Assembly (NCBI RefSeq): GCF_018736105.1
Contig: NZ_CP076135.1
Coordinates: forward strand, 1,858,001-1,922,000
Length of the DNA: 64,000 bases
Direction of reading: 5' to 3'
Source: Bradyrhizobium sediminis
Lineage (GTDB): Bacteria > Pseudomonadota > Alphaproteobacteria > Rhizobiales > Xanthobacteraceae
Shown: piece by piece, positions 1-64,000 of the stretch
Position numbering within the stretch: position 1 is the stretch's first letter
How the letters are laid out: each line of letters starts with the position of its first letter
Position numbers and translations under genes: made by a program
Notes under the pieces: generated by a model
Told to the model about the DNA's origin: nothing
What the model saw: the letters and a program-made list of their open reading frames with translations, nothing else
The model's database searches: none

Positions 1-1057
1 GGCGATCTCCGAAACCGGCTCGATCCAGGCCGAAAAGCTGGCCATCGAGCAGATCAACGCCATGGGTGGTGTGCTTGGCCGCAAGATAAAGATCATTCAG
101 GAAGACGGCGCCTCTGACTGGCCGACTTTCGCGGAGAAGGCCAAGAAGTTGCTGGTTAACGACAAGGTGGCCTCGATCATGGGCTGCTGGACCTCGGCGT
201 CGCGCAAGGCGGTGCTGCCGGTGATGGAGCAGTACAACGGCATGCTCTATTACCCTACCTTCTATGAAGGGCTCGAGCAGTCCAAGAACGTGATCTACAC
301 CGGCCAGGAAGCGACTCAGCAAATTCTCGCCGGCATCGACTGGATCACCAAGGAGAAGAACGCCAAATCGTTCTACTTCATTGGTTCCGACTACATCTGG
401 CCGCGTACCTCGAACAAGATCGCGCGCAAGCACATCGAGAACTTCCTGAAGCTGAAGGTCGTCGGCGAGGAATACTTCCCGCTCGGCCACACCCAGTTCA
501 ACTCGGTGATCAACAAGCTGAAGCTGACCAAGCCCGATGTGATCTTCACCGACGTTGTCGGCGGTTCCAACGTCGCGTTCTACAAGCAGCTCAAGGCGGC
601 CGGCATCGACCTGTCGAAGCAGACCCTTCTGACCATCTCGGTCACCGAGGACGAGATCGACGGCATCGGCGGCGAGAACATTGCCGGCGCCTACGCCTGC
701 ATGAAGTACTTCCAGTCGCTGAAGAACGAGAACAACGAAAAGTTTGTTGCCGCGTTCAAGAAGATGTGGGGCGAGAAGACGGTGATCGGCGACGTGACGC
801 AGGCCGCTTATCTCGGCCCGTGGCTGTGGAAGGCCACCGTCGAGAAGGCGGGTTCCTTCGACGTCGACAAGGTTGCGGCGGCTTCGCCCGGCATCGAGTT
901 CAAGGGTGCGCCGGAAGGCTATGTCCGGATCCACGAAAACCACCATCTGTGGTCGAAGACCCGCGTGGGCAAAGCCAAGCTGGACGGGCAATTCGAGGTG
1001 GTGTTCGAGACCGCCGACCTGATCCAGCCGGATCCGTTCCCCAAGGGCTATCAATAA
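1..1057 (+). CDS. urtA: Urea/short-amide ABC transporter substrate-binding protein, 5' truncated
   Basis: Open reading continues from the window edge (first full codon at base 2), so the signal peptide and first part of lobe 1 are missing; 351 residues remain. It is a type 1 periplasmic binding protein of the UrtA/FmdD/AmiC group, shown by motifs such as GCWTSASRKAVLPVME, YYPTFYEG and the C-terminal HHLWSKTRVG segment typical of UrtA. It would bind urea or short amides in the periplasm and deliver them to the UrtBC permeases. It heads the operon that continues with urtB-E, formamidase and amidase. The linkage to formamidase favours amides (FmdD role of Methylophilus) at least as much as urea; no urease genes are seen here. 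Family call is firm, exact substrate is inferred. Confidence 0.9.
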   Translation, partial: AISETGSIQAEKLAIEQINAMGGVLGRKIKIIQEDGASDWPTFAEKAKKLLVNDKVASIMGCWTSASRKAVLPVMEQYNGMLYYPTFYEGLEQSKNVIYTGQEATQQILAGIDWITKEKNAKSFYFIGSDYIWPRTSNKIARKHIENFLKLKVVGEEYFPLGHTQFNSVINKLKLTKPDVIFTDVVGGSNVAFYKQLKAAGIDLSKQTLLTISVTEDEIDGIGGENIAGAYACMKYFQSLKNENNEKFVAAFKKMWGEKTVIGDVTQAAYLGPWLWKATVEKAGSFDVDKVAAASPGIEFKGAPEGYVRIHENHHLWSKTRVGKAKLDGQFEVVFETADLIQPDPFPKGYQ

Positions 1058-1127
1058 GGGCTCGCGCACAAATCCTGCGCTTTCCCAGCCTCTCCCTGGC
1101 GTGGACCGTCAATCCGCGCCCAACACC

Positions 1128-1157
1128 CCCGCGTCGCGAACCTGCTCGCGACGCGGG
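1128..1157 (+). promoter_or_regulatory. Perfect 12-bp intercistronic hairpin between urtA and urtB
   Basis: Bases 1128-1139 and 1146-1157 are exact reverse complements (cccgcgtcgcga / tcgcgacgcggg) around a 6-base loop. No T-run follows, so it is not a classical terminator. Such hairpins after a binding-protein gene commonly protect the upstream mRNA 3' end or attenuate read-through, giving excess binding protein over permease; that role is inferred. Confidence 0.6.
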
Positions 1158-1180
1158 ACTTCCCCGACGGAGAAACATCG

Positions 1181-2107
1181 ATGTTCGGCGACTATTCGAT
1201 TGGCGATCTGGGCTCCATTTTCGTCATGCAGGGCTTCGCGGGCCTGATCCTGTTTTCCGTCTACGTGCTGATGGCGCTCGGGCTTGCGATCATCTTCGGC
1301 CAGATGGGCGTCATCAACATGGCGCATGGCGAGTTCATGATCCTAGGCGCCTACGTCACCTGGCTCACCTCCAGCGCTTTTCAGCACTACTTGCCGTCGC
1401 TGTTTTCCGGATACTTCTTTATCGCGATGGCGCTGGCCTTCGTCGCCTCCGGTTCGCTCGGCATGCTGGTCGAATGGGCGCTGATCCGGCATCTCTACAA
1501 GCGCCCGCTGGATACGCTGCTCGCCACCTGGGGGTTGAGCCTTATCCTGCAGCAGGCCTATCGATCGATTTTCGGTGCCCGTGAAGTCGGCGTCGAGCTG
1601 CCGCAATGGATGCTGGGTTCGCTGCACGTCACCGAAAGCATCGAGGTCCCGATCAACGGCGTGTTCGTGATGGCTTTGACAGTGCTGATCACGGTCGCCG
1701 TGGCTTACGTCATGTACAAATCGCGCTGGGGCCGCCAGGTCCGCGCCGTGGTGCAGAACCGCATCATGGCCGGCGCGGTCGGCATCAACACCGAGAAGGT
1801 CGATCGCTACACCTTTGGCCTCGGCTGCGGCATCGCCGGTGTCGCCGGCAGCGCCTTCACGATGATCGGCTCAACGGGGCCGACTTCCGGCCAGCTCTAC
1901 ATCGTCGATACCTTCCTGGTGGTGGTGTTCGGCGGCGCAGCCAGCCTGATCGGCACCATCGCCTCGGCATTCAGCATCTCGCAGACACAATCCACGCTCG
2001 AATTCTTCATGTCCGGGTCGATGGCGAAGGTGCTGACGCTGCTCGCCGTTGTCGGAATTCTGATGCTGCGGCCGCAGGGTCTGTTCGCCCTCAAGGTCCG
2101 CAAATAA
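1181..2107 (+). CDS. urtB: Urea/amide ABC transporter permease UrtB
   Basis: 308-residue hydrophobic protein of the LivH/UrtB branched-chain permease family. The segment ALGLAIIFGQMGVINMAHGE (about residues 28-47) is the hallmark of this family, and VVVFGGAASLIGTIAS lies near the C-terminus. Several UrtB proteins carry a long N-terminal extension; this one lacks it and resembles the compact FmdE form. The ATG at 1181 follows a purine-rich cggagaaa site. It forms the inner-membrane pore with UrtC (16 bases downstream). Second gene of the amide operon, separated from urtA by a strong hairpin. Family assignment is firm; urea versus amide specificity is inferred from neighbours. Confidence 0.9.
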   Translation: MFGDYSIGDLGSIFVMQGFAGLILFSVYVLMALGLAIIFGQMGVINMAHGEFMILGAYVTWLTSSAFQHYLPSLFSGYFFIAMALAFVASGSLGMLVEWALIRHLYKRPLDTLLATWGLSLILQQAYRSIFGAREVGVELPQWMLGSLHVTESIEVPINGVFVMALTVLITVAVAYVMYKSRWGRQVRAVVQNRIMAGAVGINTEKVDRYTFGLGCGIAGVAGSAFTMIGSTGPTSGQLYIVDTFLVVVFGGAASLIGTIASAFSISQTQSTLEFFMSGSMAKVLTLLAVVGILMLRPQGLFALKVRK

Positions 2108-2123
2108 CAAGAGAGCTGAAGCC

Positions 2124-3269
2124 ATGACCGACAACCGCTTTATCAATCGATCGGAGCTTATCGGGATCCTGGTGCTCGCCGCCTTGCTGGTGGTGATCCT
2201 GCCGCTCTTTCTCGATGTCTTCAGGCTCAACCTGGTCGCGAAATATCTCACCTACGCCTTCGTGGCGCTGGGTCTGGTGATCTGCTGGGGATATGGCGGC
2301 ATTCTCAGCCTGGGGCAGGGGGTGTTCTTCGGCCTCGGCGGTTATTGCATGGCGATGTTTCTCAAGCTCGAAGCCTCCAGCCCGGAAAACACCAAGATCC
2401 AGTCCACCCCCGGCATTCCCGATTTCATGGATTGGAATCAGATCACCGAATTGCCCTTCTTCTGGCAGCCATTCCACAGCCTGACCCTGACCATCATCGC
2501 CATCATCGTGGTGCCGTCTTTCTTCGCCTTCGTGATCGGCGCTGCGATGTTCAAGCGGCGAGTCGGCGGCACATATTTTGCCATCATCACGCAAGCGATC
2601 GCGGCAATCCTCACCATCCTTATCGTCGGCCAGCAGGGCTACACCGGTGGCATCAACGGCATGACCGACCTGCGGACCCTGAAGGGCTGGGACATCCGGC
2701 CGGATCACGCCAAGATCGTGCTCTACTTCTTCGAAGTCGCGTGCCTGTTCGGCTGTATCTTCATCGCGCAATTCATCCGCCACTCGAAGCTCGGGCGCAT
2801 CCTGGTCGCGATGCGCGAAAAGGAAGATCGCGTCAGATTCTCCGGCTACAGCGTTGCGAATTTCAAGATCTTCGCCTTCTGCATCGCCGCGATATTCTCC
2901 GCGATCGGCGGCGCGATGTTCGCACTCAATGTGGGCTTCATGTCGCCGTCCTTCGTCGGCATCGTGCCATCGATCGAGATGGTGATCTATACCGCGGTGG
3001 GCGGCCGGCTCTCTATCCTGGGCGCGGTGTACGGCACGCTGCTGGTCAACTTCGCCAAAACCAGCCTGTCGGAATCCTTTCCCGAATTGTGGCTGTTCGG
3101 GCTCGGCGGATTGTTCATCGCCGTCGTTCTCGCCTTCCCGAACGGTCTGGCTGGAATCTGGGGCGACTATGTGCAGCCCCGCATCGATCGGCTGATCAAC
3201 TCGCGCAAGCCGAGATCCGGCAACGGCTGGACCGACAGTTCGGTCGCCGACGGCGCCCCGGCGGAATGA
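2124..3269 (+). CDS. urtC: Urea/amide ABC transporter permease UrtC
   Basis: 381-residue permease of the LivM/UrtC family, usual length for the group. The motif WGYGGILSLGQGVFFGLGGY (about residues 54-73) is diagnostic, followed by QQGYTGGINGMTDL in the middle and VGGRLSILGAVYGTLLVN near the C-terminus, as in urea permeases. It pairs with UrtB to form the membrane channel powered by UrtD and UrtE. Start ATG at 2124 follows a gagag purine site, 16 bases after urtB; urtD begins 11 bases after its stop. The Arg/Pro-rich last 30 residues form a cytoplasmic tail. Confidence 0.9.
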   Translation: MTDNRFINRSELIGILVLAALLVVILPLFLDVFRLNLVAKYLTYAFVALGLVICWGYGGILSLGQGVFFGLGGYCMAMFLKLEASSPENTKIQSTPGIPDFMDWNQITELPFFWQPFHSLTLTIIAIIVVPSFFAFVIGAAMFKRRVGGTYFAIITQAIAAILTILIVGQQGYTGGINGMTDLRTLKGWDIRPDHAKIVLYFFEVACLFGCIFIAQFIRHSKLGRILVAMREKEDRVRFSGYSVANFKIFAFCIAAIFSAIGGAMFALNVGFMSPSFVGIVPSIEMVIYTAVGGRLSILGAVYGTLLVNFAKTSLSESFPELWLFGLGGLFIAVVLAFPNGLAGIWGDYVQPRIDRLINSRKPRSGNGWTDSSVADGAPAE

Positions 3270-3280
3270 GGAGATAGATC

Positions 3281-4036
3281 ATGCTCATAGGTCACCAGCC
3301 CAAGGATTTCCTGCTCGCGGTGGAGGGACTGACGGTTTCCTTCGACGGTTTCAAGGCGGTCAACGACCTGTCGTTCTATGTCGATGAAAACGAGATCCGC
3401 GTCATCATCGGCCCGAACGGCGCCGGCAAGACCACGGTGCTCGACCTGATCTGCGGCAAGACCAAGGCCACGTCGGGATCGATTCATTTTCGCGACAAGG
3501 ACCTCACGAAGATGAAGGAGAACCAGATCGTGCAGGCCGGGGTGGGACGCAAGTTCCAGACACCGTCGATCTATGACGACCTCACTGTGTTCGAGAATCT
3601 CGAGATCTCTTTTCCGCGCGGCCGCACGGTGTTCGGCGCACTGACCTTCACGCGCGACGCCATCGTGCGCGACCGCGTCCATGAGGTCGCCGAGATGATC
3701 TTCCTGAAGGACCGCCTCCACATGAGCGCCGAGCTGCTCAGCCATGGCCAGAAGCAATGGCTCGAGATCGGCATGCTGCTGATCCAGGATCCCGAACTGC
3801 TGATGCTCGACGAACCGGTCGCCGGCATGAGCGTCAGCGAGCGCGTCAAGACCGCCGAACTGCTCAACCGCATCATCAAGGGCAGGTCGGTGCTGGTGAT
3901 CGAGCACGACATGAAGTTCGTCGAGGACATCGCCCACAAGGTCACGGTGCTGCATCAGGGCCAGATCCTGTCGGAAGGCACCATGGAGCACGTCAAGAAC
4001 GATCCCAAGGTCATCGAAGTCTATCTCGGGCACTAG
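3281..4036 (+). CDS. urtD: Urea/amide ABC transporter ATPase UrtD
   Basis: 251-residue ABC ATPase. Walker A is GPNGAGKT (about residues 46-53), the signature is LSHGQ rather than LSGGQ, as usual in LivG/UrtD proteins, and Walker B is LLMLDEPVAG with the switch His in VIEHDMKFV. The stretch VGRKFQTPSIYDDLTVFENL is characteristic of UrtD. It hydrolyses ATP on the cytoplasmic face together with UrtE to drive import through UrtBC. ATG at 3281 follows gaggaga; 11 bases from urtC. Confidence 0.92.
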   Translation: MLIGHQPKDFLLAVEGLTVSFDGFKAVNDLSFYVDENEIRVIIGPNGAGKTTVLDLICGKTKATSGSIHFRDKDLTKMKENQIVQAGVGRKFQTPSIYDDLTVFENLEISFPRGRTVFGALTFTRDAIVRDRVHEVAEMIFLKDRLHMSAELLSHGQKQWLEIGMLLIQDPELLMLDEPVAGMSVSERVKTAELLNRIIKGRSVLVIEHDMKFVEDIAHKVTVLHQGQILSEGTMEHVKNDPKVIEVYLGH

Positions 4037-4060
4037 CGCGCAAGACTAAGGAGCATTTTG

Positions 4061-4750
4061 ATGCTGGCTATCTCCGATCTGCATGTCGCCTACGGCCAGA
4101 GTGAAGTGCTGCACGGCCTCAACGTCTCGGTGGCGCCCAACGAGATTGTCGCGATCATGGGCCGCAACGGCATGGGCAAGACTACGCTGATGAAGTCGTT
4201 GATGGGCATCGTGCCGACCAGGAGCGGCTCCGTGAACATGGAAGGCGCCGAACTCAGCAAGCTGAAAAGCTATGAGCGAGTTGCGAAGGGACTGGCCTAT
4301 GTACCGCAGGGCCGCATGATCTTCTCGGCCATGACGGTCAGGGAAAACATCGAGACCGGCCTCGTTGCTTCCGGCGAAAAGGAGGTGCCGGGCGACCTCT
4401 ATGAGCTGTTCCCGGTGCTGCTGGAAATGAAAGATCGCCGCGGCGGCAATCTGTCCGGCGGCCAGCAGCAGCAGCTCGCGATCGCGCGGGCGCTGGCAAC
4501 CAAACCCAAGGTGTTGCTGCTGGACGAACCGACCGAGGGCATACAGCCGTCGATCATCAAGGAGATGGCTCGCACCCTGAAGCGGATTCGTGACACCCGC
4601 GGCCTTTCGATCATCGTCTCCGAACAGGTGTTGAGCTTCGCGCTCGACGTCGCCGATCGGGTGCTCGTCATCGAGAACGGCGAGATCGTCCGCGACGAGG
4701 CGCGCGACGGCATCGATGCCGGGCAGATCGCGAAATTTTTGTCAGTCTAA
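4061..4750 (+). CDS. urtE: Urea/amide ABC transporter ATPase UrtE
   Basis: 229-residue ABC ATPase of the LivF/UrtE type. Walker A reads GRNGMGKTT, the UrtE hallmark; the signature is LSGGQQQQLAIARAL and Walker B LLLDEPTEGIQPSI. A TTG three bases upstream is in frame, but ATG 4061 lies 7 bases after a clear aaggag ribosome site, so I use the ATG. It is the partner ATPase of UrtD. The operon continues with formamidase after 32 bases, so the transporter and the hydrolases are probably co-transcribed. Confidence 0.92.
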   Translation: MLAISDLHVAYGQSEVLHGLNVSVAPNEIVAIMGRNGMGKTTLMKSLMGIVPTRSGSVNMEGAELSKLKSYERVAKGLAYVPQGRMIFSAMTVRENIETGLVASGEKEVPGDLYELFPVLLEMKDRRGGNLSGGQQQQLAIARALATKPKVLLLDEPTEGIQPSIIKEMARTLKRIRDTRGLSIIVSEQVLSFALDVADRVLVIENGEIVRDEARDGIDAGQIAKFLSV

Positions 4751-4782
4751 CCACGCAAGACTTGTAACCAGGAGAGCTTCTG

Positions 4783-6012
4783 ATGCCAGAGACACTGATC
4801 AAGGTCGATCTAACGCAGTCGGCCTACGACAACGACATGATCCATAATCGCTGGCATCCCGACGTCCCGATGGTGGCATGGGTCAATCCGGGCGACGATT
4901 TCATCGTCGAGACCTACGACTGGACCGGTGGTTTCATCAAGAACAACGACTCCGCCGACGACGTGCGGGACATCGATCTGTCGATCGTGCACTTCCTGTC
5001 CGGGCCGATCGGGGTCAAGGGCGCCGAGCCCGGCGATCTGCTGGTGGTCGATTTGCTCGACGTCGGCCCGATGAAGGAAAGCCTGTGGGGATTCAACGGC
5101 TTCTTTTCCAAGCAGAACGGCGGCGGCTTCCTGACCGACCATTTCCCGCTGGCGCAGAAGTCGATCTGGGATTTCAAGGGGATGTACACCTCATCCCGGC
5201 ACGTTCCCGGCGTGAATTTCGCCGGTCTCATCCATCCCGGCCTGATCGGCTGCCTGCCCGATCCGAAACTGCTGGCGACCTGGAACGAGCGCGAGACCGC
5301 GCTGATCGCCACCAATCCGACGCGGGTGCCGGGACTGGCCAATCCGCCGTTCGGTCCGACCGCGCATATGGGCCGGCTGAAAGGCGATGCCAAGGCGAAG
5401 GCGGCGGCGGAAGGCGCGCGCACGGTGCCGCCGCGCGAGCATGGCGGCAACTGCGACATCAAGGACCTGTCGCGCGGATCGAAGGTCTACTTCCCGGTCT
5501 ATGTACCCGGCGGCGGGCTCTCGATGGGCGATCTGCATTTCAGCCAGGGCGACGGCGAGATCACCTTCTGCGGCGCCATCGAGATGGCGGGCTGGCTGCA
5601 CATCAAGGTCGACGTCATCAAGGACGGCGTCTCGAAATACGGCATCAAGAACCCCGTGTTCAAGCCGTCGCCGGTGACGCCGAACTACAAGGACTACCTG
5701 ATCTTCGAGGGCATCTCGGTCGACGAGGCTGGCAAGCAGCATTACCTCGACGTCCACATCGCCTACCGGCAGGCCTGCCTGAACGCGATCGAGTACCTCA
5801 AGAAGTTCGGCTATTCCGGCGCGCAGGCCTATTCCATCCTGGGCACCGCGCCGTGCCAGGGCCACATCTCCGGCGTGGTCGACGTGCCCAACGCCTGCGC
5901 GACGCTGTGGCTGCCGACGGAGATCTTCGACTTCGACGTCATGCCGTCGGCGGCGGGGCCGATCAAGCACATCAAGGGCGACATCCAGATGCCGCTGTCA
6001 CCGGACAAATGA
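4783..6012 (+). CDS. fmdA: Formamidase (acetamidase/formamidase family)
   Basis: 409 residues, close to the 407 of Methylophilus FmdA. Formamidase hydrolyses formamide to formate and ammonia in the cytoplasm. Family landmarks visible are the N-terminal IHNRWHPDVPMVAWVNPGDD, the glycine-rich GAEPGDLLVVDLLDVGP, IHPGLIGCLP, REHGGNCDIKDLSRGSKV and MGDLHFSQGDGEITFCGAIE, all typical of FmdA. ATG at 4783 follows the ggagag site at 4771-4776. Its position directly behind urtE reproduces the fmdA/fmdDEF association of methylotrophs in a different order. It should act on formamide brought in by the upstream transporter. Confidence 0.93.
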   Translation: MPETLIKVDLTQSAYDNDMIHNRWHPDVPMVAWVNPGDDFIVETYDWTGGFIKNNDSADDVRDIDLSIVHFLSGPIGVKGAEPGDLLVVDLLDVGPMKESLWGFNGFFSKQNGGGFLTDHFPLAQKSIWDFKGMYTSSRHVPGVNFAGLIHPGLIGCLPDPKLLATWNERETALIATNPTRVPGLANPPFGPTAHMGRLKGDAKAKAAAEGARTVPPREHGGNCDIKDLSRGSKVYFPVYVPGGGLSMGDLHFSQGDGEITFCGAIEMAGWLHIKVDVIKDGVSKYGIKNPVFKPSPVTPNYKDYLIFEGISVDEAGKQHYLDVHIAYRQACLNAIEYLKKFGYSGAQAYSILGTAPCQGHISGVVDVPNACATLWLPTEIFDFDVMPSAAGPIKHIKGDIQMPLSPDK

Positions 6013-6101
6013 TCCCTGCGCGATGGGGTGCGGGACGGCCAAGTTTCTGCCGCCCCGCATCCGCCGTCGCGGAATTCCTGCTGAACGCGCGAGGGAATGC
6101 G

Positions 6102-6440
6102 ATGCCTGTATATGAATATCTCTGCAACGATTGCGGCCCGTTCACCGACATGCGGCCGATGGCCGAATGCGACGCGCCGCAGGATTGCCCGCACTGCGAG
6201 AGCTCTTCGCCGCGCGTCATCCTGACGGCGCCGAATTTCTTCTGCATGCCCTCCGACAAGCGCAAGGCCCACGCCACCAACGAGCGCAGCCGCAACGCGC
6301 CGAAGACCGTCGGCGAATACAAGGCCTCGCACGGCCCGGGCTGCGGCTGCTGTTCGACCAGGCCGTCGCGGCTGGTGAAACAGACCAGGAGCGGCGCGAA
6401 AAGTTTTCCGACCGCGCGTCCCTGGATGATCAGCCACTGA
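6102..6440 (+). CDS. fmdB: FmdB-family zinc-ribbon protein
   Basis: 112-residue protein beginning [14 protein letters not shown], the FmdB start. Two Cys pairs, CNDC and CPHC, form the zinc ribbon; a third Cys cluster (GCGCC, about residue 90) and a basic C-terminal tail follow. In Methylophilus FmdB was proposed to regulate formamidase expression; biochemical function is not established. It sits 89 bases after fmdA and 38 bases before the amidase gene, inside the operon. It overlaps no other real gene; longer frames over this region are shadows of fmdA. Confidence 0.9.
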
Positions 6441-6478
6441 TCGACGGCAAACTCAAACCAAAAACAGAAGGCCATCCC

Positions 6479-7519
6479 ATGCTTCACGGTGACATTTCCA
6501 GCAGCAACGACACGGTCGGCGTAGCCGTCGTCAACTACAAGATGCCGCGCCTGCACACCAGGGCCGAGGTGCTCGACAACGCCCGCAAGATCGCCGACAT
6601 GGTGGTGGGCATGAAGAGCGGCCTGCCGGGCATGGACCTGGTGATCTTCCCGGAATACTCCACCCACGGCATCATGTACGACTCGAAAGAGATGTACGAG
6701 ACCGCCTCGCAGGTCCCGGGTCCCGAGACCGACGTCTTCGCCGAAGCCTGCCGCAAGGCCAAGGTCTGGGGCGTGTTCTCGCTCACCGGCGAACGCCACG
6801 AGGAGCACCCGCACAAGGCGCCTTACAACACCTTGATCCTGATGAATGACAAGGGCGAGATCGTTCAGAAATACCGCAAGATCATGCCGTGGGTACCGAT
6901 CGAAGGCTGGTATCCCGGCAATTGCACCTATGTTTCCGAAGGCCCGAAAGGCCTGAAGGTCAGCCTGATCATCTGCGACGACGGCAACTTTCCGGAAATC
7001 TGGCGTGACTGCGCCATGAAGGGCGCCGAGCTTATCGTGCGCTGCCAGGGCTACATGTATCCGGCCAAGGAACAGCAGGTCCTGATTTCCAAGGCGATGG
7101 CCTGGGCCAACAATGTCTATGTCGCTGTCGCCAATGCTGCCGGCTTTGACGGCGTCTATTCCTATTTCGGCCACTCCGCGATCATCGGCTTCGACGGCCG
7201 CACCCTGGGCGAGACCGGCGAGGAGGAATACGGCATCCAGTATGCGGCCCTGTCGAAGAATCTGATCCGCGATTTCCGCCGCAACGGCCAGTCGCAGAAC
7301 CACCTCTATAAACTGGTGCATCGCGGCTATACCGGCATGATCAATTCCGGCGAAAGCGCGCGCGGCGTCGCGGTCTGCCCGTACGATTTCTACAAGAAGT
7401 GGATCGCCGATCCGGATGGCACGCGCGAAATGGTCGAGGCGATGACCCGCCCGACCGCGGGGACTGACGAATGCCCGATCGACGGCATTCCGAATGAGAA
7501 GTCCGCCAGCAATTTCTAA
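6479..7519 (+). CDS. amiE: Aliphatic amidase
   Basis: 346 residues, the same length as Pseudomonas AmiE, and nearly collinear with it from [20 protein letters not shown] onwards. The nitrilase-superfamily triad is E59 (VIFPEYS), K134 (KYRKIMPW) and C166 (LIICDDGN), at the same numbers as in AmiE. It hydrolyses short aliphatic amides such as acetamide and propionamide to acid plus ammonia. ATG 6479 was chosen because the homology begins there; the frame stays open upstream over fmdB. It is last in the amide operon. No amiC/amiR regulators accompany it. Confidence 0.94.
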
Positions 7520-7607
7520 GCCATTGAGCGCGAGTCGGTTTTCGGCTTGCCGGCGATCGTGAGTTGCCGGCGCGCGCCCTGCAACACATTCGGCGCCGAT
7601 GCCGTGG

Positions 7608-8603
7608 CTACGCGGCAGGAAAGGTGTTCGATCTCAGACGTGTCTGCTGCCGCCATGGTGAGGGACTCTGGCCGACGAGTGCCTTGAATGCGCGGCTGAA
7701 GGCGGCGGTATCTTGATAGCCGATCTCCGCGGCAATCTCGGGAAGCGCGAGTTCCGTCTCCCGCAGCAGCCGACAGGCGACGCTCATCCGCCAGCGCGTG
7801 ACGTAAGCCATCGCGCTCTGCCTGGTGGTCTCCCGAAACCGCGCGGCAAAGCGCGATGGCGACATCGCGACGGCCTCTGCAAGCAATGCCACAGTCCACG
7901 GCGCCCCCGGGTTCTGATGTATTCGGGCCATCGCGCTGCCGATCTTCGGGTCGTCGAGCGCCTTGAACCATCCGGGCAAATGCTGCCCTTCGGCACGTCG
8001 GTGCTGGCTGATGGCGGCCGCGCAGAATACTTCCAGAAGGCGCAGCGCCGTGAAACTGCTGCGGTGCCCCAGCGCCAATTCCTCTCCCAGGCTTTCCGCG
8101 ACGCGCATGAGTAAAGGCGAAGCATCGTCGCCCGCGGTCCGTAGCTTCAGGACGGGCGGAAGCGCGGCCAGCATCGGATTGAGCGGCACGCTCCTCAGCA
8201 GGAATACGCCGCAGATCAACTCGGTAGTTCTCTTGTCTCTGGCGACTGACGCGACCTCGCGCCGGTCGGCCTCGCCGCTCAGAATGTCGGCCAGCGAAAC
8301 CGCTTCCGACTTCGCGCCGAACGCCATGCGATGCCGCTTGCCGCCCGTGCAGATGACGACATCGTTGGTTTCGACGTCGATGGGCTCAAGACCGTCGTGA
8401 TGCAGGACGAAGGAGCCGTGACGGACGAGATGGAACGGCAAGACGCGGACGTCGGACTTTGCGCCGAGCAGCTTCTGCAACTGCCTTTCGTCCGGCACCT
8501 CGATTGCCCAGGGCGGCCGATAGCATTCATGCAGCAACACGCTTCCTGAAATCCGCAAGGCGGCCAGGGCGTCCTCGAAAGGCGAAGTTACAGGTGAAAG
8601 CAT
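7608..8603 (-). CDS. AraC-family transcriptional regulator with N-terminal cupin
   Basis: 331 residues from the ATG at 8603 (frame open to 8687; MLSP is chosen because related proteins start just before the cupin). The N-terminal half is an AraC cupin_6 domain (LVRHGSFVLHHDG). The C-terminal 100 residues carry two helix-turn-helix motifs, with WTVALLAEAVAMSPSRFAARF and EIAAEIGYQDTAAFSRAFKA as AraC landmarks. It converges on amiE and diverges from the MAPEG-GST-SDR genes, so it more likely controls the latter. The inducer is unknown. Confidence 0.88.
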   Translation of the reverse strand: MLSPVTSPFEDALAALRISGSVLLHECYRPPWAIEVPDERQLQKLLGAKSDVRVLPFHLVRHGSFVLHHDGLEPIDVETNDVVICTGGKRHRMAFGAKSEAVSLADILSGEADRREVASVARDKRTTELICGVFLLRSVPLNPMLAALPPVLKLRTAGDDASPLLMRVAESLGEELALGHRSSFTALRLLEVFCAAAISQHRRAEGQHLPGWFKALDDPKIGSAMARIHQNPGAPWTVALLAEAVAMSPSRFAARFRETTRQSAMAYVTRWRMSVACRLLRETELALPEIAAEIGYQDTAAFSRAFKALVGQSPSPWRQQTRLRSNTFPAA

Positions 8604-8749
8604 CGTCTCGGACGATAGGGCGGAATGATCGTATCTGCAATGAAAATGGTCGGGACCGACATTGATACAACCGATGTTGGCACTCATTGTGAACTCAGGC
8701 GTCGCGATCGGCTGCGCCGCCTCGAGGCGAGGCTTGAGAAGGAACGACC

Positions 8750-9154
8750 ATGAAGATCACACCCGAACTCTACTACACCGCCCTGACGTCCGCCTTCACG
8801 GGGATCATCTGGGTGCCGATCATCCTCAACCGGCTTGTCGAGATGGGGCCCTGGAAGGCCCTCACCAATCCGCAGCCGGATGTTCGTCCTCACGCTGACT
8901 GGGCGTACCGCGCCGCGAGCGCTCACCGCAACGCGATCGAAAACCTCATTGTCTTCGCGCCGCTGGCCATCATCGTCCATGTGCTGGAGTCTGGGTCGCC
9001 GCTGACCGCCAGGGCCGCGTTGATATTCTTCGTCGCGCGAATTGCCCACGCGCTCATCTACACATTCGGCATACCGCTTCTCAGGACTATTGCCTTCGTG
9101 ATCGGGTTCGCCTGCCAGATGATTTTGTTCGGGCGGATCGTTGGCGTAATGTAG
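8750..9154 (+). CDS. MAPEG family membrane protein
   Basis: 134 residues with four hydrophobic segments. The motif RAASAHRNAIENLIVFAPLA (about residues 55-74) is the MAPEG fingerprint, where Arg and Asn/Glu contact glutathione in microsomal GSTs. Bacterial members are integral-membrane proteins presumed to have glutathione-dependent activity, usually unproven. ATG 8750 follows aaggaac. It lies divergent from the AraC regulator, 146 bases from that gene's ATG, and is followed after 21 bases by a soluble GST, which supports a small glutathione-linked detoxification unit. Confidence 0.85.
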   Translation: MKITPELYYTALTSAFTGIIWVPIILNRLVEMGPWKALTNPQPDVRPHADWAYRAASAHRNAIENLIVFAPLAIIVHVLESGSPLTARAALIFFVARIAHALIYTFGIPLLRTIAFVIGFACQMILFGRIVGVM

Positions 9155-9175
9155 GCGCGAACCGGGTTCAGTATC

Positions 9176-9826
9176 ATGGCGCTGATATTCTACTGCCTGT
9201 CCGGTTCGCCCTTCTCGTGGAAGGTCTGGCTTTCGCTGGAAAGCAAGAATCTGGCTTATGGCCTCAAGCTTCTTTCAGCCGATGCAGGGGACCTGCGATC
9301 GCCGGCGTTCGAGGAGATCAGTCCCCGCGGAAAGGTGCCGGTCATTGTCGATGATGGGTTCGTCCTGGCCGAGTCTTCGGCGATCGTCGAGTATCTCGAA
9401 GACCGGTACTCCAGATCGGGCGCCACATTGTGGCCCCGGGATGTGAAGGCGCGCGCCATCGCGCGCCGCATCGCCGCCGAGTCGGATAACTACGTCTACC
9501 CGCATGTCCGCAGGTTGGTCGTCGAACTCTTGATGCGGCGCGGCCAGTCCGATGCGGACGTGGTCGCGGAAGCGAAATCTGCGCTCGTGTCCGAGCTTGC
9601 GGCGATGGAGATGGCCGTCATCGGGCCCTTCGCCGCGGGGGCCGAGCCATGCGCTGCTGATTTCGCACTTTATCCCCTGATGGCGATCCTGCGCCGCATC
9701 GGCGCGATGCGGCCGGCGAGCGACATCGGATCGGCGATGCCCGCAGGCGTCCGTGACTGGATGTCCCGTATGGAAAAGCTTCCCTATTTCGGCAAAACGA
9801 TTCCGCCGCACTGGCGGCAATCGTGA
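9176..9826 (+). CDS. Glutathione S-transferase
   Basis: 216 residues. The N-terminal thioredoxin-fold domain contains SPFSWKVWLSLE, the cis-Pro loop GKVPVIVDDG and the glutathione-binding ESSAI motif (about residues 66-70), followed by an all-helical C-terminal domain. It would conjugate glutathione to electrophiles or act as a peroxidase in the cytoplasm; the substrate cannot be read from sequence. It follows the MAPEG gene by 21 bases and precedes an SDR by 43 bases, so the three are likely one transcript. Confidence 0.87.
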   Translation: MALIFYCLSGSPFSWKVWLSLESKNLAYGLKLLSADAGDLRSPAFEEISPRGKVPVIVDDGFVLAESSAIVEYLEDRYSRSGATLWPRDVKARAIARRIAAESDNYVYPHVRRLVVELLMRRGQSDADVVAEAKSALVSELAAMEMAVIGPFAAGAEPCAADFALYPLMAILRRIGAMRPASDIGSAMPAGVRDWMSRMEKLPYFGKTIPPHWRQS

Positions 9827-9869
9827 CCGAATTCCACGCAAGGCCGCCTTGGCTGAACGGAGTATCGCC

Positions 9870-10583
9870 ATGAACGGACGCGACCGATTGCCTGTGTGCG
9901 CCATCGTCGGCGTCGGGCCAGGAAACGGAACGGCATTGGCCCGCCGCTTTGCGTCCGAAGGCTATGCGGTGGCCATGCTGGCGCGAACGACCGCGCTGAC
10001 GGAGCCTCTGGCGGCCGAGTTGCCGCGGGCACGGAGCTATCCATGCGACGTGACCGACGCCGCCGCCGTGCAGGAGACGTTCGCGCGCGTTGCCCGCGAA
10101 CTCGGCGTGGTCGATGTCCTGATCTACAACGCGGGAAAAGGCGTTTGGGGCGCTGCGGCGGATGTCTCGCCGGAAGACTTCGAGGAATGTTGGCGAGTCA
10201 ACGGGTTTGGAGCCTTTCTTGCAGCCCGCGCTGTCATTCCGGCGATGATGTTCTCCGCTTCGGGCAACATCATCTTCATTGGAGCTACGGCGTCGCGGCG
10301 TGGCGCCGCGCGGGCGGCGGCCTTTGCTTCGGCGAAAGCCGGCCAGCGCGTACTCGCTGAATCGCTCGCGCGTGCCTACGGTCCACTAGGCGTGCATGTC
10401 TCGGTCATCGTCGTCGACGGAATTGTCGGCGAGCCGCTGATGCGCGCTCGCTTCAGTGACAAGCCCGACAGTTTTTTCGTCAAGCCGGACGACGTTTCCG
10501 ATATTGCGATGATGCTGACGCGCCAGCGTCGCTCGGCGTGGAGCTTTGAACTCGAAGCCAGGCCATTCGGCGAGGCCTGGTGA
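9870..10583 (+). CDS. SDR-family protein with Phe in place of the catalytic Tyr
   Basis: 237 residues from ATG 9870. It has a Rossmann start (CAIVGVGPGNGTALARRF), the NAG segment (LIYNAGKGVWG) and an SDR core, but the usual YxxxK is FASAK (in AAAFASAKAG): the catalytic Tyr is Phe while Lys is kept. Classical dehydrogenase activity may therefore be lost or altered. Third gene behind MAPEG and GST. The longer open frame from 9753 overlaps gst and is not used. Exact role unknown. Confidence 0.82.
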   Translation: MNGRDRLPVCAIVGVGPGNGTALARRFASEGYAVAMLARTTALTEPLAAELPRARSYPCDVTDAAAVQETFARVARELGVVDVLIYNAGKGVWGAAADVSPEDFEECWRVNGFGAFLAARAVIPAMMFSASGNIIFIGATASRRGAARAAAFASAKAGQRVLAESLARAYGPLGVHVSVIVVDGIVGEPLMRARFSDKPDSFFVKPDDVSDIAMMLTRQRRSAWSFELEARPFGEAW

Positions 10584-10680
10584 AGCCTCGACCGGTTCGA
10601 ATAAATTTGCTCTCGGGACATTGATCGGCGGTTCGGCTAAGGTCCCGATGTGAGGGGCACGAGCGGCGATCGAGGCAATC

Positions 10681-11520
10681 TTGCGAACGGAAAAATTCGG
10701 CGGCAACGGCCCTGAGGTGCCCGTGATCGGGCAGGGCACCTGGTACATCGACCAAGGCGATCGCAAGCGCGCGGTCGTCGCCCTGCGCCGTGGTCTCGAT
10801 CTCGGCATGACCCACATCGACACCGCCGAGATGTATGGCGACGCCGAACCCGTCGTTGCCGAGGCGATCGCCGGACGGCGCGACGAGGTCTTCCTGGTCT
10901 CGAAGGTTCTGCCGAGCAACGCCTCGAGGCGCGGCACCATCGCCGCATGCGAGCGTTCGCTGGCTCGGCTGAAGACCGACCGGCTCGATTGCTACCTGCT
11001 GCATTGGCGCGGCGCGTATCCGCTCGATGAGACCGTCGCGGCGTTCGACGGATTGATGCGCGCCGGCAAGATCCGCTCCTGGGGCGTCAGCAATTTCGAC
11101 ACCGGCGACCTCAATGAGCTGCTCGCGGTCGCCGGCAAGGGAAAGATCGCCTGCAACCAGGTGCTCTATCATTTGCAGGAGCGCGCCATCGAGCACGCGG
11201 TGATCCCGTGGTGCGAGGAGCACGGCGTTGCGGTGGTGGCGTATTCGCCGTTCGGTCACAATGATTTCCCGTCGCCGCGCAGCCCGGCGGGCGAACTGCT
11301 GCAATCGGTCGCGGCTGCGCATGGCGCCTCACCGCGCCAGGTCGCGCTGGTGTTCCTGGCGCGGCGGCCGTCGGTGTTTGTAATTCCCAAGGCCGGATCG
11401 CCTGAGCACGCCGCCGACAACGCCGCGGCGGGTAAGCTCGAGCTCAGCGACGGCGAGATCGCCGCGCTCGACAAGGCCTTCCCGCGCGGGCCGAAGCCGC
11501 GCGGCCTGCCGATGCTGTAG
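10681..11520 (+). CDS. Aldo/keto reductase
   Basis: 279 residues. The AKR tetrad is present: D47 and Y52 (IDTAEMYG), K75 (LVSKVLP) and H108 (YLLHWRG). The NADPH-binding end is FVIPKAGSPEHAADN near the C-terminus. The start is TTG 10681: an in-frame TGA lies at 10651 and no ATG or GTG occurs between. It reduces carbonyl compounds with NADPH; substrate unknown. It stands about 100 bases after the SDR on the same strand and may be transcribed with the detoxification genes. Confidence 0.88.
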   Translation: MRTEKFGGNGPEVPVIGQGTWYIDQGDRKRAVVALRRGLDLGMTHIDTAEMYGDAEPVVAEAIAGRRDEVFLVSKVLPSNASRRGTIAACERSLARLKTDRLDCYLLHWRGAYPLDETVAAFDGLMRAGKIRSWGVSNFDTGDLNELLAVAGKGKIACNQVLYHLQERAIEHAVIPWCEEHGVAVVAYSPFGHNDFPSPRSPAGELLQSVAAAHGASPRQVALVFLARRPSVFVIPKAGSPEHAADNAAAGKLELSDGEIAALDKAFPRGPKPRGLPML

Positions 11521-11525
11521 GTTAT

Positions 11526-11570
11526 GCCTCATGGCGAGGAGGCGCTCTGCGCCGGCGCGAACCATGAGGC
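11526..11570. repeat. Intergenic palindromic repeat (cctcatgg family), copy 1
   Basis: Inverted ends gcctcatgg (11526-11534) and ccatgaggc (11562-11570) enclose a GC-rich core. The same ends and a similar core recur at 27832-27876. It lies just after the aldo/keto reductase stop codon. The rest of 11571-11708 shows no gene; it contains an AT-richer stretch near 11650-11700 that could hold the promoter of the next gene. Confidence 0.6.
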
Positions 11571-11708
11571 CCGTGGGTCCGGGGCGGCGGCGGGCGGCCG
11601 CGTGCAATCGCGCATATCGGCTGCCTGTTTTCGGACCTTGTCGTTTCAGGCCAATTGTCGTTTTTTTGATCGCTCGCCCGATTCGATAATTTCACGCCGA
11701 GTTTCATC

Positions 11709-12701
11709 GTGACCCCGCCACCCGCCGCAGCCGCCAGGCTGGACAGCGCAGCGTTGCCATTGCCCAAAGAAAAGAAGCCGGCCGCGCGCAAGGCGCCGGC
11801 GCGCGCCGATCATCCCTTCAAGGGCATCGCGCTGATCCTCGCCTCGACGGTATTTCTCGGCGCCTCGGATGTGACCGCGAAATACCTGTCGGCGACGCTG
11901 CCGTCGATCGAGATCGCCTGGATCCGGTTCCTGACGTTCGCGCTGATCATGTCGCCGGCGATGCTGCCGGGATCGCCGCTGTTCGCGCTACGCACCGGCC
12001 GGCTCGGCCTGCAACTGCTGCGCGGCGCCGCGCTGCTGGGATCGTCGCTGTTCTTCATCTCCGGCCTGCGGTTCCTGCCCATCGCGGAAGCCTCCGCCAC
12101 CGGCTTCGTCGCGCCGTTGTTCGTCACTGCGCTGTCGATCGTCTTTCTCAGCGAGAAGGTCGGCGTGCGGCGCTGGATCGCGACCGCGGTCGGCTTGGCC
12201 GGCGTGCTGATCATCCTGCGGCCGGGCACATCGGCGTTTCATCCCGCCGCCTTTTTCCCGATCGTCTCGGCGCTGGCCTGGGCCTGCACCCTGATCATGA
12301 CGCGCATGATGGCGGGGCGGGAACATGTCCTCACCACCATGACCTATTCGTCTATCGCAGGCGTCTGCATTCTCTCGCTGCTGGTGCCGTTCGTATGGGT
12401 TACCCCGAGCTGGCACGATATTATGTTCGGGATCTTCATCGGCGTGGCCTCGACGGCCGGGCAGTGGATCGTGGTGCTGGCGTTCCGCTACGCCGACGCC
12501 TCGGTGCTGGCGCCGTTCTCCTACACGCAATTGCTGTGGGTCAGCATCCTCGGCTTCCTGGTGTTCGGCGAAGTGCCCGACATCTGGACCGTGGTCGGTG
12601 CGACCTTCATCGTCGGCAGCGGGCTCTACACCGCGCACCGCGAGCGGGTGCGGCGGTCGCAGCTTCTGGCGATGCCGGGCGAGCCGTCCCCGAACGCCTG
12701 A
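11709..12701 (+). CDS. DMT-superfamily EamA transporter
   Basis: 330 residues with a basic, Pro/Ala-rich cytoplasmic N-terminus of about 35 residues, then about ten hydrophobic segments arranged as two EamA repeats. Landmarks are ILASTVFLGASDVTAKYLS and the second-repeat FRYADASVLAPFSYTQLLW. Such proteins export metabolites or amino acids across the inner membrane; the cargo is unknown. The start is a GTG at 11709; no ATG exists near the homology start. Stands alone between the repeat and the autotransporter. Confidence 0.85.
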   Translation: MTPPPAAAARLDSAALPLPKEKKPAARKAPARADHPFKGIALILASTVFLGASDVTAKYLSATLPSIEIAWIRFLTFALIMSPAMLPGSPLFALRTGRLGLQLLRGAALLGSSLFFISGLRFLPIAEASATGFVAPLFVTALSIVFLSEKVGVRRWIATAVGLAGVLIILRPGTSAFHPAAFFPIVSALAWACTLIMTRMMAGREHVLTTMTYSSIAGVCILSLLVPFVWVTPSWHDIMFGIFIGVASTAGQWIVVLAFRYADASVLAPFSYTQLLWVSILGFLVFGEVPDIWTVVGATFIVGSGLYTAHRERVRRSQLLAMPGEPSPNA

Positions 12702-12815
12702 TCGCTGACGCACTGCCGCATGCGTAGGCCGGTCGGGCCGCAAGCGTTGCGCGTGTGCAACAGTGGAACCGGAAAACATCCTTTTCAGGTGACGAATCAA
12801 GGGATTCGGAGCGAT

Positions 12816-12829
12816 CCGTAAAATTACGG
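12816..12829. promoter_or_regulatory. 14-bp palindrome upstream of autotransporter
   Basis: Bases 12816-12829 read ccgtaaaattacgg, with 6-bp arms (ccgtaa / ttacgg) and a 2-base centre. It lies about 60 bases before the chosen start of the autotransporter in an unusually AT-rich pocket. A second small inverted repeat, gaatc/gattc, is just upstream (12794-12807). A regulator-binding site is plausible; no regulator is identified. Confidence 0.4.
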
Positions 12830-12886
12830 GACGTTGGTCATGCTAGCCTGACCCGGGCGGCGCCGCAGAGCGCTGGACACAGGGCT

Positions 12887-15800
12887 GTGGGGTTGGCGTT
12901 GCGTTTTCTCTTGCAATTGCTGGTGCAAGACCGGCCGCGCGGTTGCGTGTCTGCGCTACGCTATGGCGCGGCGCTGGCGGTTGCGATCCTGTCGCCGTTG
13001 TCGGCCGCGCAGGCCCAGGGTTTCATCTGGGGCGGCACCGGTAGTTCGACCGCCACGACGGACTACAATCTCGGCACTAACTGGGCCAATCCGCCCGCCG
13101 GCGCGCCGCCGGTCACCGGCGGCCAATCGGCGATTTTCGATTCCGTGGGTTCGATTGCCGTCACCGTGACGGCCGGCCCCATTGCGCCTGACGCCTGGAC
13201 CTTCAATGCCGCCTCGCAATCCTATGTCATCAATGGCGCGGACGTTAATTTCAGCCTGGCAGGGCCCACCGGCGGCATCATCAACAACGCTAATGCCGGT
13301 CAGGCGATCTCGATTTCGAACAATATCGGGGGAACGGTCGCCGGCGTTCAGGTGCAGCAGCTCGGTAACAGCCTGCTGACGCTGTCGGGCATCAACACCT
13401 ATTCGGGCGGCACCATCATCTCGGGCGGCACGCTGCAGGTGACCAACAACAGCTCGGTCGGCACCGGGGCGGTGACGATCAACGGCGGCACGTTCCAGGC
13501 CGACGGATCCGGCGATCTGACCTTCAGCAACAATTTCACGCTCAACGCGCCTGCGTTCGGCAGCGCGATCGATACCAACGGCATCGCACTGACCATCTCC
13601 GGTGTGGTCAGCGGCCCGGGCGCGCTGACGGTGTTGGATACTTTCGGCGGCGGCCCCCTGATCCTCACCGCCACCAACACCTATACCGGCGGCACCACGA
13701 TCTGCACCTGCGCGACGCTGCAACTCGGCGACGCCACCCATACCGCCACCATCGTGGGCGCGGTGTTCAACGAGGGCCTCTTCGACATCGTCAACGCCAA
13801 CACCTCCGGCATCACCTCGATCACCACCGATGGCGGCTTTACCTCGTTTTTCGGCGGCAATACCGCGGGCACGGCGACGCTCGTCAACCAGAATGTCGGC
13901 GCGACCGCATTTTTCGGCAATAGCAGCGCCGGCAGCGCCAACATCACGAACACCTCGGGCGGCGTCACCCTGTTCGGCGCGCCGAGCGGCACGGATACCA
14001 GCACGGCCGGGAACGCCACCATCGACAACGATGACGGTGGAACCATATTCAATGCGCTGACCAATGCCGGCACCGCCCGTATCACCAACCAGAATACTGG
14101 CGGAACGCTATTCAACGATTCGGCATCCGCTGGATCCGCGACCATCATCAACAATTTCGACGGCATTACCGAATTCAATGCCGTTTCCACGGCCGGCAAC
14201 GCGATCATCATCAACAACAACGGCGGCAATACCGATTTCTTCGATTTCAGCACCGCCGGCAACGCCACGATCATCACCAATAACGGCGGCAGCACGTACT
14301 TCTTTGACAACGCCAGCGGCGGCAACGCTGCCTTCATCACCATCGGCGCCGGCTTCGTCGATTTCTCCGGCAGCCTCGGTCCGAACGGCGACGGCCGGAT
14401 CCCGGCAGGCTCGATCGCCGGATCCGGCACCTACTACATCGGCGCCGGCAACACGCTGGTCGTCGGCGGCAACAATCTGTCGACCGAAGTCAGCGGCGTG
14501 ATTGCCGATGATTGCGGCTGTTCACCGGGACCCGGCTCGCTGGAAAAGGTCGGCACCGGCAACCTGATCCTGTCGGGCGTCAACACCTATACCGGCACGA
14601 CGGTGATCAACGGCGGCACGCTCAGCGTCAATGGCTCCATCGTGTCGTCAAGCAGCGTCACCGTGAATGCCGGCGGCACGCTCGGCGGCAACGGCATCGT
14701 CGGCGACACCCTGATCAATGGCGGAACGCTGGCGCCCGGCAATTCGGTCGGCTTGCTGACGGTGCAGGGCAGTCTGGCGTTCACCGCTGCGTCCAGCTAC
14801 CTGGTGGAAATATCGGGCGCGAACAGCGATCGCACCAATATCACCGGCGTCGCGACGCCCGGGGGCGCGACGGTCAATGCAGTGCTGCTGGCCGGCACCA
14901 TCCTCAAGCAATACATCGTCCTCAACGCCACCGGCGGCGTCGCCGGCACCTTCAATCCGCTGGTCAGCGTCAATGTGCCGAACTTCGCGCCCAGCCTGAG
15001 CTATGACGCCAACAATGTTTACCTGAATTTCGCGCTGAATTTTAATCCGCCCGGCGGTCTCAACGTCAACCAGCAGAACGTCGCCAATGTGCTGACCAAT
15101 TTCTTCAACGCGACCGGCGGCATCCCGCTGGCGTTCGGTGCGCTGACGCCGGCCGGCCTGACGCAAGTGTCGGGTGAGCTGGGCACCGGATCGCAGCAGG
15201 CCACCTTCGATGCGATGAACATGTTCCTCAGCCTGCTCACCGATCCTTTTGTCGCCGGCCGCGGCGATGGCGTGACCGCGGGCGCCGGCGCGCCGGCGTT
15301 CGCCGATGAAACCGTCGGCGTCCATGCCTATGCGCGAAAGAACAATGCCGCGCGCGGCGCCTTCGCCAGATTCCCGACCAAGGCCGAGGTAGCGCGCAAC
15401 AATTTGTTCGATCCGCACTGGAGCGTGTGGGGCGCGGCCTATGGCGGCAGCAGCTCTACCGACGGCAATGCGGCACTGGGATCGAACGATGCCACGGCGC
15501 GCGCGTTCGGTTTTTCCGCCGGCGCGGACTACCGGATCTCGCCGGCGACGCTGGCCGGCTTTGCCTTGGCCGGCGGCGGCACCAGTTTTGCCGTCAACGG
15601 TTTCGGCTCCGGACGTTCGGACCTGTTCCAGGCCGGCGTCTTCGTGCGCCACACGGCCGGCCGGGCCTATGTGACGGGTGCGCTGGCCTATGGCTGGCAG
15701 GATGTGACGACGGATCGCACCGTCACCGTTGCCGGCGTCGATCGGCTGCACGCGCAGTTCAACGCCAATGCCTGGTCTGGCCGCGTCGAAGGTGGCTACC

Positions 15801-16252
15801 GTTTTGTCACCCCGTGGATGGGCGTTACGCCCTATGCCGCCGGCCAGTTCACCACCTATCAGCTGCCGGCCTATGCCGAGCAGGTGCTGTCGGGCGCCAA
15901 CACCTTTGCGCTGAATTACGCCGCCAGGGACGTCACGGCGGCGCGCAGCGAACTCGGCGTCCGCGCCGACCGGTCGTTCGCGATGCGGAACGGAATTCTC
16001 ACGCTGCGCGGCCGCGCCGCCTGGGCGCATAATTTCAACACCGACCGCAGCATCACCCCGGTGTTCCAGACGCTGCCGGGCACAGCCTTCGTCGTCAACG
16101 GTGCGGCGCAGGTCCCCGATGCCGCGTTGACCACGGCGTCGGCCGAAATGAAGTGGCTGAACGGCTGGTCCGCCGTCGCCACCTTCGAGGGCGAGTTCTC
16201 CGACGTCACCAAATCCTACGCCGGCAAGGGCGTCGCGCGATATACGTGGTAA
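12887..16252 (+). CDS. Autotransporter (type Va secretion) with PATR and 21-residue repeats
   Basis: 1121 residues from GTG 12887. The frame is open from 12755, but the upstream part looks non-coding and this GTG places a normal signal peptide first, ending LSAAQAQG. The passenger contains autotransporter beta-strand repeats (LLTLSGINTYSGGTIISGGT; LILSGVNTYTGTTVINGGT) and eight 21-residue repeats in between. The last 280 residues, from WSVWGAAYGG, form the 12-strand outer-membrane beta-barrel, ending in an aromatic residue (ARYTW). It is probably a surface-exposed or released adhesin-like protein; no protease motif is seen. Confidence 0.88.
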   Translation: MGLALRFLLQLLVQDRPRGCVSALRYGAALAVAILSPLSAAQAQGFIWGGTGSSTATTDYNLGTNWANPPAGAPPVTGGQSAIFDSVGSIAVTVTAGPIAPDAWTFNAASQSYVINGADVNFSLAGPTGGIINNANAGQAISISNNIGGTVAGVQVQQLGNSLLTLSGINTYSGGTIISGGTLQVTNNSSVGTGAVTINGGTFQADGSGDLTFSNNFTLNAPAFGSAIDTNGIALTISGVVSGPGALTVLDTFGGGPLILTATNTYTGGTTICTCATLQLGDATHTATIVGAVFNEGLFDIVNANTSGITSITTDGGFTSFFGGNTAGTATLVNQNVGATAFFGNSSAGSANITNTSGGVTLFGAPSGTDTSTAGNATIDNDDGGTIFNALTNAGTARITNQNTGGTLFNDSASAGSATIINNFDGITEFNAVSTAGNAIIINNNGGNTDFFDFSTAGNATIITNNGGSTYFFDNASGGNAAFITIGAGFVDFSGSLGPNGDGRIPAGSIAGSGTYYIGAGNTLVVGGNNLSTEVSGVIADDCGCSPGPGSLEKVGTGNLILSGVNTYTGTTVINGGTLSVNGSIVSSSSVTVNAGGTLGGNGIVGDTLINGGTLAPGNSVGLLTVQGSLAFTAASSYLVEISGANSDRTNITGVATPGGATVNAVLLAGTILKQYIVLNATGGVAGTFNPLVSVNVPNFAPSLSYDANNVYLNFALNFNPPGGLNVNQQNVANVLTNFFNATGGIPLAFGALTPAGLTQVSGELGTGSQQATFDAMNMFLSLLTDPFVAGRGDGVTAGAGAPAFADETVGVHAYARKNNAARGAFARFPTKAEVARNNLFDPHWSVWGAAYGGSSSTDGNAALGSNDATARAFGFSAGADYRISPATLAGFALAGGGTSFAVNGFGSGRSDLFQAGVFVRHTAGRAYVTGALAYGWQDVTTDRTVTVAGVDRLHAQFNANAWSGRVEGGYRFVTPWMGVTPYAAGQFTTYQLPAYAEQVLSGANTFALNYAARDVTAARSELGVRADRSFAMRNGILTLRGRAAWAHNFNTDRSITPVFQTLPGTAFVVNGAAQVPDAALTTASAEMKWLNGWSAVATFEGEFSDVTKSYAGKGVARYTW
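13859..14377 (+). repeat. Eight degenerate tandem ~63-bp repeats inside the autotransporter passenger
   Basis: The protein shows eight consecutive units of the pattern S-x-AG-x-A-x-I-x-N-x-x-GG-x-T-x-F, for example STAGNATIITNNGGSTYFF, each about 21 residues; one unit is 4 residues longer. The spacing fits one beta-helix coil per repeat, so this part of the passenger is probably a regular right-handed beta-helix. Copies differ at DNA level, so the array is old rather than a fresh duplication. Confidence 0.75.
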
Positions 16253-16256
16253 GAGG

Positions 16257-16279
16257 GTTCGTCACGCGAGTTGACGAAC
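16257..16279 (+). other. 8-bp hairpin after the autotransporter stop
   Basis: gttcgtca (16257-16264) and tgacgaac (16272-16279) pair around a 7-base loop, starting 4 bases after the stop codon. There is no T-run, so it may be mRNA-stabilising or a weak factor-assisted terminator. The alcohol dehydrogenase gene begins 49 bases later. Confidence 0.45.
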
Positions 16280-16327
16280 GGTGCGGCGACGCGGCCGGAT
16301 AGAGAACAAAAATAACAAGGGGGAGTT

Positions 16328-17410
16328 ATGCGCGCTGCGGTTTTCAGGAACGGCGAGATCGTCGTCGATACGCTGCCCGAGCCCAAACCGGCGGCGGGGC
16401 AGGTGCTGGTCAAGACGCTGGCCTGCGGCATCTGCGGCTCCGACCTGCACGCCCGCAAGCACGCCCATCGCATGGTCGAACTGGCAAGACACTTCCCCGG
16501 CCGCAAGCCGATGGACCTTTCCCGCGATGTCGTGTTCGGCCACGAATTCTGCTGTGAGGTCATCGAGTACGGACCGGGCACGGCGCGCAAGCTGAAGCCC
16601 GGCGCCCGCGTCTGTTCGCTGCCGGCGCTGCTGACCGCGCAAGGTCCGCAGGGCATCGGCTATTCCAACGACAATGTCGGCGGCTATGCCGAGCGCATGC
16701 TGCTCAGCGAGGCGCTCTTGCTGGAGGTGCCGAACGGCCTCGCGGCGGAACACGCGGCCTTGACCGAGCCGCTCGCGGTCGGCGTTCACGCGGTCGCAAA
16801 AGCCAATATTCGTGGCGACGAGGTGCCGCTGGTGATCGGCTGCGGCCCGGTGGGGCTCGCGGTAATCGCGGCGCTGAAGCTGAGAGGGTTGCACCCGATC
16901 GTCGCCGCCGACTATTCGCCGGCGCGCCGCGCTTTGGCCGAGAAGCTCGGCGCCGACATCGTCGTCGATCCCGCGCGTTCGCAGCCCTACGCGACCTGGG
17001 CCGAGCACGCCGCGATGTCGCCGGAGGAAAAGGCCAGGCGGCCGCCGCTGCAGGCATTGCTGCCGGCGCTTAAGCCTGCGCTGATCTTCGAATGCGTCGG
17101 CATTCCCGGTCTGATCCAGCAGGTGTTCGAAGGCGCGCCGCGCGACGCCCGCATCGTGGTGGTCGGCGTCTGCATGGAAACCGACCGCTCCGAGCCGATG
17201 CTCGGGATCATGAAGGAACTCAACGTTCAATATGTGCTGGGCTACACGCCGGATGAATTCGCCCATTCGCTGCGCCTGATCGCGGAAGGCGAGGTCGACG
17301 CCGCGTCGCTGGTGACCGCGACCGTCGGCATCGACGGCGTCGCACAGGCATTCGCCGACCTCGCCAATCCGGAGCGGCACACCAAGATGATCGTCGAGCC
17401 GTGGCGGTAG
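16328..17410 (+). CDS. Zinc-binding medium-chain alcohol dehydrogenase
   Basis: 360 residues of the MDR family. The catalytic zinc ligands C36 (CGICGSDLH) and H72-E73 (VVFGHEF) are visible; the Rossmann motif is VIGCGPVGLAVIA. The four-Cys structural zinc lobe of classical alcohol dehydrogenases is absent. It oxidises an alcohol or polyol with NAD(P); substrate unknown. ATG 16328 follows a strong gggggag ribosome site. It may be co-transcribed with the methyltransferase 43 bases downstream, but no functional link is obvious. Confidence 0.88.
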   Translation: MRAAVFRNGEIVVDTLPEPKPAAGQVLVKTLACGICGSDLHARKHAHRMVELARHFPGRKPMDLSRDVVFGHEFCCEVIEYGPGTARKLKPGARVCSLPALLTAQGPQGIGYSNDNVGGYAERMLLSEALLLEVPNGLAAEHAALTEPLAVGVHAVAKANIRGDEVPLVIGCGPVGLAVIAALKLRGLHPIVAADYSPARRALAEKLGADIVVDPARSQPYATWAEHAAMSPEEKARRPPLQALLPALKPALIFECVGIPGLIQQVFEGAPRDARIVVVGVCMETDRSEPMLGIMKELNVQYVLGYTPDEFAHSLRLIAEGEVDAASLVTATVGIDGVAQAFADLANPERHTKMIVEPWR

Positions 17411-17453
17411 ATTGTCAGATTCTCAGGGCGAGGCGGCAGCGCTATGATGCGCC

Positions 17454-18152
17454 ATGGCCTCTGATGATTCCGATCGTCCGCCCGTGCTCGCGCATCAGCG
17501 CTTCCTTGCGGCGAAGGACTCCTTCGCCGGCCTCGATCTGGCACAGCGCTTTCAGCGTATCCATGAAACCAATTTGTGGGGTGCGGCGGCGTCCACGTCC
17601 GGGCTCGGCTCGGAATTGGACGCAACCTCGGTGCTGCGCGCCGAACTGCCGCGGTTTCTCGAAAAAATAGGCGTGACCTCGCTGCTCGATGCGCCCTGCG
17701 GCGATGCCGGCTGGATCAACCACGCCGATCTCGACGTGCGCTATGCGGGGATCGACGTCGTGCCCGCGCTGATCGGGGGCCTGCAGGCCCGCGCCGCCGC
17801 AGGCGATATCAAGGGCGAATACCATCTCGCCGATATCACCGCGGATGCGCTGCCCCGCTGCGACGCCATCCTGTGCCGCGACTGCCTGGTGCATCTGTCC
17901 TTTGCCAACATCGCGCGCGCGGTTGCGAACTTCCGCCGCTCCGGTGCGGCGTGGCTGATTGTGACCACGTTTCCGCAATGGCAGACCAACGCCGATTGCG
18001 AGGACGGCGACTGGCGCGCGCTGAATTTCGAGCGCGCGCCGTTCGATTGGGGGCCGCCGGTTGAATTGCTCAATGAAAATTGCACGGAGGCGGGCGGCGG
18101 CTGGCGCGACAAGAGTCTTGGCGCGTGGCGGCTGGCGGAGATCGGAAGGTGA
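17454..18152 (+). CDS. Class I SAM-dependent methyltransferase
   Basis: 232 residues. SAM-binding motif I is LLDAPCGDAGWIN (about residues 80-92), followed by the acidic end of strand 2 in YAGIDVVP; CRDCLVHLS precedes the later motifs. The protein is the usual length for a small-molecule methyltransferase. The target is unknown. It ends convergently with the Lrp-type regulator, leaving 262 bases of repeat-rich DNA between. Confidence 0.82.
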   Translation: MASDDSDRPPVLAHQRFLAAKDSFAGLDLAQRFQRIHETNLWGAAASTSGLGSELDATSVLRAELPRFLEKIGVTSLLDAPCGDAGWINHADLDVRYAGIDVVPALIGGLQARAAAGDIKGEYHLADITADALPRCDAILCRDCLVHLSFANIARAVANFRRSGAAWLIVTTFPQWQTNADCEDGDWRALNFERAPFDWGPPVELLNENCTEAGGGWRDKSLGAWRLAEIGR

Positions 18153-18414
18153 AACGGTTGGCTTTGCCGCGCGAGCTATGGCCCGGCCAGCCACGCTTCC
18201 CGGCCGCAGGCCGGACGCGGTTCCCGCTTCCCACCAAAATATCGAAAACGACCCCATGCAAAGTAACAAGGAGCCGCCGGCATGGAGGCTGGCGGCAACG
18301 CCGCAGAACGGCCCGGCGCGTCCAGTTTCCGGCCGGCATTGGTGACCACTCTGGTCCGCGCCCCCTTCTCCCACAGGGGAGAAGGGAAGGAAGAACCCGC
18401 ACCGCCATGCCTCC
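18153..18414. repeat. Gene-free repeat-rich stretch with a 10-bp hairpin
   Basis: No gene is seen. The stretch holds a perfect hairpin at 18363-18386 (cccttctccc / gggagaaggg, 4-base loop) and a segment near 18235-18270 (ccaaaatatcgaaaacgacc) that I recognise, with moderate trust, as a motif dispersed in Bradyrhizobiaceae genomes. It lies between two convergent stop codons and could serve as a bidirectional transcription end. Confidence 0.5.
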
Positions 18415-18876
18415 TCACACCGGCAGCGCGATCGAATACTTCACCTGGCTGAGCGCAAAACTCGATTCGATCGAGGCGATGCCGTCGAGGCGCGTGAGCT
18501 TGTTCTTCAGGAACGCCTCATAGGACGACAGATCGGCGGCGACGACGCGGAGCAGATAGTCGCGGTTGCCGGTCATCAAATAGCACTCCAGCACCTCGTC
18601 CCATTTCGAGATTGCCTTCGCAAACCGGTTGAGGTCCTCCTCCTTCTGCCGCGCCAGCTTGATCGAGATGAAGACGCTGACATGCAGGCCGAGCGATTTC
18701 TGGTCGACGGTGGCGATATAGCGGGTGATGACGCCGCGCTCTTCCAGGAGCTTGACCCGCCGATGGCACGGCGACACCGACAGGCCGACCTGGTCGGCGA
18801 GTTCCTGCATGGTGGTGCGGCTGTCGGTCTGCAGAATGGCGAGGATCTTGCGGTCGATGGCATCCAGGGTGTGCAT
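18415..18876 (-). CDS. Lrp/AsnC-family regulator, MdeR-like
   Basis: 153 residues from ATG 18876, where homology begins (MHTLDAIDRKILAILQ); the frame is open to 19032 but an operator lies there. The N-terminal winged HTH includes QELADQVGLSVSPCHRRVKL, and the C-terminal RAM domain (about residues 65-150) would bind an amino-acid effector and form dimers or octamers. It is divergent from the E1 gene across a palindrome, the arrangement of mdeR and mdeB in Pseudomonas putida. It likely controls its neighbour and itself; effector inferred to be methionine, 2-oxobutyrate or a branched-chain amino acid. Confidence 0.88.
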   Translation of the reverse strand: MHTLDAIDRKILAILQTDSRTTMQELADQVGLSVSPCHRRVKLLEERGVITRYIATVDQKSLGLHVSVFISIKLARQKEEDLNRFAKAISKWDEVLECYLMTGNRDYLLRVVAADLSSYEAFLKNKLTRLDGIASIESSFALSQVKYSIALPV

Positions 18877-18924
18877 TGGGATAAACTCGGTCTGATGGGC
18901 GTCTGATTGGGATATTATCCCAAT
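18875..18924. promoter_or_regulatory. Candidate Lrp-type operator: perfect palindrome plus extra half-site
   Basis: Bases 18906-18924 read attgggatattatcccaat, two exact 9-bp arms around one base, the symmetry expected for Lrp/AsnC proteins. A third copy of the arm, attgggata, occurs at 18875-18883, overlapping the regulator's start codon, 31 bases from the first arm (about three helical turns). The site lies between the divergent regulator and E1 genes. Confidence 0.7.
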
Positions 18925-19013
18925 AATGCCTGACATGTCGCGAGAATTTGAGATTTTTGCCGAAGGCCGAAGCGTTAACATCCCCGGATAATCACTGTGC
19001 CGGGAATCCCGCC

Positions 19014-21380
19014 ATGCCGATCGAACCCGCACGTCTCGAACTGCTGTCCGCGCTGGCCCGCAAGGTGCTGTGGCTGTCGTCGTGGACCATCCATCACGCC
19101 AACCACATCAGGCCCAACGCCGACGGCCTGAAAGTCGGCGGCCACCAGGCCTCCTCGGCCTCGCTCGCCACCATCATGTCGGCGCTGTATTTCTCGGTGC
19201 TGAAACCGGAGGATCGCGTCGCGGTGAAACCGCATGCCAGCCCGGTGTTCCACGCCATCCAGTATCTGTTCGGCCGGCAGACCCGCGACAAGCTGGAAAA
19301 TTTCCGCGGTTTCAAGGGCGCACAGTCCTATCCGTCGCGCACCAAGGACACCGACGATGTGGATTTTTCCACCGGATCGGTCGGCCTCGGCGTGGCGCAG
19401 ACGCTGTTCTCCTCGCTGGTGCAGGACTACGTCAAGGCGCATGGCTGGATGAAGGACCGGCCCGAGGGACGGATGATCGCGCTGGTCGGCGACGCCGAGA
19501 TGGACGAGGGCAACATCTTCGAGGCGCTGCTCGAGGGCTGGAAGCACGGCCTGCGCAACACCTGGTGGGTGGTCGACTACAACCGCCAGAGCCTCGACGC
19601 CGTGGTGCGCGAGGGGCTGTGGGAAAAATTCGAATCCATGTTCCGCAATTTCGGCTGGGACGTGGTGATCGTCAAATACGGCCGGCTGATGCAGGCGGCG
19701 TTCGCCGAACCCGGCGGCGAGGCGCTCAAGCGCTGGATCGACGCCTGCCCGAACGCGATGTATGCGGCGCTGTGTTTCCAGGGCGGCGCGGCGTTCCGCA
19801 AGCATATCGAGGACGAGATCGGCGATCAGGGTGCGGTGTCGCAACTGATCGGGCGGCGCAGCGACGACGAGCTGCTGGCGCTGATGTCCAATCTCGGCGG
19901 ACACGACATGGCCAGCATGGTCGAGGCGTTCGAGGCGATCGATCACGATCGCCCAGTCTGCTTCATCGCCTACACCATCAAGGGCATCGGCCTGCCGTTC
20001 CAGGGCCACAAGGACAACCATGCCGGCCTGATGACGGTGGCGCAGATGGAGAAGTGGCGCGCCGCGCAGAACATCCGCCCCGGGCATGAATGGGAAAAGT
20101 TCGAAGGGCTTTCGCAAGCGCCCGCCGAGCTGGAAGCCTTTCTGGCGGCTGTGCCGTTCAACCGCGACGGCCGCCGCCGTCTGACCGCTGATGTGATCGA
20201 GGTGCCCGGGCGGCTTTCGTTCAAGCCGTCGCCCGTGATGTCGACGCAGCAGGGTTTTGGGCTGGTGCTCAATGAACTGGCGCGCGGCGACAGCGAACTC
20301 GCCTCGCGCATCGTTACCGCGTCGCCCGACGTCACGGTGTCGACCAATCTCGGCGCCTGGGTCAACCGGCGCGGCCTGTTCGCGCGCGCCGAGAAGGCCG
20401 ATCTGTTCCGCAGCGAGAAGATTCCTTCGACCTTCAACTGGGAGTTTTCGCCGAAGGGGCAGCATATCGAACTCGGCATCGCCGAGATGAACCTGTTCAT
20501 CCTGATGTCGGCGCTCGGGCTGTCGCATGCCATCAACGGCGAACGGCTGCTGCCGGTCGCCACGCTGTACGATCCCTTCATCCAGCGCGGCCTCGATGCC
20601 CTGAACTACGCCTGCTACCAGGATGCGCGCTTCATGGTGGCAGCGACGCCGTCGGGCATAACCTTGGCGCCGGAGGGTGGCGCGCATCAGTCGATCGCGA
20701 CGCCCCTGATCGGCATGGCGCAGGACGGGTTGGCCTCGTTCGAGCCGGCCTTTGTCGATGAACTCTCCGTGATCATGGGCTGGGGATTTCGGCACATGCA
20801 GCGCGAAGGCGGCGAGGGCGGTTCGGTGTATCTGCGGCTTTCGACTCGCACGCTGGAGCAGCCGCAGCGGATCATGACGCCCGACCTGCAGAAAGCCATC
20901 ACCGACGGCGCCTATTGGCTGCGCAGGCCCGGCGAGAACTGTGAAGTGGTGATCGCCTATACCGGCGCGGTGGCGCCGGAGGCGATCGAGGCGGTCGGGC
21001 TGTCAGGCGAGAGCCGAAGGGATGTCGGCCTGCTCGCGGTCACTTCGGCGGACCGGCTGCATGCCGGCTGGACCGCCGCGCGCCAACTGCGCCGCGACCG
21101 CCGCGGCATGCAGTATCTCAGCCATGTCGAACAATTGCTGGCGCCGCTGCCGCGCGACTGCGGCATCGTCACCGTGATCGACGGCCACCCGGCGACGCTC
21201 AGCTGGCTCGGCAGCGTGCGCGGCCACCGGGTCGAGGCGCTCGGCGTCGAGCAGTTCGGCCAGACCGGTTCCATCGGCGACCTCTACCGCCACCACGGCA
21301 TCGACGCCAACGCCATCATCGATGCGGCCGAAACCCTCACCTCGGGCGCGCCGGTCCGGCACCGCAAGACGGCGGTGTAG
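19014..21380 (+). CDS. Homodimeric 2-oxoacid dehydrogenase E1 (AceE/MdeB-like), annotated often as transketolase
   Basis: 788 residues from ATG 19014 (an in-frame TTG at 18948 is less likely). It is a thiamine-diphosphate enzyme: the ThDP motif is GDAEMDEGN followed by VVDYNRQSLD (about residues 157-190), and the pyrimidine domain has IELGIAEMNLF with the conserved Glu. The architecture matches the single-chain E1 of pyruvate dehydrogenase, slightly shorter than E. coli AceE. P. putida MdeB, of the same type, is linked to 2-oxobutyrate oxidation and to an Lrp regulator. No E2/E3 or methionine gamma-lyase is adjacent. Substrate 2-oxobutyrate, pyruvate or branched 2-oxoacid is inferred. Confidence 0.8.
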   Translation: MPIEPARLELLSALARKVLWLSSWTIHHANHIRPNADGLKVGGHQASSASLATIMSALYFSVLKPEDRVAVKPHASPVFHAIQYLFGRQTRDKLENFRGFKGAQSYPSRTKDTDDVDFSTGSVGLGVAQTLFSSLVQDYVKAHGWMKDRPEGRMIALVGDAEMDEGNIFEALLEGWKHGLRNTWWVVDYNRQSLDAVVREGLWEKFESMFRNFGWDVVIVKYGRLMQAAFAEPGGEALKRWIDACPNAMYAALCFQGGAAFRKHIEDEIGDQGAVSQLIGRRSDDELLALMSNLGGHDMASMVEAFEAIDHDRPVCFIAYTIKGIGLPFQGHKDNHAGLMTVAQMEKWRAAQNIRPGHEWEKFEGLSQAPAELEAFLAAVPFNRDGRRRLTADVIEVPGRLSFKPSPVMSTQQGFGLVLNELARGDSELASRIVTASPDVTVSTNLGAWVNRRGLFARAEKADLFRSEKIPSTFNWEFSPKGQHIELGIAEMNLFILMSALGLSHAINGERLLPVATLYDPFIQRGLDALNYACYQDARFMVAATPSGITLAPEGGAHQSIATPLIGMAQDGLASFEPAFVDELSVIMGWGFRHMQREGGEGGSVYLRLSTRTLEQPQRIMTPDLQKAITDGAYWLRRPGENCEVVIAYTGAVAPEAIEAVGLSGESRRDVGLLAVTSADRLHAGWTAARQLRRDRRGMQYLSHVEQLLAPLPRDCGIVTVIDGHPATLSWLGSVRGHRVEALGVEQFGQTGSIGDLYRHHGIDANAIIDAAETLTSGAPVRHRKTAV

Positions 21381-21390
21381 TTTCGAAGCC

Positions 21391-21527
21391 GTCGCCCCGG
21401 CGAACGCCGGGGCCCATACTCCGCGGCGGTTATTGCTTTGGACGGTGGCTGACCGTTTGCCCACCAATTGCCGCCGGTGGCTATGGATCCCGGCTCGCGC
21501 TCGCTTCGCTCGCTTGGCCGGGATGAC
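21391..21527. repeat. Intergenic palindromic repeat (gtcgtccc family), copy A
   Basis: Starts gtcgccccggcgaacgccgg and ends with ccgggatgac; an inner ggcccata / tatggatcc pair is also inverted. The layout matches the elements at 23217-23340 and 31432-31570, but this copy has drifted. It follows the E1 gene stop by 10 bases. Confidence 0.65.
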
Positions 21528-21698
21528 GCTAAATATTGATCGCCGCCTTGCTTCCTTCACCGCACTGATTTTATATGCCGCCCCTGCCGCATCGCGGCGT
21601 CCCGCATATGGCGGGTTCAATTCCCCCGGCTTTCGTGCAAGGATGCCTGCCGAACGCTCCGTTCCCCCTCCATTTGTTCCGAAATAAAGAGGTTTACG
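21528..21698. other. Gene-free leader of the aldehyde dehydrogenase gene
   Basis: Together with the repeat before it, this completes the only gene-free stretch over 300 bases (21381-21698). It contains an AT-rich segment around 21568-21580 (gattttatatg) that could carry a promoter, an atatgc/gcatat inverted pair near 21575-21612, and an aaagagg ribosome site at 21686-21692. Nothing else is seen. Confidence 0.4.
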
Positions 21699-23129
21699 AT
21701 GGTCAACCGCATGCAATTCTACATCGATGGCGCCTGGGTCGATCCCGTCGTCAAGAAATCCACGCCCGTCGTCAACCCGGCGACCGAGGAGGCGATGTAT
21801 GAGGTTGCGCTCGGCTCCAAGGCCGATGTCGACAAGGCGGTGGCCGCCGCCAGGCGCGCCTTCGAAACCTATTCGCAGACCAGCCGCGAGGAGCGCGTCG
21901 CGCTGCTCACCAAGATCGTGGAAGTCTACAAGACCCGCATGAAGGACATCGGCGCCGCCGTTTCCGACGAGATGGGCGCGCCGCTGCCGATGGCGGAGAG
22001 GCTGCAGGCCGGCGCCGGCCTCGGCCATATCGCTTCCACGCTGGAAGTGCTCAAGAACTATCCCTTCGAGGAGCCGATGGGCTCCGCCATGGTGGTGCGC
22101 GAGCCGGTCGGCGTCATCGGCATGATCACGCCGTGGAACTGGCCGCTGAACCAGATCGCCTGCAAGGTCGCGCCTGCGCTCGCCGCCGGCTGCACCATGA
22201 TCCTGAAGCCGAGCGAGTTCACCCCGTCGTCGGCGCTGATTTTCGCGGAAATCCTCCATGAAGCCGGCGTGCCGAAGGGCGTGTTCAACCTGATCAACGG
22301 CCTCGGCCCCGAAGTCGGCGCCGCCATGAGCGAGCATCCGGACATCGACATGATCTCGTTCACCGGCTCGACCCGCGCCGGCGTCGATGTCGCCAAGCGC
22401 GCCGCGCCGACCGTGAAACGCGTCAGCCAGGAACTGGGCGGCAAGTCGCCGAACGTCATCTTGGAAGGCGCCGATCTCGCCAAGGCCGTCACCGGCGGCG
22501 TGATGCACATGTTCAACAACTCCGGGCAATCCTGCAACGCCCCGTCGCGGATGATCGTGCCGCTGTCGAAGATGAAGGAAGTCGCCGCCATCGCCAAGGC
22601 CGTGGCCGACAAGACCAAGGCCGGCGATCCCCGCGCCGAAGGCACCACCATCGGCCCGGTCGTGTCCCGCATCCAGTGGGACAAGATCCAGAAGCTGATC
22701 CAGAAGGGCATCGAGGAAGGCGCCACCCTGGTTGCCGGCGGCCCCGGCCTGCCGGAAGGCGTCAACAAGGGCTTCTATGTGCGCCCGACCATCTTCGCCG
22801 ACGTCACCAACGACATGACGATTGCGCGCGAGGAGATCTTCGGACCGGTGCTGACCATTATCGGCGCCAAGGATGAAGAGGATGCGGTCAAGATCGCCAA
22901 CGACACGCCGTATGGGCTGGCCGGTTACGTCTCAGCCGATACCGTGGAGAGCGCCCGCCGGGTCGGCCGCCGCATCCGCGCCGGCAACGTCAACCTGCAG
23001 GGCGTGCCGAACGAACGCACCGCGCCGTTCGGCGGCTACAAGCAGTCCGGCAACGGCCGCGAGTGGGGAAAGTTCGGCCTGGAAGAATATCTCGAGGTCA
23101 AGGCAGTCGCCGGCTACAACGCCGCGTAA
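21699..23129 (+). CDS. NAD(P)-dependent aldehyde dehydrogenase
   Basis: 476 residues, full ALDH length. Catalytic residues are N147 (TPWNWPLN), K170 (ILKPSEFTP), E245 (QELGGKSPN) and C279 (NSGQSCNAP). It oxidises an aldehyde to the acid. The terminator right after it shows it is a single-gene unit. Its position beside lactonase, uronate dehydrogenase and sugar-acid dehydratase suggests it could finish such a route, for example on 2-oxoglutarate semialdehyde, but the sequence does not prove this substrate. ATG 21699 follows aaagagg. Confidence 0.88.
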   Translation: MVNRMQFYIDGAWVDPVVKKSTPVVNPATEEAMYEVALGSKADVDKAVAAARRAFETYSQTSREERVALLTKIVEVYKTRMKDIGAAVSDEMGAPLPMAERLQAGAGLGHIASTLEVLKNYPFEEPMGSAMVVREPVGVIGMITPWNWPLNQIACKVAPALAAGCTMILKPSEFTPSSALIFAEILHEAGVPKGVFNLINGLGPEVGAAMSEHPDIDMISFTGSTRAGVDVAKRAAPTVKRVSQELGGKSPNVILEGADLAKAVTGGVMHMFNNSGQSCNAPSRMIVPLSKMKEVAAIAKAVADKTKAGDPRAEGTTIGPVVSRIQWDKIQKLIQKGIEEGATLVAGGPGLPEGVNKGFYVRPTIFADVTNDMTIAREEIFGPVLTIIGAKDEEDAVKIANDTPYGLAGYVSADTVESARRVGRRIRAGNVNLQGVPNERTAPFGGYKQSGNGREWGKFGLEEYLEVKAVAGYNAA

Positions 23130-23153
23130 GTCTTACGCGAGACGAGATTGCAG

Positions 23154-23184
23154 CGCCGGGGCGGATTTCCGCTCCGGCGTTTTT
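23154..23184 (+). terminator. Rho-independent terminator after aldehyde dehydrogenase
   Basis: cgccggggcgg (23154-23164) pairs with ccgctccggcg (23169-23179) with one mismatch and a 4-base loop, followed by five T (23180-23184). It is 25 bases after the stop codon. Confidence 0.85.
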
Positions 23185-23216
23185 GCGTTTTGGGAGAGCG
23201 CAGCAACAAACTCGAT

Positions 23217-23340
23217 GTCGTCCCTGCGAACGCAGGGACCCATAACCACAGGCGTTTGTGGTTACGACAAGTCGTCATGCAGCTTTCTTGAATCGATGGA
23301 TCGCGCGGTATGGGTCCCTGCGTTCGTTCGCAGGGACGAC
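23217..23340. repeat. Intergenic palindromic repeat (gtcgtccc family), copy B
   Basis: 124 bp with perfect 16-bp terminal inverted repeats: gtcgtccctgcgaacg at 23217-23232 and its exact complement at 23325-23340. Inner gggacccata / tatgggtccc arms are also inverted, so the whole element can fold as a long cruciform. It lies between the aldehyde dehydrogenase terminator and the lactonase stop. It is non-coding. Confidence 0.8.
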
Positions 23341-23380
23341 GGCGAAGGATTTCGCGCGTCAATCGGGAGGCCGCGGAAAA

Positions 23381-24346
23381 CTATCCCCCCGGCGCGCCCT
23401 GCGTGTTGACGTACAGCGCGTAGATCGACTGGCTCGCGGCCATGAACAGCCGGTTGCGCTTCAATCCGCCAAAGCAGAGATTGGCGCAGCGCTCGGGGAG
23501 CGCAATGCGGCCGATCATTTTGCCGTCGGGAGCGAAGACCACGACGCCGTCGAGTTCGGGGTCGCCCATGCCCCAGCCGCACCACAGATTGCCGTCGATG
23601 TCGGCGCGCATGCCGTCGGGGGTGCCGGGACCGGCGTCGACGAACACGCGCTTGTTGGAGATCCTGTCGCCGCCGGATGAAACGTCGTAGGCCAGAATCT
23701 TGCGGGTCGGCACGCCGCGCGATTCGATGATGTAGAGAATTTTTTCGTCCGGCGAGAAACAGAGTCCGTTGGGTCCCAAAATGCCTTGGGCGACGATGCC
23801 GGCCTTTTGGGTGGCGTCGTCGATCCGGTAGACGTTCATGTCGAGCTCGGGCTCGGCCTTGTAGCCTTCGTAATTGCCGAGCAGCCCGAACACCGGATCG
23901 GTGAACCAGATCGAGCCATCGGATTTCACCACCACGTCGTTCGGCGAGTTCAGCCGCTTGCCGTCGAAGGAGTCCATCAGCACGGTGATGGAGCCGTCAT
24001 ATTCGGTGCGGGTGACGCGGCGGCCGCCGTGTTCGCAGGTGACCAGGCGGCCCTGGCGGTCGCGGGTGTTGCCGTTGGCGAAGTTCGACGGCTTGCGGAA
24101 GATCGAGACCGCGCCGGTTTCCTCTTCCCATTTGATGATGCGCTGGTTGGGAATGTCGCTGCACAGGAGATAGCGGCCGTCGCCGATCCACACCGGGCCC
24201 TCGGCCCAGCGCAATCCCGTGGTCAGCCGTTCCACCGCCGACAGTTTCAGCCAGTATTTTTCGAAGCGGGGATCGAGCGCGTGAATGGCGGGATCGGGAT
24301 AATGCGTCGCCGGCTGCCAGCCGGCTCGGGGTTTGGCCTCGGACAT
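23381..24346 (-). CDS. SMP-30/gluconolactonase-family lactonase
   Basis: 321 residues from ATG 24346 (MSEAKPRAGW; the open frame runs to 24445 but would cross into the divergent gene). It is a six-bladed beta-propeller; metal-site motifs include the Glu in LRWAEGPVWIGDG, RLNSPNDVVVKSDG (Asn) and GTPDGMRADIDGNLW (Asp). The family hydrolyses sugar lactones to aldonic or aldaric acids. It is divergent from the uronate dehydrogenase gene (93 bases between starts), whose product is exactly an aldarolactone. This strongly suggests the pair acts in sequence. The acid released could feed the dehydratase downstream. Confidence 0.85.
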   Translation of the reverse strand: MSEAKPRAGWQPATHYPDPAIHALDPRFEKYWLKLSAVERLTTGLRWAEGPVWIGDGRYLLCSDIPNQRIIKWEEETGAVSIFRKPSNFANGNTRDRQGRLVTCEHGGRRVTRTEYDGSITVLMDSFDGKRLNSPNDVVVKSDGSIWFTDPVFGLLGNYEGYKAEPELDMNVYRIDDATQKAGIVAQGILGPNGLCFSPDEKILYIIESRGVPTRKILAYDVSSGGDRISNKRVFVDAGPGTPDGMRADIDGNLWCGWGMGDPELDGVVVFAPDGKMIGRIALPERCANLCFGGLKRNRLFMAASQSIYALYVNTQGAPGG

Positions 24347-24438
24347 TTGCTGTTCTCGTTGTTGCGTTTCCTCGCGTTCTGGTTTGCTATCACTGCCAGT
24401 CAACGACCGCAAATCGGCCGCAGCATCGAGAGAATGAA

Positions 24439-25257
24439 ATGCCACGCATATTGATGACCGGCGCCGCCGGCGGAATCGGCGCCAGCCTTCGCAAACTGCT
24501 GCCGCCGGTCTATCCCGACCTGTTGCTGAGCGACATCAAGACACCCGCCGATCTCGGCGCAGACGAAAAATTCAGGGCGGCCGACTTGTCCGACCTCGCG
24601 CAGGTCGAGACGATCTGCGAAGGCGTCGACGGCATCCTGCATTTCGGCGGGTTTTCGGTCGAGGGCCCCTGGGACGAGATCCTGCAGTCCAACATCATCG
24701 GCTGCTACAATCTGTTCGAGGCGGCGCGGAGGAGGGGTGTCAAGCGCGTGGTGTTCGCGTCGTCGAACCATGCGGTCGGCTTCTATCCGCGCCATCACTG
24801 CATCGGCACCGACGTGACGGCGCGCCCCGACAGCCGCTACGGCGTCAGCAAGGTGTTTGGCGAGGCGGTGGGCGCGCTCTATGCCGACAAGCACGGGCTC
24901 GGCGTGACGTGCCTGCGGATCGGCAATTTCGGCGACAAGCCGCTCGATCACCGCCGGCTCTCGATCTGGCTCAAGCCGGAAGATCTGGTGCAGCTGTGCC
25001 GGATCGGGCTCGACCATCCCGACATCCATTTCGAAATCTTCTACGGCGCGTCCTACAACGAGCGGGCGTGGTGGGACAACCACCGCGCTTACGATCTCGG
25101 CTATCGTCCGACCGGCCGGGCTGAGGATTTTCGCGAACACGCGATGGCCGAGCAGGCGAAGCTTCCGCCCGATCCGGTCAGCGATTTCTACCAGGGCGGC
25201 GCGTTCTGCGGCATGGAGTTCAGCGGCGACAAGAGCCGGGTTATCGACTGGAAATAG
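24439..25257 (+). CDS. udh: Uronate dehydrogenase-like NAD-dependent epimerase/dehydratase family enzyme
   Basis: 272 residues of the extended SDR type, closely following Agrobacterium Udh in its landmarks: ILMTGAAGGIG (NAD site), GILHFGGFSVEGPWDEILQ, VVFASSNHAVGFYP with S109, and the catalytic Y134-K138 (YGVSK), two residues earlier than in Agrobacterium. Further matches are WWDN and the C-terminal FQGG-like FYQGGAF. It oxidises glucuronate or galacturonate to the aldarolactone with NAD. The stop codon abuts that of the GntR regulator with no base between. Function by family is well supported; the uronic acid preferred is unknown. Confidence 0.87.
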   Translation: MPRILMTGAAGGIGASLRKLLPPVYPDLLLSDIKTPADLGADEKFRAADLSDLAQVETICEGVDGILHFGGFSVEGPWDEILQSNIIGCYNLFEAARRRGVKRVVFASSNHAVGFYPRHHCIGTDVTARPDSRYGVSKVFGEAVGALYADKHGLGVTCLRIGNFGDKPLDHRRLSIWLKPEDLVQLCRIGLDHPDIHFEIFYGASYNERAWWDNHRAYDLGYRPTGRAEDFREHAMAEQAKLPPDPVSDFYQGGAFCGMEFSGDKSRVIDWK

Positions 25258-25950
25258 CTACCGTTTGCCCTCGTCCTTGGCGATACGTCCGAGATAATCC
25301 GACTTGCTCAACTGCATGTGATCGACGCAGAGCTGCGCGAACGCCCAGTTGTCGCGGCCCTTGAGCAGCTCGATCATCAACTCGTGCTGGCGCCGCGACT
25401 GCGCCAGCCCTTCACTGTCGGCGAGGTTCTTGGCCCGCATCGGCAGGGTCAGGTTCATGTAGTCCTGCAGCGAGCGCACCAGATAGGGATTGCCGCAGGC
25501 GGAGAACAGCGCGACGTGAAACGCGTCGTTGGCTTCATGAATGCCGCGCAGATCCTGCGCGTCGGCCCTGGCGCAATATTGCCGCTGCAGCTCGGTCAGT
25601 TGTTCGATCAGGCTCGAGGGCGCGGGCAGGGCGATCATCAACGCCGCCTGCCGCGTCAGCATTTCCCGCACCTCGTAGATTTTCCGGACCTCTTCGCTGG
25701 AATAGAACCGCACCGTGGCGCCGATGTTCTTTTCGCGCAGCACGATGCCGCGCCGCTCCAGCTGGAACAGCGCCTGGCGCACGAAATGCCGGCTGGCGCC
25801 GTAGCGCGCCATCAGCGTGTCCTCGACCAGCCGCGCGCCGGGCGCGAAACGGCCGAAGATGATGTCCTCCTCCAGCCGGCGGATGACCTCGGCCTGCTCT
25901 TCCTCGCGCGAAAGCGGGATGATTTCCGGTGATGCAGCCTGTGCTTTCAT
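25258..25950 (-). CDS. GntR-family regulator, FCD subfamily
   Basis: 230 residues. The N-terminal winged HTH spans about 20-80 (DTLMARYGASRHFVRQAL). The C-terminal FCD all-helical domain has the metal/ligand residues D142 and H145 (NDAFH), H189 and H211. FCD regulators typically sense sugar acids or organic acids. It is transcribed divergently from the dehydratase gene and converges on udh. Paired operator-like sequences lie between it and the dehydratase, so it probably represses both itself and that gene until a uronate- or aldonate-derived ligand binds. Confidence 0.88.
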   Translation of the reverse strand: MKAQAASPEIIPLSREEEQAEVIRRLEEDIIFGRFAPGARLVEDTLMARYGASRHFVRQALFQLERRGIVLREKNIGATVRFYSSEEVRKIYEVREMLTRQAALMIALPAPSSLIEQLTELQRQYCARADAQDLRGIHEANDAFHVALFSACGNPYLVRSLQDYMNLTLPMRAKNLADSEGLAQSRRQHELMIELLKGRDNWAFAQLCVDHMQLSKSDYLGRIAKDEGKR

Positions 25951-25997
25951 GGGCGCTCGCTTCGGATCGCCGCTGAAGTCAGCACGGCACGGCGTCC

Positions 25998-26069
25998 ATT
26001 GTCAATAATGAGGCCGCCGGCTTTCCGTTTTCGGCGAGGTCGCGGCCGCGATTATCAAATATTGACAAT
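25998..26069. promoter_or_regulatory. Pair of inverted operator-like sites for the FCD/GntR regulator
   Basis: attgtcaata at 25998-26007 and its exact complement tattgacaat at 26060-26069 lie 62 bases apart start to start in the 161-base gap between the regulator and the dehydratase. The right copy covers the candidate -35 box of the dehydratase promoter. The core TTGTC/GACAA resembles sites bound by FCD-type GntR proteins. Looping between the two copies is possible. Confidence 0.6.
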
Positions 26070-26090
26070 AATTCTGCGGACTTCATAAGG
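26062..26090 (+). promoter_or_regulatory. Candidate sigma-70-type promoter of the dehydratase gene
   Basis: A perfect -35 ttgaca at 26062-26067 is followed, 17 bases on, by a weak -10 ataagg (26085-26090; cataag one base earlier). A gggaggagg ribosome-like site follows at 26089-26097. The -35 lies inside an operator-like site, consistent with repression by the GntR protein. Confidence 0.45.
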
Positions 26091-26111
26091 GAGGAGGCGA
26101 GGCGACAGGGA

Positions 26112-27827
26112 ATGAGCACGATGGCGGACGGGCTGCGCAAGGGTTTGACCAGTTACGGCGACGCCGGGTTTTCGCTGTTCCTGCGCAAGGCCTTCATCAA
26201 GGCGATGGGTTATTCCGACGACGCGCTCAACCGTCCGATCGTCGGCATCACCAACACCTACAGCGACTACAATCCCTGTCACGGCAACGTCCCAGAGATC
26301 ATCGAGGCGGTGAAACGCGGCGTGATGCTGTCGGGCGCCATGCCGATGGTGTTTCCGACCATCTCGATCGCCGAGAGTTTTGCGCATCCGACCTCGATGT
26401 ATCTGCGTAACCTGATGGCGATGGATACCGAGGAGATGATCCGGGCGCAGCCGATGGATGCCGTCGTGGTGATCGGCGGCTGCGACAAGACACTGCCTGC
26501 GCAGATCATGGCCGCGGTCTCAGCCGATCTGCCGACGGTGGTGATCCCGGTGGGTCCGATGGTGGTCGGCCATCACAAGGGCGAGGTGCTCGGCGCCTGC
26601 ACCGATTGCCGCAGGCTGTGGGCGAAGCACCGCGCCGGCGAAATCGACGAGGTGGAAATCGAGGCGGTCAACGGCCGGCTCGCGCCTTCCGTCGGCACCT
26701 GCATGGTGATGGGCACCGCCTCCACCATGGCCTGCATCACCGAGGCCCTCGGCTTGTCGCTGCCGATGAGCGCGACGATCCCGGCGCCGCATGCCGAGCG
26801 CTTCCGTTCCGCGGAAGCCAGCGGCAGGGTGGCCGCCGGAATGGCCAAATCGAAAGGGCCGAAGCCGAGCGAGTTGCTGACGGCCTCTTCGTTCAAGAAC
26901 GCGCTAGTGGTGCTGCAGGCGATCGGCGGTTCGACCAACGGGCTGATCCATCTCACCGCGATCGCCAACCGCACCTCGCATCGCATCGATCTCGAAGCTT
27001 TCGACAAGCTCGGCCGCGAGGTGCCGGTGCTGATCGACCTGAAGCCGTCGGGCGAGCATTACATGGAGCATTTCCATCATGCCGGCGGCCTGCCGAAACT
27101 GATGGCGCAGCTCGGCGATCTCATCGACCTTGATGCGAAGACGATCACAGGCGCTACCTTGCGCGACATCGTCGCCGGCGCAGAAGACGTGCCGGGGCAG
27201 GACGCCATTCGTCCACGCAACAACCCGATCAAGCCGGAGGGCGCGATGGCGGTGCTGCACGGCAATCTCGCGCCGCGCGGCGCCGTGATCAAGCATTCCG
27301 CCGCGAGCCCGAAACTGCTGCAGCACACCGGTCGCGCCGTGGTGTTCGAATCCGTCGAGGACATGACGCTGCGGGTCGATGATCCCGACCTCGACGTCAA
27401 CGCCGACGACGTGCTGGTGCTGCGTAACGCCGGCCCCAAGGGCGCGCCGGGTATGCCCGAAGCGGGCTACCTGCCGATCCCCAGAAAGCTCGCGCGTGGC
27501 GGCGTCAAGGACATGGTGCGGATCTCGGACGCGCGGATGAGCGGTACCGCGTTCGGCACCATCGTGCTGCATATCACGCCGGAATCCGCCGTCGGCGGCC
27601 CGCTGGCGCTGGTGAGGAATGGCGACATGATCCGGCTCGATGTCGCCAGGCGCCGCATCGATCTTTTGGTCGACGCCGCAGAACTCGAAAAGCGCCGCGC
27701 GGCGCTGGCGCTTCCGGCCACGCCGGACTGGGCGAAGCGCGGCTACGCCCATCTGTTCAACGAAACCATCCTGCAAGCCGACGAAGGCTGCGATTTCGAT
27801 TTCATGCGCGGTGGGGGCAAGGAGTAG
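26112..27827 (+). CDS. IlvD/Edd-family sugar-acid dehydratase, L-arabinonate dehydratase-like
   Basis: 571 residues. Iron-sulfur ligands C56 (YNPCHGN), C124 (GGCDKT) and C197 (GTCMVM), metal-site K126 and catalytic S477 (SDARMSGT) each sit exactly three residues before the corresponding residues I recall for Rhizobium leguminosarum L-arabinonate dehydratase (C59, C127, C200, K129, S480). This places it with [2Fe-2S] pentonate/hexonate dehydratases rather than IlvD. It would convert an aldonate to a 2-keto-3-deoxy acid. It is divergent from the FCD regulator and near uronate dehydrogenase and a lactonase, so the substrate is probably a sugar acid made there. Which acid is unknown. Confidence 0.87.
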   Translation: MSTMADGLRKGLTSYGDAGFSLFLRKAFIKAMGYSDDALNRPIVGITNTYSDYNPCHGNVPEIIEAVKRGVMLSGAMPMVFPTISIAESFAHPTSMYLRNLMAMDTEEMIRAQPMDAVVVIGGCDKTLPAQIMAAVSADLPTVVIPVGPMVVGHHKGEVLGACTDCRRLWAKHRAGEIDEVEIEAVNGRLAPSVGTCMVMGTASTMACITEALGLSLPMSATIPAPHAERFRSAEASGRVAAGMAKSKGPKPSELLTASSFKNALVVLQAIGGSTNGLIHLTAIANRTSHRIDLEAFDKLGREVPVLIDLKPSGEHYMEHFHHAGGLPKLMAQLGDLIDLDAKTITGATLRDIVAGAEDVPGQDAIRPRNNPIKPEGAMAVLHGNLAPRGAVIKHSAASPKLLQHTGRAVVFESVEDMTLRVDDPDLDVNADDVLVLRNAGPKGAPGMPEAGYLPIPRKLARGGVKDMVRISDARMSGTAFGTIVLHITPESAVGGPLALVRNGDMIRLDVARRRIDLLVDAAELEKRRAALALPATPDWAKRGYAHLFNETILQADEGCDFDFMRGGGKE

Positions 27828-27831
27828 GGGG

Positions 27832-27932
27832 CTCATGGTGAGGAGCGCGGCATCGCCGCGCGTCTCGAACCATGAGATTCAGGCTGCACATCCTTCGACG
27901 CCGCGCAAAGGCGCGGCTCCTCAGGATGAGGA
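27832..27932. repeat. Intergenic palindromic repeat (ctcatggt family), copy 2
   Basis: ctcatggt (27832-27839) and accatgag (27869-27876) are inverted ends like those at 11526-11570. A second inverted unit follows (catccttcg... to ...caggatg, about 27889-27928) with a core ccgcgcaaaggcgcgg. The composite lies 5 bases after the dehydratase stop. It resembles dispersed repeats common in Bradyrhizobium intergenic DNA. Confidence 0.65.
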
Positions 27933-27978
27933 TCGAGTTCGCGGCGGTGAATTGAACCGACTAGCCGCGGCGTACTGG

Positions 27979-28000
27979 ATCATCCGCTTTCGCGGATGAT
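27979..28000. repeat. Short hairpin repeat unit
   Basis: atcatccgc (27979-27987) and gcggatgat (27992-28000) form a 9-bp stem with a 4-base loop; the flanking text (gcggcgtactgg before, gacagctgac after) suggests a fragment of another dispersed repeat family. It sits between two convergent genes. Confidence 0.5.
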
Positions 28001-28031
28001 GACAGCTGACTATTGGATCGACTCCGCTGAC

Positions 28032-28838
28032 TTACTTCGACTTGCTCGTGAACTTCTTCACCGCGGCCCGGAAATCTTCCGTATGCATGGCGTCGATGAT
28101 CTTCGCTTCTTCGGCGTCGAGCTGCTGTTTGGTCGGGGTCACCGCGGCTTGGTAGATCAGCGATTTGGTGCCGGCGATGGCGGCCGGCGGATTCTGCGCC
28201 AGGCGATGCGCCAACTCGCGGGTCGCGGCCTTCAGTTCGACTGCCGGCACCACCCTGGCGACCAGACCCCAGTCATAGGCCTGCTGGGCGGTGAAGCTGT
28301 CCTCGGCCAGAAATATCTGCAGGGAGCGGCGGGTGCCGACGGTGCCGACCATGCCGACGGTAGAGCCGCCGTCCGGCGACACGCCGATCTTGGCGTAGGC
28401 CGGCGTGAAGCGGGCGGTATCGGCCGATATGCAGAGATCGGTGACGAAGGCCAGCCCCATGCCGGCGCCGGCCGCGGAGCCGTGGACGCTCGACAGCACG
28501 ATCTTGGGCATTCGCCGCAGCGTCTCGATGAAGGCGTGATAGTGCTTGAGCAGTTCGCCGACCACGGGCGCGATGGTGTCGGCCTCGGCCGCGGCCCCGA
28601 TGGTCTGCAGATCGCCGCCTGCGCTGAAGGCGCGGCCTTCGCCCTCGATCACCAGCACCCGGATGTCGTCATTGGCCTCGACCTCGGCGCCGAGCTGTTC
28701 GAGCTTCTTCGCGATCGAAAGGTTGATCGAGTTGAAGGCGTCAGGCCGGTTGAGCGTGATGGTGGCGATCGGGCCTTCGATCCTGAGCAGTGCCGGTTCG
28801 TCGGAAGGGGTGGCGGTAGCCGGATCGGGGGTCGTCAT
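28032..28838 (-). CDS. Enoyl-CoA hydratase/isomerase (crotonase) family protein
   Basis: 268 residues from ATG 28838 (MTTPDPATA); the open frame to 28985 is not needed. The oxyanion-hole segments are AFSAGGDL and HGSAAGAGMGLAF. In the active-site loop it has KIGVSPDGGST: an Asp in the PD-GG-T context, as in PaaG-type isomerases, rather than the two Glu of classical enoyl-CoA hydratase. An isomerase role on an enoyl-CoA is therefore more likely. It stands alone, 276 bases from the divergent flavoprotein gene; no beta-oxidation partners are adjacent. Confidence 0.85.
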   Translation of the reverse strand: MTTPDPATATPSDEPALLRIEGPIATITLNRPDAFNSINLSIAKKLEQLGAEVEANDDIRVLVIEGEGRAFSAGGDLQTIGAAAEADTIAPVVGELLKHYHAFIETLRRMPKIVLSSVHGSAAGAGMGLAFVTDLCISADTARFTPAYAKIGVSPDGGSTVGMVGTVGTRRSLQIFLAEDSFTAQQAYDWGLVARVVPAVELKAATRELAHRLAQNPPAAIAGTKSLIYQAAVTPTKQQLDAEEAKIIDAMHTEDFRAAVKKFTSKSK

Positions 28839-29114
28839 CGGAAGGGGCCTCGGGGGTTGGAACGGCGCGGGGCATTTAAATCGCAGAAGGGGACAGGTGA
28901 CAATCCCGGCGAAGTCTGCAAGACTTAAATCCTTATCCCTCATGGTTGGGCGACGCGCTTGCGCGGGCCCGGGCGATGGGGCCAAGTGATGCTCCCATCC
29001 CGCAAGATGCGGCCACGAGCGCCGTTATTCTGGATGAGGCGAGCAAGCACCAAAATCGGCGAAGAGAGGAGATGACATGGGTAATCCCTGTGTTCTTCCA
29101 GTTGGGCTGTACCG

Positions 29115-30335
29115 ATGACGCAAGGACCGGTCCTCATTGTCGGCGCGGGTCATGCGGGTTTTCAGGTCGCGGCATCGTTGCGGCAGCATGGCTTCGGCGA
29201 GCGCGTCTGCCTGATCAACGACGAGGCGCACCTGCCGTATCAGCGTCCGCCTCTGTCCAAGGCCTATCTGAAGGGCGAGGGACGGCCGGACAGCCTGATG
29301 TTCCGGCCGGATAAGTTCTATCGCGACCAGAACATCGAGCTGATCGCCGATCGCGCCGTTTCGATCGACCGGACCGCGCGCAAGCTGAAGCTCGCCTCCG
29401 GTTCCGCGCTCGATTACGGGCACCTGGTGCTGGCGACCGGCGCGCGCAATCGCCTGCTCGATATTCCCAACGCGCGTCTCGAAGACGTGCGCTATTTGCG
29501 AATCCTTGATGAAAGCGAGGCGCTGCGAAAGCGGATCGGCTCCGGCCAGCGCGTCGTCGTGATCGGCGCCGGCTTCATCGGGCTGGAATTCGCCGCCACT
29601 GCGCGGGCCAAGGGTCTGGAAGTGGATGTGGTCGAACTCGGCACGCGCGTGATGGCCCGTGCGGTGACTGCCGAAATCTCGGATTACTTTCAGGCGCGGC
29701 ACACTGCGGCGGGCATCCGCATTCATCTCGGCGTGCAGGCGACCTCCATCGAGGCCAACGGCACCGACGTCTCCGGGGTCAGCCTCAGCGACGGCCGCCA
29801 TATACCGGCAGACTTCGTCGTGGTCGGCGTCGGCGTCCTGCCCAATGTCGAACTGGCTGCGGAAGCCGGCCTGCCGGTGGCTTCGGGCATCATCGTCGAC
29901 GAGCAATTACTGACATCGGATCCCGATATTTCGGCGATCGGCGACTGCGCGCTGTTCGCAAGCCCGCGCTTCGGCGGGTCGCTGCGGCTGGAGTCCGTGC
30001 AGAACGCCACCGACCAGGCGCGCTGCGTTGCGGCGCGGCTGACCGGCGACGCCAAAACCTACGACGGTCTGCCGTGGTTCTGGAGCGATCAGGGCGACGA
30101 CAAGCTGCAGATCGCGGGTCTGACCACTGGATACGATCAAGTCGTGGTGCGCGGCGACCCGGCGCAGCGATCGTTCTCGGCGTTCTGCTACAAATCCGGG
30201 CAGCTCGTCGGCATCGAGTCCGTCAATCGTGCGTCGGATCACGTGTTCGGACGCCGCATCCTGGCTGTGAAGGGATCGATCGCGCCGGAGCAGGCAGCGG
30301 ATACCGCCTTCGACCTCAAGGCGGCCCTGACTTAA
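29115..30335 (+). CDS. FAD-dependent ferredoxin/rubredoxin reductase-like oxidoreductase
   Basis: 406 residues with the three expected dinucleotide-binding parts: IVGAGHAGFQVAASLR (FAD, N-terminus), VVIGAGFIGLEFAA (NAD, about residue 145) and DISAIGDCALF (FAD, about residue 275), plus YQRPPLSKAYL typical of the putidaredoxin/rhodocoxin reductase family. It transfers electrons from NAD(P)H to a small iron-sulfur protein. No ferredoxin gene is adjacent; the P450 at 42.9-44.1 kb is one possible remote partner, but that is speculation. Confidence 0.88.
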   Translation: MTQGPVLIVGAGHAGFQVAASLRQHGFGERVCLINDEAHLPYQRPPLSKAYLKGEGRPDSLMFRPDKFYRDQNIELIADRAVSIDRTARKLKLASGSALDYGHLVLATGARNRLLDIPNARLEDVRYLRILDESEALRKRIGSGQRVVVIGAGFIGLEFAATARAKGLEVDVVELGTRVMARAVTAEISDYFQARHTAAGIRIHLGVQATSIEANGTDVSGVSLSDGRHIPADFVVVGVGVLPNVELAAEAGLPVASGIIVDEQLLTSDPDISAIGDCALFASPRFGGSLRLESVQNATDQARCVAARLTGDAKTYDGLPWFWSDQGDDKLQIAGLTTGYDQVVVRGDPAQRSFSAFCYKSGQLVGIESVNRASDHVFGRRILAVKGSIAPEQAADTAFDLKAALT

Positions 30336-30436
30336 GTCGATTCCCGGGCCACTTGCATCCGCACTTCATATCGGCGACGTTGTCGGACGGGGACCCGTCA
30401 ACGAGGTCTCGGGAAATAATTCAAGGGGAGAGAAAC

Positions 30437-31423
30437 ATGTCCGTCTGGACACGCCGCCTGGCGCTTTCATCGGTATTCATCGTCGCAGCAGCCATTGCGG
30501 GACCGGCCTCGGCCCAGACCAAGCTGAAATGGGCGCATGTCTACGAGATCGCCGAACCCTATCACGCCCAGGCGCTGTGGGCCGCCGAGGAAATCAAGAA
30601 GCGGACCTCGGGCCGGTATGAAATCCAGGTGTTTCCGGCGTCCCAGCTCGGCAACGAGAACCAGATCAATGAGGGGCTCGGCCTCGGCACCGTCGATATC
30701 ATCTACACCGGCACTTCATTCGCCGGCTCGATCCACAAGCCGCTGGCGATCTCCGGCGCGCCGTTCATGGTGCGCGACTTCAATCACTGGAAATCCTACC
30801 GCGACAGCAAGCTGTTCCGCGACATCGCCAAGGGCTACGAGGACAAGACCAAGCACAAGATCATGGCGCTGACCTATTACGGCGAGCGCATGGTGACCGC
30901 CAACAAGGAAATCAAGAAGCCCGAGGACATGAAGGGCATGAAGCTGCGCGTGCCGCCGGCGCCGCTCTATCTGATGCTGGCGAAATCGGTCGGCGCCAAC
31001 GCCACGCCGATCGCTTTTGCCGAGGTGTATCTCGCCTTGCAGCAGGGTACCGTGGACGGCCAGGAGAACCCGCTGCCCACCATCATGGCCAAGAAGTTCT
31101 ACGAGGTGCAGAGCCATGTCATGCTGACCGGTCACATCATCGAATCGTTGTTGACGATCACGGGCTCACATGTCTGGTCGAAATTGTCGGACGCCGACAA
31201 GAAGGTGTTCGAGGAGGTGCTGGTGCAGGCAGCCGCCAAGTCGTCGGATCAAATTCGTGAGTCCGAGCAGAAGATCGCGGATCAGTTGCGCAAGCTCGGC
31301 AAGACCGTGGTCGAGGTCGACCGCGAGGCGTTCCGCAAGGCGGCGATCCCGCTGCACAACGACGCCTCCGCCGGCGCCGGCTGGAGCCGCGCGGAATACG
31401 ACGCGCTGCAGGCGCTGAAGTAA
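30437..31423 (+). CDS. dctP: TRAP transporter substrate-binding protein (DctP family)
   Basis: 328 residues from ATG 30437, with a clear signal peptide ending GPASAQT. DctP landmarks are FPASQLGNENQINEGLGLGT, the conserved Arg in GMKLRVPPAP (binds a ligand carboxylate) and AEVYLALQQGTVDGQENP. It captures an organic or sugar acid in the periplasm for the DctQM permease encoded next. A long palindromic repeat lies between it and dctQ, unusual within a transport operon. The sugar-acid genes 3 kb upstream hint at, but do not prove, a sugar-acid ligand. Confidence 0.9.
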   Translation: MSVWTRRLALSSVFIVAAAIAGPASAQTKLKWAHVYEIAEPYHAQALWAAEEIKKRTSGRYEIQVFPASQLGNENQINEGLGLGTVDIIYTGTSFAGSIHKPLAISGAPFMVRDFNHWKSYRDSKLFRDIAKGYEDKTKHKIMALTYYGERMVTANKEIKKPEDMKGMKLRVPPAPLYLMLAKSVGANATPIAFAEVYLALQQGTVDGQENPLPTIMAKKFYEVQSHVMLTGHIIESLLTITGSHVWSKLSDADKKVFEEVLVQAAAKSSDQIRESEQKIADQLRKLGKTVVEVDREAFRKAAIPLHNDASAGAGWSRAEYDALQALK

Positions 31424-31431
31424 ACCACGCT

Positions 31432-31570
31432 GTCGTCCCCGCCTAGTGCGCAATTGCGCACGGGGGCGGGGACCCATACGCCCGTGTCTTTTCAATAAGG
31501 CAATCTGGCAGACACCTTTTGCCACCATGAATGCCGGTGGTTATGGGTCCCCGCTTTCGAGGGGACGACG
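31432..31570. repeat. Intergenic palindromic repeat (gtcgtccc family), copy C, inside the TRAP operon
   Basis: Ends gtcgtcccc (31432-31440) and ggggacgac (31561-31569) are inverted. Inner gcggggacccata and ttatgggtccccgc are also complementary. The left arm holds a perfect 16-bp palindrome, gtgcgcaattgcgcac (31446-31461). It fills the dctP-dctQ gap and could form a large mRNA hairpin that lowers expression of the permease relative to the binding protein. Confidence 0.78.
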
Positions 31571-31591
31571 ATAGATAGTGGATCACTGTTC

Positions 31592-32164
31592 ATGAACACC
31601 AGCCCCAAATCCGCCAACGCTGCTCCGTCGGATGACGTTCGCCTGATCGTCGCCAAGGACGAAGAGGTCGTCATCGAGCACCACCCGGAGGACTGGATCG
31701 CCTTCGTGTTGTTCTGGGCGCTGGCCTTCATCGTCTTCCTGCAGTTCTTCACCCGCTATATCCTGAACGACAGCCTGTCCTGGACCGAGGAGATCGCGCG
31801 CTACGGGCTGATGTCGCTGGCGTTCATCGGCGGCGCGGTGGTGACGCGCAAGAAGGCGCATATCGCGGTCGAACTGGTGTCGAACCTGATGGGGCCCGGG
31901 CCCCTGAGGTCGGCGCTGCTGGCGCTGGTCGATTTCATCACGCTCGGTTTCGTGGGGCTGCTGGCGTATTTCTCGGTGACCATCGTCGAACGCATGCATT
32001 CGCAGCGCATGACCGTGTTCGACCTGCCGATGAGCCTGGTTTACGGCGTCGTCGGTCTCGGCTGCTTCATGATGCTGGTGCGCCAGGCCCAGGTGGTCTG
32101 GAAGAATGCGCGCGAAGGCTGGCGACGGGCGCCCAAAGTAACCGAACAGATTCACGCCGACTGA
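31592..32164 (+). CDS. dctQ: TRAP transporter small permease (DctQ family)
   Basis: 190 residues with a charged N-terminus of about 35 residues and four hydrophobic segments. DctQ landmarks are FTRYILNDSLSWTEEIARYG and AHIAVELVSNLMGPGP. It partners the large DctM subunit. It follows the palindromic repeat and precedes dctM by 15 bases. The small subunit is essential in known TRAP systems. Confidence 0.9.
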   Translation: MNTSPKSANAAPSDDVRLIVAKDEEVVIEHHPEDWIAFVLFWALAFIVFLQFFTRYILNDSLSWTEEIARYGLMSLAFIGGAVVTRKKAHIAVELVSNLMGPGPLRSALLALVDFITLGFVGLLAYFSVTIVERMHSQRMTVFDLPMSLVYGVVGLGCFMMLVRQAQVVWKNAREGWRRAPKVTEQIHAD

Positions 32165-32179
32165 AAGCTGGGCTGACCG

Positions 32180-33460
32180 ATGCCGATCCTGATTTTCGTC
32201 TTCTTTGCAACACTGCTGGCCGGCATTCCCGTGTTCATTGCGCTGGCGTTCTCGTCGCTGCTCTACACCCACTTCATTGCGGGGATTCCGGATTTCGTGA
32301 TCCTGCACCGCATGGCCGGCGGGCTCGACAGCTTCCCGCTGCTGGCGGTGCCGTTCTTCATTCTCGCCGGCAATCTGATGAACTCCGCCGGGATCACCAA
32401 CCGGATCTACGATTTCGCGGTGGCGACCTGCGGCTGGATGAAGGGCGGCCTCGCCCACGTCAACATCTTCGGTTCGGTGATCTTCGCCGGCATGTCCGGC
32501 ACCGCGATTGCGGACGCCGCCGGCCTCGGCACCATCGAGATCAAGGCCATGCAGGACCATGGCTACAGCACCGAGTTTTCGGTCGGCGTCACCGCGGCGT
32601 CCGCCACGCTCGGTCCGATCATTCCGCCGTCGCTGCCGTTCGTGATCTACGGCATGATGGGCAACGTCTCGATCGGCGCGCTGTTTCTCGGCGGCTTCAT
32701 CCCCGGAGCCGTCATGACCCTCTTCATGATGCTGTATGTGAGCTATGTCGCGCGCCGCTACGGCATGGGCCGCGACCAGGCATTCCGCTGGAGCACGCTC
32801 GGCCGCACCTTCATTGCGGCGTTGCCGCCGCTGATGACGCCCGCGATCATCATCGGCGGCATGACCTTCGGCTGGTTCACGCCGACGGAAGCCGCCATCG
32901 CGGCCTGCGCATGGGCGCTGATACTCGGCATTTTCCTGTACCGCTCGCTGTCGCTGAAGCAGTTCTACAAGGTCACGATGGACACCATCGAGACCACGGC
33001 GGGCGTGCTCTTGATCGTCGCCGCGGCCTCGTTGTTCGGCTGGGTGCTGACGACGACGCGGCTGACGGAAGCGGGCGCGGAAGCGCTGCTGCAACTGACC
33101 GACAACAAGTACATCATTCTTCTGTTGATCAACGTGCTGTTGCTGGTGATCGGTTGTTTCCTCGAGCCGATCGCCTCGATCAGCATTCTGGTGCCGGTAC
33201 TGATGCCGATCATCCTCAAGGTCGGCATTCACCCCGTTCATTTCGGCGTGGTGATGACGCTCAACCTGATGATCGGATTGTTGCACCCGCCGCTCGGCAT
33301 GGTGCTGTTCGTATTGTCGAGAATCGCGAAACTGTCCATTGAGCGCACCACCATGGCGATCCTGCCGTGGCTGATTCCACTCCTGATGTCGCTGATCGCG
33401 ATTACCCTGATCCCCGAACTGACGCTGTGGCTGCCGCGCACCATGGGGATGTTGAAGTAA
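32180..33460 (+). CDS. dctM: TRAP transporter large permease (DctM family)
   Basis: 426 residues, about twelve hydrophobic segments, the usual DctM length. Landmarks are PLLAVPFFILAGNLMNSAGI, IFAGMSGTAIADAAGLG and LGPIIPPSLPFVIYG. It couples sodium flow to substrate import with DctQ and DctP. Its stop codon is one base from the stop of the convergent ribokinase gene, so no terminator separates them. Confidence 0.92.
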   Translation: MPILIFVFFATLLAGIPVFIALAFSSLLYTHFIAGIPDFVILHRMAGGLDSFPLLAVPFFILAGNLMNSAGITNRIYDFAVATCGWMKGGLAHVNIFGSVIFAGMSGTAIADAAGLGTIEIKAMQDHGYSTEFSVGVTAASATLGPIIPPSLPFVIYGMMGNVSIGALFLGGFIPGAVMTLFMMLYVSYVARRYGMGRDQAFRWSTLGRTFIAALPPLMTPAIIIGGMTFGWFTPTEAAIAACAWALILGIFLYRSLSLKQFYKVTMDTIETTAGVLLIVAAASLFGWVLTTTRLTEAGAEALLQLTDNKYIILLLINVLLLVIGCFLEPIASISILVPVLMPIILKVGIHPVHFGVVMTLNLMIGLLHPPLGMVLFVLSRIAKLSIERTTMAILPWLIPLLMSLIAITLIPELTLWLPRTMGMLK

Positions 33461-33461
33461 T

Positions 33462-34376
33462 TCAACGGGAGCTGACCACGGCGACCTCCGCCGCCGTCGG
33501 CATCGACGGCGCGGCGCCCATCCGTTGCACGCAGAGCGAGGCGGCGGCGTTGCCGTAAGACAGCGCCTCGCGGATAGAGTGGCCGCCGGCGAGTTGGGCC
33601 GCGACCGCGCCGACAAAGCAGTCGCCGGCGCCGGTGGTGTCGACGGCTTTGACAGGGCGGCCCGGAACGATCAGCGGTTCGCCGTCCACTAGCGCCAGCA
33701 CGCCGCGCTTGCCGAGCGTCACGCAGACGACGCCGTCTTTGCCGATCCGCAGCGAGCGCGCGGCTTCGACGAAGCGGGCGGGATCGTCGGTGTCGCGAAG
33801 CTCGGTCTTCGCCAGCAAGCCGAGTTCGGTCTCGTTGAGGATGAGGATATCGACGAGGCCGAGGAGATCGGCGCCGCATTCGAGCGCGGGCGCGGGATTG
33901 AGGATGGTGGTGGCGCCGGCGGCGCGGGCGCGGCGGAAGAAGGCCTCGATCGCGGGCAGGGGTATCTCGAACTGGCTGACCGCGACATCGCCTTTCGCCA
34001 GCGCTGGTGCGACGACATCGTCATCGCTCACCAGCGCATTGGCGCCGGGAATGACGACAATGGTGTTGTCGGTATTGGCGATGGTGATGACGGCGGTTCC
34101 GCTGTGGGCGCCCGCGGTTTCCCGTACCAAGCTCAGGTCGATCCCCTGCGCCGCAAGGAACGTCCTCAATTCATGGCCGAAGGCGTCGCCGCCGAGCCGG
34201 CCGATCAGCGTCGTCGGCGCGCCCAGTTTCGCCGCCGACACCGCCTGGTTGGCGCCCTTGCCGCCGGGAAAATAGAGCACGGCATGGCCTGCGACGGTCT
34301 CGCCGATGCGGGGATGCCGGTCGGCCGTCGCCACCACATCCATATTGATGCTGCCGGCGACGAAGACGCGCCCCAT
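33462..34376 (-). CDS. rbsK: Ribokinase-like PfkB sugar kinase
   Basis: 304 residues. N-terminal VAGSINMDVVATADRHPRIG and FPGGKGANQAVSAAKLG are ribokinase landmarks; the second PfkB signature DTTGAGDCFVGAVAAQL carries the catalytic Asp. It phosphorylates a sugar, by similarity ribose at O5. It is the second gene of a kinase pair read from 35292 leftwards, 22 bases after the first. No ribose ABC transporter is adjacent; the convergent TRAP system may or may not serve it. Symbol is tentative. Confidence 0.8.
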   Translation of the reverse strand: MGRVFVAGSINMDVVATADRHPRIGETVAGHAVLYFPGGKGANQAVSAAKLGAPTTLIGRLGGDAFGHELRTFLAAQGIDLSLVRETAGAHSGTAVITIANTDNTIVVIPGANALVSDDDVVAPALAKGDVAVSQFEIPLPAIEAFFRRARAAGATTILNPAPALECGADLLGLVDILILNETELGLLAKTELRDTDDPARFVEAARSLRIGKDGVVCVTLGKRGVLALVDGEPLIVPGRPVKAVDTTGAGDCFVGAVAAQLAGGHSIREALSYGNAAASLCVQRMGAAPSMPTAAEVAVVSSR

Positions 34377-34398
34377 GCTCTATTCCCAACAGAATTGT

Positions 34399-35292
34399 TC
34401 AGACCCGGACGCCAAACTCCTGCCTGACGGCTTCGATGTCAGACAGCGTCGGCAAGCCGGCCTCGTTGCCGAGCCGCTGGATCTTGAATGTCGATGCCGC
34501 TCGCGCGAAATCGAAATGATCGTGCCAGCTTTTGCCGGGATTGGAGAGGTAGGAATAGACGTAGGCGCCATGGAAGACGTCGCCGGCGCCGTTGGTGTCG
34601 AGCACGCGTTCGCGCGGGATCGGCAACGCCGGCAGCGTATGCGTGGTGCCGGTCTCGTCATACCAGAGCAGGCCCCTTTCGCCCATGGTGACGCCGGCGA
34701 CCCGGCACCCCCTGCTCTTGAGATACTCCAGCATCTTTTCCGGCGTCAGGTCCATCTGCTCGCATAGCCGCTCGGCGACGATGGCGACGTCGATCAATTC
34801 CAGGAGCTCATGGGTGTTGGCGCGCAGGCCGCCGCCGTCGAGCGAGGTCAGGATGCCGGCCTCGCGGCACAGTTTGGCATAGTGGATCGCGGCGTCCGGC
34901 TGGTGGCCGTCGACATGCAGTGCGCGGCAGCCGCCGAGGTTCAGAAGTGGGAAGGGGTGGATATGCTCATCGTCGCGGCAGCGCACGATCGCCCGCTTGC
35001 CGTCCTTCGGCATGATGAACGACAGCGACGAGGAGTTGACCTTGCGCGGATGGATCGAGATTCCGTACTTCGCGCTCATGTCCTGGAACATCCGCCCCAG
35101 CCAGTCATTGGCCACGGTGGCGATCAGGTCCGGCACGATGCCGAGCTTGGCGCAGCAGAATGCCGCGGTGACGGCGTTGCCGCCGAACGAAACGGCGTAG
35201 GCCTTTGCGACATGCTTCTCGTCGCCGGTCGGCATATGGTCGGTAATGAAGGTAACGTCGATATAGGTCTGTCCGATGAAGAGCGCCTGCAT
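34399..35292 (-). CDS. PfkB-family carbohydrate kinase
   Basis: 297 residues. The Gly-rich FGGNAVTAAFCCAKLG (about residues 36-51) binds the sugar, and DTNGAGDVFHGAYVYSYL near the C-terminus holds the anion-hole Gly and catalytic Asp. It differs from the ribokinase neighbour enough to use another sugar or sugar acid. It is first of the kinase pair and divergent from the glutamate-type dehydrogenase; short direct repeats lie in the gap. Phosphorylation of a 2-keto-3-deoxy acid would fit the dehydratase locus but is not shown. Confidence 0.82.
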   Translation of the reverse strand: MQALFIGQTYIDVTFITDHMPTGDEKHVAKAYAVSFGGNAVTAAFCCAKLGIVPDLIATVANDWLGRMFQDMSAKYGISIHPRKVNSSSLSFIMPKDGKRAIVRCRDDEHIHPFPLLNLGGCRALHVDGHQPDAAIHYAKLCREAGILTSLDGGGLRANTHELLELIDVAIVAERLCEQMDLTPEKMLEYLKSRGCRVAGVTMGERGLLWYDETGTTHTLPALPIPRERVLDTNGAGDVFHGAYVYSYLSNPGKSWHDHFDFARAASTFKIQRLGNEAGLPTLSDIEAVRQEFGVRV

Positions 35293-35350
35293 AAATCTGT
35301 CCGTCGTGGCTTGGGGGTGGTCCCGGCCGGCATCGACACATTAGCACCGC

Positions 35351-35382
35351 TTATTGCGGATTATTCGCTGAAATTATTCGCA
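35351..35382. promoter_or_regulatory. Three direct ttatt-type repeats in the kinase/dehydrogenase gap
   Basis: ttattgcgg (35351), ttattcgct (35361) and ttattcgca (35374) are repeated in the same direction with 10- and 13-base steps, near one helical turn. The 226-base gap separates divergent genes and is AT-richer here. A regulator binding one face of the helix is plausible. Confidence 0.4.
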
Positions 35383-35518
35383 AGCTTGCCGCCTTAATCG
35401 CTTGAGATAACCATATGGCCGGACTACGACCGTCCCCAAGCGTCGTCGGCGTGCAGTCTGGCTAACGGCCCGCGCCGGCTCCGGGTTCCCGGTGGCAAGA
35501 CAAAAGGGGTGGGAAACG

Positions 35519-36778
35519 ATGTCCGTCTATTCCGGTCCGGTGTTCGACATGGCGGCCGAGCAGTTCGGGGTGATCGCCAATCATCTGTCGATCCCTTTTG
35601 ACGAGCGCGACCGGCTGCTGCTGCCGAAACGCGCGGTCATCATCTCCTGTCCGATCCACCGCGACGACGGCTCGATTACGGTGTTCGAGGGCTATCGGGT
35701 GCAGCATCACCTCACCCTCGGCCCGACCAAGGGCGGCACCCGGTTTGCCCCCAGCGTCGATATCGGCGAGGTGGCGGCGCTGGCGATCTGGATGAGCTGG
35801 AAGTGCGCGCTGGTGGGCTTGCCCTACGGCGGCGCCAAGGGCGGCGTCCGGGTCGATCTGACGACGCTTTCCAAGCGCGAACTGGAGGGATTGTCGCGCC
35901 GCTACATGCAGGAAATGATCCCGTTCGTCGGCCCGCACACCGACGTGATGGCGCCCGACATGGGCACCAACGAGCAGGTGATGGCCTGGTTCATGGACAC
36001 CTATTCGATGTATCAGGGCCGCACCGTCACCGAGATCGTCACCGGCAAGCCGGTGTCGTCGGGCGGCACGCTGGGACGGCGGGAAGCCACCGGGCGCGGC
36101 GTCGCTCACATCGCCAAGCGCGTGTTGAACGAGCTCTCGATCAACCTCGGCACCGCCACCGCGGTGATCCAGGGTTTCGGCAATGTCGGGTCCTATGCGG
36201 CGCTGGAGTTGCACCGGTTCGGCCTCAAGGTAATAGCGGTCAGCGATCACACCGGCGCGCTGCACGATCCCTCCGGACTCGATATTCCCGCGCTGATCCG
36301 GCATGCCGGAACGCATGGCAGCATCGCCGGCTTTTCCAACCAGTTGCAGTTCGATCCTGAGCAAATCTTCGCGCTGTCCTGCGATGTGCTGGTGCCGGCG
36401 GCGATGGAACGGGTGATCGACGCGCAGGTGGCGGCAAACCTGAAATGTCGGGTGCTGGCGGAAGGCGCCAATGGTCCGACCACGCCCGACGCCGACCTCG
36501 TGCTGGAAAAGCGTCAGGACGAAGTCTTTGTGATTCCGGATATCCTCTGCAACGCCGGCGGCGTCATCGTCAGCTATTTCGAATGGGTGCAGGATCTGCA
36601 GCAATTGTTCTGGGAGGAGGAGGAGGTGACGCGGCGCGAATACCAGATCCTCGACCGTGCCTTCGACCAGATGGTGACGCGCGCCAGGGTCGACAAGATT
36701 TCGCATCGCACCGCCGCGATGGCGATCGGCGTCGAGAAGGTCCGCGCCGGCAAGAACATCAGAGGACTGTTTCCGTGA
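35519..36778 (+). CDS. Glu/Leu/Phe/Val dehydrogenase
   Basis: 419 residues from ATG 35519 (the GTG at 35492 adds nine residues and lacks homology). Substrate and catalytic lysines are K71 (LGPTKGGTR), K95 and K107 (PYGGAKGGVR); the NAD domain motif is VIQGFGNVGSYAALE. It interconverts an amino acid (most likely glutamate) with its 2-oxoacid and ammonia. The length fits the hexameric bacterial enzymes. Its last codons overlap the start of the VOC gene by four bases, so translation is coupled. Confidence 0.9.
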   Translation: MSVYSGPVFDMAAEQFGVIANHLSIPFDERDRLLLPKRAVIISCPIHRDDGSITVFEGYRVQHHLTLGPTKGGTRFAPSVDIGEVAALAIWMSWKCALVGLPYGGAKGGVRVDLTTLSKRELEGLSRRYMQEMIPFVGPHTDVMAPDMGTNEQVMAWFMDTYSMYQGRTVTEIVTGKPVSSGGTLGRREATGRGVAHIAKRVLNELSINLGTATAVIQGFGNVGSYAALELHRFGLKVIAVSDHTGALHDPSGLDIPALIRHAGTHGSIAGFSNQLQFDPEQIFALSCDVLVPAAMERVIDAQVAANLKCRVLAEGANGPTTPDADLVLEKRQDEVFVIPDILCNAGGVIVSYFEWVQDLQQLFWEEEEVTRREYQILDRAFDQMVTRARVDKISHRTAAMAIGVEKVRAGKNIRGLFP

Positions 36779-37626
36779 TTACCGGCCTCGACCACATCGT
36801 CGTTCTGCTTTCCGATATCAAGGCCGGTGCCAAAGCCTATGAACTGCTGCTCGGGCGCGCGCCTTCCTGGCGAAGCCAGACCGATGGCGCCGAAACCGTG
36901 CTGTTTACCCTCGACAACATGTCGCTGGAACTGATGGCCCCGGCGGGCAGCTCGGAGACCGCCGAGCGCATCCGCACCGTGATCAGGATCTGGGGCGAGG
37001 GGCTTGCCAGCATCTGCTTCCGCGTCGGCGACATCGGGAAGATGTACCGCCGGCTCGATCGTCTGGCGCTGAAGCCGGATCCGGTGGCCGAGGTCGATAG
37101 CCGCGACCTGGAAACGGGCGGGACGTTGCGCTGGAAGCGGACCCGCGCGGCGACCGACCTGACGCGGGGCGTCCGCATGTTCTTCCTCGAACTCGCCCAG
37201 GACCGCCCGCACTCGGCCGCGATAGCGGAGGCGCCGATCCTGGGGCTCGACCATGTCGTGGTCTCGACCGAGGATCCCGAACGCGCCGCGGCGCTCTATG
37301 GCGCGCGGCTGGGTCTCGACATGGCGCTCGACCGCTCGCATCAGGACTGGGGACAGCTGATGTTCTTCCGCTGCGGCGATCTCACCGTCGAAGTGGTGCG
37401 CCGGCCGGTCGCAGGCGCCGACCAGACCCACGATAAATTGTGGGGCCTGAGCTGGCGCGTCGCCGACATCGACGCGGTGCGCGCGCGGCTCCTGGCATCG
37501 GGCGTCGACGTATCGGAGGTGCGCACCGGCCGCCGGCCCGGCACCAGGGTGGTGAGCGTGCGCAACGGTACCTGCGGCATTCACACGCTGCTGATCGAAC
37601 GGGCTCCGGTACGGCAGCCCGTCTGA
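36775..37626 (+). CDS. Two-domain VOC (glyoxalase-like) protein
   Basis: 283 residues starting at GTG 36775, which overlaps the dehydrogenase stop as GTGA. Two VOC modules are visible, beginning ITGLDHIVVLLSD and ILGLDHVVVSTED, each with the first metal-binding His; acidic partners are in LELMAP and LTVEVV. It may be a glyoxalase, dioxygenase or epimerase; the family does not fix the reaction. Coupling to an amino-acid dehydrogenase is unusual and may help find the substrate. Confidence 0.8.
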   Translation: MITGLDHIVVLLSDIKAGAKAYELLLGRAPSWRSQTDGAETVLFTLDNMSLELMAPAGSSETAERIRTVIRIWGEGLASICFRVGDIGKMYRRLDRLALKPDPVAEVDSRDLETGGTLRWKRTRAATDLTRGVRMFFLELAQDRPHSAAIAEAPILGLDHVVVSTEDPERAAALYGARLGLDMALDRSHQDWGQLMFFRCGDLTVEVVRRPVAGADQTHDKLWGLSWRVADIDAVRARLLASGVDVSEVRTGRRPGTRVVSVRNGTCGIHTLLIERAPVRQPV

Positions 37627-37684
37627 TGCGCCGCGCCGCAACATCGTCGGGAACCGGATTGGCGCTCTCTGTTAATATTACGCC

Positions 37685-37699
37685 TTAACCAATAATTAA
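37685..37699 (+). promoter_or_regulatory. CtrA-like box (TTAA-N7-TTAA) in an AT-rich island
   Basis: ttaa (37685-37688), seven bases, ttaa (37696-37699) match the full CtrA consensus. The right half lies in a perfect 12-bp palindrome ataattaattat (37692-37703). The box is about 80 bases before a small secreted protein gene. A chance match is possible, but AT-rich islands are rare in this DNA. Confidence 0.45.
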
Positions 37700-37778
37700 T
37701 TATGCGTTTGTGGGCACCAGAGGTCCGGCCTAGCGTAGCTTGAGGGGCTGCTCAGTAACCAACGAATTGGTGCGTGCC

Positions 37779-38204
37779 ATGACGTATAGAATGTATCGGG
37801 CATTTATCGCTCCTCTCAGCATCGTCGTGCTGATGCTTGCGGCGGACGAGACGTTCGCCCGGTCGGGAGCCGCGCCTCGTGGAGGGGCTACTTCGGCGCA
37901 TTCGTTTTCCCGTCCGCCAGTCGGGCATCACCGCAGACACAATGTAGCGCCCCTCTGGCCGGCGACAGGCGGCTTCTTCTACGGGCCGTCGAATGGCGAA
38001 GCCATGGTAGGTGCTGCGCCACCGATATCGGGCGATATCCGTTACACTTACACCTATGATGTTCCCTGGGATTGGTCGCATCGATTTCCGCCGGCTGTCA
38101 CGCCTTCTGAGCGACCCTATGTGCAGAGCTGCTCCGCGGAGACCGTAACGGTTCCGGGGCGCAGCGGCAAAGAGCAGACCGTCAACATCATGCGATGCTA
38201 TTAG
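37779..38204 (+). CDS. Small secreted protein of unknown function
   Basis: 141 residues from ATG 37779. An N-terminal signal (IAPLSIVVLMLAADETFARS) is followed by a low-complexity Ser/His/Arg region, then VPWDWSHRF and a C-terminal part with two Cys (QSCSAET, MRCY) that may form a disulfide. I do not recognise a family. Codon use is ordinary for the window. It is preceded by a CtrA-like box and followed by 298 bases without a gene. Confidence 0.65.
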   Translation: MTYRMYRAFIAPLSIVVLMLAADETFARSGAAPRGGATSAHSFSRPPVGHHRRHNVAPLWPATGGFFYGPSNGEAMVGAAPPISGDIRYTYTYDVPWDWSHRFPPAVTPSERPYVQSCSAETVTVPGRSGKEQTVNIMRCY

Positions 38205-38502
38205 GCCAGGTGCCGGCGGCGTGCGCGCTGGGCGCCCTCGTCGAAATACCCGATCGCGGCGATGACGACTTTGAGAACAAAGCTGCGCGCTGCGGCACAG
38301 CAACCGGCCCGATCTCCGTCGTCCTCGCGAACGCGAGGACGCACGCCACGAGCGCTGCCGTTGCGGCTACCCCCTTCCTAGCCCCCGCAAGGGGAGTAAG
38401 GTTTCATTTCCCACGATCGATATTTCTGGATAATTTATAGGCAAATTTTACGGTCGCCCGCTACGACACGGCCAGGCATTTTTCGGTCGAGGCCCTGGCG
38501 CC
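38205..38502. other. Gene-free stretch with a 20-bp perfect palindrome
   Basis: Bases 38321-38340 fold as gtcctcgcg / cgcgaggac with a 2-base centre; with cgtc before it this resembles one arm of the gtcgtccc repeat family, a probable decayed copy. The AT-rich part at 38405-38450 (gatatttctggataattta) may carry the promoter of the next gene. No ORF is convincing. Confidence 0.45.
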
Positions 38503-39870
38503 ATGAATTTTTCCTCTTTGCTATTGTCCGCACGACGAGCTTCCGCCCGGTTCCTTGAATCCGACAAGGGCAACATCGCGGTGATCTTTGCCATCTCGCT
38601 GGTACCCCTGCTCAGCTTCATGGGTGCTGCGATCGACTATACCCGCGCCAACAACGCGCGCTCGTCGATGCAGGCAGCCCTCGATTCGACGGCGCTGATG
38701 CTGGCGAAAGATCTGTCCGACGGAAGAATCACAACCAGCGAGATCAATGCGAAGGCGCAGACCTATTTCGCCGCGCTCTTCACCAATACCGACGCCAGGT
38801 CCGTCGCGATCAGTGCGACCTATACGGCCAGCTCCAGCCAGGGTTCGACCATCCAGGTCAACGGATCCGGCGCCGTGATTACCGAATTCATGAAGGTGGC
38901 CGGCTTCCCGAATATCAACTTCAACACCAGTTCGACTTCCGCCTGGGGCAGTGTGCGGATGCGGGTGGCGATGGCGCTCGACAACACCGGATCGATGGCG
39001 TGGGACGGAAAGATGCCGGCGATGCAGACAGCGGCCAAGGGCCTGATCGATCAGCTCGGTGCGCTCGCCAAGACCAACGGCGATATCTATATCTCCATCG
39101 TCCCGTTCGCCAAGGACGTCAATGTCGATGCCAAGAGCTATGCGGGAGACTGGATCGACTGGGCCGACTGGGAGGCGGTCAACGGCAGTTGCAACAGCCC
39201 GTACTACAATTCACGAAGCTCGTGTGTATCCCACGGCAAGACTTGGAACCCGTCGAACCACAATACCTGGTCCGGCTGCGTCACCGACCGCGATCAGAAT
39301 TACGATACGATGAATACCACGCCGGTGATTTCGAACAGCGCAACGCTCTTCCCCGCGGAGGAATACATTTCCGGCGGCGAGAAGTACTGCAAGAAGGGCA
39401 ATCGTCCCTACCTGCAGCCGGTCATGCCGCTGAGTTACGACTGGACGACGCTGAAGAAGCTGATCGACGACATGGAGCCGACCGGCATGACCAATCAGGG
39501 CATCGGCATGGCGTGGGCCTGGATGACGCTGGGCACGGGAGCCCCGTTCAATGCCCCCGCCAAGGATCCCAATTATACCTACAAGGATGCCATCATCCTG
39601 TTGTCCGACGGCCTCAACACGCAGAACCGCTGGTACAACAACGCCTCGCAGATCGACGCCCGTCAGAAGATTTTGTGTGACAACGCCAAGGCCGCGGGAA
39701 TCACGGTCTACACCGTACAGGTCAATACCGGCGGCGATCCGACCTCGGCGGTTCTGCAATACTGCGCCAGCACGTCTGACAAATTCTTCCTCGTCACGTC
39801 GGCCAGTCAGACTGTCTCGGCCTTCAACTCGATCGGGACATCGCTGTCGAAGCTGCGCGTCGCCAGATAA
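38503..39870 (+). CDS. TadE/TadG-like pilus-associated protein with vWA domain
   Basis: 455 residues. The N-terminus has DKGNIAVIFAISLVPLLSFM, the Tad-type membrane segment with GNIAV before it (about residues 23-45). A von Willebrand A domain follows, with a MIDAS-like D160-x-T-x-S164 (ALDNTGSMAWDG) and IILLSDGLN. A Cys-containing insert (about 205-305) lies inside the vWA domain. TadG-like proteins help assemble or anchor Flp pili, but no other tad/cpa genes are in the window, so this is an orphan copy. It may instead be a surface adhesion protein. Confidence 0.82.
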   Translation: MNFSSLLLSARRASARFLESDKGNIAVIFAISLVPLLSFMGAAIDYTRANNARSSMQAALDSTALMLAKDLSDGRITTSEINAKAQTYFAALFTNTDARSVAISATYTASSSQGSTIQVNGSGAVITEFMKVAGFPNINFNTSSTSAWGSVRMRVAMALDNTGSMAWDGKMPAMQTAAKGLIDQLGALAKTNGDIYISIVPFAKDVNVDAKSYAGDWIDWADWEAVNGSCNSPYYNSRSSCVSHGKTWNPSNHNTWSGCVTDRDQNYDTMNTTPVISNSATLFPAEEYISGGEKYCKKGNRPYLQPVMPLSYDWTTLKKLIDDMEPTGMTNQGIGMAWAWMTLGTGAPFNAPAKDPNYTYKDAIILLSDGLNTQNRWYNNASQIDARQKILCDNAKAAGITVYTVQVNTGGDPTSAVLQYCASTSDKFFLVTSASQTVSAFNSIGTSLSKLRVAR

Positions 39871-39976
39871 TCGCGACGAGCACTTCCGGGGAGCTGGCGC
39901 GCGCACCGCATGGTGGTCTTGAGCCAGCCTTCTTCTGCATTCCGGTATTGTCTCCATGGGCCTCATCCGGCCCTTG

Positions 39977-40004
39977 CGATATCAACCCCAACCCTGTGAT
40001 ATCG
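39977..40004. promoter_or_regulatory. Spaced inverted repeat upstream of yghU
   Basis: cgatatca (39977-39984) and tgatatcg (39997-40004) are exact complements 20 bases apart, about two helical turns, and end 40 bases before the yghU start codon. This geometry fits a dimeric regulator; no candidate regulator is adjacent. Confidence 0.4.
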
Positions 40005-40044
40005 GTTGCGCTGACGACCACGTCCGCCACCCGGAGCCAATCGC

Positions 40045-40932
40045 ATGACCGACCCCGCCGTCTATACGCCGCCGAAAGTCTGGACCTGGAACAAGGAGAG
40101 CGGGGGCAGGTTCGCGAGCATCAACCGTCCGGTCGCCGGGCCGACCCACGACAAGGAGCTGCCGGTCGGCCGTCATCCGCTCCAGCTTTATTCGCTGGCG
40201 ACGCCGAACGGCGTCAAGGTCACGGTGATGCTGGAAGAGCTGCTGGCGCTCGGCCACAAGGGCGCGGAATACGACGCCTGGCTGATCAAGATCGACGGCA
40301 ACCAGTTCGGCAGCGGATTCGTCGCGGTCAATCCGAACTCCAAGATACCGGCGCTGATGGACCGCAGCGGCCCCAAACCGATCCGGGTGTTCGAATCCGG
40401 CGCCATCCTGATGCATCTCGCGGAGAAGTTCGGGGCGTTACTGCCGACCGATACGGCTGCCCGCGCCGAATGCCTGTCGTGGCTGTTCTGGCAGATGGGC
40501 AGTGCGCCCTATCTCGGCGGCGGGTTCGGGCACTTCTACGCCTACGCGCCGACCAAGATCGAATACGCCATCGACCGTTTCGCGATGGAGGTGAAGCGCC
40601 AGCTCGACGTGCTCGACCGGCGGCTGGCGGACAACGAGTATGTGGCAGGCTGCGACTATACCATCGCGGACATCGCCATCTGGCCGTGGTACGGCGCTTT
40701 GGTGAAGGGCGTGCTCTACGGCGCGGGCGAATTCCTGGCCGTGCAGGAGTACAAGAACGTGCAGCGCTGGACCGACGCCATCGCCAAACGCCCAGCGGTG
40801 CAGCGCGGCCGCATGGTCAACCGCACCTGGGGCGAGCCCTCGAGCCAGTTGCACGAACGCCACGACGCCGGCGATTTCGAAACCAGGACGCAGGACAAGC
40901 TCGAGGCCGGCCAGACCGCGGCGGGGGCGTGA
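40045..40932 (+). CDS. yghU: YghU-type glutathione S-transferase (disulfide-bond oxidoreductase)
   Basis: 295 residues, collinear with E. coli YghU: KVWTWNKESGGRFASINRPV at the N-terminus, GRHPLQLYSLATPNGVKVT, VNPNSKIPALMD, RVFESGAILMHLAEKFG, GGGFGHFYAYAPTKIEYAI and the C-terminal LHERHDAGDFET. YghU binds two glutathione molecules or glutathione disulfide and has disulfide reductase and organic peroxide activity. It acts in the cytoplasm in redox defence. Stands alone, with an inverted repeat upstream. Confidence 0.92.
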   Translation: MTDPAVYTPPKVWTWNKESGGRFASINRPVAGPTHDKELPVGRHPLQLYSLATPNGVKVTVMLEELLALGHKGAEYDAWLIKIDGNQFGSGFVAVNPNSKIPALMDRSGPKPIRVFESGAILMHLAEKFGALLPTDTAARAECLSWLFWQMGSAPYLGGGFGHFYAYAPTKIEYAIDRFAMEVKRQLDVLDRRLADNEYVAGCDYTIADIAIWPWYGALVKGVLYGAGEFLAVQEYKNVQRWTDAIAKRPAVQRGRMVNRTWGEPSSQLHERHDAGDFETRTQDKLEAGQTAAGA

Positions 40933-41051
40933 CGGCGTCACCGCCCGGCGGTCTGAGGGGGCTTGCCCTTGCAGGAAGGTTCGCTTTCCGGATTAAATGT
41001 ATTCGATAGATAGACGCCCGCCGCCCCCGCCTAACGCAGGAATACCCCGAA

Positions 41052-41729
41052 ATGGATTTTGAAGAGCTCGTCAACACGCGCCGGAGCGTGCGCGGTTTCA
41101 GGGATCAGCCGGTGCCGCGCGCCGTGATCGAGGAGATCATCGAGGTCGCCAAGCGCGCGCCGTCGTCGATGAACACCCAGCCCTGGCACGTGCATGTCCT
41201 GACCGGAGACCCGCTGGAAGAAGTCCGCCGGCGCAACATGGAAGAGATGCTGGCCGGCGCCCAGCCGAAGCGCGACATCGTTTCGCACGGCGAATATCAG
41301 GGCGTGCACCGCGGCAGGCAGGTCGACATCGCCAAGAAGCTGTTCGGCGCGATGGGAATTGCGCGCGACGACAAGCCGATGCGGCAGGACTGGGTGTTGC
41401 GCGGATTCCGCCAGTTCGATGCGCCGGTCTCGCTGGTTTTGACCTACGACAAAATCCTCGATCCCGGCGCGGTGTGCCACTTCGACCTCGGCGCGCTCTG
41501 CTACGGCATCGTGCTGGCCGCCTGGGACCGCGGCCTCGGCTCGGTCATCAACGGCCAGGGCATCATGCGCTCGGATATCGTGCGCGAGGTCGCCGATATT
41601 CCCGAGGATGAAGTCATCATGACCTGCGTCGCGATGGGATATCCCGACGACAATTTCGCGGCCAACGCAGTCAGGTCCGACCGCGAGCCGAACCGCGATT
41701 TCGTCCGCTATGTCGGGTTTCAGGACTAG
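41052..41729 (+). CDS. Nitroreductase-family flavoprotein
   Basis: 225 residues. RRSVRGFRDQPVP (FMN phosphate Arg) and AKRAPSSMNTQPWHVHVLTG at the N-terminus are the family fingerprint; later LGALCYGIVLAAWDRGLGS and the DREPNRDFVRYVGF end fit. It is an FMN-dependent NAD(P)H reductase of nitroaromatics, quinones or similar. No reductive partner is adjacent. It ends convergently with the Omp25-like gene, 85 bases apart. Confidence 0.88.
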   Translation: MDFEELVNTRRSVRGFRDQPVPRAVIEEIIEVAKRAPSSMNTQPWHVHVLTGDPLEEVRRRNMEEMLAGAQPKRDIVSHGEYQGVHRGRQVDIAKKLFGAMGIARDDKPMRQDWVLRGFRQFDAPVSLVLTYDKILDPGAVCHFDLGALCYGIVLAAWDRGLGSVINGQGIMRSDIVREVADIPEDEVIMTCVAMGYPDDNFAANAVRSDREPNRDFVRYVGFQD

Positions 41730-41814
41730 GCACGGACGCCACAAAATGCCGCGGGTGCGCGACCCGCGGCCTTCGTGCTCACGCCCTTAGGGCTGGGGCG
41801 CTGCCAGCCGGAGC

Positions 41815-42612
41815 CTAGAAATGATAGTTGAGGCCGGCGCGGAGAATATTCGCGGTCAGCTTGCTCGAGGTGTTCACGGTCAAGCCAAAGCCGGGGGCCG
41901 TGTTGCTGTCGGAAAAGACATTCACGGAGCCAAGGTCGACATAGAGATATTCGGCCTTCGCCGTCCAGTTGCCCGTGAGCTTGGCTTCGACACCGCCGCC
42001 GACCGTCCAACCGGTCTTCGTTGAATTGACGGATCCTGCGTTGGTGTTGAAATTTCCCGCATTGAAGATGGTCTGAGAGAATTCATGGCGCCCGACGGCC
42101 AAGCCGCCGGTCGCGTAGATCAGAAAATTCTGCGCAGCATATCCGAGCCGGCCACGGAAAGTAGCGAGCCATCGAAGCCGATCGGATTCATTGAACGCGC
42201 GATTGTCTATCAGCGCACCTGGCGGCGGCGCTATGAAGCCTGTCGTTCGCCCGCCGTCGATGCCGGCAAACGAAAAGTCGGCCTCGGCACCGAGAACGAC
42301 GTTGTTAAGCTGGAAGTTGTAACCGACCTGGGCACCGCCCAATGCGCCTCGAAGTTTGAGATTGGGAGAGCCGTTGGCGACAAGATAGCCCGGATCAGTA
42401 GCGGGATTACCAAAGGCAGCCCAACCGGGCCCCGGAACCAGTGAGAGGTCGCCATTTCCCCAGCCATACCCGACGTTGCCGCCGATGTAGAAACCGGTCC
42501 AGCTCCACACCGCGGCCATCGGTGCCTTAACGGGCATGTCGGCGGCGGAAGCGATATGCGCCCCACCCAGGCTGAGCGCTATCGTCAGCAAGCTGGTCAA
42601 TTTGAGGCGCAT
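41815..42612 (-). CDS. Omp25/RopB-like outer-membrane beta-barrel porin
   Basis: 265 residues from ATG 42612 (a TTG two codons upstream is less likely). The signal peptide ends HIASAADMP; the mature part starts WSWTGFYIGGNVGYGWG, the hallmark of this rhizobial and Brucella family, and ends LNYHF with the terminal Phe required by the Bam machinery. It is an 8-stranded barrel structural protein of the outer membrane. Bradyrhizobia carry many paralogues. The 298-base gap upstream (42613-42910) shows no gene. Confidence 0.88.
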   Translation of the reverse strand: MRLKLTSLLTIALSLGGAHIASAADMPVKAPMAAVWSWTGFYIGGNVGYGWGNGDLSLVPGPGWAAFGNPATDPGYLVANGSPNLKLRGALGGAQVGYNFQLNNVVLGAEADFSFAGIDGGRTTGFIAPPPGALIDNRAFNESDRLRWLATFRGRLGYAAQNFLIYATGGLAVGRHEFSQTIFNAGNFNTNAGSVNSTKTGWTVGGGVEAKLTGNWTAKAEYLYVDLGSVNVFSDSNTAPGFGLTVNTSSKLTANILRAGLNYHF

Positions 42613-42910
42613 TTCCAAGACTCCATTTCGTTAATCTGATGACGTACCCATCGTCAATTTGCAATGCGCGGGGGGTCGAAAACACGCTGCAGTCCCTGGC
42701 GCATTGACGAAACGCGAGGTTGTGTGATGGATTGGCAACATTCACCGCGTGCCATTCGCGATTTTGTTCGCCGTGATTGTTTCCGACCGGGAAGACAGCC
42801 GCGAGAGGAATCTCATCGTCAGCTTTCACAAGTTGATCGGGGGCAATCCTACGGTGTCAGATGAATTCACCTTCTGCGGCGCGGGAGGCGCTTCTGCCCA
42901 CCCTGCGTTT

Positions 42911-44128
42911 TCAAACCTCGCACGGCACGCTGAGGAACCCGCGAAACCGCGCGCGGCCGCCGCGCACCGGCTCGCCGTTCAATTCGTAGTCCGGAAACCG
43001 CGCCAGGAATCGCGAAATCGCGATCGCGCCTTCGAGCCGCGCCAGCGCCATCCCGGCGCATTGATGCGCGCCGGTGCCGAACGCGAGATGCCGGTTCGGG
43101 GTGCGGCCGATGTCGAAGGTTTCGGGATTGGCGAACTGCGCGGGGTCGCGGTTGGCGGCCCCGATGCACAGCGTCACCGAGGTGCCGGGGGCGAGCGTGA
43201 CGCCGCCGAGTTCGACCGCTTCGGTGGTCATGCGGTTGCCGAGCTGATTCGAGCTTTCGAACCGCAGGATTTCCTCGACCGCGGTTTTGATCAGATCGGG
43301 ATTGTCGATCAGCCGCTTCTTCTCGCCCGCATGGCCTGACAGCGCCACCAGCCCGTTGCCGATCAGATTGGTGGTGGTCTCGTGTCCGGCGTTGAGCAGG
43401 AAGATGCAGTTGTGCAGCAGCTCCTTCTCGGTCAGGCGCTCGCCATTGTCCTCGCCCTGGATCAGGCGGGTCAGCACGTCTCGCTCGGGATTGCCGGGTT
43501 TCGAGCGCCGCCGCGCGACCAGGCCCTCGAGATAGCCAAGAAAATCCTTCACCGCCGTGTTGCCGCGGGCAAAGGCCTCGGGTCCGATCACCGGCTCCAG
43601 CGCGCCGAGGATCGCCAGCGACCATTCGCGTAACGGTCCGCGCTCGTCCTGCGGCACGTCGAGCAGATTGCCGATCACTTCGATGGGAATCGCCGAGGCA
43701 AAGTCGTCGATCAGATCGACGCTGCCCTTGGCGGCCATCGCATCGAGCAACCGGTTCACCAGCGCGATCAGGTCCGGCTCCATGGAGGCGATGGCGCGCG
43801 GCGACAGCGCGCCCATGATCAGCCGCCGCACCCGGGTGTGCGCGGGCGGGTCGTTGAAGACGAGGCTGGTGGTGTGGTGCTCGTAGAGCAGCGAATCGCC
43901 GTATTTCGGCAAGAACTCCTTCTTCTTGTCGGAGGAGAAAACCCTGGTGCTCTTGTAGGCGCTGACAAGGTCGTCATAGCGGGTCAGGAACCAGGAGCCG
44001 TTCGGCATGCGCTTGATCGGCTCGTGCTCCCGCAGCGCGCGATAGATCGGGTAGGGGTTTTCGTAGAATTCGGGCGTCAGCTTCTCGATATCGAAACTTG
44101 CCGCCAGCTCCCGCGCGTCCGCGTTCAT
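42911..44128 (-). CDS. Cytochrome P450
   Basis: 405 residues, the usual length of soluble bacterial P450s. The heme loop is AFGTGAHQCAG with C357 as thiolate ligand; the I-helix has LLNAGHETTTN and the K-helix ExxR is EEILRFES. It hydroxylates an unknown substrate with electrons from ferredoxin. No ferredoxin is adjacent. It is divergent from a TetR-type regulator with 281 bases between, so that regulator might also control it. Confidence 0.92.
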   Translation of the reverse strand: MNADARELAASFDIEKLTPEFYENPYPIYRALREHEPIKRMPNGSWFLTRYDDLVSAYKSTRVFSSDKKKEFLPKYGDSLLYEHHTTSLVFNDPPAHTRVRRLIMGALSPRAIASMEPDLIALVNRLLDAMAAKGSVDLIDDFASAIPIEVIGNLLDVPQDERGPLREWSLAILGALEPVIGPEAFARGNTAVKDFLGYLEGLVARRRSKPGNPERDVLTRLIQGEDNGERLTEKELLHNCIFLLNAGHETTTNLIGNGLVALSGHAGEKKRLIDNPDLIKTAVEEILRFESSNQLGNRMTTEAVELGGVTLAPGTSVTLCIGAANRDPAQFANPETFDIGRTPNRHLAFGTGAHQCAGMALARLEGAIAISRFLARFPDYELNGEPVRGGRARFRGFLSVPCEV

Positions 44129-44389
44129 GTTGCCATCCCTTTTGGTGGAGCCCGTTATGCCGTTTTCGCTCTATCGCAAAATCCGGTGGCCTCTATTGTC
44201 CCGCCCGCGCGCCTTGCCAGCGTCAAGATCGACAGCACCAATCCGGAGCGGGTGCTGTCAAGCCGCGACGGTGCCTTCATCGCCAACCGCATCCGCGGCG
44301 CTCTCGGATCCAGCCCGATCTGAAGCCGAGGCTGAAATGGAACCTCACACTCACGTGTGCAGCGCAGCAAATGCTTGACTTTCGCGAGG

Positions 44390-44405
44390 GTGAGTGCTTA
44401 CTCAC
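44390..44405. promoter_or_regulatory. Candidate TetR operator just before the tetR start
   Basis: gtgagt (44390-44395), gctt, actcac (44400-44405) form a 16-bp palindrome ending five bases before the TetR start codon, where binding would block translation start or transcription of its own operon. It lies in the gap shared with the divergent P450 gene. Confidence 0.6.
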
Positions 44406-44409
44406 AACC

Positions 44410-45126
44410 ATGGGTACTCCATTGCGCACCCCCCTTCGCATGACAAGCGACCTGCGGCGGCAGCTGATCCTCAGCGCCGCCAAGCGTTGCTTTGCTCGCC
44501 ATGGCTTTGCCGGAACCACGACCAAGAGCGTCGCCGCCGCCGCCTCAATTTCGGAGGGTTTGCTGTTCAAGCACTTCCCGACCAAGTCGGCCCTCTATGC
44601 GGAGATCCTGGCTGAAGAGTGCGAAGCCGATCCGGCCTTCGCCGAACTGCTCGGGCTGGAGCCGTCGACGGAAACGCTGGTCGTTCTGATCCGCGGCATG
44701 GTCCACCACTTCCTGCACGCGTCGGACCTTCCCGACCAGGAGGAAGCCCAGCGTCTCAGGCTGATGATGACCAGCCAACTCGACGACGGAGAATTCGCGC
44801 GGCTGCTGTATGAGAAGATCGGAGATTTGATCGGACCCGTGTTCACCGCGTCGCTGGAGCGGGCGGTTGCGGCGGGGGACGCGACACGGATCGGGCGCGA
44901 GCCGCTCAACCTGTTCTGGTTCGCGCACCACACCGTGTTGATGGCGGCGCTGTCGCGGCTGCCGACGGTTCCCTGCCTGACCTACGCCAACGCCGCCGAT
45001 CTCGAGCGTCAGGTCTGCGAATTCATTCTCCGTGGAATTGGACTGAACGAAACCGCTATTGCCTTTCATCTGGACCGCGAGCTGTCGCTCCTTCCGGGGC
45101 AGAAGGTAACCGCAGAAGGTGCATGA
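44410..45126 (+). CDS. TetR-family regulator of the RND efflux operon
   Basis: 238 residues from ATG 44410. The HTH is in FARHGFAGTTTKSVAAAASISEGLLFKHF (about 30-58), the standard TetR fold, followed by a helical ligand domain. It is the first gene of the operon with the membrane fusion protein and RND pump; its stop codon region (gcatga) is next to the MFP start at 45128. It probably represses the operon until a pump substrate binds, like AcrR or NalC-type regulators. The operator candidate at 44390-44405 fits self-control. Confidence 0.87.
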   Translation: MGTPLRTPLRMTSDLRRQLILSAAKRCFARHGFAGTTTKSVAAAASISEGLLFKHFPTKSALYAEILAEECEADPAFAELLGLEPSTETLVVLIRGMVHHFLHASDLPDQEEAQRLRLMMTSQLDDGEFARLLYEKIGDLIGPVFTASLERAVAAGDATRIGREPLNLFWFAHHTVLMAALSRLPTVPCLTYANAADLERQVCEFILRGIGLNETAIAFHLDRELSLLPGQKVTAEGA

Positions 45127-45127
45127 A

Positions 45128-46321
45128 ATGAACGTTGTGACCGAAGCCAATATTTCCGGCAAGCCGATTGTTGAGAAGTCGCACAAGCGTCCGGTACGAA
45201 TGCTGCGCTGGTCCATCATCGTCGGGCTGCTGCTGACGTTGCTGGTCGGCGGCTTCGTCGGCTTCAACGCCTTCCGCAGCAAGATGATCGCGCAGTTCTT
45301 CGCCAACAACAAGCCGCCGCCGGTTGCGGTCAGCGTTGCGGAAGCGAAGTCGGAAGTCATTCCGAACCTGCTGACGGCGGTCGGCGATCTCGCCGCCGTG
45401 CATCAGGTCAACGTCACCTCCGACGTCAACGGCCGCATTACCGACATCCTGTTCACCGCCGGCTCGACCGTGACATCAGGCACGCCGCTGGTGCAATTGT
45501 TCGACGGCCCCGATCAGGGCGATCTGGCAAGCTTCAAGGCGCAGGCGACGGTGGCGCAGCTGACGCTGGAACGCGCCAAGCAGCTGGCCTCGCGCCAGTT
45601 CAGCCCGCAGGCGACGGTGGATGCCGCGCAGGCGGCCTTTGACCAGGCCAACGCCGGCATCGCCAAGACCCAGGCGATCATCTCGCAGAAGCTGGTGCGC
45701 GCGCCGTTCGACGGTGAACTCGGCGTCCGCAAGGTCGAAGTCGGACAGTTCCTCACCGCGGGCACCCAGATCGTGTCGCTGACCGATCTGTCCACGCTGT
45801 ATGCGAACTTCACCGTGACCGAGAAGGACAGCGCCCAGTTGCAGGTCGGCCAGACCGTTCGTATCGCGGTCGATGCCTATCCGGGCCGCAAGTTCGAAGG
45901 CAAGATCACGACCATCGAACCGCAGATCGCCACCGACACGCGCAACATCCGCGTTCAGGCGACGATCGCCAATCCCGACCGCATCCTGAAGCCCGGCATG
46001 TTCGCGACCACCACCATCGTATTGCCGGACAAGCCGGCGGTCGTCACCGTTCCTGAAACGGCGGTCGACTACACGCTGTACGGAGATTCCGTGTACCTGC
46101 TGACCGAGAAGAAAGCGGACGACGGCAAGACCAGCCTGAGCGCGGTGCGCACCTTCGTCCAGGTCGGCAACCGGATCGACGGACGGGCCGAGATCCTGAG
46201 GGGATTGAAGGCCGGAGATCGCGTCGTCGCGGTCGGCCAGCTCAAGCTGCAGTCCGGATCGGCCGTCGCCATCTCCACCGATCCGGTGCCCCCGATGCCC
46301 GCGCAGCCGCCGCGCTACTGA
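45128..46321 (+). CDS. RND efflux periplasmic adaptor (membrane fusion protein)
   Basis: 397 residues from ATG 45128 (a GTG at 45119 overlaps tetR). A single N-terminal membrane anchor (about 25-48) precedes the lipoyl-like hairpin domain (VTSDVNGRITDILFTAGSTV), the alpha-hairpin and the beta-barrel (VRIAVDAYPGRKFEGKITTI). It bridges the RND pump and an outer-membrane channel. It is followed by the pump gene after 17 bases. No lipoprotein Cys is present. Confidence 0.9.
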   Translation: MNVVTEANISGKPIVEKSHKRPVRMLRWSIIVGLLLTLLVGGFVGFNAFRSKMIAQFFANNKPPPVAVSVAEAKSEVIPNLLTAVGDLAAVHQVNVTSDVNGRITDILFTAGSTVTSGTPLVQLFDGPDQGDLASFKAQATVAQLTLERAKQLASRQFSPQATVDAAQAAFDQANAGIAKTQAIISQKLVRAPFDGELGVRKVEVGQFLTAGTQIVSLTDLSTLYANFTVTEKDSAQLQVGQTVRIAVDAYPGRKFEGKITTIEPQIATDTRNIRVQATIANPDRILKPGMFATTTIVLPDKPAVVTVPETAVDYTLYGDSVYLLTEKKADDGKTSLSAVRTFVQVGNRIDGRAEILRGLKAGDRVVAVGQLKLQSGSAVAISTDPVPPMPAQPPRY

Positions 46322-46338
46322 CAAGCGAGACCTTCGCA

Positions 46339-49300
46339 ATGGCCTTAACCGATATCTTCATCAAGCGGCCGGTCCTGTCGGTCGTCGTCAGCCTGCTGAT
46401 CCTCCTGATCGGCTTCCGCGCGGCGACCAGCCTGCCGATCCGCCAGTATCCGAAGCTGTCGAATACGGTGGTCAACATCACGACCGTCTATCCCGGCGCG
46501 TCGGCGGATCTGATTCAGGGCTTCATCACCACGCCGATCGAGCAGGCGGTGGCCTCCGCCGAAGGCGTCGACTACATGACCTCGTCCTCGGTGCAGGGCA
46601 CCAGCACGATTCAGGTCTTCATCAAGCTGAATTTCGACCCGAACCAGGCACTGACCGAAGTGCTCGCCAAGGTGAACTCGGTCAAATACCTGATCCCGAA
46701 GGAATCGAACGACCCGATCGTCACCAAGACCACGGGCCAGACCACAGCCGTGATGTATCTCGGCTTCTCCAGCGAGGAACTGACGGGATCGGCGATCTCG
46801 GACTACCTCACGCGCGTCGTGCAGCCCGTGCTGTCGACGGTCGACGGTGTGGCGTCCGCCGATATCCTCGGCGGCCAGACCTTTGCGATGCGGCTGTGGC
46901 TCGATCCGGTCAAGATGGCGGGCCGCAACATTTCGCCGAGCGACGTTTCGCTGGCGATCGCCGCCAACAACTTCCAGGCCGCGGCCGGACAGGCCAAGGG
47001 TTACTTCATCGTATCCAACGTGACGACCAATACCGATCTGCGCAGCCTCGATCAGTTCAAGAACATGATCGTCAAGTCGAGGGACGGCGGTATCGTGCGG
47101 CTGGAGGATATTGCGACCGTCGAACTGGCGGCGCAGAGCTCGGATGCGAGCGTCGCCTTCAACGGCGAACACGCGATCTTCATCGGCGTACAGGCAACCC
47201 CGCAAGGCAACCCGCTGACGCTGGTCAAGGGCGTCCGCGCGCTGTTTCCGGAACTCGAGCGCAACCTGCCGCCATCGATGAAGATGAAGGTGGCCTACGA
47301 TTCCACCCGGTTCATCCAGTCGTCGATCGACGAAGTCGAGAAGACGCTGGGCGAGGCGGTGCTGATCGTCGTCGTGGTGATCTTCCTGTTCCTGGCTTCG
47401 TTCCGCTCGGTCGTGATTCCGGTGGTGACGATCCCGCTGTCGCTGGTCGGCGTCTGCAGCCTGATGCTGGTGATGGGCTTCAGCATCAATCTTCTGACGC
47501 TGCTGGCGATGGTGCTGGCGATCGGACTCGTGGTCGACGACGCCATCGTGGTGGTGGAGAATATCCATCGCCATCTCGAGGAGGGCAAGACGCCGGTGCA
47601 GGCGTCGCTGCAGGGCGCGCGCGAAATCGTCGGCCCCGTGATCTCGATGACGATCACGCTGGCGGCGGTCTATGCGCCGATCGGATTCCTCGGCGGTCTC
47701 ACCGGTTCGCTGTTCCGCGAATTCGCCTTCACCCTGGCGGGCTCGGTGATCGTGTCCGGCGTGATCGCGCTGACGCTGTCGCCGATGATGTGCTCGGTGT
47801 TCCTGAAGAGCGCCGAAGAGGGACGCTTCGCCAAGCAGGTGAACCGGGTGTTCGGCGCGATGACGCGCTGGTACGGCCGCAAGCTCGACCGTTCGCTCGA
47901 CTATCGCCCGATCACCGGGCTGTTCGCGCTGACGATCCTCGGGCTGGTCGGCTTCCTTTATGCGAATACATCGAAGGAACTGGCGCCCGAGGAGGATCAG
48001 GGCATCGTGTTCGCGGTGACCAAGGCGCCGAAATACGCCAACATCGACTATACCGATTTCTACGGCGAGAAGCTCGACAAGGTATTCGCGAGCTTCCCGG
48101 AGACCGATCTTCGCTTCGTGCTGAACGGCATCAACGGCCCGCAAGGCGGCATCGCCGGCATGCTCTTGAAGCCGTGGGACGAGCGCGAGCGCTCCTCGAT
48201 CAAGCTGAAGCCGCTGGTGCAGGCCCAATTGAGCAAGATCGAAGGCGTCAACGCCTTTGCGTTCAACCTGCCGCCGTTGCCGGGCGGACCGGGCGGCCTG
48301 CCGATCCAGATGGTGATCAATTCGACCGTCGGTTTCCAGACCATCTATGAGCAGATGGCGAAGCTGAAGGACGCCGCGCGCAAGAGCGGCCTGTTCATCG
48401 TCTCCGACAGCGATCTCGACTTCAATCAGCCGACGGTGCGGATCAAGATCGACCGCTCGAAGGCGAGCAATCTTGGCATCAACATGCAGCAGGTCGGCAA
48501 TACGCTGTCGACCCTGCTCGGCGGCAACTACGTCAACCGCTTCAATCTCGAAGGGCGTTCCTATCAGGTGATCCCGCAGGTGCCGCGCGGCCTGCGGCTC
48601 TCGCCGGAATCGCTCGGCGGTTTTTACGTGCCGACCAACACCGGCCAGCTGGTCCCGCTGTCGACCATCGTGTCGATCGAGACCGCCACCGCGCCGAACT
48701 CGCTGACGCATTACAACCAGCTGAACTCCTCGACCTTCCAGGCGGTGCCGATGCCGGGGGTGACGGTCGGCCAGGCCGTGGACTTCCTCGAGGGTGAGGC
48801 GAAGAAGCTGCCGGCCGGCTTCAGCCACGCCTTCCTCGCCGATAGCCGCCAGTATGTGCAGGAAGGCAACCAGCTTGCGATCACCTTCGGCTTCGCGCTG
48901 ATCATCATCTTCCTGGTGCTGGCGGCGCAGTTCGAGAGCCTGCGGGATCCGCTGGTGATCATGATCAGCGTGCCGATGGCGATCGTCGGCGCGCTGATCC
49001 CGCTGTTCTTCGGGATGGCGACCATGAACATCTACACCCAGGTCGGATTGCTCACCCTGGTCGGCCTGATCACCAAGCACGGCATCCTGATGGTCGAGTT
49101 CGCCAACGAGCTGCAGCTCAATGAGGGCCTCGACCGGCGCTCCGCCATTGAAATGTCGGCCCGCATCCGGCTGCGGCCGATCCTGATGACGACGGCGGCG
49201 ATGGTGACCGGCCTGATCCCGCTGTTGACTGCAACCGGCGCGGGGGCGGCGAGCCGGTTCTCGATCGGTCTGGTGGTCGTCGCGGGCATGTCGATCGGCA

Positions 49301-49434
49301 CGCTGTTCACGCTGTTCGTGCTGCCGGCGGTCTATGTGTCGCTCGCCACCGACCATAGGGCCAAGGCCGGCTCGCGGCGGACCAAGGAGATCGCGGATTT
49401 CGATCTCGGTTCGAAGGCGCTGAAGGCGACTTGA
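46339..49434 (+). CDS. RND-family multidrug efflux permease
   Basis: 1031 residues, the full HAE1/AcrB-type length. It starts MALTDIFIKRPVLSVVVSLL; the proton-relay Asp pair is in AIGLVVDDAIVVVENIHRH (about residues 390-408), and the second transmembrane half holds GLITKHGILMVEFANELQ. It exports drugs or hydrophobic compounds using the proton gradient as a trimer with the adaptor. No outer-membrane factor gene follows; a strong terminator closes the operon, so a TolC-like protein elsewhere must be shared. The 1160-residue antisense frame is a shadow. Confidence 0.93.
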   Translation: MALTDIFIKRPVLSVVVSLLILLIGFRAATSLPIRQYPKLSNTVVNITTVYPGASADLIQGFITTPIEQAVASAEGVDYMTSSSVQGTSTIQVFIKLNFDPNQALTEVLAKVNSVKYLIPKESNDPIVTKTTGQTTAVMYLGFSSEELTGSAISDYLTRVVQPVLSTVDGVASADILGGQTFAMRLWLDPVKMAGRNISPSDVSLAIAANNFQAAAGQAKGYFIVSNVTTNTDLRSLDQFKNMIVKSRDGGIVRLEDIATVELAAQSSDASVAFNGEHAIFIGVQATPQGNPLTLVKGVRALFPELERNLPPSMKMKVAYDSTRFIQSSIDEVEKTLGEAVLIVVVVIFLFLASFRSVVIPVVTIPLSLVGVCSLMLVMGFSINLLTLLAMVLAIGLVVDDAIVVVENIHRHLEEGKTPVQASLQGAREIVGPVISMTITLAAVYAPIGFLGGLTGSLFREFAFTLAGSVIVSGVIALTLSPMMCSVFLKSAEEGRFAKQVNRVFGAMTRWYGRKLDRSLDYRPITGLFALTILGLVGFLYANTSKELAPEEDQGIVFAVTKAPKYANIDYTDFYGEKLDKVFASFPETDLRFVLNGINGPQGGIAGMLLKPWDERERSSIKLKPLVQAQLSKIEGVNAFAFNLPPLPGGPGGLPIQMVINSTVGFQTIYEQMAKLKDAARKSGLFIVSDSDLDFNQPTVRIKIDRSKASNLGINMQQVGNTLSTLLGGNYVNRFNLEGRSYQVIPQVPRGLRLSPESLGGFYVPTNTGQLVPLSTIVSIETATAPNSLTHYNQLNSSTFQAVPMPGVTVGQAVDFLEGEAKKLPAGFSHAFLADSRQYVQEGNQLAITFGFALIIIFLVLAAQFESLRDPLVIMISVPMAIVGALIPLFFGMATMNIYTQVGLLTLVGLITKHGILMVEFANELQLNEGLDRRSAIEMSARIRLRPILMTTAAMVTGLIPLLTATGAGAASRFSIGLVVVAGMSIGTLFTLFVLPAVYVSLATDHRAKAGSRRTKEIADFDLGSKALKAT

Positions 49435-49455
49435 GCGAAGGTCATAGGTTGTTAG

Positions 49456-49494
49456 AGCGACAGCGGACCTGACGGCCGCTGTCGCTTTCGTTTT
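49456..49494 (+). terminator. Strong Rho-independent terminator of the efflux operon
   Basis: agcgacagcgg (49456-49466) pairs perfectly with ccgctgtcgct (49476-49486) around a 9-base loop, followed by ttcgtttt (49487-49494). It begins 22 bases after the RND stop codon. Confidence 0.9.
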
Positions 49495-49572
49495 GCCTCG
49501 TGCTATCTTCCCCCGTTCAACGGCGCCAGGGGCGTCCGCAGGCAACCAGAATAAGAAGATCAGGGGGCGGAC

Positions 49573-50316
49573 ATGACGCGTGACTTTTCGGCCGGCAATT
49601 ACCGGTTCATTCCGGCGGTATTTCAATATTCCAGCGGCGCCGCCGCCAACCTCGGCTATGAAGTCGAGCGGGTGCGCTTCGACAAGATGCCGCCGCTGGC
49701 CGAAGGCTTTGCGCTGATCAGGAAATATATCGAGGCCGCGGGAAGGCCGCTGACGTCGTTCTGCGCCTGCGAGTTGCGCTCGCCGGCGGCGTTTACCGAA
49801 GACGGCTTCCTGAAATTCAACCAGCACTACGTCAAGACGCTGGCCGAGTGGGGCCTGTTCGACGGGTCGACCAATCCGGTGGCGCGCAGCAATGTCTGCC
49901 CGGAAATCGATCCGCCGGCCGAGCCGTCATTCTATGCCTTCTCCTTCACGCGCCCGAGCAACACAACCACGCCGACCTTCGTCATCGCCGGCGGCGCCGA
50001 ATCGCGCGACGGGCCCGGAACCTATTCCGAACGCACCGTGCGCTACCGCGACCTCAGCCCGGAGGGCTTGAAGGAAAAGGTCCGCTTCACCGTGGGATCG
50101 ATGGAAAGCCGTCTCGCCGCCTTCGGGTTCGGCTGGAAGGACACCACTGCCGCGCAGGCCTACACCGTGCACGACTTCCATCCTGTCATCGCCGACGAAC
50201 TGGTCCGCCGCGGCGTGATGCGGTCCGGCTTGATCTGGCACTTTGCCCGGCCGCCGGTGGTCGACCTCGAATACGAGATGGATTGCCGCCGCGTGATGCG
50301 GGAACTCGTGATCTAG
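49573..50316 (+). CDS. Protein resembling 2-amino-5-chloromuconate deaminase CnbZ
   Basis: 247 residues with YRFIPAVFQYSSGAAA at the N-terminus, FCACELRSPAAFTEDGF in the middle, and VHDFHPVIADELVRRG near the C-terminus. I recall this pattern from proteins named after CnbZ, a deaminase of aminomuconates, but I cannot compare directly. If right it would release ammonia from an aminomuconate or similar. No aromatic-ring-cleavage genes are adjacent, so the name may be misleading. ATG 49573 follows gggggcgg. Confidence 0.65.
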   Translation: MTRDFSAGNYRFIPAVFQYSSGAAANLGYEVERVRFDKMPPLAEGFALIRKYIEAAGRPLTSFCACELRSPAAFTEDGFLKFNQHYVKTLAEWGLFDGSTNPVARSNVCPEIDPPAEPSFYAFSFTRPSNTTTPTFVIAGGAESRDGPGTYSERTVRYRDLSPEGLKEKVRFTVGSMESRLAAFGFGWKDTTAAQAYTVHDFHPVIADELVRRGVMRSGLIWHFARPPVVDLEYEMDCRRVMRELVI

Positions 50317-50348
50317 GAGGCGAGCCAGAGATCGACCTGGCATTGTTT

Positions 50349-50425
50349 CGTCATCGCGAGGAGCGAAGCGACGAAGCTATCCGCTCTTCCTTGTGGGCTT
50401 ATGGATTGCATTCCTCGCAATGACG
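50349..50425. repeat. Intergenic palindromic repeat (cgtcatcgcgag family)
   Basis: cgtcatcgcgag (50349-50360) and ctcgcaatgacg (50414-50425) are complementary in 11 of 12 positions, with ggagcgaagcgacgaag inside. It is a repeat type found in many alphaproteobacterial and other genomes. It lies between two convergent genes, six bases before the peptide permease stop. Confidence 0.7.
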
Positions 50426-50430
50426 GCCCA

Positions 50431-51318
50431 TCAGCGCTCGCGCGGGTCGAGGGCGTCGCGCAGGCCGTCGCCGACCAGGTTGAACGACAGCACCACGAGA
50501 AAGATCGCAAGTCCCGGCCACAGCGCCATCCACGGCGCGCCGGTCAGGAAGCGCTGCGCCGCGTTCAGCATGCTGCCCCAGGACGGCGAGGGCGGTTGCT
50601 GGCCGAGGCCCAGGAACGACAGCGCCGCCTCGGCGATGATGGCGGCGGCGATCGACAGGGTTGCCTGCACCAGCAGCGCCGGCATGATGTTCGGCAGGAT
50701 ATGGAACAGCGCGATCCGCCAGCGCGGATTGCCGATGGCCCGCGCAGCCTCGACATAGTCCTCGACCTTGACGCTTATCACCTGGCCGCGCGTCAGCCGC
50801 ACGAAGATCGGCGTCGCGGAGATGCCGATCGCGATCATGGCGTTGCCGAGACTCGGGCCGAGAAACGCCGCCAGCGCAATGGCGAGGATCAGGAACGGGC
50901 AGGCCAGCATGGCGTCGGTGATCCGGCTGATCAGCCCATCGATGAAGCCGCCGCGATAACCCGACAGTAGCCCGAAGGGAACACCGATGCCAAGCGCGAT
51001 GCCGACCGAGATCGCGCCGGCCAGCAGCGAAGCCCGTGCGCCATAGATCACTCGGGCCAGAATATCGCGGCCGAGGTCGTCGGTGCCGAACCAGTGCTGC
51101 GCCGATGGGGCTTTGCGCACGGCCGTCCAGCTGGTCGCGATCGGATCATAGGGCACGATCCATGGCGCAAACAGCGCCAGCACGATGAAGGCCGCGATCA
51201 CGGCGAGCCCGACCACCGCGCCCTTGCGCTGGAACAGTCGCCGCAACGCGCGCCGCGACGGACTTTCCAGCTCGTCGGAGGCGGCAACAGGGAGGGCGGC
51301 GAGCGCTGCGTCGGTCAT
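50431..51318 (-). CDS. Peptide ABC transporter permease (DppC-like), set 2
   Basis: 295 residues from ATG 51318. The cytoplasmic N-terminus leads to about six membrane segments; the DppC landmark GTDDLGRDILARVIYGARAS (about residues 92-111) and the EAA loop EAARAIGNPRWRIALFHILP are clear. Last gene of the 12-gene peptide operon, 5 bases after its DppB partner. It belongs to the second transporter set with genes at 51324-55920. Confidence 0.9.
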   Translation of the reverse strand: MTDAALAALPVAASDELESPSRRALRRLFQRKGAVVGLAVIAAFIVLALFAPWIVPYDPIATSWTAVRKAPSAQHWFGTDDLGRDILARVIYGARASLLAGAISVGIALGIGVPFGLLSGYRGGFIDGLISRITDAMLACPFLILAIALAAFLGPSLGNAMIAIGISATPIFVRLTRGQVISVKVEDYVEAARAIGNPRWRIALFHILPNIMPALLVQATLSIAAAIIAEAALSFLGLGQQPPSPSWGSMLNAAQRFLTGAPWMALWPGLAIFLVVLSFNLVGDGLRDALDPRER

Positions 51319-51323
51319 GTGGC

Positions 51324-52265
51324 CTACGCCCTCAGTCGCGGGTTGACGAGGATATAGGCGATGTCGGCGATCAGGTTCAGCGTGATGTAGATGGTCGCCG
51401 TCACCAGCACGACGCCCTGCACCACGGCATAATCGCGGTTGAACACGGCATCGACGATCAGCTTGCCGAAGCCCGGAATCGAGAAAATCTGTTCGGTCAG
51501 CACCGCGCCCGACAGCAGGGTACCGAGTTCCAGCGCGCCTAGCGTGATCACCGGCGTCAGCGCGTTTCGCATCGCATGCTTGAGGATCACCGAGCGTTCG
51601 AACAGGCCCTTGGCGCGGGCGGTGCGGACATAGTCGCTTTCCAGCACCTGCAGCATGGCGCTCCGGGTGTGCCGCATCAGGATCGCGGCGATGGCGTTGC
51701 CGAGCACGAAGGCCGGCATGATGGTCGAGGCGAGGCTGGCGCGCCAGTTTTCGGAGAGCGGCACATAGCCCGAGGCCGGCAGCCAGCCGAGCTCGATCGA
51801 GAACAGGAAAATCAGCATGATGCCGAGCCAGAAATTCGGCGTCGAGATGCCCCACAGCGCGAACAGGTTGGCGCCGTAGTCCCAGGCCGTGCCCTTCTTC
51901 ACCGCCGATACGATCCCGGCGGGAATCCCGATCAGAAACGCAATCACGATCGCCATCGAAGCCAGCTGCAGCGTCACCGGCAGCTTCTGCGCGATGAGGT
52001 CGCGTACCGGTACCTTGATGCGGAGCGACTCGCCGAAGTCGCCCGACAGCACGCCCTTGACCCAGTAGACATATTGCACCGGGACCGGCTGATCGAGCCG
52101 GTACTGCGCGCGGATCTGCGCGATCACGTTAGGATCGCGCTCTTCGCCAGCCATCACCAGCGCCGGATCCCCCGGCAGCAATTGCTGCAGCGAGAAGATC
52201 AGGACCGACACGAAGAATAGCGTCGGGATCAGCTGCAGAATGCGTTTGCCGAGGAAGTTCAGCAT
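51324..52265 (-). CDS. Peptide ABC transporter permease (DppB-like), set 2
   Basis: 313 residues. It starts MLNFLGKRILQLIPTLFFVS, the DppB pattern, with the EAA loop VRTARAKGLFERSVILKHAM (about residues 212-231) and a C-terminal LIADIAYILVNPRLRA. It forms the channel with DppC. It follows the binding-protein gene by 28 bases. Confidence 0.9.
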   Translation of the reverse strand: MLNFLGKRILQLIPTLFFVSVLIFSLQQLLPGDPALVMAGEERDPNVIAQIRAQYRLDQPVPVQYVYWVKGVLSGDFGESLRIKVPVRDLIAQKLPVTLQLASMAIVIAFLIGIPAGIVSAVKKGTAWDYGANLFALWGISTPNFWLGIMLIFLFSIELGWLPASGYVPLSENWRASLASTIMPAFVLGNAIAAILMRHTRSAMLQVLESDYVRTARAKGLFERSVILKHAMRNALTPVITLGALELGTLLSGAVLTEQIFSIPGFGKLIVDAVFNRDYAVVQGVVLVTATIYITLNLIADIAYILVNPRLRA

Positions 52266-52293
52266 GGGCTTTGTTTTCCGGGCGCGGTTGCTC

Positions 52294-53805
52294 TCACTTC
52301 AGCTTCAGCCCGATCACGCGCACCAGACCGTCCGGCATCTGCTTGTAGCCCTCAAGCTTGGTGGTATGCGCGATCAATATCCTGCGGTGATAGATATAAA
52401 GCAGCGGCTTTTCGTCGAGCGCGAGTTTTGCCAGCTTTTCATAGATTACCTTGCGCTGGGCCTGATCGGTGACGAGCCGGGCATCGTCGAGCGCCTTGTC
52501 GGCATCGGGGCTTGACCAGGCACTGTAGTTCTGCGGCGCTCCGGTCCTCAGGAAGACGTAGGAATTGCCGTCCGGATCGATCCGCCCGCTCCACGCCAGC
52601 ATGAAGGCCTGGTATTCGCCGGCCTCGGCCTGCTTCAGCGAGGTCGCGAATTCGGTGACCCTGATCTTCATGTCGAAGCCGGCTTCCGCCGCCATCGACT
52701 GGATCACCTGCGCGACAGCTTCGGTTTCGGCGCCCTTCGGCACCATGAAATCGACGGGGATCGGCACGGCGACGCCGGCTTCCTTGATCAGCGCCTTGGC
52801 CTTGGCGATGTCGCGGGGCTGGACCGGAAAAGCCTTCTGATAATAGGGATGATCCGGATTGACCCACTGGTTGCCGGGTTTGAACTCGCCGTTGAACACG
52901 ACCTGGTTGATCGCCTCGCGATCGATCGAGAGGTCTAGTGCCTGGCGCACCTTGGCGGATTGGCTGAGCGGCCCCTTGGCCTTGTCCTTGCCGATGTTCA
53001 GCGTCACGCCCTGATAGCCGAGCTCGATCGCGGTCGACAGCTTCAGCCTGGGGTCCGCCTGCACCTCCTTGAGGTCGGTGGCCAGCAGGCGTTCGATCAG
53101 GTCGAGACCGCCGGACTTGAGGTTGGCGAGGCGGACCGTGGCATCGACCAGCGGCAGATAGACGATGCGGTCGATGAAGACCTTGTCCTTGTTCCAGTAG
53201 TCGGCGAACTTCTCGAACACGATGCGGTCCTGTTGCACGCGTTCGACGAATCTGTAGGGACCGCTGCAGACTGGCTTCAATCCGAACTTGTCGCCGGCTT
53301 CCCTGGCCGCCTTGGGCGACACCATCATTCCGGCGCGATCGGTAAGTTGCGCGATCAACGGCGAGAACGGCGCCTTCAGCACAAGCTTGATGGTGAGGGG
53401 ATCGACGACGTCGACATGGTCGAGTGCGGCGAGTTCCGGTTTGCGGAACGAGCCCTGCATTGTCAGGTGGCGGTCGAGCGAGAATTTTGCCGCCTCGGCA
53501 TTGAACGGCTCACCATCGTGGAATTTGACGCCCGGCCGCAGTTTGATCGTGACTTCCTTGCCATCGGCGGAAGTCTCGTGGGACAGCGCGAGCTGGGGCA
53601 CGATGTTGATCTTCTCGTCGATGTCGAACAGCTTGTCGCAGAATGAGGCGAACACGATGCGGCCGACATAGGTCCGCGCCAGTGTCGGATCGAGAATATC
53701 GGGATCCTCGGCCAGCCCGATGCGCAGCGTGGTCTGGGCCTGGGCACCAGCCGCCAACGATAGCAACAGCGCCGCCGAGGCGGCCGCCAAACGCAGGATT
53801 TTCAT
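52294..53805 (-). CDS. Peptide/solute-binding protein, SBP family 5, set 2
   Basis: 503 residues from ATG 53805, with ggag nine bases upstream; two earlier starts are less likely. Signal peptide ends GAQAQTTLR. Mature part has LRIGLAEDPDILDPT and KLRPGVKFHDGEPFNAEA, landmarks of DppA/OppA/GsiB-type proteins. It binds oligopeptides, or other solutes such as glutathione, in the periplasm. Here it sits after the ATPases rather than first in the set. Confidence 0.9.
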   Translation of the reverse strand: MKILRLAAASAALLLSLAAGAQAQTTLRIGLAEDPDILDPTLARTYVGRIVFASFCDKLFDIDEKINIVPQLALSHETSADGKEVTIKLRPGVKFHDGEPFNAEAAKFSLDRHLTMQGSFRKPELAALDHVDVVDPLTIKLVLKAPFSPLIAQLTDRAGMMVSPKAAREAGDKFGLKPVCSGPYRFVERVQQDRIVFEKFADYWNKDKVFIDRIVYLPLVDATVRLANLKSGGLDLIERLLATDLKEVQADPRLKLSTAIELGYQGVTLNIGKDKAKGPLSQSAKVRQALDLSIDREAINQVVFNGEFKPGNQWVNPDHPYYQKAFPVQPRDIAKAKALIKEAGVAVPIPVDFMVPKGAETEAVAQVIQSMAAEAGFDMKIRVTEFATSLKQAEAGEYQAFMLAWSGRIDPDGNSYVFLRTGAPQNYSAWSSPDADKALDDARLVTDQAQRKVIYEKLAKLALDEKPLLYIYHRRILIAHTTKLEGYKQMPDGLVRVIGLKLK

Positions 53806-53830
53806 CGCACTGATCTCCATGTTCACGAAC

Positions 53831-54934
53831 TCAATCGGCCGGCGGCGCGGCCCCGACTATACCAACCCCGCGGACGCCTGCACCTTCCGTGCCGCCGCTG
53901 AACGCCGCCACCAATCGTTCCAGCGCCGGCGAAAACCCGCCGTCGGCGGGAACCACGGCGTCGGCCGGCGGCAGTTCCGCGGTGCGGTGGCAGGCGGTGA
54001 AGTGGCCGTCGCCGAGCAGTTGCGGTCGCTCGACCCGGCAACGTTCGACCACATGGGGACAGCGGGTGTGGAAGCGGCAGCCCGAGGGCGGATTGAGCGC
54101 GCTCGGCATTTCGCCCTGCAGCAGAATGCGGCTGCGCTTGGCCCGCGGTTTGGGCACCGGGATCGCCGACAAAAGCGCCCGGCTGTAGGGGTGGCGGGGC
54201 CCCGCGAACAGCGCCTGCGCCTCCGCGGTCTCGACGATCACGCCGAGATTCATCACGGCGACACGGTCGGCGATGTGCTTGACCACCGCCAGGTCGTGGG
54301 AAACGAAGATATAGGCGAGGCCGAGCCGGTCCTGCAGGTCGCGGAGCAAATTGAGGATTTGCGAGCGGATCGAGACATCCAGCGCCGAAACCGGCTCGTC
54401 GCAGATGATCAGTTTGGGTTCAACCGCCAGCGCCCGCGCGATCGCGATGCGCTGGCGCTGGCCGCCGGAAAATTCGTGGGGGTAGCGGCGGGCGAAGCGC
54501 GGCTCCAGTCCCACCAGCCGCAGCAATTCCTCGACCCGTTCGCGGCGGCGCGCTGGTGGCACCAGATCATGCAGCGCCAGCGGCTCGGTCAGGATCTGGC
54601 TGACGGTCATGCGCGGATTGAGCGACGCGTAGGGGTCCTGGAAGATGATCTGCGCATCCTTGCGGAAGGCGCGCAACTGGTTGGCGTCCAGCGCGAGCAG
54701 GTCGCGGCCCTCGAAGCGGATGCTGCCGGCATCCGGCTCGATCAGCCGCAACACCAGCCGGCTCACGGTGGACTTGCCGCAACCGGATTCGCCGACCAGT
54801 GCCAGCGTCTTGCCGGCCTCGACGCTGAAGCTGACACCGTCGACGGCCTTGATGTAGGCGGTCGGCCGCCCGAGCAGCGACCGATCGGCGACGAAGTATC
54901 TTGCGAGATTTTCGACCTCGAGCAGGGCGGTCAT
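53831..54934 (-). CDS. Peptide ABC transporter ATPase (DppF-like), set 2
   Basis: 367 residues from ATG 54934. Walker [10 protein letters not shown], signature [14 protein letters not shown], Walker [13 protein letters not shown] and the C-terminal oligopeptide-transporter extension with Cys cluster ([15 protein letters not shown]). DppF type because of the [15 protein letters not shown] segment. The start overlaps the DppD stop as ATGA (4 bases). Confidence 0.92.
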
Positions 54935-55920
54935 GACACCAGCCCCTCCAGCGGCGTCCGGATGCAGCGCGACCAGTGCGAGGGGGTGACCGCGACCATT
55001 GGCGGCGGCGCGGCGGTGCAGGCTTCGCGGACGAACGGACACCGCGCAGAGAAGCGGCAGCCGGTCGGCAGCGCGCTCATGTTCGGAACCATACCCTCGA
55101 TGGTGGCGAGATGCGAGGCGCGGCGGTCGAGCCGCGGGATCGAGCCAAGCAGGCCGACGGTGTAGGGATGCTGCGGATTGCCGAACAATTCATCGACCGG
55201 TGCGCGCTCGACGATCTCGCCGGCATACATGACAGCGACTTCGTCGCAGACTTCGGCGACCACGCCGAGATCGTGGGTGATCAGGATGATCGCAGCCCCG
55301 CTCGCCGCCTTCAACTCCCGCATCAGGTCGAGGATCTGCGCCTGCAGGGTGACGTCGAGCGCGGTGGTCGGCTCGTCGGCGATCAGGAGTCGGGGATCGC
55401 AGGCCAGTGCCATCGCGATCATGACGCGCTGGCGCATGCCGCCGGAAAGCTTGTGCGGATATTCGTCGATGCGCCGCTCCGGCGAGGGGATGTGCACCCG
55501 GCGCAGCAGCTCGATGGCGCGCTCCCGTGCCGCGCGCCGCGATCCGCCGCGATGACGAAGGATGGTCTCCATGATCTGGTCGCCGATGGTGAAGCTCGGA
55601 TTGAGCGAGGTCATCGGCTCCTGAAAAATCATCGCGAGGCGATTGCCGCGCAGGTCGCGCAGGGTCTGATCGGGCACGTCGAGCAGATCGAAGCCGTCGA
55701 AGCGGATCGAGCCCGACACCTCGGCCGAGTGCTTCGACAGCAGCCCCATGATGGCGAGCGAGGTGACGCTCTTGCCGCAGCCGGATTCTCCGACCAGGCC
55801 GAGCGTTGCGCCATTGGCGACGCTAAGGTCGACGCGGTCGACCGCGTGGGTGATGCGGCCGCCGTCGCCATGGAAGATGACCCGCAGGTCCTTGATCTCG
55901 ATCAGCGGGCCATCGGTCAT
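54931..55920 (-). CDS. Peptide ABC transporter ATPase (DppD-like), set 2
   Basis: 329 residues. Walker [12 protein letters not shown], DppD-type [19 protein letters not shown], signature [16 protein letters not shown], Walker [13 protein letters not shown] and the Cys motif [15 protein letters not shown]. It pairs with the DppF downstream (overlap 4 bases) and its start overlaps the DUF1028 gene by 4 bases. Translation of these genes is thus coupled. Confidence 0.92.
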
Positions 55921-56627
55921 TTCTGGCTCGCGATGGCTGCTTCGATCCCGGCGTCGATGGTTGCGCGATCGGTGATCCCGGCGGGATTGCCGCGGGTCGG
56001 AAGGAACGGGCGGAAATGCACCCAGCGCTCGCGGCTGACCGCCTCCAGGCGAGCGAGTTCGGCGAGCGGATCGGCATGGTCGTCGACGCGCAGGTCGAGT
56101 GCGGACCATTCTTCCTCGCCGTGGATCAGAAGCGCTGCCGATTGCCTGCCGCGCTTGTCGCCGCCCGCAGCTTCGCCGGATCGCATCGCCGCGATCAGGC
56201 GTTGCGCGAACGGCAGGTCTCTGCCCGCGAGATAAGCCTGCGCGGTGTCGTCCAGCACGCTTGAGCCCGCCAGCATGTTGCCGGCAATCGAAAAACCGTC
56301 GCCCTCGATGTGCCCGCACCAGTCGACGCATTCGCTTCCCGTATGCGAGGCAATGCGGCCCTTCGCATCCATGATGTGGAGCTGCCGGCTCTCGAATCCG
56401 CTATCGCCGGCAATCAGGGTGTCGACGACATCGCGCGGCGAGCGTCCCTCGCGCAGCAACCTCACACCGTCGATGCCGAAATAGGGATTGACCAGCGCCT
56501 GGGTTGCGACGCCGCCGATCCCGGCAGCGATATGCGGCACGAGCGCGCCGACCGCAAAGAATTTTGTCGCGACCGCGATGCCGAACTGGCCGGTGGCTTG
56601 GTCTCGGGCGATAATCGACCAGGTCAT
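55917..56627 (-). CDS. DUF1028 family protein (Ntn-hydrolase-like)
   Basis: 236 residues. The whole length fits DUF1028: it starts MTWSIIARDQATGQFGIAV, then FFAVGALVPHIAAGIGGVAT and ASHTGSECVDWCGHIEGDGF. The family is placed in the Ntn-hydrolase fold; a Thr or Ser after Met may be the nucleophile (here T2), but activity is not established in general. Its gene overlaps the set 2 DppD by 4 bases and is 7 bases after the GGT gene, so it is surely expressed with both. A role in cleaving the imported peptides is inferred. Confidence 0.87.
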   Translation of the reverse strand: MTWSIIARDQATGQFGIAVATKFFAVGALVPHIAAGIGGVATQALVNPYFGIDGVRLLREGRSPRDVVDTLIAGDSGFESRQLHIMDAKGRIASHTGSECVDWCGHIEGDGFSIAGNMLAGSSVLDDTAQAYLAGRDLPFAQRLIAAMRSGEAAGGDKRGRQSAALLIHGEEEWSALDLRVDDHADPLAELARLEAVSRERWVHFRPFLPTRGNPAGITDRATIDAGIEAAIASQK

Positions 56628-56634
56628 ATCGAGC

Positions 56635-58440
56635 TTACCGTCCGGCCGCGTAGCCCTGCATACCCCGGGGGTTGGCGGCAGCGCGGCGGCGGCGCCCGAC
56701 CTTCGAGGCGGCGGTGAGGCGGCCCTCCGACCAGTCGGGGCCGGTCTCCACGATATGGCCGCGGCTCTCCAGGATATCGATGGTCGATTTCGGCACGCGG
56801 TTCTCGACTACCAGCACGCCGGGCCGCGAGGTGCGCGGCCAGAACGAAATCGGGAAATGCTCGGAATGCCAGGCCGGCGCGTCGATCGCTTCCTGCAGGT
56901 TCATGTTGGCATGAACGTGCCGCAGGAAGAATTGCGTGGTCCACTGGTCCTGCTGATCGCCGCCGGGCGAGCCCCAGGCCATGTACGGCTCGCCGTCGCG
57001 CAAGCACATGGTGGGCGAGAGCGTGGTGCGCGGGCGCTTGCCCGGCGCCAATGCGGCCGGGTGATCTTCCTCGAGCCAGAACATCTGGGCACGGCTGCCG
57101 AGGCAGAAGCCGAGTTCGGGAACGACCGGCGACGACTGCAGCCAGCCGCCGGACGGCGTCGCCGAGATCATGTTGCCGGCCTGGTCGATGATGTCGAAAT
57201 GCACGGTGTCGCCGCGCACTTCGCCGAAGCGGCCGACGGTCGGCTCGCCCGCGCCCATGGCGCCGACCGCCTCGCGATGGCCTTCGGCACGGCGCAGCTT
57301 GACGACCGAACCAAAGCCTTCGACCGAGCCGGGAACGAAGTCGAGCGAGGCCTTGTCCCTCGAGATCAGCTTGCGGCGCTCGTCGTTATAGGCGTCCGAC
57401 AGCAGCGTGCTGATCGGGATTTCGCTGAAGTCCGGATCGCCGTAGAATTTCTCGCGGTCGGCAAAAGCCAGCTTGGCAGCTTCGACCTGCAGGTGGATGA
57501 ATTCCGGCCCTGCGGGATCGAGCCCGTCGAGTTCGAATCCCTTCAGCAGCGCGAGTTGCTGCAGCATCACCGGACCCTGGCTCCAGACGCCGGCCTTGCA
57601 GACGGTGTAGCGGCCATAGTCGTAGGTCAGCGGCGCTTCGACCGTTGCCTGCCAGCGCGCCATGTCGTCGGCGCGCAGGACGCCGCGATGCGGCGAGCCG
57701 CTGACGTCCATGATGTCCTGTGTGCGGCAGAATTTGTCGATCGCTTCGGCGACGAAGCCATGCGACCATGCCTTGCGCGCACGCTCGATCTGGGCGACGC
57801 GGTCGGAGCCGGCGCTTTCGGCCTCCTTCAGGATGCGGGCGTAGGTTTCCGAGAGCGTCTTGTTGGTGAAGAGCGTGCCGGGGACCGGCACTTCGTTGTT
57901 GGGCAGATAGACCGCGGCGGATGTGGTCCAATGCGTCCTGAACAATTGCTCGACCGTCTTGATCGTCGCCGACGCCCGCTCCACCAGCGGGTAGCCGTCA
58001 CGGGCATAGGCGATGGCGGGCTCCAGCACGTCGCGCAGCCGCAACGTGCCGTAATCACGCAGCAGCAGCATCCAGGATTCGAAGGTGCCGGGCACGCAGG
58101 CGGCCAAAAGACCGGTGCCGGGCACCATTTCGAGGCCTTCGCTGCGGTAATGCGCGATGGTGGCGCCGGCCGGGGCAGGACCCTGGCCGCAGATCACCTC
58201 GGTGCGGCCGCGCCTGGTATCGTGCACGATAACAGGAACGTCGCCGCCCGGACCGTTCAGATGCGGTTCCACCACCTGCAGCGTGAACGCGGTGGCGACG
58301 CCGGCGTCGAACGCGTTGCCGCCCTTCTCCAGCGTGGCCATCCCGACCGCAGTGGCGATCCAGTGGGTGGAGGTCACGACCCCGAACGTGCCTTCGATTT
58401 CCGGCCGGGTGGTGAAGGGATCGGGATTGATTTTGCTCAT
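56635..58440 (-). CDS. Gamma-glutamyltransferase-family Ntn-hydrolase
   Basis: 601 residues from ATG 58440 (MSKINPDPF; the open frame to 58485 has no extra homology). The processing and catalytic Thr is T412 in RGDTVHFDIID; PSGGWLQSSPVV and GKRPRTTLSPTM are family landmarks. No signal peptide is visible, unlike classical periplasmic GGT, so it probably works in the cytoplasm on imported substrate. It would cleave gamma-glutamyl or similar amide bonds. It lies between two full peptide transporters and next to another Ntn-hydrolase. Confidence 0.88.
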   Translation of the reverse strand: MSKINPDPFTTRPEIEGTFGVVTSTHWIATAVGMATLEKGGNAFDAGVATAFTLQVVEPHLNGPGGDVPVIVHDTRRGRTEVICGQGPAPAGATIAHYRSEGLEMVPGTGLLAACVPGTFESWMLLLRDYGTLRLRDVLEPAIAYARDGYPLVERASATIKTVEQLFRTHWTTSAAVYLPNNEVPVPGTLFTNKTLSETYARILKEAESAGSDRVAQIERARKAWSHGFVAEAIDKFCRTQDIMDVSGSPHRGVLRADDMARWQATVEAPLTYDYGRYTVCKAGVWSQGPVMLQQLALLKGFELDGLDPAGPEFIHLQVEAAKLAFADREKFYGDPDFSEIPISTLLSDAYNDERRKLISRDKASLDFVPGSVEGFGSVVKLRRAEGHREAVGAMGAGEPTVGRFGEVRGDTVHFDIIDQAGNMISATPSGGWLQSSPVVPELGFCLGSRAQMFWLEEDHPAALAPGKRPRTTLSPTMCLRDGEPYMAWGSPGGDQQDQWTTQFFLRHVHANMNLQEAIDAPAWHSEHFPISFWPRTSRPGVLVVENRVPKSTIDILESRGHIVETGPDWSEGRLTAASKVGRRRRAAANPRGMQGYAAGR

Positions 58441-58534
58441 GGGAACCTGTCGGCCGGGTTGGTATTTGGTACGCCACTTGACCACAGCCGGGCCTGCCTG
58501 CCAACCGGCACCAACGCAGTGCTGCCGCCCGCGA

Positions 58535-59536
58535 TTAGGCCGATACGGCGACGTCAGCCGGCTTGTTGACGGCGTGGCAGGCGACGCCGCCGATCAGCGC
58601 GGGGGCCTGTTTGCGGCAGAGATCGAACGCCAGCGGACAGCGCGGGTTGAAGGCGCAGCCGGGCGGCGGATCGATCGGGTTGGGGATTTCGCCCTGGACC
58701 GGAATGCGCTGGCGGCCGGACATCGCCAGATCCGGCACCGCGCCCAGCAGCATTCTGGTGTAGGGCATGCGCGGGTTGCTGAACAGTTCGCGGCCTTCCG
58801 CGATTTCGACGATGCGGCCGAGATACATCACGCCGATGCGGCTCGCCATGTGCCGGACCACGGCGAGGTTGTGGCTGATGAAGAGGTAGGTGAGGCCGAA
58901 TTTGTCCTGCAGGTCGCGCATCAGGTTGAGGATCTGCGCCTGCACGGAGACGTCGAGCGCGGAGGTCGGCTCGTCGCAGACGATGAATTCGGCCTCCGAC
59001 GCCAGTGCGCGCGCGATCGCGATCCGCTGCCGCTGCCCGCCGGAAAATTCGTGCGGATATTTCCAGCCATCGTCGGCGTGCAGGCCGACCAGACTTAACA
59101 ACTCGCCGACGCGCGCCTGGATATTGCGCTCGCCCTGGATCAGGTCGAAGGCGCGGATCGGCTCGGCGACGATGGCGTCGACCCGGAAACGCGGGTTCAG
59201 GCTGGCATATGGGTCCTGGAAGATCATCTGGATGCGCCGGCGCAGCTGCTGGCGCGCCTGCAATTGCCTGGCGTCGCTCATCGAGACGCCGTCGATGATC
59301 ACTTCACCGGAACTCGGCGACAGCAGCCCGACCACCATCCGGGCGACCGTGGTCTTGCCGGAGCCGGATTCGCCGACCAGGGCAAAAGTCTCGCCGCGCT
59401 TGATGTCGAAGGTCACACCGTCGACCGCCTTCAGGAATTCCAGCCGGCCGCCTTCGAGCACCCGGTTGAGCCATGGTTTCGAGACGTCGAAGGTGCGGCG
59501 CAGATTCCTGACATCGACGAAGGGCGCTGAGGTCAT
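58535..59536 (-). CDS. Peptide ABC transporter ATPase (DppF-like), set 1
   Basis: 333 residues. Walker [29 protein letters not shown], signature [15 protein letters not shown], Walker B FIVCDEPTSALD and the C-terminal Cys cluster GCAFNPRCPLAFDLC. Its start overlaps the DppD stop by 4 bases. A 94-base gap separates it from the GGT gene, the largest inside the operon apart from the gap after the set 1 binding protein. Confidence 0.92.
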   Translation of the reverse strand: MTSAPFVDVRNLRRTFDVSKPWLNRVLEGGRLEFLKAVDGVTFDIKRGETFALVGESGSGKTTVARMVVGLLSPSSGEVIIDGVSMSDARQLQARQQLRRRIQMIFQDPYASLNPRFRVDAIVAEPIRAFDLIQGERNIQARVGELLSLVGLHADDGWKYPHEFSGGQRQRIAIARALASEAEFIVCDEPTSALDVSVQAQILNLMRDLQDKFGLTYLFISHNLAVVRHMASRIGVMYLGRIVEIAEGRELFSNPRMPYTRMLLGAVPDLAMSGRQRIPVQGEIPNPIDPPPGCAFNPRCPLAFDLCRKQAPALIGGVACHAVNKPADVAVSA

Positions 59537-60519
59537 GCCGCGGAATCCTTCGCGGCGGCGTCGTAGAGATGGCAGGCCACGGCCTGCGTGCCGTGCTTGA
59601 TCGGTTCCGGCCGCTCGATCCGGCAGCGATCGAACGCGAACGCGCAGCGCGGGTTGAACGAGCAGCCCGCCGGGATCGCCGACAGCCGCGGCATCGAGCC
59701 GGGGATCTGCACCAGCCGCTTGTCTTCGCCCGCGAGCGTCGGGATCGCGCCCATCAGGCCCTTGGCGTAGGGATGCAGCGGGTTCTGCACGACATCGCGC
59801 ACCGGACCGATCTCGGCGACGCGGCCGGAATACATTACCGCGACGCGGTCGGAGGTTTCGGCGATCACGCCCATGTCGTGGGTCACCAGCATCACCGCGG
59901 TGCCGTGGTCGCGGCCGAGGCGTTTGATCAGGGAGATGATCTGGGCCTGCACCGAGACGTCGAGCGCCGTGGTCGGCTCGTCGGCGATGATCAGTTCCGG
60001 TTCGGCGCAGATCGCCAGCGCAATCACCACGCGCTGGCGCATGCCGCCGGAAAATTCGTGCGGATAGGCATCGATGCGTTTTTCCGGGGCGGGAATGCCG
60101 ACCTCGGCCAACAGGTCGATGGCGCGCTTGCGCGCGGCCTGTTCCGACAGGTTGGTATGGGTCCTGATGGTCTCGACGATCTGGTCGCCGATCCGGTACA
60201 GCGGGTTGAGGCTGGTGAGGGGGTCCTGAAAGATCATGCCGATCCGCTTGCCGCGGATCCGGCGCATTTCTTCCGGCGGCAGGTTGTCGATCCGCATGCC
60301 CGACAGATAGATCTCGCCGCCACTGATGCGGCCGGGAGGATCGATCAGGCCGATCACCGCAAGACCGGTGACGGATTTTCCGGCGCCGGATTCGCCGACC
60401 ACGCCCAGCACCTCGCCCTTGGCGATGTCGAACGACACCCCGTCGATGGCGCGCAACGTGCTGCGGCGGGTGACGAATTCCACCTGAAGGTTACGCACGG
60501 AGAGAACGGGTTCGGTCAT
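59533..60519 (-). CDS. Peptide ABC transporter ATPase (DppD-like), set 1
   Basis: 328 residues. Walker A GESGAGKSVTG, MIFQDPLTSLNPLYRIGDQI, signature [14 protein letters not shown], Walker [13 protein letters not shown], Cys motif GCSFNPRCAFAFDRC. It pairs with DppF at 58535-59536 and sits 31 bases after the permease gene. The two DppD proteins in the window differ clearly in sequence, so the sets are not a recent duplication. Confidence 0.92.
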   Translation of the reverse strand: MTEPVLSVRNLQVEFVTRRSTLRAIDGVSFDIAKGEVLGVVGESGAGKSVTGLAVIGLIDPPGRISGGEIYLSGMRIDNLPPEEMRRIRGKRIGMIFQDPLTSLNPLYRIGDQIVETIRTHTNLSEQAARKRAIDLLAEVGIPAPEKRIDAYPHEFSGGMRQRVVIALAICAEPELIIADEPTTALDVSVQAQIISLIKRLGRDHGTAVMLVTHDMGVIAETSDRVAVMYSGRVAEIGPVRDVVQNPLHPYAKGLMGAIPTLAGEDKRLVQIPGSMPRLSAIPAGCSFNPRCAFAFDRCRIERPEPIKHGTQAVACHLYDAAAKDSAA

Positions 60520-60550
60520 GGAAACGAATGCGTGGGTGTTGCCGCGCCAA

Positions 60551-61522
60551 TCATCGGAGTTTCGGATTGAGCGCGTCGCGCAGCCAGTCGCCCAGCAGGT
60601 TGATCGAGAGGATCAGCGACGCCAGCGCGAGACCCGGAAAGGCCACGATCCACCATTCGCCGGCAAACAGATAATTGTTGCCGATCCGGATCAGGGTGCC
60701 GAGCGAGGGCATGGTGTCGGGCATGCCGGCGCCCAGAAACGACAACGTCGCCTCGGTGATCACGGCGAGCGCGAGGTTGATGGTGGCGATCACCAGGATC
60801 GGTCCCATCGCGTTGGGCAGCACGTGGCGCAGCATGATCACGGGCGCGGGCAGCCCGATCAGCTGCGCCGCTGCGACGTAATCCTTGTTCTTCTCCACCA
60901 TCACCGAGCCGCGCACGGTGCGCGCATATTGCACCCAGAAGCTCAGTCCGATCGCGAATACCAATACCGCCAGCGTGCTCATGGCGTCGAGGCGATTGCC
61001 GAACACCGATTTGACGACGCCGTTGATCAGGAGCGCGATCAGGATCGCCGGGAAGGTGAGCTGCACATCCGCGATCCGCATGATCAGGCCGTCGACGGCG
61101 CCGCCGACATAGCCGGCGATCAGTCCGAGGACGATGCCGAGCGTGCCGGAGAACAGCACGCCGAGAATCCCGACCGTGAGCGAAATGCGCAGGCCGTAGA
61201 GAATGGCGGAGAACACGTCGCGGCCCTGTTCGTCGGTACCGAGCAGGAACGGGCTTTGGCCGTCCGCGGTCCACAGCGGCGAAATCCGCGAATTCATCAG
61301 TTGAAGCTGTGCCGGGTCGAACGGGTTCTGCACGGCCAGCAGCGGCGCCAGGATCGCCAGCAGGAAGAACAGCACGGTGACGGCGGCCGCCACCATCGTC
61401 ATCCTGGAACGCCGGAACGAATAGAACACGTCGCTTTCGAGGGCGCGTCGAAGCCATCCGCTGCCGGAATGCGAGCGCGGAGCGCTCGGTTCGGCCTGGT
61501 GCGGGATGACGGCGTCGGACAT
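60551..61522 (-). CDS. Peptide ABC transporter permease (DppC-like), set 1
   Basis: 323 residues with a longer N-terminal cytoplasmic part and about six membrane segments. LLGTDEQGRDVFSAILYGLR and the EAA loop YVAAAQLIGLPAPVIMLRHV are DppC landmarks. It lies 13 bases after its DppB partner. The last residues RDALNPKLR match the family end. Confidence 0.9.
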   Translation of the reverse strand: MSDAVIPHQAEPSAPRSHSGSGWLRRALESDVFYSFRRSRMTMVAAAVTVLFFLLAILAPLLAVQNPFDPAQLQLMNSRISPLWTADGQSPFLLGTDEQGRDVFSAILYGLRISLTVGILGVLFSGTLGIVLGLIAGYVGGAVDGLIMRIADVQLTFPAILIALLINGVVKSVFGNRLDAMSTLAVLVFAIGLSFWVQYARTVRGSVMVEKNKDYVAAAQLIGLPAPVIMLRHVLPNAMGPILVIATINLALAVITEATLSFLGAGMPDTMPSLGTLIRIGNNYLFAGEWWIVAFPGLALASLILSINLLGDWLRDALNPKLR

Positions 61523-61535
61523 CGGGGGATCTCGT

Positions 61536-62516
61536 TCAGGCCGGACGGCTGATGGTGGAGCGCAGCCGCGGATCGACGACCGTGTAGAGAATATCCACCA
61601 CCAGATTGATGGTGACGAAGATCAGGGACACCATCAGCAAATACGCGGCCATGATCGGGATGTCGACGTTCTGCACCGCTTGCACGAACAACAGTCCCAT
61701 GCCCGGCCACTGGAATACGGTTTCGGTAATGATCGCAAAAGCAATTACCGAGCCAAATTGCAGGCCGGCGACGGTGATCACGGGCACCAGCGTGTTCTTC
61801 AGCGCGTGCCCGAAATGGATCGCCCGCGTCGTCAGCCCTCGCGCCCGCGCAAAGCGGATGTAGTCGGTACGCAGCACCTCGAGCATTTCAGCCCGCACCA
61901 GCCGCATGATCAATGTCATCTGGAACAGGCCGAGCGTGACCGAAGGCATGATCAGGGCCTTGAGGCCGGACACCGTGAGCAGGCCGGTGGTCCACCAGCC
62001 GATCCGCACCACGTCGCCGCGGCCGAACGACGGCAGCCAGCCCAGCACCACGGCGAACAGATAGATCAGGAGGATGCCGATCAGGAAGGTCGGCAGCGAG
62101 ATTCCGATCAGCGACACCGCCTGGAATATCTTGGCCAGGAACGTGTCGCGTTTCAGCGCCGAATAGACTCCCATCAGGATGCCGAACACCATCGCGAAAA
62201 TGGTGGCGCAGATAGCGAGTTCCAGCGTCGCCGGCATCCGCTCTTTCAGCAGGCTCGCGACCGGCTGGCGAAACTGATAGGAGACGCCGAATTTGAACTG
62301 CGCGGCGTTGGCGAAATAGCGGGCGAACTGCAGCGGCACCGGATCGTCGAGCCCGAGCGACTTTCGCACGGCCGCGCGTTCGGCGGCCGGCGTATCCAGC
62401 GAGACGATCTGGTTGACCGGATCGCCCGCGAACCGGAACATCGAGAACGAGATGATCCCGACCGCGATCATGACGCCGATGGCCTGGATGGCGCGACGAA
62501 GAGTGAAAGCGAGCAT
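61536..62516 (-). CDS. Peptide ABC transporter permease (DppB-like), set 1
   Basis: 326 residues. It starts MLAFTLRRAIQAIGVMIAVG; the EAA loop is IRFARARGLTTRAIHFGHAL (about residues 219-238) and the C-terminus VVDILYTVVDPRLR matches DppB. It comes 100 bases after the binding-protein gene of its set. Confidence 0.9.
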   Translation of the reverse strand: MLAFTLRRAIQAIGVMIAVGIISFSMFRFAGDPVNQIVSLDTPAAERAAVRKSLGLDDPVPLQFARYFANAAQFKFGVSYQFRQPVASLLKERMPATLELAICATIFAMVFGILMGVYSALKRDTFLAKIFQAVSLIGISLPTFLIGILLIYLFAVVLGWLPSFGRGDVVRIGWWTTGLLTVSGLKALIMPSVTLGLFQMTLIMRLVRAEMLEVLRTDYIRFARARGLTTRAIHFGHALKNTLVPVITVAGLQFGSVIAFAIITETVFQWPGMGLLFVQAVQNVDIPIMAAYLLMVSLIFVTINLVVDILYTVVDPRLRSTISRPA

Positions 62517-62616
62517 GTGATCCTTTCACTTCTGTTCTGATGTGGACGTCGCTGTCGGGCGGAAACGAAAAGTCCCGGGAGCGTGAAGCCACCGGGACCT
62601 GGATGCTGCGACCGAC

Positions 62617-64000
62617 TTATTCCTGTTTGGTCATCCAGTAGGGCAGAACCGCGTTGTCGGCGCGCTGCACCACCTTGAGCTTTTTCGATACGCCCCATGC
62701 CAGCGCCTGCTGGTGCAGCGGGATATAGCCGAAATCCTTGGCCATGATCTCGAACGCCTGCTTGATCAGCTGATCGCGTTTGGTCGTATCCGATTCAACC
62801 AGCACCTTGTCGGCGAGCTCATCAAGCGTCTTGTTGCAGTAGCCGCCGAGATTGGCGTTACCGCGCGAGGATTTCGGATTGCCGCGGCAGCCCATGATGT
62901 CGTAGAGCACGTTGTGGGCGTCGGAGGTGCCGGGAGTCCAGCCGAGCAAATAGAACGAGGTCTGGTAACCGCCGGCTTCCAGGACCTTGGCGAAATACTG
63001 CGCCTTGGGCTGCGCCAGCAAGTTGATCTTGACGCCGATGCGGGCCATCATGCCGACGATTGCCTGGCAGATCGCGGCGTCATTGACGTAGCGGTCGTTG
63101 GGGCAATCCATCGTGACTTCGAAACCGTCGGGATAGCCGGCCTCCGTCAGCAGCTTCTTGGCGCCGTCGGGATCAAATTTCGGACGGGTGAAGTCGCCCG
63201 ACAGCTTGAACAGTTGCGGTGCGATCATCAGCGCGGACGGCGTCGACAGGCCGCGCATCACGCGGGTCTTGATCAGCTCGACGTCCACTGCCTTGAAGAA
63301 CGCTTCGCGGACGCGGACATCCTTGAACGGGTTCTTGCCCTTGACGTTGGAATACAGCAGTTCGTCGCGGGTCTGGTCCATGCCGAGGAAGATGGTGCGC
63401 AACTCGGGGCCCTTCAGTACCTGGGCGTTCGCACTGGAGTCGACGCGGGCGATATCCTGGGTCGGAACCGGCTCGATGATGTCCACCTCGCCCGAGAGCA
63501 GCGCCGCCACACGCGTGGCGTCGGAGCCGATCGGCGTGAAGATGATCTCCTTGAGATTGTGCTGCGGCTTCTGCCACCAGTTCGGGTTGGCCTTGAACAC
63601 CGTCTTGACGCCGGGCTGGTGGCTTTCGATGGTGAAGGCGCCGGTGCCGTTGGCGTTGAGCGAGGCAAAACTCGGCGAGGTCGCGGCGGCCGGCGTCGGG
63701 GCTACCGCGTTGTTCGCCTCGGCCCATTTCTTGTCCATGATGTACCAGGTATCCCACTGCGAATGCAGAATGGGATTGGGCGACGTCAGGATGAAGTCCA
63801 CAGTGTAGTCATCGACCTTGACTACCTTGGCGTCCGCCGCAATGCGGGTTTGCAGGTTCGAGCCCTTGGCGCGAACGCGGTCGGCCGAGAACACCACGTC
63901 GTCGGCGGTGAGGGGATCGCCGTTCTGGAATTTGACGTTCTTGCGCAGGTGGAAGCGCCAGCGGGTCGGTTCCGGGGTTTCCCAGCTTTCGGCAAGCCCG
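62617..64000 (-). CDS. Peptide/solute-binding protein, SBP family 5, set 1, 5' truncated
   Basis: 460 residues are visible; the frame runs past the right edge without a stop, so the signal peptide and N-terminal lobe are outside the window. The visible start WRFHLRKNVKFQNGDPLTAD is the typical SBP_bac_5 segment near residue 80-100. The GTG at 63897 is internal, not a real start. It is the first visible gene of the set 1 transporter and probably of the whole operon. Ligand unknown; peptides are likely from context. Confidence 0.88.
   Translation of the reverse strand, partial: GLAESWETPEPTRWRFHLRKNVKFQNGDPLTADDVVFSADRVRAKGSNLQTRIAADAKVVKVDDYTVDFILTSPNPILHSQWDTWYIMDKKWAEANNAVAPTPAAATSPSFASLNANGTGAFTIESHQPGVKTVFKANPNWWQKPQHNLKEIIFTPIGSDATRVAALLSGEVDIIEPVPTQDIARVDSSANAQVLKGPELRTIFLGMDQTRDELLYSNVKGKNPFKDVRVREAFFKAVDVELIKTRVMRGLSTPSALMIAPQLFKLSGDFTRPKFDPDGAKKLLTEAGYPDGFEVTMDCPNDRYVNDAAICQAIVGMMARIGVKINLLAQPKAQYFAKVLEAGGYQTSFYLLGWTPGTSDAHNVLYDIMGCRGNPKSSRGNANLGGYCNKTLDELADKVLVESDTTKRDQLIKQAFEIMAKDFGYIPLHQQALAWGVSKKLKVVQRADNAVLPYWMTKQE

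Follow-up and report, generated by a model that had tools for sequence, protein, structure and literature searches.

A twelve-gene array of Bradyrhizobium sediminis with two peptide-family ABC transporters and two Ntn-type enzymes, a probable uptake-and-cleavage system

Bradyrhizobium comprises bacteria of the root-nodule group. A comparable arrangement is GsiABCD of Escherichia coli, a peptide-family ABC importer encoded with the Ntn hydrolase IaaA, which belongs to the asparaginase-type group, as does Taspase-1. Within the gamma-glutamyltransferase (GGT) family, LmbA and Ant6 are described as devoid of gamma-glutamyl activity in PMC6085292, and C-C cleavage, likely via an oxalyl-Thr intermediate, is reported for LmbA2991 of Streptomyces lincolnensis in PMC5519988. 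SPO2555, the type protein of DUF1028, is called uncharacterised and without peer-reviewed data in PMC9140057. Literature searches under DUF1028 or PF06267, for 6J3A and 6J3I by PDB identifier, and for a dipeptide ABC transporter with gamma-glutamyltranspeptidase in Bradyrhizobium found no papers.

The array described here lies in a stretch of 64,000 nucleotides of B. sediminis DNA (the window) and consists of 12 minus-strand genes in the order SBP1-B1-C1-D1-F1-GGT-DUF1028-D2-F2-SBP2-B2-C2 (Table 1). The gene number, order and strand given in the initial annotation were confirmed by Pfam and NCBIfam scans and by comparison within the genus; the 4-base overlaps, which it had counted as four, are three (D1/F1, DUF1028/D2 and D2/F2). 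With ATG 58440 and ATG 51318 chosen as the starts of GGT and C2, respectively, the intergenic distances from SBP1 to C2 are, in order, 100, 13, 31, -4, 94, 7, -4, -4, 25, 28, and 5 bases. SBP1 is truncated by the window end; the full gene is L003:2617-4215. Pfam scans found the peptide/nickel (Dpp/Opp) importer domains SBP_bac_5, BPD_transp_1, and oligo_HPY among SBP1, B1, SBP2, B2, C2, D2, and F2. The assignments of C1, D1, and F1 are based on Opp/Dpp-type models of NCBIfam, all scoring below the curated cut-offs, in a scan that covered the array genes other than SBP1 and B1.

Table 1. Features of the array, with their positions in the window
Feature	Position	Strand	Supporting match or remark
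SBP1, solute-binding protein of transporter 1 (532 aa)	62617..64000, on to window-equivalent 64215	-	PF00496 289 bits on L003:2620-4215
B1, permease of transporter 1	61536..62516	-	PF00528 132 bits
C1, permease of transporter 1	60551..61522	-	NCBIfam Opp4C 250 bits, below cut-off 350
D1, ATPase of transporter 1	59533..60519	-	NCBIfam PRK11022 353 bits, below cut-off 541
F1, ATPase of transporter 1	58535..59536	-	NCBIfam PRK11308 364 bits, below cut-off 408
F1-GGT gap, 94 bases	58441..58534	-	length within the genus 75-97 bases at 11 loci and 151 at L073
GGT, LmbA2991-type GGT-family Ntn hydrolase (601 aa), predicted D411/T412 autocleavage	56635..58440	-	PF01019 401 bits; PDB 6j3a E 4e-196
DUF1028 protein (236 aa), predicted Ntn fold, predicted nucleophile Thr2	55917..56627	-	PF06267 250 bits
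D2, ATPase of transporter 2	54931..55920	-	Pfam ABC_tran and oligo_HPY
F2, ATPase of transporter 2	53831..54934	-	ABC_tran and oligo_HPY; PRK11308 425 bits, above cut-off 408
SBP2, solute-binding protein of transporter 2	52294..53805	-	PF00496 288 bits (SBP_bac_5)
B2, permease of transporter 2	51324..52265	-	PF00528 130 bits
C2, permease of transporter 2	50431..51318	-	PF00528 and OppC_N

The full gene order is kept at 11 (L034-L042, L071, and L072) of the 12 genus loci fetched around the main DUF1028 copy, which is more than chance would give. The exceptional locus, L073, carries ten of the array genes; D2-F2 are missing, and DUF1028 and SBP2 are 76 bases apart. Next to SBP1 stands a divergent FAD oxidoreductase; as a possible clue to D-amino acids it was discarded, since it is found at two of the 12 loci (L036 and L039). 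The two transporters share 25% identity in SBP, 36% in B, 38-39% in C, 50% in D, and 51% in F, and SBP1 and SBP2 fall into separate clades of the SBP tree. The low SBP identity and the separate clades rule out duplication of one transporter, in agreement with the earlier view that the two sets are diverged. The clade of SBP2 is made up of GGT-adjacent SBPs of alphaproteobacteria and actinobacteria, and several other GGT-near SBPs lie outside it. The nearest transporter-1 relative found beyond the genus (L336; 67-77% identity, 72% for SBP1) adjoins an M20 peptidase, and GGT and DUF1028 are absent from the 12 kb fetched there. A fused double ATPase of the GsiA type was not found in either set; D and F are separate genes in both, and F2 and D2 score 343 and 285 bits, respectively, against 1077.

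That the array is two adjacent, independent operons with unrelated substrates, transporter 1 alone and GGT-DUF1028-transporter 2, is somewhat unlikely. The 94 bases preceding GGT, the L336 relative without GGT, and the occurrence of the transporter-2 core without transporter 1 outside the genus are consistent with such a division, whereas the F1-GGT junction is present at 12/12 genus loci and a simple scan of the gap found no minus-strand terminator-like match. The same scan gave a plus-strand terminator-like match at 58444-58460 and no promoter-like match within the gap (2.2 expected). The absence of D2-F2 from L073 also speaks against two operons, since it would be tolerable with a shared ATPase pair.

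The GGT homologue is a member of PF01019 but misses the gamma-glutamyltransferase equivalog TIGR00066 (280.4 bits, cut-off 357.85). The autocleavage pair D411-T412 is present and aligns with the GDT motif of 6j3a, and the catalytic Thr (T412 here, the start of the small subunit) is found in 54/54 orthologues. In the alignment, the N-terminal leader of E. coli GGT is missing, and its gamma-glutamyl contacts are not kept: R114 is replaced by Q86, D433 by M453, and S462/S463 by T472/T473. The replacement residues are themselves conserved (Q in 53 and M in 50 of the 54 orthologues, in a comparison that disregards the genome's own paralogues L159 and L163). According to PMC8062742, the replaced residues contact the alpha-carboxylate and the alpha-amino group of the gamma-glutamyl moiety. 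The closest PDB chains are 6j3a (E 4e-196) and 6j3i (E 2e-195), the next protein following at 1e-53, and identity to 6j3a is 57-58% over the length. Judged by subunit lengths and an N-terminal peptide given in PMC5519988, both entries appear to be LmbA2991. Over the full length the homologue is thus nearer to this protein than to GGTs. At another locus (L158), the same genome encodes a GGT that does look canonical.

The initial annotation proposed uptake and cleavage of gamma-glutamyl or isopeptide-bonded peptides. Of this, the conserved array with two transporters and two Ntn-type enzymes stands, while the glutathione/gamma-glutamyl chemistry is not supported, in view of the equivalog score, the replaced contacts, the proximity to 6j3a, the lack of gamma-glutamyl activity described for LmbA and Ant6, and the L158 GGT; isopeptide substrates are possible. 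A scavenging system for glutathione or gamma-glutamyl peptides, in which the GGT homologue would be a true gamma-glutamyl hydrolase, has in its favor the membership in PF01019, the analogy with Gsi plus IaaA, and GsiB as the best NCBIfam match of SBP2. The GsiB match, however, reaches only 198.6 bits, far below the cut-off of 594, all four contact residues are replaced by conserved others, and the genome has the canonical-looking L158 GGT besides. The residue argument is not absolute, because some single variants of true GGTs stay active: in PMC8062742, Bacillus GGT R109S (Arg-to-Ser) retains 85% activity and E. coli GGT D433N 82% of hydrolytic activity, whereas activity of E. coli R114L and R114D is given as not detectable. 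Gamma-glutamyl scavenging is regarded as very improbable and the gamma-glutamyl reading of the homologue as weak. The comparison suggests that many Bradyrhizobium and Streptomyces genes named gamma-glutamyltransferase are not such enzymes. Also very improbable is that the homologue makes an LmbA-like oxalyl-Thr intermediate, its natural substrate then being a plant or soil compound, either an N-oxalyl amide or an amino acid that bears an oxalyl group. The identity to the presumed LmbA2991 chain and the C-C cleavage reported for that enzyme point in this direction, but its intrinsic role is stated as unclear in PMC5519988, so that the lincomycin-pathway reaction may be accidental, and Pfam and NCBIfam family scans found oxalate-handling genes at 0/12 positions of the array.

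The DUF1028 protein is assigned by PF06267 (250.2 bits, gathering score 26.2). Thr2 is present in 75/75 distinct DUF1028 sequences; since M had been imposed as residue 1 throughout, the evidence starts at Thr2. A start codon stands immediately 5' of the Thr codon at 87 of 95 DUF1028 loci, including that of the window, and another codon at 8/95, where simple removal of Met cannot apply. The predicted structure has an Ntn fold and matches 2imh, Taspase-1, HslV, and proteasome chains (pLDDT above 70 in only two of five models, built on 35 alignment rows 64-92% identical to the window protein, with more distant genome loci left out). Its nearest fold outside its own family is Taspase-1, and several chains of proteasome beta and of HslV align from their residue 1 with the model from its residue 2. 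The protein is thus predicted to be an Ntn hydrolase with Thr at the nucleophile position, in line with the earlier placing of two Ntn-type enzymes in the array.

Outside the genus, in other alphaproteobacterial families, the GGT homologue occurs with transporter-2-type genes, among them D2/F2-type ATPases, at L043, L105, L106, L129, L131, L133, L148, L276, and L278, and with SBP2-B2-C2 but without such a D2-F2 pair at L044 and L277. Among 80 actinobacterial loci, nine, from Micromonospora, Amycolatopsis, and Streptomyces, have a clade-mate of SBP2 near the GGT homologue; no DUF1028 was detected at any of the 80. Two downstream gene clusters are seen among the Streptomyces neighbours of the actinobacterial loci, at 57/80 and 53/80, and offered no hint of the substrate. 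Among 54 orthologue loci beyond the genus, DUF1028 is nearby in only six and a transporter of type 2 (SBP2 at least 48% identical) in only six, and an unbiased search of 289 genomes of the class placed only seven of 34 SBP2-like places by GGT. The link of GGT with DUF1028 or transporter 2 is therefore not obligatory. DUF1028 is excluded as an obligate partner, and SBP2 as an exclusive marker of GGT-linked loci, suggested by the SBP tree, is overturned, the all-GGT-linked clade being in part a sampling effect. Where a DUF1028 copy beyond the genus shares 50% identity or more with that of the window, it adjoins a GGT-family gene at 8/9 loci (six LmbA-type, two of another clade); copies below 50%, do so, including seven second-type genus loci, at 0/39 loci. 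SBP2 and GGT distances are correlated (r 0.885, 18 linked loci, reached by 0/5000 permutations), for which shared species history could be the source. Transporter-2-linked genes form several separate groups in the GGT tree.

Of the 35 genomes of the class that have both dgcN and a GGT-like gene, 12 have the two no more than 6 kb apart, and dgcN is present in 35 of 53 genomes with a GGT-like gene versus 36 of 236 without, counts that are uncorrected for phylogeny or genome size; one representative each passed the NCBIfam cut-offs of DgcN and DgcA. Both counts would fit a GGT-like family that acts on small amides, for example murein-type or gamma-D-glutamyl peptides, and frees from them an acidic D-amino acid, D-glutamate or another, or the amide of one. 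Transporter 2 and DUF1028 would then supply and finish the substrate, and an N-substituted residue would suit the missing Asp, whose partner is a free alpha-amino group. This function is unlikely: the B. sediminis genome has no DUF1611/DgcN match (PF07755 none; NF041892 none at E 1e-60), and the six transporter-2-linked orthologue loci and the 12 dgcN-adjacent loci have none in common. Still more doubtful is the extension to the array as a dedicated import-and-release system for acidic D-amino acid amides (e.g., gamma-D-glutamyl, murein-type peptides), with a core spanning Alphaproteobacteria and Actinobacteria.

The array is best read as an uptake-and-cleavage system of transporter 2 and two cytoplasmic Ntn hydrolases acting on an amide other than gamma-L-glutamyl, with transporter 1 added in Bradyrhizobium (probability about 0.6). 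This reading is drawn from the order kept within the genus, the linkage of GGT and transporter 2 elsewhere, the correlated divergence of SBP2 and GGT, the conserved Thr residues, and the replaced gamma-glutamyl contacts. The genes would form a single transcript. Transporter 2 (SBP2-B2-C2-D2-F2) would import a small compound resembling a peptide or an amide, and both enzymes, which are leaderless, would presumably be active on it in the cytoplasm. The GGT homologue may activate itself by the cut at D411-T412 and attack through Thr412, and Thr2 of the DUF1028 protein may become the nucleophile after removal of the initiator Met. The cleaved bond is probably an amide other than gamma-L-glutamyl. 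Transporter 1 would be a separate peptide importer, added upstream, that broadens the intake.

In comparison with described systems, the array resembles E. coli GsiABCD with IaaA in that genes of a peptide-family ABC importer stand with an Ntn hydrolase gene, and in that the nearest outside fold of DUF1028 is Taspase-1. It differs in having two importers, unfused ATPases, DUF1028 in place of IaaA, and an additional LmbA-type enzyme. The GGT homologue is like the presumed LmbA2991 and of the LmbA/Ant6 type in its identity, its Asp-Thr pair, and matching replacements of gamma-glutamyl residues; LmbA and Ant6, however, work in antibiotic pathways, on the side chain of a pyrroline, whereas the B. 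sediminis gene belongs to a peptide-importer array. The DUF1028 protein is about one third identical to SPO2555 (PDB 2imh), itself a Pfam DUF1028 member that stands alone in its SCOPe Ntn subfamily. The dgcN gene of the DgcN-DgcA pathway of D-glutamate is a neighbour of GGT-homologue orthologues in the 12 alphaproteobacterial genomes mentioned above, in contrast to B. sediminis. The conserved importer beside both enzymes offers a ligand-first route, from the ligand of SBP2 to the two enzymes, and one gene set makes two questions testable, the own role of LmbA2991 and the function of DUF1028. If the D-amino acid amide reading were true, it would give LmbA2991-type enzymes a natural role outside antibiotic synthesis and DUF1028 its first function.

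The gene map bears out the order given by the initial annotation, namely twelve minus-strand genes arranged as SBP1-B1-C1-D1-F1 (transporter 1), a GGT-family gene, DUF1028 and D2-F2-SBP2-B2-C2 (transporter 2), where SBP is a solute-binding protein, B and C are permeases, and D and F are ATPases. The end of SBP1 lies 215 bases past the window edge. Overlaps of 4 bases occur at three gene pairs rather than the four first counted, and the widest gaps are SBP1-B1 (100 bases) and F1-GGT (94 bases). The array most likely works as an importer with two hydrolases: transporter 2 would take up a small amide, joined in Bradyrhizobium by transporter 1, and the self-cleaving GGT homologue and the DUF1028 protein would hydrolyze the imported amide in the cytoplasm.

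Close database relatives, e.g. of DUF1028 (88%) and GGT (94%), are named Bradyrhizobium. The proposed survey of related genomes found the order kept: of 12 loci retrieved from the genus at the main DUF1028 copy, 11 hold the complete set of twelve genes, and L073 alone is without D2 and F2. Between F1 and GGT lie 75-97 bases in the 11 complete loci and 151 in L073. PF06267 is present in 65 of 71 other genus genomes, some of which may hold only the second-type (less similar) copy. Neither the GGT homologue nor the array was found at seven genus loci with second-type copies (L051, L052, L053, L059, L060, L069, L070). A 247-aa protein, convergent with the array end and without a match in Pfam, occurs at the corresponding position of 11 of these 12 loci (78-80% identity). 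Past the window edge, an oxidoreductase gene divergent from SBP1 is array-adjacent in 2 of the 12 (L036, L039), and a 1089-aa open frame, by reading of its letters, resembles a fused cytochrome P450-reductase.

Coordinates of the window and of neighboring features
Feature	Locus	Position	Strand
Window (genome 5.45 Mb)	C1, its contig	1858001-1922000	
247-aa protein	Window	49573-50316	+
PF01266 FAD-dependent oxidoreductase	L003	4417-5670	+
1089-aa open frame	L003	9623-12892	+
Amidase PF01425	L278	11106-12749	
MATE-type representative	L149	10880-12208	
TRAP transporter representative	L157	10636-12828	
dgcN-near loci (12 genomes)	L108, L114, L115, L116, L118, L128, L134, L135, L136, L142, L146, L156		

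Outside the genus, the window's GGT type was found at 3 of 21 other-family DUF1028 loci (L043, L044 and L064, where the GGT gene is truncated at the contig end and the importer falls outside the SBP2 clade in the tree) and at 3 of 20 further loci (L276-L278); L048 in the first set and L279 in the second carry a GGT of a different clade. A GGT-family neighbor accompanies DUF1028 of at least 50% identity in 8 of 9 loci, the exception (L287) being a split copy, and DUF1028 below 50% in 0 of 39, counting the seven second-type loci. L278 contains transporter 2, GGT, DUF1028, an amidase and a second peptide importer; in L279 DUF1028 and GGT are flanked by two importers. These second importers indicate repeated origins of the two-importer layout, independent of the window's and using different binding proteins.

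The GGT homologue is present in 53 of 289 alphaproteobacterial genomes (E <= 1e-120), window genome counted. In 54 of 56 places outside that genome (two partial places left out), DUF1028 lies nearby in 6, an SBP2-like transporter (at least 48%) in 6 and less similar Dpp-type sets in 3. The best 80 of 577 confirmed actinobacterial loci, from a scan with an alignment led by LmbA2991 (Streptomyces lincolnensis GGT homologue), yielded no DUF1028 and nine loci with an SBP of the SBP2 clade. This clade (25 rows, support 100/99) consists solely of GGT-near SBPs and excludes all 14 of the other SBPs that the window genome contributes to the tree. Among the GGT-near SBPs placed elsewhere are SBP1 and several more. 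Exclusivity of SBP2 to GGT-linked loci is opposed by an unbiased class search, since 7 of 34 SBP2-like places adjoin GGT; one more (L334) lies by DUF1028. GGT and SBP distances correlate over 18 linked loci (r 0.885, 0 of 5000 permutations), and the 14 alphaproteobacterial loci by themselves give r 0.92; a common species history might produce such a correlation as well. In the GGT tree, transporter-2-linked genes split among several separate groups.

In the PDB, the GGT homologue is nearest to 6j3a/6j3i at E 4e-196, and the next protein follows at 1e-53. We infer that 6j3a is LmbA2991, because its 617-residue chain carries TCHLDVVDRW at the aligned Thr, as expected from subunits of 420 and 197 residues, the small one beginning with this motif. 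PMC5519988 gives these subunits and describes C-C bond cleavage with a likely oxalyl-Thr intermediate and an intrinsic role termed unclear. Relative to E. coli GGT, R114 is replaced by Q86, N411 by G432, Q430 by R450, D433 by M453 and S462-S463 by T472-T473 in the window protein, and Thr412 aligns with T391. The 54 orthologues retain Q at position 86 in 53, G432 in 51, R450 in 54, M453 in 50, T473 in 54 and Thr412 in 54. PMC8062742 assigns contacts with the alpha-carboxylate and alpha-amino group of the donor to Arg114 and the Asp433 position; it reports that activity is undetectable in R114L and R114D, but that hydrolysis persists at 85% in Bacillus R109S and at 82% in E. coli D433N. The latter two, still active, raise the odds that the array serves a gamma-glutamyl substrate, as first suggested, to a level that we still consider low; the overall evidence speaks against a gamma-L-glutamyl substrate, without naming the actual one. 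The window genome has five further GGT-family places (L158, L159, L160, L161, L163/L164), and the L158 copy retains the canonical gamma-Glu residues (R, T, D, S, S). L154 holds an adjacent pair of GGT-family genes, one just 28% identical to the window's.

Recurrent neighbors in the 54 loci, each cluster named from one representative, are a DUF1611 protein (12), an N-formylglutamate-amidohydrolase type (10) and an enolase type (10). The first scores above the NCBIfam DgcN cut-off, the enolase above that of DgcA, and the amidohydrolase below that of HutG. MATE-type and TRAP transporter clusters also recur (8/54 and 7/54). The GGT homologue and DgcN occur together in 35 of the 289 genomes, the homologue alone in 18, DgcN alone in 36 and neither in 200 (odds ratio 10.8, uncorrected for phylogeny and genome size); the two genes lie within 6 kb in 12 of the 35. 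A 2025 paper (PMC12363236) describes a racemisation pathway for acidic D-amino acids and the corresponding amides in which dgcN plays a key part. The dgcN link is a family-level clue, because no DgcN match was found in the window genome and none of the six transporter-2-linked orthologue loci is dgcN-adjacent. The array is filed under a known kind of system, the peptide importer coupled to Ntn hydrolases, here with unusual enzymes.
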